Source of the DNA: Limisphaerales bacterium
GTDB lineage: Bacteria > Verrucomicrobiota > Verrucomicrobiia > Limisphaerales > UBA11358
Assembly (NCBI GenBank): GCA_027451565.1
Contig: DAIDJC010000002.1
Location: 6,737-41,066, forward strand
Direction: 5' to 3'
DNA: 34,330 bases
The translations under genes and the position numbers were made by a program. Position 1 is the first letter of the stretch; the number at the start of each line of letters is the position of its first letter. The notes beneath the pieces are model-generated. The model worked only from the letters and a program-made list of their open reading frames with translations, had not been told where the DNA came from and searched no databases. Below are positions 1-34,330 of this stretch, piece by piece.

Positions 1-221
1 AGTTGGCCCTCCTGCAATCCTGGAAATTGCAGGCAAAGCTCCCAGGCCAGAACCAGGCCCAGGATGGCGTCGCCCAGGAATTCCAAGCGCTGGTTGTGCT
101 CCGGCTGGTGACAGCCAGGACGGCTGGAAGATGGATGTGTCAGCGCCAGCGCCAGGAGTTTTTCATCCCGGAAACGGCAGCCCAGCCGGTCCTGAAGTGT
201 CGTGAGGTCGGGCGCGGCCAT
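1..221 (-). CDS. rnc: Ribonuclease III, N-terminal part (cut by window edge)
   Basis: RNase III cleaves double-stranded RNA in rRNA processing and mRNA turnover. I translated this by hand from the minus strand; the ORF track omits it because it has no stop in the window. It begins MAAPDLTTLQDRLG and continues through a THPSS segment to NQRLEFLGDAILGLVL. That last stretch matches the RNase III signature motif (ERLEFLGDAVL) carrying the metal-binding acidic residues. About 73 codons are visible; a full enzyme is usually 220-250 residues, so the rest of the catalytic domain and the dsRNA-binding domain lie outside. The ATG follows the TGA of the upstream CxxC gene directly (TGAATG), which implies co-transcription and probably coupled translation. 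Confidence 0.93.
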   Translation of the reverse strand, partial: MAAPDLTTLQDRLGCRFRDEKLLALALTHPSSSRPGCHQPEHNQRLEFLGDAILGLVLAWELCLQFPGLQEGQ

Positions 222-815
222 TCAAAGCGTGGCAGTTGTTTCAGCCGGGCTGGCCGGGGAATCTGGCGCCGACGCCTCGGCTGGCGGCGCCGGGTTGGCC
301 TCGCTTTCGGAAATGCCATGCTCCAAAAGCTGTGCCACATCTTTTTGGACCTGTTCCAATTGATCCAGTTTAAGGTCCGGGTCGGGAATGGTGAAAACAT
401 CCCCTTGACCGGGGTGTTCGTACACAAAAATCCTCCGGCCATCCTGCTTGATCGTTTCTTTGACCTTGAGGAGGCGTTTGCGTTCCAGCATGACTGCCAG
501 GATGTATGCCGCCGGCGCGTGCCGTGGATTATTGCGTTGGATCAACTTCCGGAGCAGGGACTCGGCGTTTTCCTTTTGGATCGGCTCCGGGGTTGGGGGT
601 GGCACTTCAAACACGCCCTGCCAATGGGACACAAAACCGGACTGGCGGAGGGATGGGGAGGCGGATTGTTTTTGCCAGCATGGCTCGCAAATATCTGACC
701 GGCGCAAACCGTGCCGTTCATCAAACAGCACGGTATGGTACGGCTGGCCGTTTGTAAAATCCACCTGGCAGGCGGCGCAGGTGCTGGCGCGGGATTGAAT
801 GTTCCATTCGTTCAT
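222..815 (-). CDS. Conserved hypothetical protein with two CxxC pairs
   Basis: I do not recognise a named family. The 197-aa protein starts with a probable zinc-binding segment: CAAC near residue 13 and CEPC near residue 40, spaced like a small treble-clef or zinc-ribbon unit. The middle (about residues 80-150) is charged and probably helical, with ILAVMLERKRLLKV followed by a short beta-rich stretch. The C-terminus is a low-complexity Pro/Ala/Ser tail, likely disordered. No signal peptide or membrane segment is visible, so it is probably cytoplasmic. It abuts rnc with no spacer and follows the ROK kinase gene by 126 bp on the same strand. Its real-gene status rests on length, ordered composition and operon position; a link to RNA processing is only inferred from its neighbour. 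Confidence 0.8.
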   Translation of the reverse strand: MNEWNIQSRASTCAACQVDFTNGQPYHTVLFDERHGLRRSDICEPCWQKQSASPSLRQSGFVSHWQGVFEVPPPTPEPIQKENAESLLRKLIQRNNPRHAPAAYILAVMLERKRLLKVKETIKQDGRRIFVYEHPGQGDVFTIPDPDLKLDQLEQVQKDVAQLLEHGISESEANPAPPAEASAPDSPASPAETTATL

Positions 816-941
816 TTGCAGGTTAGTTTAGCACGATGTGGCCTGTGTCAAAGCTCCAAAGACTGGAAAGACCCGCAGCGCTTGCCCTCAGGTTCATCGC
901 GCCACTTCAGAAAACCTGACTGAAGGGAAACGGGTGGCGCC

Positions 942-1976
942 TCAGGATTTGGAGTGATACAACGCCACCAGCGCGGCGCCGATGGCCTGGGAAAGGTCAC
1001 CCAAGGCCGCTGGCTGGATTTTCATTCGCGCCCGCTGGGCCGGCCAGAGCAGAGGGGTGGCGGTCTCGCGCACGATTTTCAAATACCTCTCCCGAAAAGC
1101 TGGCGAAGTGGCTTCGTAATCCATGAGGCCGCCGCCAATGATGACAATTCCAGGGTCCAAGGTCATGGCCACATCAGCCACAAGCAGGCCCATGGCCCGG
1201 GCCTGAAAATCAAAAATGTCCAGGGCCAGGGGATCTCCCTGTTGAGCCCGTGAGCGCAGGGAAAGAACTTTTTCCTTGGGGGAAGCCGATGAGCGGGCCA
1301 GTTCGTGCCCGGGATGTTGAGGCAGTTTTTCCTCCAGCAAATGGGGCAATCCCGAAATGGCGGTGTAAGCCTCGTAACAACCCCAGGCGCGTCCGCAACC
1401 GCAGGGAAAGGGGCGTATGCCCCCAAGAAGGTGCAGAGGGGCCGGTGCGTGGCCGGTCTCCAAGCCAGCGAGTGTGTCCCCGTCCAAGGGCAGGCCATCA
1501 GGACCCACGTAGGCGCATCCCAAACCCGATCCGGGCATGAACATCAGAACCGTTGTGCGGGAATCACCGCGTGCCAGCCGCGCTTCGGCCACACCCCCGT
1601 AATTTCCATCATTGCCCATGATCAACGGCAACGGTCTCCCGCTGCGGGCAGCCAGGGCGGCGCTGTAATCCTTGTGCACATTCCATCCTTCAAAATTGGG
1701 TGGCAGGTTGGGGGTGCGTTCCATCACCCCATAGCTTTTATAGGGTCCCGGAATGGCAAGCCCCACCCCCTGGACCTGTCGCCATTCCAATTTGTTTTCA
1801 GCCAGAAATTCATCAATGGTCCCAATCCACCCGCGTATGACGGCTTCGCGCCCCTGTGCGGCCTGGGTGGGCCGCTGCAACAGCCGGGTTGTCACCGCAT
1901 CGCCATTTTTCCACACAGCCCCGATTTTTGTCGTGGTGGCGCCGCTGTCTGTTCCAATGAAAATGTCTTGATTCAT
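942..1976 (-). CDS. ROK-family sugar kinase (glucokinase-like)
   Basis: ROK proteins are ATP-dependent sugar or amino-sugar kinases, or repressors when fused to a DNA-binding domain. This one has no helix-turn-helix N-terminus, so it should be a cytoplasmic kinase. It opens with the phosphate-binding motif GTDSGATTTKIGA and carries MGNDGNYGG, whose Asp is the usual catalytic base. It also has the ROK zinc motif in the form CGCGRAWGCYE, and GIVIIGGGL near the C-terminus. At 344 aa it is a little longer than typical (about 300-320). The ORF track starts at a TTG (1982); I prefer the ATG two codons downstream, although neither has a clear ribosome binding site. It is divergent from the dus gene across about 147 bp. 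The exact substrate (glucose, N-acetylglucosamine or other) cannot be read from the sequence. Confidence 0.9.
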   Translation of the reverse strand: MNQDIFIGTDSGATTTKIGAVWKNGDAVTTRLLQRPTQAAQGREAVIRGWIGTIDEFLAENKLEWRQVQGVGLAIPGPYKSYGVMERTPNLPPNFEGWNVHKDYSAALAARSGRPLPLIMGNDGNYGGVAEARLARGDSRTTVLMFMPGSGLGCAYVGPDGLPLDGDTLAGLETGHAPAPLHLLGGIRPFPCGCGRAWGCYEAYTAISGLPHLLEEKLPQHPGHELARSSASPKEKVLSLRSRAQQGDPLALDIFDFQARAMGLLVADVAMTLDPGIVIIGGGLMDYEATSPAFRERYLKIVRETATPLLWPAQRARMKIQPAALGDLSQAIGAALVALYHSKS

Positions 1977-2123
1977 GAGCAAAGTGTGTTTTGTGCTGCG
2001 TTAAATGAACCAGATTGCCGTGGAAGGCAAGATTTATTCGTTTTAAGGGCCGGCTTGGTTTAGCTTTTCAGGAATCTGAAACCGCACGAACGATTCATCT
2101 CCCTGCTCCGATCTCCCAGCCCT

Positions 2124-3110
2124 GTGCTGGCTTTGGCGCCCATGCAGGATGTCACCACGCTTTCCTTCATGTCCTTGGTGGCCCGGTATGGCGGGCCGGA
2201 CGTTTTTTGGACCGAATATTTCCGGGTCCATGGCGCGTCCCGGCCTGAAAAATGGATTCTTGACTCCATCCGACTCAATCCCACTCCAATACCCGTGGTG
2301 GCCCAGGTCATAGGCAATGACATTCCCGCCCTGGTGCGCACGGTGCGCGAATTGCAGCGGCACCCGGTCGCCGCCATTGATTTGAATCTAGGCTGCCCGG
2401 CTCCTGTGGTGTATCGAAAATGCGCCGGAGGCGGTTTATTGCGCCAGCCAGAACGCGTGGACGCCATTTTGGGTGCCCTGCGGGATGCCGTCCAGGTTCC
2501 TTTTACGGTCAAAACCAGGCTGGGATTCGAGGATGTCCGGGAATTTGATCGCTTGTTGGAGGTTTTTGCCCGGCATCCCATTGACCTGCTCACCATTCAT
2601 GCCCGCACTGTTCTGCAAATGTACCGGCCAGGCGTGCGGTATGACTTCATCAAACGCGCGGTGCAATGCTTAAAATGCCCCGTCCTGGCCAATGGCAATA
2701 TTTTCAGCCCGACCCAAGCCCGGCAGGTTCTCATGCAAACCGAATCCAAGGGGCTTATGATCGGGCGCGGAATCATTCGCAATCCCTGGTTGTTTGATCA
2801 AATTCGCGCCGACCAGGCGGGCAAATCCGGTCCCACCCCATCCGGGCGTGATGTCCTGGCCTACATCAGGGCCATCTGGGAGGCTGAAATCACGCCTGGC
2901 ATCCGGGAATCTGCCCAAGTCCAGCGAATGAAAAAATTCATCAATTTCATCGGCGAGGGTGTTGGCGCGGCTTTCCTGCATGAAATCCGCCGCACGGACA
3001 CAGAGGCCGGATTCTGGCGCATTTGCCGAGAATGGCTGGACCATGACCGGTTTATGCCGTTGGAACCCATTTCAAGCGGTTCGCCCGGTGTTGTCAGTCC
3101 GCCGGCTTAG
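2124..3110 (+). CDS. dus: tRNA-dihydrouridine synthase
   Basis: This FMN-dependent enzyme reduces specific uridines in the tRNA D-loop to dihydrouridine. The 328-aa protein opens with LALAPMQDVT, the usual FMN-site start of the family. It then has NLGCPAP, KCAGGGLL with the catalytic Cys near residue 100, VKTRLG, LLTIHART, and the FMN phosphate-binding segments VLANGNI and MIGRGIIRNPWLF. Length and motif order are normal for a DusA/B/C-type enzyme; the subtype cannot be assigned. The start is a GTG. No ATG lies upstream in frame before a TAG at 2061, and homologues begin close to LAPMQDVT. The gene ends 10 bp before the convergent Ate1-like gene and is divergent from the ROK kinase, so it is probably a single-gene unit. 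Confidence 0.93.
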   Translation: MLALAPMQDVTTLSFMSLVARYGGPDVFWTEYFRVHGASRPEKWILDSIRLNPTPIPVVAQVIGNDIPALVRTVRELQRHPVAAIDLNLGCPAPVVYRKCAGGGLLRQPERVDAILGALRDAVQVPFTVKTRLGFEDVREFDRLLEVFARHPIDLLTIHARTVLQMYRPGVRYDFIKRAVQCLKCPVLANGNIFSPTQARQVLMQTESKGLMIGRGIIRNPWLFDQIRADQAGKSGPTPSGRDVLAYIRAIWEAEITPGIRESAQVQRMKKFINFIGEGVGAAFLHEIRRTDTEAGFWRICREWLDHDRFMPLEPISSGSPGVVSPPA

Positions 3111-3120
3111 GTCTCTTCAG

Positions 3121-3927
3121 TTATGCAGGGGAGGCGGGCGATTTAAACCGGCTTTCCGAGATGATGTTTGACAGGCTGCCATCGTAGAAAAGGTTGCGGT
3201 AGGCTTCGATTTCAACCAAGTGCTGGTCGGTGGTGTGGTGGCGTTGCAGAAGGTATTTCAGTTCTTCCAGGTTGGAAGACCATTTGAAGCCGTTGAAAAA
3301 CTGCACCCCTTCAAACTGCGTTTTATACAAGGCCCGGTCCGAATAGCAGGTGCCAAGGTAAAGTTGTCCCACGCCCCTTCGGGCCAGGATTTCAGCAGCC
3401 GAGGTCATCATGAACATGCCCAGGCTGCGGTTGGCGTAGGCAAGGTCATAAAATGCATAATAATAATAAGCCAGCCTGGAACCCTCCATGTAGAGGGTGG
3501 CCACCCCCACCTCCTTGCCCGTCGTCTTGTCTGTATATACCAAAAGATGCGAAATGATGGGATTGCTGAACAGGGAATCCAACCGATCCCACGTCATGAC
3601 ATTCCGGCCAAACTTGACATCCGCATAATTTTTGAAAAAGGCCCGCCGCGCCGGGGTGTAGTCAAAATCTTCGCGCGCCACCAATTGAACGACTATTCCC
3701 TCGCCTTTGCGCAGGATCCGCCGGTTTTCCGAGGACAATTGAAATTCATTCAGGTGAAGTCGGATCTGGCGGCAAAGATAAAAGCGGTCCAATTGGCGTG
3801 AGGACGGCAAAAAGCCGGCTTCGAAAATGTCGCCTGCCGTTTCACCTGGCTCGGGAATGGCCCAGATGGCGTAGGCGAATTGGTAATGAATGTAGTCGGC
3901 GGTCTGCTCGGAAAAAATCAATTTCAT
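3121..3927 (-). CDS. Arginyl-tRNA-protein transferase-like (Ate1/GNAT-fold) protein
   Basis: Ate1/Bpt enzymes transfer Arg or Leu from charged tRNA to protein N-termini as a degradation tag. This 268-aa protein resembles them in two places. One is the FQLSSENRRILRKG segment (about residues 63-76), equivalent to the FxPSRSQRRxxxRN motif. The other is the C-terminal SLGMFMMTSAAEILARRG...LYLGTCYSDRALYK stretch, equivalent to the GNAT core ending in LYLGYWI. The Cys-rich N-terminal metal-binding region of true Ate1 is reduced to a single Cys (YLCRQ), so the reaction may differ. No signal peptide is visible. It is divergent from a PaaK-like adenylate-forming enzyme and convergent with dus. The general family is fairly certain; the function is not. 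Another acyl- or aminoacyl-transfer activity is possible. Confidence 0.8.
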   Translation of the reverse strand: MKLIFSEQTADYIHYQFAYAIWAIPEPGETAGDIFEAGFLPSSRQLDRFYLCRQIRLHLNEFQLSSENRRILRKGEGIVVQLVAREDFDYTPARRAFFKNYADVKFGRNVMTWDRLDSLFSNPIISHLLVYTDKTTGKEVGVATLYMEGSRLAYYYYAFYDLAYANRSLGMFMMTSAAEILARRGVGQLYLGTCYSDRALYKTQFEGVQFFNGFKWSSNLEELKYLLQRHHTTDQHLVEIEAYRNLFYDGSLSNIISESRFKSPASPA

Positions 3928-3953
3928 TTTGTTTCGGAGGGCTTCAGCCTGGT

Positions 3954-3970
3954 TTGGCCTTTCAGGCCAA
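3954..3970. other. Short perfect hairpin upstream of the Ate1-like gene
   Basis: TTGGCC and GGCCAA flank a 5-nt loop TTTCA, a perfect 6-bp stem lying 27 bp upstream of the ATG of the minus-strand Ate1-like gene. It sits where a 5' leader or an operator would be. There is no T-tract, so it is not a terminator. Its role is unknown and a chance palindrome is possible. Confidence 0.3.
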
Positions 3971-4098
3971 TCAGCCGGGGATGTAACCCTCGCATGCTGT
4001 CATCGGTCATACAGGCTCCGGGCAAGGAACGCAAGTTTGGGACGCCTTTGAACGATTTTTTTATTCCAATTCATATCCTTTCCCCCTTTTTTCCTATT

Positions 4099-4116
4099 CC
4101 CCGCAAAAAGGCGGGG
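4099..4116. other. GC-rich hairpin in the divergent intergenic region
   Basis: CCCCGC and GCGGGG form a perfect 6-bp stem around AAAAAG, in the roughly 280-bp region between the Ate1-like start (3927) and the PaaK-like start (4210). No uridine run follows on either strand. It may be a leader structure for the PaaK-like gene; nothing else is recognisable in this intergenic stretch. Confidence 0.25.
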
Positions 4117-4209
4117 CGGGCGAGACCGAACCATACCGCCCCCGGGCATAAGGAAGAGGGGGAATGCTGGCCCTGCGCATGCAGACCAGGTTGGCATTTG
4201 TTTTTTATC

Positions 4210-5451
4210 ATGTATATTGGCAATATGTTGGCCACACCGGAATGGATTTTTGAAACCACCCAGCAGGGATGGTTGCGTGATGCCATTGCCAAATCCGGCA
4301 GTTTGCCCATATATCGCCGCCACGGCATATTTTCAGAGCCGGAACTGGATCGGTTCCCCATTTTGACCAAAAAGGAAATGCGGGAGGGTTTTCCCGATAA
4401 TTTTCTGCCTCAAGCCTCCTTGGATGATCTTTTGAACAAAAGCCTCGTGGAACTGGAGCACACCTCTGGCACGTCCGAAGAACGGTTGCCGGTGTTTTTT
4501 GAGCGGGGATGGTGGGATCGTCAGGAGGCGAAAGCTTTGCGGATGAATGAATGCATTCGTCAATGCTTGGAAGGCGCGCAGGCGCCGCGGCGCGCCACGC
4601 TCACGGCGCCTTCCTGCAATGGATTGACCTGCCCCACTGTTTGGATGTCCCGGGAGCAGCGGACCATTGGCGGAACTCTGTTTGTCAACCTGGCCCGCAT
4701 TCCCTTCCTGCTCACCCAGTCAGAACTGCAGCGCATGGCGCGTGAAATCATGGAATGGGAGCCCCTGTTTTTGGACCTTGACCCAGTGCATGGAACACGT
4801 TTTGCACTTTATTGCGAAAAAGAGGGGATTCGGTTTCCATCAGTCAAATTCATCCTGACCAGCTACGAATTCACCAGCGTGGTGCACCGTCGAATCCTTT
4901 CCCGGGTTTTTCAGGTGCCGGTTTGGAATCTCTACGGGTCCACGGAAACCGGCCATTTGCTGATGGAAACTGTTGGAGGGCTGATGAGGCCCTCAGTGGA
5001 AACCGCCTTTTTGGAACTGGAGCAAACGGATGAGCAAGGTGTGGGCCCGCTCCTGGTCACCACTCTTTCCAATGCCTACATGCCCCTGGTGCGCTATCGG
5101 ATCGGTGACCTTGCCCAGAGAGTGGGGTCCCCTTACGCCTCGCATTATCGCATCCATGGCCGGACCCGTGATGCCTTGCGTTCGAGGGATGGCCGGCGGG
5201 TGACCACCTTGCAAATAGATGAGTGCCTCTCGGGTCTTTCAGGTGTGGCCCACTATGAACTCCGGCAGGAAAAAACCGGGCATGCCATGTTTCGTTATGT
5301 CCCTGATTCAGCGCCGCCCCCCGATGGGGAATTAAACGAAGCCATCGAACAAGTAGGGGCCTTGCTTGGCATGCCGGTGGAAAAGGTGCCCGCTGCCACC
5401 CTGGTGCCGGCTGCGTCCGGCAAATTCAGACTGACCATCCCGGCAGCCTGA
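4210..5451 (+). CDS. PaaK-like adenylate-forming enzyme (phenylacetate-CoA ligase family)
   Basis: Members activate a carboxylic acid as an acyl-adenylate and usually pass it to CoA or another acceptor. The 413-aa protein has the ATP-binding loop as EHTSGTSEERLPVFF (about residues 82-96), the acceptor motif NLYGSTETGH (about 239-248) and the hinge-region motif VRYRIGDLA (about 294-302). A small C-terminal lid domain follows. The layout fits PaaK/CapK-like proteins rather than large acyl-CoA synthetases. The ORF track begins at 3880 only because the frame is open; that start would overlap the divergent gene. ATG 4210 or ATG 4225 are better starts, neither with a clear ribosome binding site. 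The substrate is unknown. The divergent neighbour is an aminoacyl-transferase-like GNAT protein, which hints that the two might act on a shared small molecule or protein (inference). Confidence 0.83.
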   Translation: MYIGNMLATPEWIFETTQQGWLRDAIAKSGSLPIYRRHGIFSEPELDRFPILTKKEMREGFPDNFLPQASLDDLLNKSLVELEHTSGTSEERLPVFFERGWWDRQEAKALRMNECIRQCLEGAQAPRRATLTAPSCNGLTCPTVWMSREQRTIGGTLFVNLARIPFLLTQSELQRMAREIMEWEPLFLDLDPVHGTRFALYCEKEGIRFPSVKFILTSYEFTSVVHRRILSRVFQVPVWNLYGSTETGHLLMETVGGLMRPSVETAFLELEQTDEQGVGPLLVTTLSNAYMPLVRYRIGDLAQRVGSPYASHYRIHGRTRDALRSRDGRRVTTLQIDECLSGLSGVAHYELRQEKTGHAMFRYVPDSAPPPDGELNEAIEQVGALLGMPVEKVPAATLVPAASGKFRLTIPAA

Positions 5452-5469
5452 GCCGCGGCCGCGCCGGTT

Positions 5470-5485
5470 GCCGTGCCCGGACGGC
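5470..5485. terminator. Weak bidirectional hairpin between convergent genes
   Basis: GCCGT and ACGGC pair around GCCCGG in the 37-bp gap between the PaaK-like stop and the DUF4337-like stop. It is followed only by ATTT, so it would be a weak intrinsic terminator at best. Its position between convergent genes is the main support. Confidence 0.3.
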
Positions 5486-5488
5486 ATT

Positions 5489-6376
5489 TCACACGTAGAG
5501 AAACACGTAAACTGCGAACGAAACAGCCGCCAGCCCGGCTGCAGCCGCCAGCGACCATAAAAAATTCCTCTTGCGCGCCGCCACGGCAAAAGTGGCAATG
5601 ATCACAGCTAATTGCGCTGCCAACATTCCAAAAAAGAACCGGGAACTCCGGCGATGATGGTTTTCCGCAGAGGCGTTGTTTTGACGAACCTGCAATTCAT
5701 AAACATTGGCGATGGTATAATTCAGCTTGGATTCCTCGTCGTATCGAGCCTCCGTGTACCTCAACCGGGCGAAAGTAAAATTCCGGAATGTTTGGTTTTC
5801 CCCGTTCATCAGCCTGGCATCCAATTCATCCACATGCTGGTTGATGCCCTTGATGTCGCGGTCAAAATTCCGGGCGGCATCATCCGCGGCCAGCAGTGCG
5901 GCATCCAGGTCCTGGGCGCGCACATGCGCAAGGTCAGCCATGATTTCCTTTTCCGGCGCATTCTTGGACAAGGCATCCAGCGCAGATCGGACAGGCTCGG
6001 TCAATTGAAGGCTGGCCGGGTGGGGAAGAACAACTGAGGTGAGGGCCTGGACGGTGGCGGGGTCCTGCCCTGTCAACGCGGCGGGGTCCAGCGAGTGAAC
6101 CGGCACGGAGGCGGCCAGAAGGTCCAGGGTGTTTTCGGCGGTGGCGCTGCGCAATTTCTTGGCTTGGTAATAACTCCACTGGTCACCGGCCTTGGCCTGC
6201 AACTGGGCGGCGAAGGACCTGTCGTATTGGGCCTTGGTCATTTCGCTGGAGGCCAGCCCCGCCAGCATCGTGGAGAGAACAGCCATCACCACCGGGGTGG
6301 CCGCAAGGATTTTGCCCCAGGCTGTCTGGGGTAATTCTGCCTTGAGACTTTCTGGAATTTCAATTTTTTGTGCCAT
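5489..6376 (-). CDS. DUF4337-like membrane protein
   Basis: Function is unknown. The 295-aa protein has an N-terminal hydrophobic segment (about residues 20-45, ILAATPVVMAVLSTMLAGLA). A long soluble middle follows, then two closely spaced C-terminal membrane segments (FFFGMLAAQLAVIIATFAVA and FLWSLAAAAGLAAVSFAVYVF). The segment GDQWSYYQAKKLR matches the DQW.YYQAK motif of DUF4337 proteins, and a middle region is rich in charged helical sequence, probably a coiled coil facing one side of the membrane. The ATG at 6376 is the natural start. It is transcribed away from the MEKHLA gene. Fold-level assignment is reasonable; no biochemical role can be offered. Confidence 0.8.
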   Translation of the reverse strand: MAQKIEIPESLKAELPQTAWGKILAATPVVMAVLSTMLAGLASSEMTKAQYDRSFAAQLQAKAGDQWSYYQAKKLRSATAENTLDLLAASVPVHSLDPAALTGQDPATVQALTSVVLPHPASLQLTEPVRSALDALSKNAPEKEIMADLAHVRAQDLDAALLAADDAARNFDRDIKGINQHVDELDARLMNGENQTFRNFTFARLRYTEARYDEESKLNYTIANVYELQVRQNNASAENHHRRSSRFFFGMLAAQLAVIIATFAVAARKRNFLWSLAAAAGLAAVSFAVYVFLYV

Positions 6377-6530
6377 GGTCTTTGAGCATTTTCATCCGAA
6401 TCGTGTCCAAGCCTAGCATCTTTCGGCCTGCCCGCCAATCGGTAAAGCAGACCGGCCGGGACGGGTTGAAGGCGGATGCTCCTTCCACCCGCGCCTTGTG
6501 CGGACATTATCTTGTAGGTGTGGTGTTCGG

Positions 6531-7025
6531 ATGAAAACGGATCAAACTGCGGGAAAAATGCTGAATCAACCTGCGGCACGGGCCATTTACCATGGCGTGC
6601 TGCTGGCAAGGAACTATTTTCGGTGTACGGGAAGCAATTTGGCGGGAATCCAGCCGCCTGCTTTGGAGGAAGACTGGGGCAGGTGGCTTTTTGAAGCTCC
6701 ATTTGTCCTGCTTTCCCATGGCACCGAGCCGGATCCGGTGCTGAACTATGGAAACAGGATGGCCTTGGATTTGTGGGAAATGGACTGGGCACAATTCACC
6801 GCCATGCCATCCCGGCTCACTGCGGAAACTCCTGAGCGCGAGGAGCGGGCGCGGCTCCTTGAATCGGTCTCCAGGCAGGGTTGCTCCTCCAATTACAGCG
6901 GCGTGCGGTTCGCCCGTTCGGGTCGGCGTTTTCGCATTGTCAACGCCTCGGTTTGGAACGTCCTTGACGCTGATGGCAGCCCCTGTGGCCAGGCGGCTTT
7001 TTTTGAGAAATGGGAATGGTTGTGA
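6531..7025 (+). CDS. MEKHLA domain-containing protein
   Basis: MEKHLA is a PAS-like sensory module first described at the C-terminus of plant HD-ZIP III proteins and also found as stand-alone bacterial proteins. Nearly the whole 164-aa product is this domain: FVLLSHGTEPDPVLNYGN, ALDLWEMDW, MPSRLTAE, YSGVRFARSGRRFRI and a final GQAAFFEKW. No signal peptide, membrane segment or output domain is present, so it would be a cytoplasmic ligand-binding or regulatory protein (inference). The ORF track starts at a GTG (6498); I prefer ATG 6531, which keeps the whole domain. It is divergent from the DUF4337-like gene across about 154 bp and is followed by a terminator-like hairpin. Confidence 0.88.
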   Translation: MKTDQTAGKMLNQPAARAIYHGVLLARNYFRCTGSNLAGIQPPALEEDWGRWLFEAPFVLLSHGTEPDPVLNYGNRMALDLWEMDWAQFTAMPSRLTAETPEREERARLLESVSRQGCSSNYSGVRFARSGRRFRIVNASVWNVLDADGSPCGQAAFFEKWEWL

Positions 7026-7049
7026 AGCTTTCGTGAAAATTTCGAAGCC

Positions 7050-7080
7050 ATCCCGGGGCTTGCCGGGGATCAGCATTTTT
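7050..7080 (+). terminator. Possible intrinsic terminator after the MEKHLA gene
   Basis: A GC-rich stem (ATCCCGG paired with CCGGGGAT, one bulged G) closes on GGCTTG and is followed four bases later by ATTTTT. It lies 25 bp after the MEKHLA stop codon. The bulge and the short spacer before the T run make it moderate evidence only. Confidence 0.4.
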
Positions 7081-7601
7081 AAAAATTCAGGGCCTATTGA
7101 CGAAAACCCTGTCCAGAGCCAATTATCAGCCTATGCAGCAATTCATCAGTGGTTTTACGTCGGATGAGGGCGGATTGATTCTTCAGGCCGCCGGTAAGGC
7201 CAACGCGTTTTTTTAAGGTCGCGGCGGGACTTCTCCTCATTGATTCTGAATGAGGCGGTTTTCTCCAAGAAGGGAGGCGCCTCTTTGGGTCTTCAGCGGC
7301 AATAGCGCGGTTAATGCTCGGCGTTGGCGGGTTTCCGGTTGTTCCGGCATGGCGCTTCTCTTTGCGGTTTAACAAGGAGAGGTTTAGCGGAAAGAAATCC
7401 GTTATTGAACTGATTAAGACTTGCCTGTTGCGATGGGACAGCGCGGAAATGGCAGTGAGGCGGGCAATGAGCCGGCGGCATCATGCACGAAAGAATGCCA
7501 TCGGCCCGGCACTCCAAAAAAGCCAGACCGGAGGCTTCCATTTTGAAGTGATCCCAACAGAGCCGAACCGGGATCACGGACGCCATTCTAGGCATCCATC
7601 C
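7081..7601. other. Intergenic stretch without a convincing gene
   Basis: About 520 bp between the MEKHLA gene and the XRE gene. The track ORFs here (7094-7375 minus, 7311-7595 minus, 7314-7781 plus) have no recognisable domain and biased composition, and I reject them. It does contain a promoter-like pair, TTGACG at 7097 and AATTAT at 7121 (18-bp spacer), followed by a 27-codon ORF at 7133-7216 (MQQFISGFTSDEGG...). A perfect 7-bp hairpin, CCTCATT/AATGAGG at 7235-7255, is then followed by a short T run. Promoter, short transcript and hairpin terminator in this order could be a small RNA or microprotein gene, but this is weak. Confidence 0.35.
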
Positions 7602-7904
7602 TCATTGATCGGCACGGGTTGGAAAAATCGCCAGCCGCCTTCCACTCTGAAATTGCGGTCCCAATTGTTTCAAAGATTTTATTTTTGGAAACAAATCAGG
7701 AATCGAAACACCAAGCAATTTGGCCAAAAAGACCAGTTCACAATCAGGCACCCGGCGCAATTGGGCCTCCAGTTTGCCTAATGATCCGACGCTTATGCTC
7801 CAGCCTTGAAGTTGAAGCCTCCGGGCGAGAGCTGATTGAGACCAGCCTTTGCGATTACGGTGTTTCCGCACTTGTGGTCCGACAATGTTCAGCGCCAGCT
7901 TCAT
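7602..7904 (-). CDS. XRE-family helix-turn-helix regulator
   Basis: A 100-aa DNA-binding protein with a single Cro/C1-type helix-turn-helix over about residues 10-70: VRKHRNRKGWSQSALARRL, then a recognition-helix segment SVGSLGKLEAQ, then LVFLAKLLGVSIPDLFP. There is no ligand-binding or dimerisation extension beyond a short basic tail. The opening MKLALNIVGPQVRKHR fits small verrucomicrobial XRE regulators as I recall them. It is divergent from the giant RHS gene across about 129 bp, so it may control that promoter and its own (inference). No operator repeats could be identified with confidence. Confidence 0.87.
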   Translation of the reverse strand: MKLALNIVGPQVRKHRNRKGWSQSALARRLQLQGWSISVGSLGKLEAQLRRVPDCELVFLAKLLGVSIPDLFPKIKSLKQLGPQFQSGRRLAIFPTRADQ

Positions 7905-8033
7905 CGGATCAGGCTAGGCGCATCGAAAAACACAATTTACTCCCACATGAGAATGATAAAATATATTCCGTTGCCTGGATGGAGACGATGTGCTTTACTG
8001 GGCGGGTTTAAGTTAGAAAAGGAAATCATTATC

Positions 8034-11000
8034 ATGAGCGTTCTTTTCAATTCAGGCCGGTGCGCGATTCCGATGCGGGGACGTCCCTTTTTATATTTCT
8101 TGTTGGTTTTGCTCGCCTTCGGCGTGGTCCGCGCTCAGTCGCTGTCCGCCACCAATCAGGCTGTTTCAAGCTACGGCATAATGCCGCCCCTGCCGCCACC
8201 GGCTCCGCCGCTGGTTCTGACCAACCCTCCGCCGGGGCCGGTTCCCCAGTTCCCCTCCTTTTCATCAGAGCCGGCGACCGAGGAAATCGCGGCGGCGCGG
8301 ATATTTCAGGAACCGCTGATTCCGTGCGACAGTGATCCATCGTCGGCCGATAATATTGCCGTGGCTGCAGCGCTGACCGCATTTGCCAACCGGGCCAGTT
8401 CTGATGATTTTTCGGCATTGGAGAGCTATCTGGACAACAATCCTGAAAGTCCCTGGTACAATTCCGTTTTATTCAACTTGGGCTGGGAGTATTACACCAC
8501 CGGCTATTACTCAAAGGCTCTGGCCGCGTGGGAGGAAGCCTGGATGTGGCTTCAGGATGAGTCGGATGGCGCTCCCAGGAGACTGGCAGACCGGTGCATT
8601 GGCGAACTGGCGGAGATGCACGCCCGCATAGGCGATCGCCAGAGGCTGGAGGAGATATTCGGCCAGATCACCAACAGGCCTGTCACCGGCCCGGCCACTT
8701 CCCTGCTTTCCGGCGCGCGCCAGGCGCTCTGGATGATGCAAAACCGCCCTGGTGTTTCGTTCCGTTGCGGCCCGCTCGCCCTGCGGAGCATTTGCAAATT
8801 GCTGCGCCCGCCGTCGGACGTGGATGAAATTGTGGAGGATTCCGAGTCAACGACCAATGGCTTTTCGCTGGATCAGCTTGCCCAGCTTTCGCGGCAGCTC
8901 GGTTTGAACTTTCAGGCGGCGCAGCGGCAGCCTGGCGCGCCACTTCTGCTGCCATGCGTCGTCCATTGGAAGGTCGGCCATTATGCGGCGGTGCTGGCGC
9001 AGAAAGGCAGCCGCTATTTTGTGGTGGACCCCACGTTCGGCGCCAGCCGCTGGATGAGCGGGGAGGCGGTGGATGGCGAGTCCTCGGGCTATTATCTGGT
9101 TCGCGCCGGTGTCCTGACCAACGGCTGGCAGAGTGTCGCCAGCGCCACGGCGGCGGCTGTCTGGGGCAGGGGCGTCACGGCCAGCAGTGATCCCAATTGC
9201 ACAACCGAGCAGGATGCCATGGCCGATCCAAGTTGCAATTCGCACGGAATGGCCGGGTATGACTTCCATCTTTTGCTGGCAAGCCTGCATATCGAGGACA
9301 CGCCGCTTTTGTTTACTCCGCCGCGCGGGCCGCCGGTCCGCCTGACCGTGACCTACAACCAGCAGGAGGCGAACCAGCCAGCCACCTTCAGCTACGCAAA
9401 TTTTGGCGGCAAATGGACGTGCAACTGGATCAGCTACATCACGGACAACAGCACCAACCAGGATGCGGACGTGACCTATTATGCGCCCGGAGGCGGCACG
9501 GAGACATTCACCTATGATCCAACCAACGCAGGTTTTGACATCAACTGGAGGAACCAGGCGGCACTATTGCGGCTTTCCAACAACAGTTACCAGATGAGTT
9601 TCCCGGATGGCTCGGTCCGCATCTTTGGCCAGCCGGATGGGACCGTGGGCAATTCACGCAATGTTTTTCTTACCCAGGTCATTGATCCGGCGGGATACAC
9701 CAACCTGCTCAACTATGATTCCAATTTGCGGCTGGTTTCCGTGACTGATCCCCAGGCGGGTGCCACGAACTTGGCCTTTTATTATACAGCCAGCGGAGGA
9801 TTGTTTCCGGTGGATATTTACAAGATACAGCAAGTGACCGACCGCTACAACCGCACCGCCATTTTTGGGTACAATGCGGACGGCTCGGAATTACAGAGCA
9901 TCACCGATCCCATCGGCATCACCTCGCAGTTCAGCTACGCGCCCAATTCGGATTTCATGGACTCGCTGCAAACGCCGTATGGTAAGACCGCGTTTAGTTT
10001 TGGCGACGACGGGAACGAGCGCTGGCTGGAAGCGGCCGACCCGCAGGGGGGTGTCTCACGGGTGGAATTCAACCAGGCTGATGATCTGGGCATTCCCAGC
10101 TCCGATCCCGGTCCTGTAGTCCCCCGGGGGATTTACACGCGAAATTACATTTTGTATGGGAGGAACACCTTTTATTGGGACAAGAACGCCATGGCCCAGG
10201 CGCCGGGGGATTATTCCAAGGCGCGGCTTTACCACTGGCTGCACAATGCCAACCTTGCCTCCGCCGAGGGTTGCCTGGAGAGCGTCAAGCAACCGCTGGA
10301 AAACCGGGTTTGGTTCAATTATCCCGGCCAGGCCCCGACTGACGCCGGGGCGACAATTTATGGTTCGCAGAACCTGCCCTCGGCCATTGACAGGGTAATG
10401 GATGACGGCAGCGAGCAGTTATATCAATACTCGCGGAATTCCCTGGGCAAGATCACAAATGTCATAGATCCAATCGGAATCGCATACACTTGCGTTTACG
10501 CGGCGAACCAGATTGATTTGCTCCAAGTCAGGAATACTTCCCACGGTTCCAATGAACTGGATGCCAGCTTCACCTACAATTCCCATCACTTGCCGCTGAC
10601 CGAGGTGGATGCTGCCGGTCAGACCAATTTTTATGGATACAACGCCTATGGCCAAATCACCGGCTTCACCAACGCATTGCTGCAGGCAACCTCGTTCAAT
10701 TATGATGCCAGCGGCAGGCTGCTCAACATTGTGGGCCCCACCAACACGGCGGTGATTTCGTTTGGCTATGACGCTTTTGACCGGATCAATGCGGTCACCA
10801 ACGCGGACGGCTATTACGTGACCACGCTTTATGATGCGCTGGACCGGCCCGTGACCAACACGTATCCGGACGGAAGTTCCGAGACCCTCTCGTACCAGAA
10901 CCTGGACCCGTCCACCTACGTGGACCGCGCCGGGAGGCAGACCCGTTTTGTTTTTGACAGCCTGCGGCACCTGACGCAGGTCACCGTGGCGACGAATTGG

Positions 11001-13001
11001 ACCACCTATCTGGACTGGTGCACGTGCGGGAGCATTGACAGCATCACGGATCCCTTGGGCAGGACAACAAGCTGGCTTTACGACATTCAAGGACGGGTCA
11101 CGGCGAAACAATACGCGGATGGAAGCCAAATGAGGTATGGCTATGAAAAAACCACCAGCCGGTTGAAGACCTTCACCAACGAACGAAACCAGGCGAGAAC
11201 ATACCAATACTATGAAAATAATCTTTTAAATGAGGTGATTTACGCCAACCCGTCGGTGACGCCGACGGTGATTTACAACTACGATTATTATGGCCGGATC
11301 CATGCCATGCAGGATGGATACGGGGTGACCTTTTTCAATTATTATCCGGTCACCAATCCGCCCGCGACGGGCGCGGGCCGGCTGCAGTCGGTGGTTGAGC
11401 CAACCGGCTATGACACGCTTTACTACGGCTATGACGCATTGGGGCGAATTAATACCAAGGCCCTGACCAATTCCGTAATCACTTCCGGCACCTCAAGCCT
11501 GGACCCTTTTACTTATCATCACACCTACACATACGACGTTTTGGGCAGGGTGTCCCGGGATGCGGTTGGAGGCGGCGCTTATACATTTAATTATTACGGA
11601 GCTTCTTCGCGTCTTGCCTCAATTGTTTATCCGAGTGTCCTGACAACCACCTTTGGATATTACGGCATCATCGGGGATTTGCGGCTTGCAGGACTGACTA
11701 ATTCAACCGGGGTATCGCTGCTTTCACGATTCAATTATGCTTATAATCTGGAGGGGCAAATCACCAATTCGGTGGAACAGCTTTCCTCCGGGTTAAGGCG
11801 CACAAACACTATTTCGTATGATTCCATCGGCGAGGTGTTGACTGTTGCAACCAATGGCCGCCCTTGTTACAGCTATGCCTACGATTTGGCCGGCAACCGG
11901 ACCTTGGAGCAATCTGGCACCAATACCTGGCGGGCGAGTTTCAATCCCTTGAATGAAATTCAGGGAAAGGATCAGGGGCTTTCCTCCACAAATCGCATTT
12001 ATCAATGGGATGAGGAGAACCGGCTTGTCGCAGTCACCGAAAGCAACACCACAGCGCGGATGGTGTATAACGGTTTCGGCCAGCTTGCTTATTTGACAGA
12101 GTATGCCGGCGGTTCGCCGTCAATGTATCACTGGTATGTGTGGGATGGAGATAAAATTGCGGAGGAATCCTACATCAATACAAATTTCAGCGCTTATTTC
12201 CACTGGTATTACGATTACGGGCATTATGAATCCAGCTCCTCTTATTTCAGCCCGTCTTTGATTTATACCACCCGGGATGGGCTTGGGTCGGTGCGGGAAT
12301 ATTACAGCACCGCCTACCTGGGAGGGGTCCTCCAAATGGAATTTGATTACGATCCATTTGGCAGGAAATCCACCTTGATCAACAGTTTCAATTATTTTGG
12401 ATCGCAAGTGAATTACGCCACGCCGCCGGAATATGGCTTTGCCAACCTGCTGGGCATGCCTGGGCAAAGCCTGGATTTTGCGGAGAACCGTGTGTATGAC
12501 CCTGACTTGGGGAGGTGGATTTCACGGGATCCGATTGGGGAGAAGGGTGGTTTGAATCTTTATGAGTATGGCAATAACGATCCTGAGGATAATGTGGACC
12601 CGGGCGGGTTGTGTCCGCAGCCGGGCGGGGTATTGGGGAAGGGGCAGAGCCGGAACGTGAACGGGGAGATTGTGGATGAAAACGGATTTGCGGTCAAAGA
12701 CCAGCTTAACCCGCTGAATCCGCTGAATTTTCAGGGTGGAAATGCGCCGCTGGGTTTCAGGGCGGAGCAGGCTGTGAGGTGTGATTTTCCTGCTGTGACC
12801 AAATCCCGCCATGGGAGCGTGGGCTTTAAGGCGGCGATCAAGCGATTATACTTGATGCCTTGCCAAATAATTGGCCAGGATGATGGGAAAGGTGATGGTC
12901 ATGGGTGTGGTCTGGCGGGAAACCAACCGAACGGCAATGAAAATCTGGTGGTGTCTGTCGGGGGCTTTGCGATATTTCAGATGACCACAAGCGGAAAGTG
13001 A
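8034..13001 (+). CDS. Giant secreted RHS/YD-repeat protein with N-terminal C39-like peptidase domain
   Basis: RHS proteins form a large beta-cocoon from YD repeats and often carry a variable C-terminal effector. This 1655-aa protein starts with a signal peptide (about residues 1-34, cleavage near VRA-QS). A Pro-rich linker and a TPR-like helical segment (about 115-200) follow. A C39-like papain-fold domain comes next: RCGPLAL (Cys245), VGHYAAVL (His316) and FVVDP (Asp332). The RHS region begins near residue 410 and has dozens of YDxxGR/GY repeats. It ends in the RHS-associated core DPDLGRWISRDPIGE (about 1488-1502) and NLYEYGNNDP. The last ~130 residues are unique and unrecognised. I chose ATG 8034, preceded by AAAAGGAAA; the track start at 7836 has no leader. 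The stop is 8 bp before the next large secreted-protein gene, so they form an operon. Confidence 0.9.
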   Translation: MSVLFNSGRCAIPMRGRPFLYFLLVLLAFGVVRAQSLSATNQAVSSYGIMPPLPPPAPPLVLTNPPPGPVPQFPSFSSEPATEEIAAARIFQEPLIPCDSDPSSADNIAVAAALTAFANRASSDDFSALESYLDNNPESPWYNSVLFNLGWEYYTTGYYSKALAAWEEAWMWLQDESDGAPRRLADRCIGELAEMHARIGDRQRLEEIFGQITNRPVTGPATSLLSGARQALWMMQNRPGVSFRCGPLALRSICKLLRPPSDVDEIVEDSESTTNGFSLDQLAQLSRQLGLNFQAAQRQPGAPLLLPCVVHWKVGHYAAVLAQKGSRYFVVDPTFGASRWMSGEAVDGESSGYYLVRAGVLTNGWQSVASATAAAVWGRGVTASSDPNCTTEQDAMADPSCNSHGMAGYDFHLLLASLHIEDTPLLFTPPRGPPVRLTVTYNQQEANQPATFSYANFGGKWTCNWISYITDNSTNQDADVTYYAPGGGTETFTYDPTNAGFDINWRNQAALLRLSNNSYQMSFPDGSVRIFGQPDGTVGNSRNVFLTQVIDPAGYTNLLNYDSNLRLVSVTDPQAGATNLAFYYTASGGLFPVDIYKIQQVTDRYNRTAIFGYNADGSELQSITDPIGITSQFSYAPNSDFMDSLQTPYGKTAFSFGDDGNERWLEAADPQGGVSRVEFNQADDLGIPSSDPGPVVPRGIYTRNYILYGRNTFYWDKNAMAQAPGDYSKARLYHWLHNANLASAEGCLESVKQPLENRVWFNYPGQAPTDAGATIYGSQNLPSAIDRVMDDGSEQLYQYSRNSLGKITNVIDPIGIAYTCVYAANQIDLLQVRNTSHGSNELDASFTYNSHHLPLTEVDAAGQTNFYGYNAYGQITGFTNALLQATSFNYDASGRLLNIVGPTNTAVISFGYDAFDRINAVTNADGYYVTTLYDALDRPVTNTYPDGSSETLSYQNLDPSTYVDRAGRQTRFVFDSLRHLTQVTVATNWTTYLDWCTCGSIDSITDPLGRTTSWLYDIQGRVTAKQYADGSQMRYGYEKTTSRLKTFTNERNQARTYQYYENNLLNEVIYANPSVTPTVIYNYDYYGRIHAMQDGYGVTFFNYYPVTNPPATGAGRLQSVVEPTGYDTLYYGYDALGRINTKALTNSVITSGTSSLDPFTYHHTYTYDVLGRVSRDAVGGGAYTFNYYGASSRLASIVYPSVLTTTFGYYGIIGDLRLAGLTNSTGVSLLSRFNYAYNLEGQITNSVEQLSSGLRRTNTISYDSIGEVLTVATNGRPCYSYAYDLAGNRTLEQSGTNTWRASFNPLNEIQGKDQGLSSTNRIYQWDEENRLVAVTESNTTARMVYNGFGQLAYLTEYAGGSPSMYHWYVWDGDKIAEESYINTNFSAYFHWYYDYGHYESSSSYFSPSLIYTTRDGLGSVREYYSTAYLGGVLQMEFDYDPFGRKSTLINSFNYFGSQVNYATPPEYGFANLLGMPGQSLDFAENRVYDPDLGRWISRDPIGEKGGLNLYEYGNNDPEDNVDPGGLCPQPGGVLGKGQSRNVNGEIVDENGFAVKDQLNPLNPLNFQGGNAPLGFRAEQAVRCDFPAVTKSRHGSVGFKAAIKRLYLMPCQIIGQDDGKGDGHGCGLAGNQPNGNENLVVSVGGFAIFQMTTSGK

Positions 13002-13009
13002 CTTGAAAA

Positions 13010-16000
13010 ATGAGCGCATATCACGCCAAACAAATGCTGATATTTGTCATCGCTGGCATTCTGGCTTGTTTTTTGCCGCGTCTGCAGTCCCAAATTGTTT
13101 ACTCCTATGATTCCTCAGGCAACCCGACCAATTCGATATTGGATGCGACCCAGCCCCTGAGTTCCTCCGTGTCCAACAGCCTCCGAAACGTGTTGCTGGG
13201 GCAATCCCTGTCCTTGTGCGTGGAGGCGGCCGGCAGCGGTATCATCACCTATCAGTGGCAACTGGATGGCATGGACATTGCCGGGGCAACCAATGCAACA
13301 TTTTTCACGCCCCAAACCTCCGCTGCGAACGCGGGTTCCTATTCGGTGATTGTATCGAACGGTTCAACCACGCAAACCAATCAACTGGGAAACATCGCGG
13401 TCGCAGGCGCTGCCGGCACGCTATACGCCGCCGCCTTTGGATTGGGCGAGTTTGTTGCAGTGGGCTCCACTGGAACCATAATTGGCTCTTCGAATCTTCT
13501 CGCATGGTCCGCATTTGACTCAGGCACGACCAATCAACTGAATGGCGTTGTTTTTGAAACAAATGTTTTTGTGGCAGTTGGGGCGGCAGGCACAATTCTG
13601 ACTTCGACCAACGGAACCTCCTGGGTGAGCCAGGATTTCTCAAAAACAAATTCATTGAATGGAATTGCATATGGAAACGGCCTGTTTTTAGCTGTGGGCG
13701 ATTTAGGAGAAGTCCTGACTTCCATGGATGGAACGAACTGGGCGCAACAGTCATTTGGCAATCCCAAACTGCTTGGGGTGGTGTTTGGAGGAGGTCATTT
13801 TGTGGCAGTGGGTACCGGCGGCTCTGTGTGGACTTCACTGGATGGCACTAATTGGCAGAGCCAAATAACTCCAGAGATTGGCACCCTCAACGCCGTGGCC
13901 TACGGAAACGGCCTTTATGTGGCGGCGGGGGACGATGGCGCGATTTTGAGTTCAGTCGACAGCACCAATTGGACTCCGCAGGTGAGCGGCACCCCGGATA
14001 ATTTCACATCGGTCCTGTTTTATGACCAAACGTTTTACGCAATTGGCCCTGCGGGGCAAAATTATATTTCGTCGGATGCTGAGGAGTGGGAGGAGAGTGA
14101 TGCGGGAACTTTCATTCCGCTGTGGGGTTCAAAGGTTTGCAATGGCATCCCGGTGGCGACGGGTGAGAACGGCCTGGTTCTGCAAATTCCGACTTACAAA
14201 CTGGATCACTTTGGGTGGAGTGTGATTTCATCCCCGCAACGGGTGAACCAGCCTTTTGCGGCAACCATAACCGCCTCGGACGCCGCCGGGAACACGGTTT
14301 CAAATTTCAATGGCCTCGTTTCTCTTTCGTCCTCAACAAGCATGACTTCGTCCAAGAACATGATTCTGGGCAGTGTTGCGCCGGGTTATTCCGCATCCGG
14401 ATCGGAAACCGCTGGTTATGCCTTCACGCCAAATGCGAACTTGCTGGTCACGGATGTGCGCCATTATGATGTGGCGCAAAAGGTCTGCATCTGGGCGGAA
14501 AATGGGGATTTGCTGGCAAGTGTTGATGTGACAAACAACCCCGGGAACTGGGTGGACACGCCAATGCCGGAGCCGCTCACGCTGGCTGCGGGGTCCAATT
14601 ATGTGGTCAGCGTTTACACCGGGGACAACACCAACACTCTTTTTTATTACCGGGATGACGGACCCGGCGTCTTTGCGAATGGAACGATTGACCAGGCATT
14701 GGCTGGCAATGGCGACGCCTTTCCGGGCGAACCCAGCTATGCCTTCTGGTACCTGGTTGACCTGGGCTATGCGGTTCAGGTTGGAGAGACAAACCTCATT
14801 AATCCGTCATCGGCGACTTTTGAGAACGGTTTGGCAACGGTTCAATTAACGGCATCAGACGCGGGACAGGACATCACGCTGACGGCCAATGACAATTCGG
14901 GACACTCCGGCGTGAGCGGACCCTTTGACGTTCTTGGCACCAACGACATTGCTGTAACGATGTTCTCATCCCCAAATCCTGTGGCTGTGGAGAGCAACCT
15001 GACCTACACCATCACAGTCATGAATGCCGGTCCCAACGCCGCAACCGGGGTGGTCGTCACGAATATTTTACCGGCGAGCGCCAGCTTTGTTTCAGCCAGT
15101 TCAAGTTTGGGGTCATGTCAATATTCTGCAGGAGAGGTTACATGCAATATTGGGAATTTACCCAACCAGAACACGGCGACGATCACGATCACTGCAACGC
15201 CTGCATTGGCCGGGATAACGTTGACAGACTTGGTTAATATCGCAGAGTCCGGGGCTGATTCAGATCCTTCCGACAACGCGGCAACCAATCTGACCTTCGT
15301 GCCGCCCACGCTGACGATTGGAAATATTCTCGTGTTTGAGCCAAGCTATGGAATTGAAGGTTTTCCAATGACAATCAACCTTTCATCGCCCAGCGTCCTT
15401 GATGTCGAGTTCGATTTCTCCACAATGGATGGAACGAATGCCATTGCCGGACGGGATTATGATGCCTTGAGCGGAAAAGTCAACATTCCAGCCGGCGTCA
15501 CCACAACCAACCTGTTTGTCTGGATTCAAGGGAGCGCAGCGGCGTCCCCGCCCAAAGAGTTCTTCGTCAAACTTTCCTCACCTGTCAATGCGACTTTTGC
15601 CTCGGCCGTGGGCGCCGTTATCATTCTCAATCCGAACGGCCAGCCCGGCCAGTTGGATGGCTTTTCCTGGGGATCGGTGCCTTCGCCACAGTCAACAAAT
15701 GCCGCCTTCAGAGTCACGCTTTCGGCGCAGGACGCGTTTGGCAATGCGGTGACCAATTATACCGGTCCAGTGGCTTTGACGGGCGTCAATCTCAATGATG
15801 CAACCAACACACTTCTGGCAAGTCCCCTGCCGGAAAACTCAGCCAGCACTGCGATCATGACAACGGGCTACGCCTTCACGCCAACCAATGATATTTTTGT
15901 CATGGGCGTGCGGTCCTATTCGGGATCGAAAGTATCCATTTGGACGGAAACCGGTTTTTTGCTGGCAAGCCAGAATGTTTCAAGCCAGCCGGGAGCATGG

Positions 16001-17368
16001 ACTGACACGCCGCTGGCAAGGCCTGTGTGGCTGCAAGCCGGCAACACGTACCTCATCGGCTCATTCACCGATGGCGGCGCTTATTATTGGCGGGAGGATG
16101 GGGCGATGAAATTTTCGAATGGGGAGATTTCCCAGGGATATTCCTGCCTGGGAGATGCATTCCCAACCAATTTCGACAGCGCGCAATGGTATCTGGTTGA
16201 CTTGCGCTATGCGAATGCAGCCTCCATTTCGCCATCCGTTTCCGGCGTATTTGTCAATGGAGTCTGGACTGGAAACATGACTGCTGGAGAGTTGGGAACG
16301 AACTTCATGCTTCTTGCCAATGACCGCGAAGGCCATATCGGCTTTTCAAATCCGTTTGGAGTTTATGCCACCAATGACCTTGCTTTGACACTTTCGACAT
16401 CGCCCGCAATACCTTTGGCGTTTTCGAATCTGGCTTACAGTGTCACCATCCTGAATCCCGGCCCTGATTCGTCAACAGGCGTCCTGATGACCAACATCCT
16501 TCCATCTGGCGCAAATTTTGTCTCAGCCGCTACCAGCCAGGGGGCCTGCAGTGAGGCCGGAGGCATTGTCACCGCCAATTTGGGAACGATGGCCGCCTTT
16601 TCCTCTGCAACAGTCACGATCACGGTTGAGCCAATGGTCGCAGGTCTGCCACTCACCAACAGTGCGAACGTTACGCGCAACGAACCTGATCCTGATTTGG
16701 AGGATAATTCTGCGGTTTCGGTAGTCATACCAAACGAATCTCTTACAACTCAAATTGCCAGTTCTCTGGGCTATGGTGCCACTCCCTGGCTCAGCGGCGG
16801 CGACGCACTCTGGGGAACGGAGGGCAATGTGACCCACGGTGGCACAAATGCAGCGCAAAGCGGGGCGATTGTGGAAGGCCAGCAAACTTGGATTCAAACA
16901 AGGGTTTATGGACCCGGGACCCTGAGTTTTTGGTGGTCTGTATCGTCGGAAGCGGGCAGCGATAGCCTGAGCCTTCTGACCAACGGCGTGGTTGCAACCG
17001 ATATTTCGGGAAGCATCGGCTGGCAGCAAGTAACTCTTGCATTACCTCCAGGTCACACGACAGTGGAGTGGAATTATTCCAAGAGCGGGGCGATCAGCGC
17101 AGGCTTGGATGCAGGCTGGCTGGACCAGGTGGTGTTCTCCCGGACGCCAACAACCTTGAATTCGATTTTAATGAATACCAACGGGGATTTTGATTTTTCC
17201 CTGAATGGCATGGTGGGACAAATCCTGGTTTTGCAAACGTCAACCAATCTATTCAACTGGGTTTCGCTGAATACCAACACCATGACCAGTGGAACTCTTC
17301 ATTTTACGAATTCGACACCCACAAATTCACCCATTGAATTTTACAGGGCCTTGGATGTCACGCCATAG
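13010..17368 (+). CDS. Large secreted multidomain beta-rich protein (Ig, propeller-like, DUF4082-like, DUF11, Calx-beta)
   Basis: Exported protein of 1452 aa, probably for adhesion or surface binding (inference). A signal peptide occupies about residues 1-27. Next is an Ig-like domain (YQWQLDGMDIAGAT...AGSYSVIVSNG, about 55-125). Six or seven ~40-aa repeats follow to about 385, of the type GLFLAVGDLGEVLTSMDGTNW, which should fold as a propeller. An Ig-like linker leads to a DUF4082-like domain (about 459-590), a DUF11 repeat (about 644-763) and a Calx-beta domain (about 764-874). A second linker, DUF4082-like and DUF11 set then runs to about 1242, followed by a jelly-roll-like domain (SFWWSVSSE...WQQVTLALP). 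The C-terminus is an NW...FYR-type module. No PEP-CTERM, LPXTG or clear type IX sorting signal is visible. It starts 8 bp after the RHS stop. Confidence 0.87.
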   Translation: MSAYHAKQMLIFVIAGILACFLPRLQSQIVYSYDSSGNPTNSILDATQPLSSSVSNSLRNVLLGQSLSLCVEAAGSGIITYQWQLDGMDIAGATNATFFTPQTSAANAGSYSVIVSNGSTTQTNQLGNIAVAGAAGTLYAAAFGLGEFVAVGSTGTIIGSSNLLAWSAFDSGTTNQLNGVVFETNVFVAVGAAGTILTSTNGTSWVSQDFSKTNSLNGIAYGNGLFLAVGDLGEVLTSMDGTNWAQQSFGNPKLLGVVFGGGHFVAVGTGGSVWTSLDGTNWQSQITPEIGTLNAVAYGNGLYVAAGDDGAILSSVDSTNWTPQVSGTPDNFTSVLFYDQTFYAIGPAGQNYISSDAEEWEESDAGTFIPLWGSKVCNGIPVATGENGLVLQIPTYKLDHFGWSVISSPQRVNQPFAATITASDAAGNTVSNFNGLVSLSSSTSMTSSKNMILGSVAPGYSASGSETAGYAFTPNANLLVTDVRHYDVAQKVCIWAENGDLLASVDVTNNPGNWVDTPMPEPLTLAAGSNYVVSVYTGDNTNTLFYYRDDGPGVFANGTIDQALAGNGDAFPGEPSYAFWYLVDLGYAVQVGETNLINPSSATFENGLATVQLTASDAGQDITLTANDNSGHSGVSGPFDVLGTNDIAVTMFSSPNPVAVESNLTYTITVMNAGPNAATGVVVTNILPASASFVSASSSLGSCQYSAGEVTCNIGNLPNQNTATITITATPALAGITLTDLVNIAESGADSDPSDNAATNLTFVPPTLTIGNILVFEPSYGIEGFPMTINLSSPSVLDVEFDFSTMDGTNAIAGRDYDALSGKVNIPAGVTTTNLFVWIQGSAAASPPKEFFVKLSSPVNATFASAVGAVIILNPNGQPGQLDGFSWGSVPSPQSTNAAFRVTLSAQDAFGNAVTNYTGPVALTGVNLNDATNTLLASPLPENSASTAIMTTGYAFTPTNDIFVMGVRSYSGSKVSIWTETGFLLASQNVSSQPGAWTDTPLARPVWLQAGNTYLIGSFTDGGAYYWREDGAMKFSNGEISQGYSCLGDAFPTNFDSAQWYLVDLRYANAASISPSVSGVFVNGVWTGNMTAGELGTNFMLLANDREGHIGFSNPFGVYATNDLALTLSTSPAIPLAFSNLAYSVTILNPGPDSSTGVLMTNILPSGANFVSAATSQGACSEAGGIVTANLGTMAAFSSATVTITVEPMVAGLPLTNSANVTRNEPDPDLEDNSAVSVVIPNESLTTQIASSLGYGATPWLSGGDALWGTEGNVTHGGTNAAQSGAIVEGQQTWIQTRVYGPGTLSFWWSVSSEAGSDSLSLLTNGVVATDISGSIGWQQVTLALPPGHTTVEWNYSKSGAISAGLDAGWLDQVVFSRTPTTLNSILMNTNGDFDFSLNGMVGQILVLQTSTNLFNWVSLNTNTMTSGTLHFTNSTPTNSPIEFYRALDVTP

Positions 17369-17553
17369 AAGACGCCCAGAATCCAAACCTTTTATCACTT
17401 TGCAACCTGTTCATGTGCAATGAAATGCTCTAAGCCTGATTGGGGGTTGGGGTGGATTCAGGGACGCGAGCAAAGAAGGAAATGTCGAAGCGATTCGGAA
17501 AGCATGAAATGCGCTTGGTATTCTTTTTTGTCTAAAACCCATCGCCAAACCAT

Positions 17554-17582
17554 TTGCGTTTGGGGTTCGAGGCTGGTACAAT
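17554..17582 (+). promoter_or_regulatory. Sigma70-like promoter for trigger factor
   Basis: TTGCGT and TACAAT are separated by exactly 17 bp. The -10 box matches the consensus at 5 of 6 positions and the -35 at its TTG core. Transcription would begin near 17589, leaving a leader of about 30 nt before the GTG at 17619 but only about 12 nt before the TTG at 17601, which favours the GTG start. Confidence 0.55.
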
Positions 17583-17618
17583 GGCGGACTGTATTAACTA
17601 TTGGAACGAAAAATCACC

Positions 17619-18926
17619 GTGAATGTAACTGTTGAACCATTGGCACCTTGCAAAAAACTGCTGCGTGTGGAATTGGACGTCAAGTCCGTGGATGAGGCTT
17701 TTGAAACCGTCACCAGGAATTTTCAAAAGGAGGCTGCCCTCCCCGGGTTTCGCCCCGGTAAAGCTCCCAAGGACATGGTTCTGAAAAGATACGGGGCAGA
17801 AATCCGGGATGAAACCCGCAGGACCTTGATCAGTAATCATTACCGCGAGGCGTTGAAACAAAACAACATTGCCCCGGTGAGCCAGCCTGATATTGAAGAA
17901 ATCCAGTTTGAAAAGGGGCAGAACCTGATTTTTTCCGCGACGGTTGAGACCAAGCCGGAATTTGAGCTGCCTCAATACAAGGGGTTGCCGGCAAAATTGG
18001 AAGCCAAACAGGTGACGGATGCGGATGTGAACAATGCCATTGACCTGCTCCGCGGGCGGCATGCCACCTACCAGGCGGTGGATCGGGAGTTGCGCATGGG
18101 GGATGTGGCCGTGATTCAATATAGTGGACGCAGTGAAGGCCAGCCCTTGACCCAGTTTGCTCCCACGGCCAAGGGTCTGACCGAGCAGACCGGTTTCTGG
18201 CTGGAACTGAAAACCGGCGAATTCATCCCGGGATTTTGCGAGCAACTGGTCGGCGCCCGCGCCGGAGACAAGCGAGTTGTCCAGGTCGAATTCCCGGCTG
18301 ATTTTGTCTCCAAGGACTTGCAAGGCCGAAAGGCTGAGTACGATGTGCTGGTGACTGAGGCGAAAGAAAAGCTCCTGCCCGAGGTAAATGATGAGTTTGC
18401 CGGCAAATATGGGGCGGCTAATGTGGAAAAATTGACCATTGCCGTGCGTGAAAACCTGGAAAATGAATTAAAGTTTTCCAAGTCCCGCAGCGTGCGTCAG
18501 CAAATCGTCCAGCATCTGCTTCAGACTTTGAATTTCGATATCCCGGAATCGGTCCTGGCCCAGGAAACCCGGAACCTTGTTTATGACCTGGTCCACCAGA
18601 ATACCAAGCGAGGGGTGTCCAAGGAATTGATTGAGACGCAGAAAGATGAGATTTTTGCGGCGGCCTCAGCCAATGCCCGCGAAAGGGTCCGGCTCGCCTT
18701 CGTGGTGCAGCGCATCGCGGAGAATGAAAACATTAATGTTGAGCAGGAAGACGTTCTCCGGCAGGTTCGGATGGTGGCGGCCATGAATTCAATTCCCGAG
18801 GCGGAGATCTTGAAGAACCTGAATCAGAATGGGCTTGATGACATGGTTCGGCAGGCCTTGCACGAAAAAACACTCCGGTTCCTGGAGGAAAACGCGGTTG
18901 TCACCGAAACACCTCCTGCGTCATAA
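17619..18926 (+). CDS. tig: Trigger factor (ribosome-associated chaperone and peptidyl-prolyl isomerase)
   Basis: Trigger factor binds near the ribosomal exit tunnel and shields nascent chains. The 435-aa protein has all three domains. The ribosome-binding domain carries the signature PGFRPGKAPKDMVLKRYG. An FKBP-type PPIase domain (about residues 150-245) includes MGDVAVIQYSG, FIPGFCEQLVGARAGDKR and VQVEFPADF. The long helical C-terminal chaperone region follows. The track places the start at a TTG (17601). I prefer the in-frame GTG giving MNVTVEPLAPCKKL, which aligns with the usual family N-terminus and fits the promoter spacing. It is followed 27 bp later by a TolC-family gene with a good Shine-Dalgarno, rather than by clpP-clpX. 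Confidence 0.95.
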   Translation: MNVTVEPLAPCKKLLRVELDVKSVDEAFETVTRNFQKEAALPGFRPGKAPKDMVLKRYGAEIRDETRRTLISNHYREALKQNNIAPVSQPDIEEIQFEKGQNLIFSATVETKPEFELPQYKGLPAKLEAKQVTDADVNNAIDLLRGRHATYQAVDRELRMGDVAVIQYSGRSEGQPLTQFAPTAKGLTEQTGFWLELKTGEFIPGFCEQLVGARAGDKRVVQVEFPADFVSKDLQGRKAEYDVLVTEAKEKLLPEVNDEFAGKYGAANVEKLTIAVRENLENELKFSKSRSVRQQIVQHLLQTLNFDIPESVLAQETRNLVYDLVHQNTKRGVSKELIETQKDEIFAAASANARERVRLAFVVQRIAENENINVEQEDVLRQVRMVAAMNSIPEAEILKNLNQNGLDDMVRQALHEKTLRFLEENAVVTETPPAS

Positions 18927-18941
18927 CCGGAATCTATCCAC

Positions 18942-18947
18942 TGGGAG
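18942..18947 (+). promoter_or_regulatory. Strong ribosome binding site of the TolC-family gene
   Basis: GGGAGG lies about six bases before ATG 18954 and fixes that start. It is one of the few clear Shine-Dalgarno sequences in this window. Confidence 0.65.
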
Positions 18948-18953
18948 GCGTGC

Positions 18954-20453
18954 ATGAAGCCTGTTCTGGTCATCTGGATGATTGTGACCTTGGTGTCATG
19001 CTCTGGTTTTGGAGCCGGATCAGGGGTTGCCATCCGCACCCTTTCAATGGATGATTGCATTCGTGAGGCGCTGACGCACAATTTTGATGTGCAGGTGGCG
19101 CGGTTCACCCCCCAACTCAGCGCCTACAGCCTTGCTGCCGCCTATGGAGGGTACGATCCATTGCTGAATATCTCCGGGCAGCATAATTATAGCGTCACTC
19201 CAAGCAGCCTGACCCAGGACCAGTTGCAATATCCTTCGTCCGTGGCCAATGTGGATTCGTTCAATAGTGGTTTAAGCGGGCTTTTGCCTTGGGGGTTTCA
19301 GTACAACCTGGCTGGAAACATCTCCCAGAACAACGGTTATTTCACCGGAACCAACGCCAACAACTACCGGGATGCCAGCGGGTCCATTGGCCTGACCATG
19401 ACCCAGCCGCTGTTGAAAAACTTCTGGATTGACAGCACCCGGTTGCAGATCCGGGCAGCGCGAAATTCCCTCAAGTATTCCGAGCAGGGTCTGAGGGCGC
19501 AGTTAATTACTTCAGTTGTGGCGATACAAACCGCCTACTACGAGCTTATCTATGCCCGGGAAAATGTGCAGGTGCAGAAAGACGCCCTCACTTTGGCCCA
19601 GACGCAATTGGAACAGGATCAGCAGCGCATGCAGATCGGCACTCTTGCGAAATTAAGCGTGGAGCAAGATCAATCCCAGATGGCCCAAAGCCAGGCCAAC
19701 CTCATCACGGCCCAATCCACACTGGAGACCGATGAAAACAACCTGAAAAACCTCATCACGGATGACTATAAGGACTGGCAGGCGGTCCAACTGTTGCCCG
19801 CAGAGCCGCTGGCGGCGCAAAAACAATATTTTGACCTTCAGGAAAGTTGGAATAAAGGCATGACCTTGCGCCCGGATTATTTGCAGGCACAGATCACCCT
19901 TGAGCAGCAGGGTATCCAGTTGAAATTCGACCGCAACCAGTTGTTTCCCCAGTTAAATCTCACCGGCAGTTTTGGTTACAATGGCGCTGGTACTGTTTAC
20001 AACGATGTTTTTGCCCAGTATCAAAACCAAAACAGCCCTTTTTACAGTTACGGCGCCCAGCTTTCCATGCCCTTGGCCAACACGCAGGCGCGCAATTCTT
20101 ACAAGGCGGACAAGGTCACGGAGCGGCAGGATTTGCTCAAGCTCAAGCAGTTGGAGCAGGATATCCTTGTGGAAATAGACAATGCGGTCAAACAGGCGGA
20201 ATCAGATTATGAAAGCGTCCAAGCCACCCGCCAGGCCCGGATTTATGCCGAGGCTGCCCTGGATGCGGAGGAAAAAACCTACGCCGTGGGCAACGCCACC
20301 ACCTTTGAGGTTCTCACCTATCAAAGCAACCTGACCACGGCCCGAGGACAGGAAATCCGGTCGCTTGCCAACTATGAAGAGGCCCTGGCAACACTGGCAC
20401 AGCAGGAGGGCAGCACGCTTCAGCAAAGAAACATTGACGTGATTGTCCAGTAA
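18954..20453 (+). CDS. TolC-family outer membrane efflux/secretion protein
   Basis: TolC-like trimers form the outer-membrane and periplasmic duct of efflux pumps and type I secretion. The 499-aa protein has an N-terminal export signal containing LVSC, which matches a lipobox and suggests a lipid-anchored variant as in OprM/NodT types; a plain signal peptide is also possible. After SMDDCIREALTHNFDVQVAR it shows the two-fold repeat of the family: long coiled-coil stretches (ARENVQVQKDALTLAQTQLEQDQ and VKQAESDYESVQATRQARIYAEAALDAEEKTY) alternating with beta-strand regions. The inner-membrane pump and periplasmic adaptor genes are not in the window, so the cargo is unknown. It is probably co-transcribed with tig. 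Confidence 0.9.
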   Translation: MKPVLVIWMIVTLVSCSGFGAGSGVAIRTLSMDDCIREALTHNFDVQVARFTPQLSAYSLAAAYGGYDPLLNISGQHNYSVTPSSLTQDQLQYPSSVANVDSFNSGLSGLLPWGFQYNLAGNISQNNGYFTGTNANNYRDASGSIGLTMTQPLLKNFWIDSTRLQIRAARNSLKYSEQGLRAQLITSVVAIQTAYYELIYARENVQVQKDALTLAQTQLEQDQQRMQIGTLAKLSVEQDQSQMAQSQANLITAQSTLETDENNLKNLITDDYKDWQAVQLLPAEPLAAQKQYFDLQESWNKGMTLRPDYLQAQITLEQQGIQLKFDRNQLFPQLNLTGSFGYNGAGTVYNDVFAQYQNQNSPFYSYGAQLSMPLANTQARNSYKADKVTERQDLLKLKQLEQDILVEIDNAVKQAESDYESVQATRQARIYAEAALDAEEKTYAVGNATTFEVLTYQSNLTTARGQEIRSLANYEEALATLAQQEGSTLQQRNIDVIVQ

Positions 20454-20482
20454 AAAGCCCCTTTGGGACCTTTTCAAAACGT

Positions 20483-21181
20483 TCACCAAAATTGCCAGGC
20501 GTGCCGCCAGACCACCCACACGCCCAAAAGGAAATTGGTAATGGCATGCGCGGTCATGGCTTCCCCCAGGTGGTTGCACCGCAGGACCAGCCATTGGTAT
20601 GCCATTCCGCAAATAATCGCCGCAGCCCACTCATTGTGGGACAGGCCAAAAACCATGGCCGTTACCAAAAAGGGGACTGGTAGAAATTGGTTCAATGGAA
20701 CCTTCAAAAAATCTGGGTTCGCCACATACCGGTACAAAAACGAGCGGTAAAAGGCTTCTTCAATGGGTGGCACCACGAGTGAGGATCCCAGAATCCGCAC
20801 GACAATGAAAAAAATCGCCCCCAATGGGCCGAAATGATTCCATGGGTTCCATTCCGGGTTGGGCAAGGCAGGGCCATGAGACAAACCCAAATGTTGCCAT
20901 AATGAGGTTTGAGTGGTCCAATCGCCGCTGATCCCCACCCAAATCACAAAGATGAGAACTCCTATTCCCAAGGCTTGGAAACTGAATGTCCAGCGAATTT
21001 CAGGCACAAAACCCCGCATTTCATAAAGAAGCCAGATGCCGACCAGGGTTTTGGCCAGATAAATCCAATAGGTTGAAACCTCTCCCAGGTGCCCCTGGAC
21101 ACTTGTCAGAAAAACAAAAATTAAAAATGGCAGGACGCGGGCCGCAGTCGGTGATCGGGCAAAAAGTGAGCGTAGGCGCAT
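20483..21181 (-). CDS. CPBP intramembrane metalloprotease, exosortase-associated (CAAX protease-related) type
   Basis: CPBP proteins are membrane glutamic/metallo-proteases related to Rce1. The 232-aa form used here is almost entirely hydrophobic, with about six to eight membrane segments. The active-site motifs are present: EEAFYRSFLYRY (the EExxxR box), FGLSHNEW (the second-motif His) and AHAITN (the third). The EExxxR box, the VPLNQF segment that follows and the WQFW C-terminus fit the CAAX-protease-related family found with PEP-CTERM/exosortase systems (TIGR03008, from memory). That agrees with the exosortase gene about 10 kb away on the same strand. The track start is ATG 21286; I prefer ATG 21181, just before the first membrane segment. 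The gene is convergent with the TolC-family gene (29-bp gap). Confidence 0.85.
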   Translation of the reverse strand: MRLRSLFARSPTAARVLPFLIFVFLTSVQGHLGEVSTYWIYLAKTLVGIWLLYEMRGFVPEIRWTFSFQALGIGVLIFVIWVGISGDWTTQTSLWQHLGLSHGPALPNPEWNPWNHFGPLGAIFFIVVRILGSSLVVPPIEEAFYRSFLYRYVANPDFLKVPLNQFLPVPFLVTAMVFGLSHNEWAAAIICGMAYQWLVLRCNHLGEAMTAHAITNFLLGVWVVWRHAWQFW

Positions 21182-21439
21182 TTGAAGGGGAAAAACGATT
21201 GTTTGTTTTATCGTGCCGCTGGCGGAGATTAAAACTTCAAAATGAACCAATGTCAACGCGCCCGGTGCCCTTTGTCTTCGGCGCATCCCTTCATGACAAA
21301 CGCCTCATCACTTCCTGCGCGGCATGCAATCCTGATATTTGCAGGCAAGGGGCGGGAGGATGACCGTCCGGGTGCCTTTACGTTTCCGAAAGATTAAAAG
21401 GTTCAAAAAGGGTGAAGATTTTTCTTGGAAACCACCTTT

Positions 21440-21640
21440 TTGAGGGTGATGATAGGAAGCTCTTTGAAATCGGCGGGGATTTTCCCTGCCGGAAATGACC
21501 ATTCAATGTCTGGGAACCCGGTGAAATACCGGGACGGTTGCGCCACTGTAACGGCTACAAGTTCCAAAACCACTGGTTTGAAAAAACCGGGAAGGTGGGA
21601 CAAGGTTTGATGCCGGAGTCAGGATACCGGTTGATTGGTT
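21440..21640 (+). ncRNA. Cobalamin (adenosylcobalamin-type) riboswitch
   Basis: The conserved blocks are present in order. An 8-bp P2-like arm CGGCGGGG/CCCTGCCG lies at 21471-21491. TGGGAA at 21511 is followed by GGTGAAATACC (21520-21530). The core GCGCCACTGTAA spans 21540-21551. A second CCACTGG at 21571 leads to CCGGGAAGG (21587-21595). The B12 box GCCGGAGTCAGGATACC is at 21612-21628. Spacing fits the known class. The 5' boundary is approximate because I could not pair the P1 stem with certainty. A terminator follows 90 nt downstream, so control is probably by premature termination when cobalamin is bound. The regulated genes are a secreted protein and a prepilin-like protein, not a recognised B12 synthesis or transport gene. 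Confidence 0.92.
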
Positions 21641-21696
21641 CTCGTCGGTCCGGGACGTTTCCGGATTCTTCCCCGCAAAGGGAAGGATGAGGCCAG

Positions 21697-21719
21697 GCCG
21701 CCCAACTGTTTTGGGCGGC
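21697..21719 (+). promoter_or_regulatory. Leader hairpin between riboswitch and terminator
   Basis: A perfect 9-bp stem, GCCGCCCAA/TTGGGCGGC, encloses CTGTT. No T run follows, so it is not a terminator by itself. It may be part of an antiterminator or sequestering fold linking the aptamer to the terminator. Confidence 0.5.
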
Positions 21720-21731
21720 TCGTTGAATTTA

Positions 21732-21769
21732 CCTCCATTCTTCGTTTGCGAAGGCTGGAGGTTTTTTTT
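21732..21769 (+). terminator. Intrinsic terminator of the cobalamin riboswitch leader
   Basis: CCTCCA pairs with TGGAGG, and CTTCG with CGAAG, across a small internal loop (TT opposite GC) and a TTTG tetraloop. Eight T residues follow directly. This is a strong Rho-independent terminator about 80 nt upstream of the first start codon and about 100 nt after the B12 box, as expected for a transcriptional riboswitch expression platform. Confidence 0.8.
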
Positions 21770-21807
21770 CCTCCCGTCTCGCGCTGGTTCTCCATGTTCG
21801 CGTCACC

Positions 21808-21833
21808 GCCCCGCGTCATCCGCGGGGCATTTT
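21808..21833 (+). promoter_or_regulatory. GC-rich hairpin just upstream of the ribosome binding site
   Basis: A perfect 8-bp stem GCCCCGCG/CGCGGGGC around TCATC is followed by ATTTT. It ends only a few bases before GAAAGG, the probable ribosome binding site of the gene at 21848. It could be a second terminator or a translation-modulating structure. Confidence 0.5.
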
Positions 21834-21847
21834 GAAAGGTTCGTACA

Positions 21848-22804
21848 ATGAAGAAATGGTCGTTGGTGCTTGTGATCCACGGGTTGCTTTCGGTTTGGCT
21901 GCTTTCAGCAGACACCCTTGTTGAAAAATTTGATTCCAATCCCTTTTTGGATGGCTGGCAGGTGTATGGAGACACCAACCTGTTCAAGTGGGACTCCACC
22001 AACCGGGTTTTGGATGTCACTTGGGATTCCACCCAGACGAACAGTTATTTTTTTCATCCCTTGGGGCGCACCCTGACCATCCAGGACGGGTTCTGCGTGG
22101 TTTTTGACCTTCAGTTGACCAACGCCTCGACCCAAAATTATGGGTCAGAGCTGGCTGTTGGACTTTTGAACTATACGAATGCCACCAGCAGTTCTTTTTC
22201 ACGGAGCCTTGGCATCTCCCCGAATGTCTGGGAATTTGATTATTTCCCCCCTTACAATGATCAGGGATACATCGGGGCTCCCTCCCTGGATGCCTCCCTC
22301 GTGGATGCCCAGACCAACTTTTTTTTCATCTACACCAACATCCTCATGAATAACGCGGTGACTTATCATGTTTTGTTGGAACATGAGCCAGGTGCCACGG
22401 GGATTTCCGGGGCCATTTACACCAACGGCCTATTGATGACCGCGCTGCCCATCGTGGATAATTATCTTCCTTCAGGAGACAATGGCGCGTTTGCCTTGGA
22501 CACCCTCGCCGTGATGAATTACGCTGACGATGGGGCAGGGGACGACATTCTGGCGCATGGGACGGTTAAAAATCTGGCCTGCGCATCCCCACTGCCGGTG
22601 GGCGGCCTGCAAACGACCGGGCCGGGACAGGTGGTTTTTGCCAGTGACACCAACTGGGTTTACACGCTGCTTCAGACTGGGGATTTTGTGAATTGGACAC
22701 CTGCGGCGTTGCCGGTGGCTGGGTCTGGCGGTTCCCTGGTGTTGCAAGCCACCAACACGGTGAACCTTCATGACAGTTACAGGGTCCGGGCGGATTTGAG
22801 ATGA
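21848..22804 (+). CDS. Secreted beta-sandwich-like protein under cobalamin riboswitch control
   Basis: I do not recognise a named family. The 318-aa protein has a signal peptide (MKKWSLVLVIHGLLSVWLLSA). A beta-rich domain follows (about residues 22-240), beginning LVEKFDSNPFLDGWQVYGD with alternating hydrophobic strands. It looks like the LamG/concanavalin-type jelly-roll domains of verrucomicrobial secreted proteins, but that is inference. The last ~60 residues (VYTLLQTGDFVNWTPA...SYRVRADLR) are the same kind of NW...YRV module that ends the 1452-aa protein. The ATG is preceded by GAAAGG at a good distance. The gene lies behind a cobalamin riboswitch with terminator and is followed 3 bp later by a prepilin-like gene. 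Binding of a corrinoid or a surface ligand is a hypothesis suggested only by this regulation. Confidence 0.85.
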   Translation: MKKWSLVLVIHGLLSVWLLSADTLVEKFDSNPFLDGWQVYGDTNLFKWDSTNRVLDVTWDSTQTNSYFFHPLGRTLTIQDGFCVVFDLQLTNASTQNYGSELAVGLLNYTNATSSSFSRSLGISPNVWEFDYFPPYNDQGYIGAPSLDASLVDAQTNFFFIYTNILMNNAVTYHVLLEHEPGATGISGAIYTNGLLMTALPIVDNYLPSGDNGAFALDTLAVMNYADDGAGDDILAHGTVKNLACASPLPVGGLQTTGPGQVVFASDTNWVYTLLQTGDFVNWTPAALPVAGSGGSLVLQATNTVNLHDSYRVRADLR

Positions 22805-22807
22805 CGG

Positions 22808-23653
22808 ATGGCTGCCGTTTGTTCCATGTCACAATCCAAGCCAAAAGCGGGCGGGCCTTTCCACGGGTTGGGGAGCGAAATTCTCCGGCCCTTGGCGAGA
22901 CCTGAGTCCGCCTTCTCGCTGGTGGAACTACTGGTGGTAATAGCCATCGTGGGGATACTTTCCGCCATGCTGCTTCCGGCTCTGGCGCGATCCAAGGCGG
23001 CGTCCCAGGCGGCTTGCTGCATATCCAACTTGCAGCAATTGGGTGAGGCCGCCCAACTTTACCTCATGGATAACCAGGATGTTTTTTTCAGCCGTTGTGG
23101 CGTGGCTTCTGCCCAAGGGCAGGAGTGGTGGTTCGGTTGGTTGCAAGGCTCATCGGTGCCTGAAGGGCACCGGGGTTATGATTTGGCAGCCGGCTGCCTT
23201 TACCCCTATCTCGGTGTTGATGGTGTCCGGCTTTGTCCATCCCCTTTCTGGTCCTCACCCTTGTTCAAGCCCAAGGGCACCAATGTCATTTGCAGCTATG
23301 GATGCAACGGCCTGCTTTTCCCGGGCCCGGGGCAGGCTGCTGTGGTTGCAGGCGCGCTCAAACATCCCGCAGATGTCGCTTGGTTTGCGGATTCAGCCCA
23401 GGTCAACACCTTTCAGCCTCCGGCCTCCCCCTCCCATCCCATGTTTGAGGAATTTTATTATGTGGATCTGGAAACCAATTACAGCCGTCCGGATAATCAA
23501 CCCAACGGCCAGTTTCGACATGGGCAAAAATCCAACGTCACCTTTGCCGATGGCCATGTGGCGGCCCAGGCTCCAGTTCCTGGGTCTTATGATTCACGGC
23601 TGCCCGAGTTTGTCATAGGCCAGTTGCCCCCTTCCATCCTGTTGTTTCAATAA
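22808..23653 (+). CDS. Prepilin-type N-terminal methylation domain protein with H-X9-DG motif
   Basis: Type II secretion/type IV pilus pseudopilin-like protein of 281 aa. The N-terminal leader of about 36 residues ends at SAFSLVELLVVIAIVGILSAMLLPAL, the prepilin peptidase site and hydrophobic assembly helix. Conserved residues SKAASQAACCISNLQQLGEAAQLYLMD follow. Near the C-terminus RHGQKSNVTFADGHV gives the H-X9-DG signature of a large pseudopilin group in Planctomycetota and Verrucomicrobiota (DUF1559-like). The leader is longer than usual; ATG 22826 is an alternative start. Only 3 bp separate it from the upstream gene, so it shares the cobalamin riboswitch transcript. No secretion ATPase, platform protein or prepilin peptidase is encoded in the window. 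It may act as a minor pseudopilin or as an envelope-anchored binding protein. Confidence 0.92.
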   Translation: MAAVCSMSQSKPKAGGPFHGLGSEILRPLARPESAFSLVELLVVIAIVGILSAMLLPALARSKAASQAACCISNLQQLGEAAQLYLMDNQDVFFSRCGVASAQGQEWWFGWLQGSSVPEGHRGYDLAAGCLYPYLGVDGVRLCPSPFWSSPLFKPKGTNVICSYGCNGLLFPGPGQAAVVAGALKHPADVAWFADSAQVNTFQPPASPSHPMFEEFYYVDLETNYSRPDNQPNGQFRHGQKSNVTFADGHVAAQAPVPGSYDSRLPEFVIGQLPPSILLFQ

Positions 23654-23712
23654 AAACCAAACAGGCCGGGCCTACGCCCAATTTCCGATTTGAGTCGCGT
23701 GACAGCTTGGTG

Positions 23713-25095
23713 TCAAACCCCGATTTGTTTTTGGATCGCAGCTCCAATTCGTTCCGACCAACGGTCCAAAAGGGCTGCATCGCTGCCTTCCACCAACAGT
23801 CGCAGTTTTGGTTCAGTGCCTGAATATCGCAAGAGAAGGCGGCCACCTTGGGACCTGAGTTCCTTTTCCGCCTGGTTGGTCAGATCAAGAACGTCCTTCA
23901 TCTCTTCCAAGGGACGCTTTTCGCGCACCCTCACATTGGTGATGCGCTGCGGAAAACGCGTCCAGCACTGTGCCAATCGTGAGAGGGGTTGGTCCTTGGC
24001 TTTTAAAATCCGCAGTATTTGCAGCGCGGCCACCAGCCCATCCCCGGTGGAACTGTGGTCACGGAAGATGAGGTGGCCGCTTTGCTCGCCTCCGAAGTTA
24101 TAGCCGTTTTTGAGCATTTCATCAATGACATGCTTGTCTCCAACGGCGGTGCGGAGCATGCGCCCTCCGGCGCCTCGGATGGCTGCCTCCAAGCCGGCAT
24201 TACTCATCACAGTGGCCACCAGGGTGTTGTCGGCTAGTGTTTTTTCCGCCAACATTTCAAGCGCCGCAATGGCCATGATGTCATCGCCATCTATCATGCG
24301 CCCGTTTTCATCGCACATTAAAACCCGGTCGGCGTCGCCGTCATGCGCTATGCCGATATGAGCGCCGTGCTCCAGAACCTTGCGGCACATAGCTTCTGGA
24401 TGCATGGAACCGCAATTCTCGTTGATATTGGTCCCGTCAGGCTGATTGTTGACCACCAAAACCTCCGCTCCCAGTTCGTGTAAAACGCTGGGTGAAGATT
24501 TGTATGCAGCTCCGTGCCCGCAATCCAGCACGATTTTGACCCCTTCCAGGGTCAGGCCACGGGGGAAGGAACTTTTGGCGTACTCAATATAGCGTCCCAA
24601 GGCGTCATCAATCCGCAATGCCTTGCCGATCTGTCCGGAATGCGGGGTCACCTTCTCAATTGCCCCGCTGAAAACAAGGTTTTCAATCTGGGTTTCAATG
24701 GAGCCATCCAGCTTGTATCCATCCGCCCTGAAAAATTTGATTCCATTATCCGTGTAGGGGTTATGGGATGCTGTGATGACGATGCCCGCATCCGCACGCA
24801 GACTGCGGGTGACGTACGCCACACCCGGCGTGGGCAGTGGTCCGATGAAAATAACGTCCACGCCCATGGACAGGATTCCTGAGGAAATGGCGTTTTCTAG
24901 CATGTAACCGGACAATCGCGTGTCTTTGCCAATGACAATTTTATGTTTGCCGCGACCGCGGGACTGAACCTCCAGGTTTTTAAAAACATGTGCGGATGCC
25001 CGGCCCAGCTTGAGGGCTGTTTCGGCCGTTACCGGCTCCACGTTTGCCGTTCCACGCACGCCGTCAGTTCCGAAAATTTTTTGTTGATGATTCAT
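23713..25095 (-). CDS. glmM: Phosphoglucosamine mutase
   Basis: GlmM interconverts glucosamine-6-phosphate and glucosamine-1-phosphate on the way to UDP-GlcNAc for peptidoglycan. The 460-aa protein opens MNHQQKIFGTDGVRG. It carries the phosphoserine loop ITASHNPYTDNGIKFF (Ser near 110), the metal-binding loop DGDADRVLM, the sugar-binding segment GGEQSGHLIF and the phosphate-binding segment LRYSGTEPKLRLLVEG. The track starts at GTG 25134, whose GTGA overlaps the TGA of the YbbR gene. ATG 25095 fits the family N-terminus better, and neither has a good Shine-Dalgarno. The cdaA-ybbR-glmM order is the conserved c-di-AMP/cell-wall cluster known from Firmicutes, where GlmM can bind and inhibit CdaA. 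Confidence 0.96.
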   Translation of the reverse strand: MNHQQKIFGTDGVRGTANVEPVTAETALKLGRASAHVFKNLEVQSRGRGKHKIVIGKDTRLSGYMLENAISSGILSMGVDVIFIGPLPTPGVAYVTRSLRADAGIVITASHNPYTDNGIKFFRADGYKLDGSIETQIENLVFSGAIEKVTPHSGQIGKALRIDDALGRYIEYAKSSFPRGLTLEGVKIVLDCGHGAAYKSSPSVLHELGAEVLVVNNQPDGTNINENCGSMHPEAMCRKVLEHGAHIGIAHDGDADRVLMCDENGRMIDGDDIMAIAALEMLAEKTLADNTLVATVMSNAGLEAAIRGAGGRMLRTAVGDKHVIDEMLKNGYNFGGEQSGHLIFRDHSSTGDGLVAALQILRILKAKDQPLSRLAQCWTRFPQRITNVRVREKRPLEEMKDVLDLTNQAEKELRSQGGRLLLRYSGTEPKLRLLVEGSDAALLDRWSERIGAAIQKQIGV

Positions 25096-25130
25096 GGGTA
25101 GATTGGGAAAACCAGGCGCCATTCTGTGGG

Positions 25131-25529
25131 TCACCTTTTAAAGGGTGGCACCACGGCCACATCCGGGGGGTCCACGGACACCAATGTGATGTTAGGGGGG
25201 GTGATGACCCCTATGGGAACCACCCCTCCGCTGACACCGGTGAGGTTGGCTTCTGCCCGGACTTGGCTGGCTTGGAGTTGGTCCATGACTTCCGGCGGCC
25301 CGCTCACGGTCACTTTTACAGAAGCCGGACTAACCCGGTAGAAGCGCACATCGGAGGTGGATGACACGGGGAGAACGGTCAGGTTGTCGTAAGTCAAGGT
25401 GCTGGTGCGCCCTGCCAAGGGCAGGTTTTCCGGCTCGAGGATGCCGTGAACCGTGAGCCAGATGACCACCGCCAGCAAAAGCGAGAACAATTTCCAACCC
25501 CAGTCCTTGATGACCCAATCGCGAATCAT
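25131..25529 (-). CDS. Single YbbR-domain membrane protein (CdaR-like)
   Basis: A 132-aa protein with one N-terminal membrane helix (WKLFSLLLAVVIWLTVHG) and one extracytoplasmic YbbR domain, seen in the strand pattern ...SVKVTVSGPPEVMDQLQASQVRAEANLTGV... . Firmicute CdaR has up to four YbbR repeats and modulates CdaA; this short form keeps one. It overlaps cdaA by 4 bp (ATGA) and ends in a TGA that overlaps a possible GTG start of glmM, so translation is probably coupled. A regulatory partnership with the diadenylate cyclase is inferred from the conserved gene order. Confidence 0.88.
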   Translation of the reverse strand: MIRDWVIKDWGWKLFSLLLAVVIWLTVHGILEPENLPLAGRTSTLTYDNLTVLPVSSTSDVRFYRVSPASVKVTVSGPPEVMDQLQASQVRAEANLTGVSGGVVPIGVITPPNITLVSVDPPDVAVVPPFKR

Positions 25530-26413
25530 GGGGTGGATTTGGTTCCTGCGCGGTTGACCGGGCGCGGCTCGCGCCGGGTGATCACCGCAGGACCTGATGG
25601 ATGGTTGACTTCCTTGAACTGGGCTCGCAGCCAGGCCAGCACGCCGTGCGGACGTGCCGGGCGCAAAATGATGGACGTAAGAAAGGCGCGCAACTCCTCG
25701 GGGGTGACCCCGCGCACCAATTGACCCTTGTAGGCGTATGAAATCATGCCGGTTTCCTCGGAAACCACCATCACCAGCGCGTCTGTTTCTTCGGAGAGAC
25801 CGATAGCCGCCCGATGCCGGGTGCCAAGGGTTTTATTCAGGTCCGAACGCTGGGTGAGAGGGAAGATGCAGGCGGCGTAGGCGATCCGATCCCCCTTGAT
25901 GATCACCCCGCCGTCGTGGATGGCGTTGTTGGGAAAGAAAATGGTTTCCAGCATCTCGGAAGTCGCTTCGCAGTCCACTTTGATCCCGGATTCCACCGCT
26001 TCTTGAAGCTGGATGGATTGCTCCACGGCGATCAGCGCGCCAATACGGACATCGGCAAGCCTTTCGCAAGTCTGGATGATGACCTCCATGCTCTCCCGTT
26101 GTTCGCTGGCGGTGGCGAAAAGGGGAAGATTGCCCAACTCTCCGAGCATGCGTCTTAGTTCGGGTTGGAAAATGACCAAGGCGCCGAATACGATGAAAAC
26201 GGAGGCGCTGCCCAGCAGCCAGCGTAGCACCTTGAGGTCCAGGATGGTGGTGGCGGCTACCACGACCAGAAGAACCACAAAAAAACCGATCACCACCGGC
26301 CAGCCCCGCGTGCCGCGCACAATCCGCAAAGCAAAATAGATGAGGACCGCGAGGATGAGGATTTCCACCGCGTGCCGCCAACCGTCTTCAAAATCAGGCC
26401 AGTTAAGCCACAT
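25526..26413 (-). CDS. cdaA: Diadenylate cyclase (c-di-AMP synthase)
   Basis: CdaA condenses two ATP into cyclic di-AMP, a second messenger for osmolyte and cell-wall control. The 295-aa protein has three N-terminal membrane helices (about residues 12-80) and then a DisA_N catalytic domain: FQPELRRMLGELG, IHDGGVIIKGDRI (Asp167) and GTRHRAAIGLSEETD (Arg199-Arg201), followed by VSEETG. The ATP-binding motif usually written DGA is DGG here, a mild change probably tolerated. The C-terminus extends with an Arg/Pro-rich tail. It overlaps folP upstream by 11 bp and the YbbR gene downstream by 4 bp. Its place behind an exopolysaccharide operon suggests coordinated envelope control (inference). Confidence 0.93.
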   Translation of the reverse strand: MWLNWPDFEDGWRHAVEILILAVLIYFALRIVRGTRGWPVVIGFFVVLLVVVAATTILDLKVLRWLLGSASVFIVFGALVIFQPELRRMLGELGNLPLFATASEQRESMEVIIQTCERLADVRIGALIAVEQSIQLQEAVESGIKVDCEATSEMLETIFFPNNAIHDGGVIIKGDRIAYAACIFPLTQRSDLNKTLGTRHRAAIGLSEETDALVMVVSEETGMISYAYKGQLVRGVTPEELRAFLTSIILRPARPHGVLAWLRAQFKEVNHPSGPAVITRREPRPVNRAGTKSTP

Positions 26414-27251
26414 GTGATTGTTGGTTCATCACTGCCCGGGTCATGCGCAGAGCCTGAACAGTGGCTGCCACATCGTGTACCCGCACCATTTGTGCGCCTG
26501 CTTGAACGGCCAGGACGGCACAGGCCAGGGAAGCTGGCAGCCGTTCATCGGCTTTCGCCCCGCACACGGCACCCAGAAACGATTTCCTGGAAACTCCCAC
26601 CATGACCGGGCGGTGACGCCGCACAAACTGTCCCATTCCGCCAAGCAGAAGCAGGTTGTGTTCCAAGGTTTTGCCAAAACCGACCCCTGGATCGAGCACG
26701 ACTTGTTCCAAAGATACACCATGAAAGGGCAGCGCAGCCAGTCGTTCGTCAAAAAAACGACCCACCTCGGCCACCACATCCTTGTAGCGGGGATGATCTT
26801 GCATGGTTTCAGGATCGCCTTGGGAATGAGTGCAAATATAGCCGGCGCCATAGGCCGCCACTGCTTCCAGCATGGCGGAAATTCGGCGGTAGGACCCGAC
26901 ATCGTTCACCAGACTGGCTCCGGCAGCCAAGGCGGCCCGTGCCACGGCAGGCTTGCGTGAATCAATGGATATGGGCACGGAAACCCGGCCGGCCAAAACC
27001 TTCACCACGGGTATAACTCGCGCCAGTTCCTCCGATTCAGGCACCGGCACCGCTCCGGGGCGGGTGGATTCACCGCCTATGTCAAGAATGTCCGCCCCTT
27101 CCAAAACCAGCCGTTCGGCATGCTCAATGGCCGCATCCACATCCAAAAAGCGCCCCCCGTCTGAAAACGAATCGGGCGTCACATTCACAATGCCCATGAC
27201 AAGGGCCGGTCGAGGAAACCTGAATTCGAATTGTCGGGCGCGCAAGAGCAT
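26403..27251 (-). CDS. folP: Dihydropteroate synthase
   Basis: FolP joins p-aminobenzoate to 6-hydroxymethyl-dihydropterin diphosphate in folate synthesis and is the sulfonamide target. The 282-aa protein has MGIVNVTPDSFSDGG, DIGGESTRPGA, ISIDSRKPAVARAAL, LVNDVGSY, DPGVGFGKTLEHNL, VGVSRKSFLG and the closing VRVHDVAAT, in the correct order for the TIM barrel. The usual MHMxG segment reads THSQG here. The track start is TTG 27287, overlapping the upstream TGA by 4 bp (TTGA). ATG 27251 gives a normal N-terminus (MLLRARQFEFRFPRP), though the overlapping TTG remains possible. Linkage folP-cdaA is common; linkage to UDP-glucuronate decarboxylase upstream is unusual. Confidence 0.95.
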   Translation of the reverse strand: MLLRARQFEFRFPRPALVMGIVNVTPDSFSDGGRFLDVDAAIEHAERLVLEGADILDIGGESTRPGAVPVPESEELARVIPVVKVLAGRVSVPISIDSRKPAVARAALAAGASLVNDVGSYRRISAMLEAVAAYGAGYICTHSQGDPETMQDHPRYKDVVAEVGRFFDERLAALPFHGVSLEQVVLDPGVGFGKTLEHNLLLLGGMGQFVRRHRPVMVGVSRKSFLGAVCGAKADERLPASLACAVLAVQAGAQMVRVHDVAATVQALRMTRAVMNQQSHVA

Positions 27252-27283
27252 GGGTTCAGGCGGCTCAACGGCTGCCCAGTCGC

Positions 27284-28243
<960 letters not shown>

Positions 28244-28248
28244 GTGAA

Positions 28249-29163
28249 TTACTTGCGTTGAAAGTAAAAGGAGCTGCCGGTTAATTCAAATTCCTGACCC
28301 AAGGACAACCCGCTTAATTTTTCCCTCAAGATGGCTGATTGCCGCGCCAGCAAATGCAGGGGCAAGCAAACATTAAAAGAGTGGTTGAAGGCAAGGAAAT
28401 TCTCCAGAAAATATTGCTCGTTCCAGAACTGTTTCCGCTGAACGGAGAAGGCGAGGGGGTATTCGTAGGGGGAAAAGATATCGTGGACATGAACGAATGT
28501 GCCTGCCTTCAAGGATGGATACAATTTTTCAAACTCGAACTGCACATCGCTGCCAAACTTATAGACGTGGCTTGAATCCACAAATAGAAACCCGCAACCC
28601 TCCAGAAGTTCAGGCAGGTCAAGAGTCTGTAATTCCTGGCGGATGGGGCGAAAGCGAACCCCCTTCAGTAAAAATTCATGAGTGAGCCGTGCGTAGGGAT
28701 CAATGGAGATAATCTCGCAGCCTGCTCCGGTCTCTTCAGCGTTTTTTTCCAGGGCGGCAAGGGCTATCCTGGTGGATGACCCCTGGCCTATCTCAATCAT
28801 GCGAGGTGGTTTCAAATCCCTCAAAAAGGCATATAAAAAAAGTGAGTCCAGCCCGTGGAAATAAAAGTTTTGTTCTGTGAAGCCAAAGCGTCCGCGTTCC
28901 TGTGCGTATTCATGGCCATAGTTGGACACCAGCCGGGCGGCGAATTTTTCCGACTGGTCAAGCATCCAATCCACCGCCGGAAGGTTGCGGGGCTCATCTG
29001 AATATTTACGGGCCATTTCACGCGTGTCCGGAGTCAGGTCATAAAAGTGGTTCCCTGTAATGTGAAACCCCATCTTTTGAAACAAATCAAAGAGAAAAAT
29101 TCGCGCCACATAGCGTTGAAACGCGTTTTTTTCGTGGAACAATTTGTAGATTCTCTCTTTCAT
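28249..29163 (-). CDS. Class I SAM-dependent methyltransferase (exopolysaccharide locus)
   Basis: A 304-aa protein with a central Rossmann-type methyltransferase domain: [14 protein letters not shown] is the SAM-binding motif [13 protein letters not shown] follows as motif II, and [20 protein letters not shown] and [15 protein letters not shown] complete the Methyltransf_24-like pattern. The N-terminal ~100 residues are helical and unassigned. No membrane segment is clear. Position between the sugar transferase (12-bp gap) and uxs (5-bp gap) suggests it methylates a sugar or a lipid-linked glycan intermediate (inference). The acceptor is unknown. Confidence 0.87.
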
Positions 29164-29175
29164 GGTGTGTTTGAT

Positions 29176-30582
29176 TCAACGCGCTCCGGTGGCACCCAAA
29201 ACAGCGGGCAGGGTTCGCAGCAAGATCAGCAAGTCAAGCCAGATGGACCAGTTGTCAATGTATTCGAGGTCCATGCGCACCCAGTCTTTGAAATCCTTGA
29301 TCTGATTGCGTCCACTGACCTGCCATAGACACGTCAGCCCTGGTTTGACGCTCAGTCGGCGGCGATGGGCCAGATCATTGAATCGCTTTACCTCATCCAC
29401 TGGCAGCGGGCGTGGGCCCACCAGGCTCATGTCCCCCCGCAGGACGTTCCATAATTGGGGCAGTTCGTCCAAACTGTATTTGCGAAGCCATCTGCCGAGG
29501 GGCGTGATGCGCGGATCATTGGTCACCTTGAAAACAGGTCCGGTCATTTCATTCATCGCGGCCAACTCATGTTTGGTTTGTTCCGCATTGGAGCACATGG
29601 TCCGGAATTTGAGGATGGTGAATGGGGCCCCGTTCCGACCGGAGCGCTGCTGGCGGAACAGCACCGGTCCCGGCGAGGTGATTTTAATGGCAACAGCCAG
29701 CACAGGAAGAACGGGAATGATGGTGAGAGCAAGGAGCAGGGTGGCGGCCACAATCCAATCCATTAAACCTTTCACCAGAATCTGCCACGAATTTTCCGGG
29801 GCGCTGCGAAAGATCAAGAGGGGCTGGCCCAGAATCTCATCAAAACTGGCGCGGGCAATCTGCGTGGTGAAGAAATCGGCCACCAGCCAGGCTTCAACCC
29901 CCTCGGTTTCGCAGAGTTGGATGACGTTTTCCACGCGGTCCAGTTGAATTTTCCGGGCGCTGACGAGCACCCCGCTGACGGAGTGCTCGTGGAGCATTTC
30001 AATAAGATGGGCGTGGGAATCTGATTCGAGATTGAATTCGGCGGCCACCTGGATGCTTTCACTGGCCCGCGTCTCCAGCAGTTGGCGGAGCCGTTTTATT
30101 TCCGAGGGTATGCCAGCAAGCAGTATTCGTCTTTGGTATTGTGACCTGGCCAGCCGGCTGTTAAGCACCCACCGCAGCGCCTCCTCCTTGGTGTAAACCA
30201 ATCCGAAACTGATCAGGCCAAACAGCGTCATGACGCCGCGCGGGACCACGATTTTAAGCAGGTAAATGAGCAAAACCAGACCGATGGTTACAATCAGGCA
30301 TCCCCGCATCAGGGACCACATCATGACGGGACGGGAACCCGTGAGGCTACGGCTGTAAAAACCTTGTGATCCCAGGATGGAGGGAACAAATGGAAAAATG
30401 GCCAGATAAAGCCACGCCACGTGATAAAGGGTGTCGCCCGAAACCGCATCCATACCCAAGAAAGCGTGGGAAAAACGCTCGTTGCCCCGCAGTAAAAAAG
30501 AGATTCCAAAAGCAATGGCAAACAGGCAGACATCGGCCGCCTGTTGGATTTGTGTCCGGAAACGATGGTCGCGCTGGAGCAT
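29176..30582 (-). CDS. Polyprenyl glycosylphosphotransferase (exopolysaccharide priming enzyme)
   Basis: It transfers a sugar-1-phosphate from a UDP-sugar to undecaprenyl phosphate, starting repeat-unit assembly on the inner membrane. The 468-aa protein has four N-terminal membrane helices, a nucleotide-binding-like middle domain and one further helix (WIVAATLLLALTIIPVLPVLAVAI). The bacterial sugar transferase domain follows with ITSPGPVLFRQQRSGRNG, FTILKFRTM, GRWLRKYSLDELPQLWNVL, GDMSLVGPRP and KPGLTCLWQVSGRN. Size and layout match the EPS sugar transferases often found with exosortase/EpsI loci. It lies 30 bp after epsI. The sugar transferred cannot be deduced. Confidence 0.95.
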   Translation of the reverse strand: MLQRDHRFRTQIQQAADVCLFAIAFGISFLLRGNERFSHAFLGMDAVSGDTLYHVAWLYLAIFPFVPSILGSQGFYSRSLTGSRPVMMWSLMRGCLIVTIGLVLLIYLLKIVVPRGVMTLFGLISFGLVYTKEEALRWVLNSRLARSQYQRRILLAGIPSEIKRLRQLLETRASESIQVAAEFNLESDSHAHLIEMLHEHSVSGVLVSARKIQLDRVENVIQLCETEGVEAWLVADFFTTQIARASFDEILGQPLLIFRSAPENSWQILVKGLMDWIVAATLLLALTIIPVLPVLAVAIKITSPGPVLFRQQRSGRNGAPFTILKFRTMCSNAEQTKHELAAMNEMTGPVFKVTNDPRITPLGRWLRKYSLDELPQLWNVLRGDMSLVGPRPLPVDEVKRFNDLAHRRRLSVKPGLTCLWQVSGRNQIKDFKDWVRMDLEYIDNWSIWLDLLILLRTLPAVLGATGAR

Positions 30583-30612
30583 TAGTACGGGTTGGTCAAA
30601 TGGGTTTGGATG

Positions 30613-31359
30613 TCATGGTGCGGTCAACCTCCCGGGGGACGCTTTTGGCAACATCTGAAATTCGGGGACTGCAGCGCGGAGGAATTCTTTCATGAGGCCA
30701 AAGGTGGCATCCTCCTGCCCTGGGTCGCAGGAAGCAAACAGGGAGATATAGGCCCAACGGTCCAAAGTCCCCCTCGTTATCAAATCCCTTGGTATATACC
30801 AGATTTTCCATTTCCAGGATTTGGCCGTGATGTTGAGGTTGTCCACGAACCAATACACATAGACGCCGTTGACCGGATGGGGTTGTCCATCGGTGCCGGT
30901 GACGGATTTGGTGGTGATGATCCGGTTGACGGTGAGTTGGTAGGGAAAAGGACGGGTCATTGGAACCTTCTCCACCGTGGTGAACTGGTTCTCGATATCC
31001 CAACCCTGGCTGGGCATGCAAATTTCCGGGTTGTGGATGCTTGAGCGATCGTTGCCCATGACCACGACGCTCATTTCGCAAAATAATCCATTGGTTCCGC
31101 TGTAGGAGCGAATGCGGAAGCTTGTATCCTGGGGCAGATAGTTTTCAAGCACCGTTTCATTGTTGGTGAGGATGAAGGATTTATATCCGGGCACGGAGTC
31201 TGGGAGGATAATTTCGCCCCGCATCTGGCCGGGATGGCTCACGAATTTGACACCCGGGGCGTCCAGGCGCTGATGCGATTGCTGGTAAGAAAGGAAAAAG
31301 GCCAGCGCGGCCATGAGAATCAGCAGGCATGCTCCTGAGATGAGTGGGGCGGGTTTCAT
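30613..31359 (-). CDS. epsI: EpsI-family exosortase-associated protein
   Basis: EpsI proteins accompany or are fused to exosortases in exopolysaccharide loci; their biochemical role is not settled. The 248-aa protein has one N-terminal membrane anchor (ISGACLLILMAALAFFLSY) and an extracytoplasmic domain. That domain carries the family signature VVVMGNDRSSIHNPEICMPSQGW (about residues 98-120) and a later YVYWFVD...SLFASC stretch. The track ORF extends 27 codons upstream, but ATG 31359 overlaps the exosortase TGA as ATGA, the standard coupled arrangement, and directly precedes the anchor. It is transcribed with the exosortase and the sugar transferase. Confidence 0.92.
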   Translation of the reverse strand: MKPAPLISGACLLILMAALAFFLSYQQSHQRLDAPGVKFVSHPGQMRGEIILPDSVPGYKSFILTNNETVLENYLPQDTSFRIRSYSGTNGLFCEMSVVVMGNDRSSIHNPEICMPSQGWDIENQFTTVEKVPMTRPFPYQLTVNRIITTKSVTGTDGQPHPVNGVYVYWFVDNLNITAKSWKWKIWYIPRDLITRGTLDRWAYISLFASCDPGQEDATFGLMKEFLRAAVPEFQMLPKASPGRLTAP

Positions 31360-32474
31360 ACAGGGTTTCCACCTTGGGCCGCGGATTGCGGCTTGTCGTT
31401 GCCAAGATTTTCCAGCCAGCGCGAGAGCATGATCATGCAAAGGATGGCCACAAGAATGGTGATAAAACCAAATTTATTTTCCACCGCTTTTCCCGCATCC
31501 TGCCCAAAGGTTTCTGCCATGAAAATGGTGAAGGAGAGCCTCACCACGTTTCCCGCCACGGCCAGTGGCACGGCGGAGAGAATGAGGGCAAAACGTTTCC
31601 ACGGGTTTTTAAAATGGATAAAACCGTAGATGGTGGTGAGCGCCAGCAGGGCCACCATGCTGTGAATACCGCTGCAGGCGGCAGCCACTTCAAAGGCAAA
31701 GGTGTGGTCGGCATCAAAAATCTGTGTGCCATCGCGCACCAGGTCGGGAGCCAGGCCCAGGTGGCCGATCATGTAAACAATCCATGAAACCATGAGGCGC
31801 AGACGGAGGGTGAGCCAATTGGCCGCATCGCCCGCCGGGTAGCAAAAGAGCAGGAATAAAAATGGAAAAAGACTGGTTTTCATCCAATGCCTGCCCCAAG
31901 CCAGACCGGCCAGGCCAAAAAGTCCGGTCAGGAAGGCAATGAGCGACAATTTCGTTTCCTGAACCACAAACCCCAAAAGATGGGTGGCCAAAGCAGCCAA
32001 AACCACCAGGGATGCCGGCCACCAAAAAGCCAATTTGCCCGCCACTAATTCATTGCGCCGCCACCAGAAAAGAACCAGCACCACAAATGGAATCAACAAC
32101 CCATGCTGGTCATCCGCCAGTGGCGAGGTGTAAATATCAAACAACCAGGCAAAAAGGGAATGTGTGGAAATATAACCAAGGGTGGCATTGCCAAAAAATG
32201 CGAAAAGCAGAACCCAGGCAGTGGTCAGGATCAGGAAAAAAGCGCGGTTTGGAAGCTTTCTCCACTGCTCCTGGCAGCGGTAAATCAGCACGCCCACGGC
32301 TGCCACCAGCGCGGCGCCAAATAGATAAAGAGGCATGGAACCGCCACCCCTGAATTGGGAGCCGGTGTAATAATAGGCCACTGCCAAAAGGCCCAAAAAA
32401 CCAACTTCATGTGGCCAGAGTACGCCTCCAATGGGCGGCTGTCGTAGTCCTGCCTTTGCTTCGGTATCTGCCAT
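31356..32474 (-). CDS. xrt: Exosortase/archaeosortase family protein with altered third active-site residue
   Basis: Exosortases are multi-pass membrane cysteine transpeptidases that process C-terminally tagged exported proteins, usually alongside exopolysaccharide synthesis. The 372-aa protein has about eight to ten membrane segments and the core motifs FPFLFLLFCYPAGD, FEVAAACSGIHSM (catalytic Cys267) and AVAGNVVRLSFT (Arg312). The usual third residue, a His shortly after the Arg-bearing helix (HxxxG-type), is absent: the segment reads GQDAGKAVENKFGF, with Glu332/Asn333 in that place. The N-terminus is also longer than in minimal exosortases. No protein in this window ends in a PEP-CTERM-like signal. 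It is followed by epsI with a 4-bp overlap and preceded by the wecG-like gene (53-bp gap). Confidence 0.9.
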   Translation of the reverse strand: MADTEAKAGLRQPPIGGVLWPHEVGFLGLLAVAYYYTGSQFRGGGSMPLYLFGAALVAAVGVLIYRCQEQWRKLPNRAFFLILTTAWVLLFAFFGNATLGYISTHSLFAWLFDIYTSPLADDQHGLLIPFVVLVLFWWRRNELVAGKLAFWWPASLVVLAALATHLLGFVVQETKLSLIAFLTGLFGLAGLAWGRHWMKTSLFPFLFLLFCYPAGDAANWLTLRLRLMVSWIVYMIGHLGLAPDLVRDGTQIFDADHTFAFEVAAACSGIHSMVALLALTTIYGFIHFKNPWKRFALILSAVPLAVAGNVVRLSFTIFMAETFGQDAGKAVENKFGFITILVAILCMIMLSRWLENLGNDKPQSAAQGGNPV

Positions 32475-32527
32475 TCGAGCCTAAAGCTTTTACCAGCAAA
32501 GCAGCCGCGGCTCAACCTAAAAGGCGG

Positions 32528-33319
32528 TCAAAATCTGCCGCCGCTTTCCCCCTCCAAACGGGAATATTTCCTCCAACCCAGCCATTGCCCCATAAAAAAC
32601 CAGACAAAACGGGGATTGTTTCGAATATAGCGGCCCGCGAGCCTGCGCGGTTCCTGAATAAACCGGAAAAGCCATTCCAAGCCAGACCGCTGAACCCACC
32701 GCGGCGCCTGTCGCACACGGCCACTGTGAAAATCAAATGCCGCCCCCACGCCCACCATCAGTGTGGTTTCCAGCCGGTCAAGGTTATCAACCATGAACCA
32801 CTCCTGTTTTGGGGTGCTTAATCCCACCCAAATGATGTCCGGCCGGCAGGAAGCCACCAAATCCGCCAAGGCCATTTGCTCCTCTGTTGTTAGCGGTCTG
32901 AATGGAGGCGTGTAGGTTCCTGCCACCACCAGTTTGGGATACTTCTTCTTCAAATTGAATGCCAAATCCCCAGCCACACCCGGAGCTCCGCCCAAAAAAA
33001 AGTGCCGGATGTTCTCCTTCTCGCCCCATTCGCAGACTGCCAGCATTAAATCCGGCCCATACACCCGGCCCATTTCGGCATGACCTCGCAGTCGCCCGGC
33101 CCAAACCATGGGCATTCCATCCGGAGTGCAAAGGCCTGCCCGGTTTAAAATGGACCGGAACTGGTCATTCTCTTGCGCTTCCATGACCCCATGAACCCCG
33201 GTCACGCAAATGTAATTCTTTCGCCGCCCAGCCAGGGCCTCGGCCACCCACGTCACCGCTGATGTCAGGTTTAACACACTGATGCCAACCCCCAGCACAT
33301 TGACCTTTTTTACCATCAT
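32528..33319 (-). CDS. WecG/TagA/CpsF-family glycosyltransferase
   Basis: This GT26 enzyme adds the second sugar, often N-acetylmannosaminuronate or N-acetylmannosamine, to a polyprenyl-diphosphate-linked sugar. The 263-aa protein has the family motifs in order: VTGVHGVMEAQ, LCTPDGMPMVWAGR, RVYGPDLM, HFFLGG, IIWVGLSTPKQEWFM, VGVGAAFDFHSGRVRQAPRW and LEWLFRFIQEPRRL. There is no membrane anchor; such enzymes associate peripherally with the membrane. It is the first gene of the minus-strand operon, with two adjacent ATG codons at 33319/33316, and is divergent from a truncated glycosyltransferase gene across about 119 bp. Confidence 0.94.
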   Translation of the reverse strand: MMVKKVNVLGVGISVLNLTSAVTWVAEALAGRRKNYICVTGVHGVMEAQENDQFRSILNRAGLCTPDGMPMVWAGRLRGHAEMGRVYGPDLMLAVCEWGEKENIRHFFLGGAPGVAGDLAFNLKKKYPKLVVAGTYTPPFRPLTTEEQMALADLVASCRPDIIWVGLSTPKQEWFMVDNLDRLETTLMVGVGAAFDFHSGRVRQAPRWVQRSGLEWLFRFIQEPRRLAGRYIRNNPRFVWFFMGQWLGWRKYSRLEGESGGRF

Positions 33320-33438
33320 GATTAGAAGGCCCAGAATAAACCAACTCTCCGAAAAGACCAGCCCTGGCCTGAGGTTTTAACCGAAAATCCTTCCTTTCAA
33401 TCGTGCCTTGCCCCACATTCACCGGGCTGTTCGCATTC

Positions 33439-34017
33439 ATGAAACTGCTTGTTTTTGCGCATATTCCCCCGCCGCATCACGGCCAAAGCTACATGGTCAA
33501 ACTCATGCTGGATGGGTTCGGCGGCGATGTGCGCCACCCTTCCAGTTCCAAGCCTTTGGTGGAGGGAATCCAGTGTTACCACGTCAATGCCCGTTTTTCG
33601 AAGGATCTGGCTGCCGTGGGGGAATTTCAAGCCGCCAAGCTCTTCCTTATTTTTTGGTTTTGTCTTCAGGCCATATGGATTCGGTTCCGGCACGGTGTCA
33701 CTTCCCTTTATTATGTGCCCGCACCTGGCAAAAAAAATGCCCTTTACCGGGATTGGCTCATCATGTTGATTTGCAGGCCGTTCTTCAAAAAATTGATTTT
33801 TCATTGGCACGCCGCTGGCCTGGCCAAATGGTTGGAATTTTACTGTAATATCCATCTGCGCTCGATTACCTATCGCCTTTTCAAACCAGTGGATTTGAGC
33901 ATTGTCCTGTCCAAACACACCGTGGCTGATGCCGAGAAATTTTTATCAAGCCGAATTCAAATCCTTCCTTGCGGCATTCCTGATCCATGCCCGGATTTTG
34001 ATGAAACCACCCTGTGA
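33439..34017 (+). pseudogene. GT4-type glycosyltransferase, truncated after the N-terminal half
   Basis: The 192-aa product looks like the first Rossmann domain of a GT-B glycosyltransferase: MKLLVFAHIPPPHHGQSYMVK is the acceptor-side start, YHVNARFSKDLAAVGEF and SLYYVPAPG follow, and FHWHAAGLAKWLE and SIVLSKHTVADAEKFL give the domain-crossing region. It reaches the typical inter-domain segment ILPCGIPDPCPDF and then stops (TGA followed by TAG). A complete enzyme would be about 350-400 aa with a nucleotide-sugar-binding second domain containing an E-x7-E motif, which is missing. The DNA beyond the stop is AT-richer and does not continue the family in any frame I read. I therefore call it broken, probably at a rearrangement junction. 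ATG 33439 is preferred to the track start at 33403. Confidence 0.7.
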
Positions 34018-34187
34018 TAGTTTCAAACTTGCTAAATGCAGGTACTGGGGTAACACGCCGTGTAATTGACAAGCAGCTTTCCATTGTCGGTCTTGCTGTA
34101 CGCCGTGGAGAAGCGCGTCTGATAAGCCAGCTAGTTCAGTCTGCTATTAAAGACAATGTAACAACCAAATATTCTGGCAATAAATAA
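34014..34187 (+). CDS. Short unrecognised ORF downstream of the truncated glycosyltransferase
   Basis: A 57-codon ORF beginning with a GTG that overlaps the glycosyltransferase TGA by 4 bp (GTGA), in the -1 frame. It translates as MIVSNLLNAGTGVTRR...SIVGLAVRRGEARLISQLVQ... and ends at TAA. The sequence is protein-like and ordered, with more AT at third positions than the exopolysaccharide genes. I do not recognise it. The first residues faintly resemble the FVSNLLxxKGV start of a GT4 second domain, but the remainder does not. It may be the tail of a foreign gene joined here, or chance. Confidence 0.3.
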   Translation: MIVSNLLNAGTGVTRRVIDKQLSIVGLAVRRGEARLISQLVQSAIKDNVTTKYSGNK

Positions 34188-34200
34188 GCGGGATGAAATT

Positions 34201-34236
34201 CCGGCAATTTGTAAGCAAACGCTCATCTTTTGCCGG
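34201..34236. repeat. Inverted repeat near tRNA-Arg
   Basis: CCGGCAA at 34201-34207 is repeated in inverted orientation as TTGCCGG at 34230-34236, with a 22-bp spacer. It lies about 36 bp beyond the tRNA-Arg 3' end. It may be a recombination-site remnant or a chance repeat. Confidence 0.35.
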
Positions 34237-34271
34237 AAGCCACATCTCCGGAATGCACCACTCTGATGTGG

Positions 34272-34330
34272 TGGCGCGCCCGACAGGAATCGAACCTGTG
34301 ACCTTTGGCTTCGGAAACCAACACTCTATC
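34272..34330 (-). tRNA. tRNA-Arg (anticodon CCG), 5' end beyond the window
   Basis: Reading the minus strand, the anticodon arm is TTGGT-TTCCGAA-GCCAA, giving anticodon CCG (codon CGG, Arg). It is followed by a short variable loop and a perfect T arm ACAGG-TTCGATT-CCTGT. The 3' half of the acceptor stem (CGGGCGC), discriminator G and an encoded CCA come last. The D arm is partly visible (GATAGAGTG) and the 5' acceptor half is outside the window. The 3' end faces the truncated glycosyltransferase, the side used by tRNA-targeting integrases. Confidence 0.93.

Follow-up and report, generated by a model that had tools for sequence, protein, structure and literature searches.

How B12-dependent bacteria without BtuB obtain the vitamin is an open question, and the locus described here, in which a cobalamin riboswitch had been predicted to control a gene for a secreted protein, bears on it. 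The window analysed, i.e., the whole stretch of 34,330 nucleotides from contig DAIDJC010000002.1 (GCA_027451565.1), belongs to a 3.19 Mb metagenome-assembled genome (MAG) of a Limisphaerales bacterium. Among named relatives, the nearest were MAGs of Verrucomicrobiota with the labels Limisphaerales, subdivision 3 or Pedosphaera, and the comparison was made with 97 genomes of the same order, which are also MAGs and are partly incomplete. As to what the riboswitch controls, the locus is probably a B12-repressed operon for the capture of corrinoids outside the cell, and the local form of a module of the Verrucomicrobiota.

The predicted riboswitch was confirmed by running cmscan with the Rfam models, which returned RF00174 at positions 21487–21649 of the forward strand at 79.3 bits and E = 3.8e-18 (gathering score 31.5), in an alignment spanning the whole model (1–189). 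The conserved aptamer blocks named in the original prediction were all read in the sequence, namely GCGCCACTGTAA, the CCACTGG...GGGAAGG stem and the B12 box GCCGGAGTCAGGATACC (21612–21628). The intrinsic terminator with eight T residues announced about 100 nt 3′ of the B12 box was also found, as the expression platform, at 21731–21769 of the same strand (hairpin 21731–21762, T8 21762–21769), with a dG of −18.3 kcal/mol and a z-score of −4.9, and none of 200 shuffled sequences reached an equal stability. Between the aptamer and the terminator, the scan for terminator-like structures revealed a further GC-rich hairpin (21696–21720, forward strand; GGCCGCCC...GGGCGGCT), whose tail is poor in T. 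It must be noted that terminator-like hairpins occurred in 77 of the 80 leaders of the module but also in 32% of simple shuffles, and therefore their frequency alone is weak evidence; the better evidence is the recurrence in relatives of the hairpin sequence itself (CCUYCAUUC..GGAGGU6-8), which is that of the same terminator hairpin. Binding of corrinoid favours termination in this riboswitch class, and the window riboswitch would be in its terminated OFF state when corrinoid is bound.

Downstream of a possible ribosome-binding site (GAAAGG, 21834–21839, forward strand), which lies 8 nt 5′ of an ATG start codon, the same strand encodes protein A (21848–22804, 318 aa). This ORF can be considered real because homologues of its translation were found in 70 of the 97 relatives, with 68 strong matches (E < 1e-15). 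Three nucleotides after A, on the forward strand, begins a second gene encoding the prepilin-like protein B (22808–23653, 281 aa), and since the next gene past B, of the phosphoglucomutase/phosphomannomutase type, lies on the opposite strand, the regulated unit consists of A and B. Thus, the 318-aa gene given as the controlled one stood, while the unit proved to be a two-gene operon whose second member had been missed. No TonB plug or barrel domains were found in this operon.

Protein B carries the N-terminal prepilin methylation motif (aa 32–56), with 28.1 bits against a cut-off of 21.2 for PF07963 and a score over the cut-off for TIGR02532. Its C-terminus may be of the H-X9-DG type (TIGR04294), for which it reached 18.4 bits against a cut-off of 19 and the relative L089 20.9. 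The nearest known kind are the H-X9-DG/DUF1559-type prepilin-like proteins, with which it has the methylation motif and possibly this C-terminal end in common, and for which no link to B12 was found in the literature consulted. That B is a member of a large class of uncharacterized pilin-like proteins counts against a reading of the operon as one of corrinoid capture.

Protein A has a signal-peptide-like N-terminus, as judged by eye, followed by a lectin-like beta sandwich named AN (approximately residues 21–247) and a small C-terminal domain named AC (approximately residues 248–318). It had no sequence match in Pfam, NCBIfam or the PDB, and a PDB search with the profile of the family gave weak lectin matches only, of no use. 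The AlphaFold2 model of A (pLDDT 88) matched in Foldseek legume lectins, the carbohydrate recognition domain of Emp47p and the lectin domains of surface adhesins (E = 3e-7 to 6e-6; TM-score on the query 0.35–0.47), with no B12 protein among the matches listed. On the basis of this model A belongs to the legume-lectin-like fold class, which is not proof of family, and the expectation that it was probably a jelly-roll protein was right at that level. The near-invariant positions of the family are grouped in GWQ..GDTNLFxW and VTWDSxxxNSYF, and the ligand of A may be a corrinoid, a glycan or a partner protein.

Such a fold, together with the pairing of A with a pilin-like protein, would also suit a response of adhesion to B12 starvation, in which lectin A and pilin B would attach the cell to polysaccharide or corrinoid-producing neighbours and in this way help the supply of B12 with no binding of corrinoid. 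In addition, the window genome has no A0, the exported domain described below, and for this reason lacks the known B12-binding domain of the module. However, lectin folds often bind other ligands, A is fused in several genomes to A0, which is BtuH-like, A exchanges its slot with another domain, W, and some of the operons hold DUF71, BtuF and DUF6580. Considering both sides, we regard adhesion alone as rather unlikely. In the favoured reading, that of corrinoid capture, the riboswitch and its terminator would shut off the A-B operon when intracellular corrinoid is plentiful, and when B12 is scarce the cell would make A and B, both exported, the first lectin-like and the second pilin-like. Acting together, they would gather corrinoid from outside the cell and deliver it to the envelope, with A itself as a putative corrinoid binder.

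The original prediction had named, as one of its refuting outcomes, homologues of A that never co-occur with the riboswitch, and the opposite was observed. RF00174 was present in 92 of the 97 relatives, and 62 of the 68 strong A matches lay 199–1573 nt 3′ of a riboswitch on the same strand, a placement expected by chance in about 0.04% of cases (about 4e-4 each). Among the six exceptions, two were at contig ends, one had the cobalamin riboswitch RF01482 instead, another was an A0-A fusion beside DUF71 and DUF6580, and the last two stood alone in genomes whose riboswitch leads A0 elsewhere. In another collection, which overlaps the 97 genomes and is not independent of them, a riboswitch preceded 78 of 80 named loci (53 by the B12-box pattern and 25 by Rfam). 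In the RF01482 case (L167:3879-4014), this different class of cobalamin riboswitch stands 5′ of fused A0 and A, which looks like an exchange of the regulator.

All frames 3′ of the 101 riboswitches of the 97 genomes were then read. The riboswitch led the module at 80 loci, spread over dozens of family-level groups, BtuB at 10 and a ribonucleotide reductase (RNR) at 8, the remaining 3 being cut by contig ends; B was found in 73 of the 80 module loci. A chance or relic riboswitch was rejected in view of the 62/68 association and the 80/101 module loci. A related explanation is that A and B are passengers, the riboswitch of a degraded or rearranged B12 operon now driving unrelated exported genes. 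The second A copy of the window genome is indeed broken, and the Verrucomicrobiota are rich in exported proteins of the PEP-CTERM and pilin-like kinds. Nevertheless, the breadth of the arrangement among the 101 loci, the switch of riboswitch class at one locus and the B12-linked partners within the operons speak against it, and it is extremely improbable.

Four unrelated domain families recur in the module, with hhalign probabilities below 1% among them, including AN against A0. The window protein has the architecture AN+AC, and in about eight genomes W takes the slot of AN before the same AC domain. A0 is an exported domain encoded 5′ of A or fused to it, and fusions of the type W+A0+AC also occur. 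Part of the operons also carry genes for DUF71 (DUF71-B12), DUF6580 and BtuF-like proteins. W, characterized by a WGYRWDG motif, belongs to no known family (riboswitch modules L075, L077, L080 and L270–L279), and the PDB sequence search with it gave nothing useful. A further recurring element is the cysteine-rich CWC domain (PF14375), frequently seen in fusions with B or BtuF, or 3′ of BtuB together with DUF5522 (L089, L077, L106, L090 and L153), and CPLCG/CWC motifs were seen in 25 riboswitch loci.

A link to known B12 binders comes from A0. Its profile matched BtuG1 (8blw_B) with E = 3e-7 and BtuH2 (7biz_A) with a weaker 0.059, both alignments being collinear along the BtuH domain, and the best three PDB fold matches of its model (pLDDT 87) in Foldseek were 8blw_B, 7biz_B and 7biz_A. 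At its C-terminus, BtuG1 of Bacteroides thetaiotaomicron carries a BtuH domain (PMC10404256), the kind of domain with which BtuH2 binds B12 (PMC8941943). By profile and predicted fold, the A0 of other genomes is a homologous BtuH-type domain; the overall TM-scores with BtuG1 and BtuH2 were about 0.44, and this is therefore domain homology and not close similarity. A0 followed RF00174 in 36 of 38 genomes, and of the other two one had an RF01482 riboswitch and one had A0 beside DUF71/DUF6580. The corrinoid direction of the function first described as an unassigned corrinoid-related surface function is thus supported, but given the BtuH-type A0 it is no longer wholly unassigned. Membership of A itself in the BtuH family was rejected by the lack of a PDB sequence match, the lectin fold matches and the AN-A0 probability, and membership in DUF4465 (BtuJ) by the absence of PF14717 from A and from all 97 relatives.

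With respect to BtuB, the genomes with a riboswitch-led module (78) and those with a riboswitch-linked BtuB (9) did not overlap, an exclusivity that is partly built in because each genome usually has one such riboswitch. The stronger point is that the TonB plug domain was absent from 30 of the 78 module genomes and present in all 9 BtuB genomes (Fisher p 0.02). The five highest scores for the TonB-B12 model TIGR01779 all corresponded to riboswitch-linked receptors, and the window genome had no match to it at E ≤ 1e-20. In some module genomes, receptors reached 130–168 bits, equal to some riboswitch-linked ones, and BtuB elsewhere in these genomes is therefore possible. The position controlled by the riboswitch, elsewhere that of BtuB, is in many of these species held by the module. 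A bolder proposal is that B12 crosses the outer membrane without BtuB or TonB, with A, W and A0 passing corrinoid to B, as a dedicated pilin-like protein under riboswitch control, and a pilus- or type-II-like machine carrying out its import with DUF6580 as the carrier in the inner membrane; we consider this unlikely.

Since the operon encodes no outer-membrane channel, and the DUF71-B12 and CWC-domain partners suggest remodelling, it might serve a corrinoid step other than uptake, such as sensing, storage or the handling of corrinoids from lysed cells. Against this, the module holds the place of BtuB under the riboswitch and the Bacteroides relatives of A0 function in capture at the cell surface (PMC8941943; PMC10404256), so that we find a role of this kind very unlikely compared with capture.

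As for the inner membrane, FecCD (PF01032) scored like real BtuC in only 3 of the 97 genomes, the other matches giving 50 bits or less, and BtuCD was rejected as the partner on these grounds. Because true BtuC is so rare here, DUF6580 is a candidate cobamide transporter; the subgroup linked to the operons scored about 200 bits, and the PDB sequence search with DUF6580 gave nothing useful. This membrane protein is encoded next to DUF71 and BtuF in the riboswitch operons of seven loci (L090, L091, L183, L219, L224, L236 and L249), from genomes without BtuC. Its candidate role would parallel that of BtuM, which elsewhere replaces BtuCDF (PMC6072759).

The window genome has three RF00174 matches, that of A-B and two more. 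Ribonucleotide reductase is a known kind of target for cobalamin riboswitches, and the third riboswitch (L003) precedes an RNR-like gene, identified by eye; in one relative, Pfam confirmed the identity of this gene 3′ of a riboswitch, and this arrangement was found in eight relatives. The second riboswitch (contig C65 of the window genome, G000; L002, L124) precedes a broken second copy of A, which lacks a stretch of its N-terminal domain and has an interrupted frame; DUF71 follows, and then DUF6580, of which the contig end leaves the beginning only. The DUF71 protein of this copy contains ENGEFHS, and ENGEFH was also found in four other loci; it carries the motif of the DUF71-B12 subgroup, in which ENGEF/YH stands in place of EGGE/DxE (PMC3541065).

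The closest known systems are BtuG, BtuH and BtuJ of Bacteroides (PMC6143338; PMC8941943; PMC10404256; PMC12751083), which are likewise exported B12-binding proteins in cobalamin-riboswitch operons, and with whose BtuH domain A0 shares homology. Unlike these, the operons of the module lack a BtuB partner, their products are seemingly exported by PEP-CTERM or a plain signal peptide and not as lipoproteins, they have AN and W domains of their own, and a prepilin-like protein is encoded in nearly every one. BtuB itself (TIGR01779), which in 9 relatives stands behind the same riboswitch leader in the position of the module, has no relation of sequence or architecture to the module and, when linked to the riboswitch, was never found together with it. 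The DUF4465/BtuJ jelly-roll proteins, one of them from a Verrucomicrobiota species, are beta-rich B12 binders, likewise exported, and often associated with loci for B12 transport (PMC13398666), but PF14717 is missing from the relatives and no DUF4465 structure was among the fold matches listed for A. The unexpected features of this conserved and apparently undescribed module are its pilin partner and the missing BtuB; no description of it was found in the literature on the riboswitch combined with PEP-CTERM, pilin or Verrucomicrobia. The module follows about 80% of the cobalamin riboswitches detected in one large order and also reaches other classes. It extends the BtuH domain beyond the Bacteroidota, suggests for several unannotated families a role in B12 capture that can be tested, and opens the possibility that a pilin-like protein participates in the uptake of a vitamin.

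Regarding its distribution in the phylum, A was absent from the 240 other genomes sampled across it (241 with that of the window), and A0 was present in 15 of these genomes of other classes, with RF00174 close by in 9 of 12 such loci. The ten distant A0 regions that were read all contained A0 and B, and most of them W. It is likely that riboswitch-W-A0-B is the older form and that AN arrived later in this order. Elsewhere in the window, 7836–13001 and 13010–17368 encode very large proteins, with RHS repeats and a C39 peptidase and with DUF11/DUF4082/Calx-beta/Ig domains, and a tRNA gene on the reverse strand (34275–34330) is cut by the window end.
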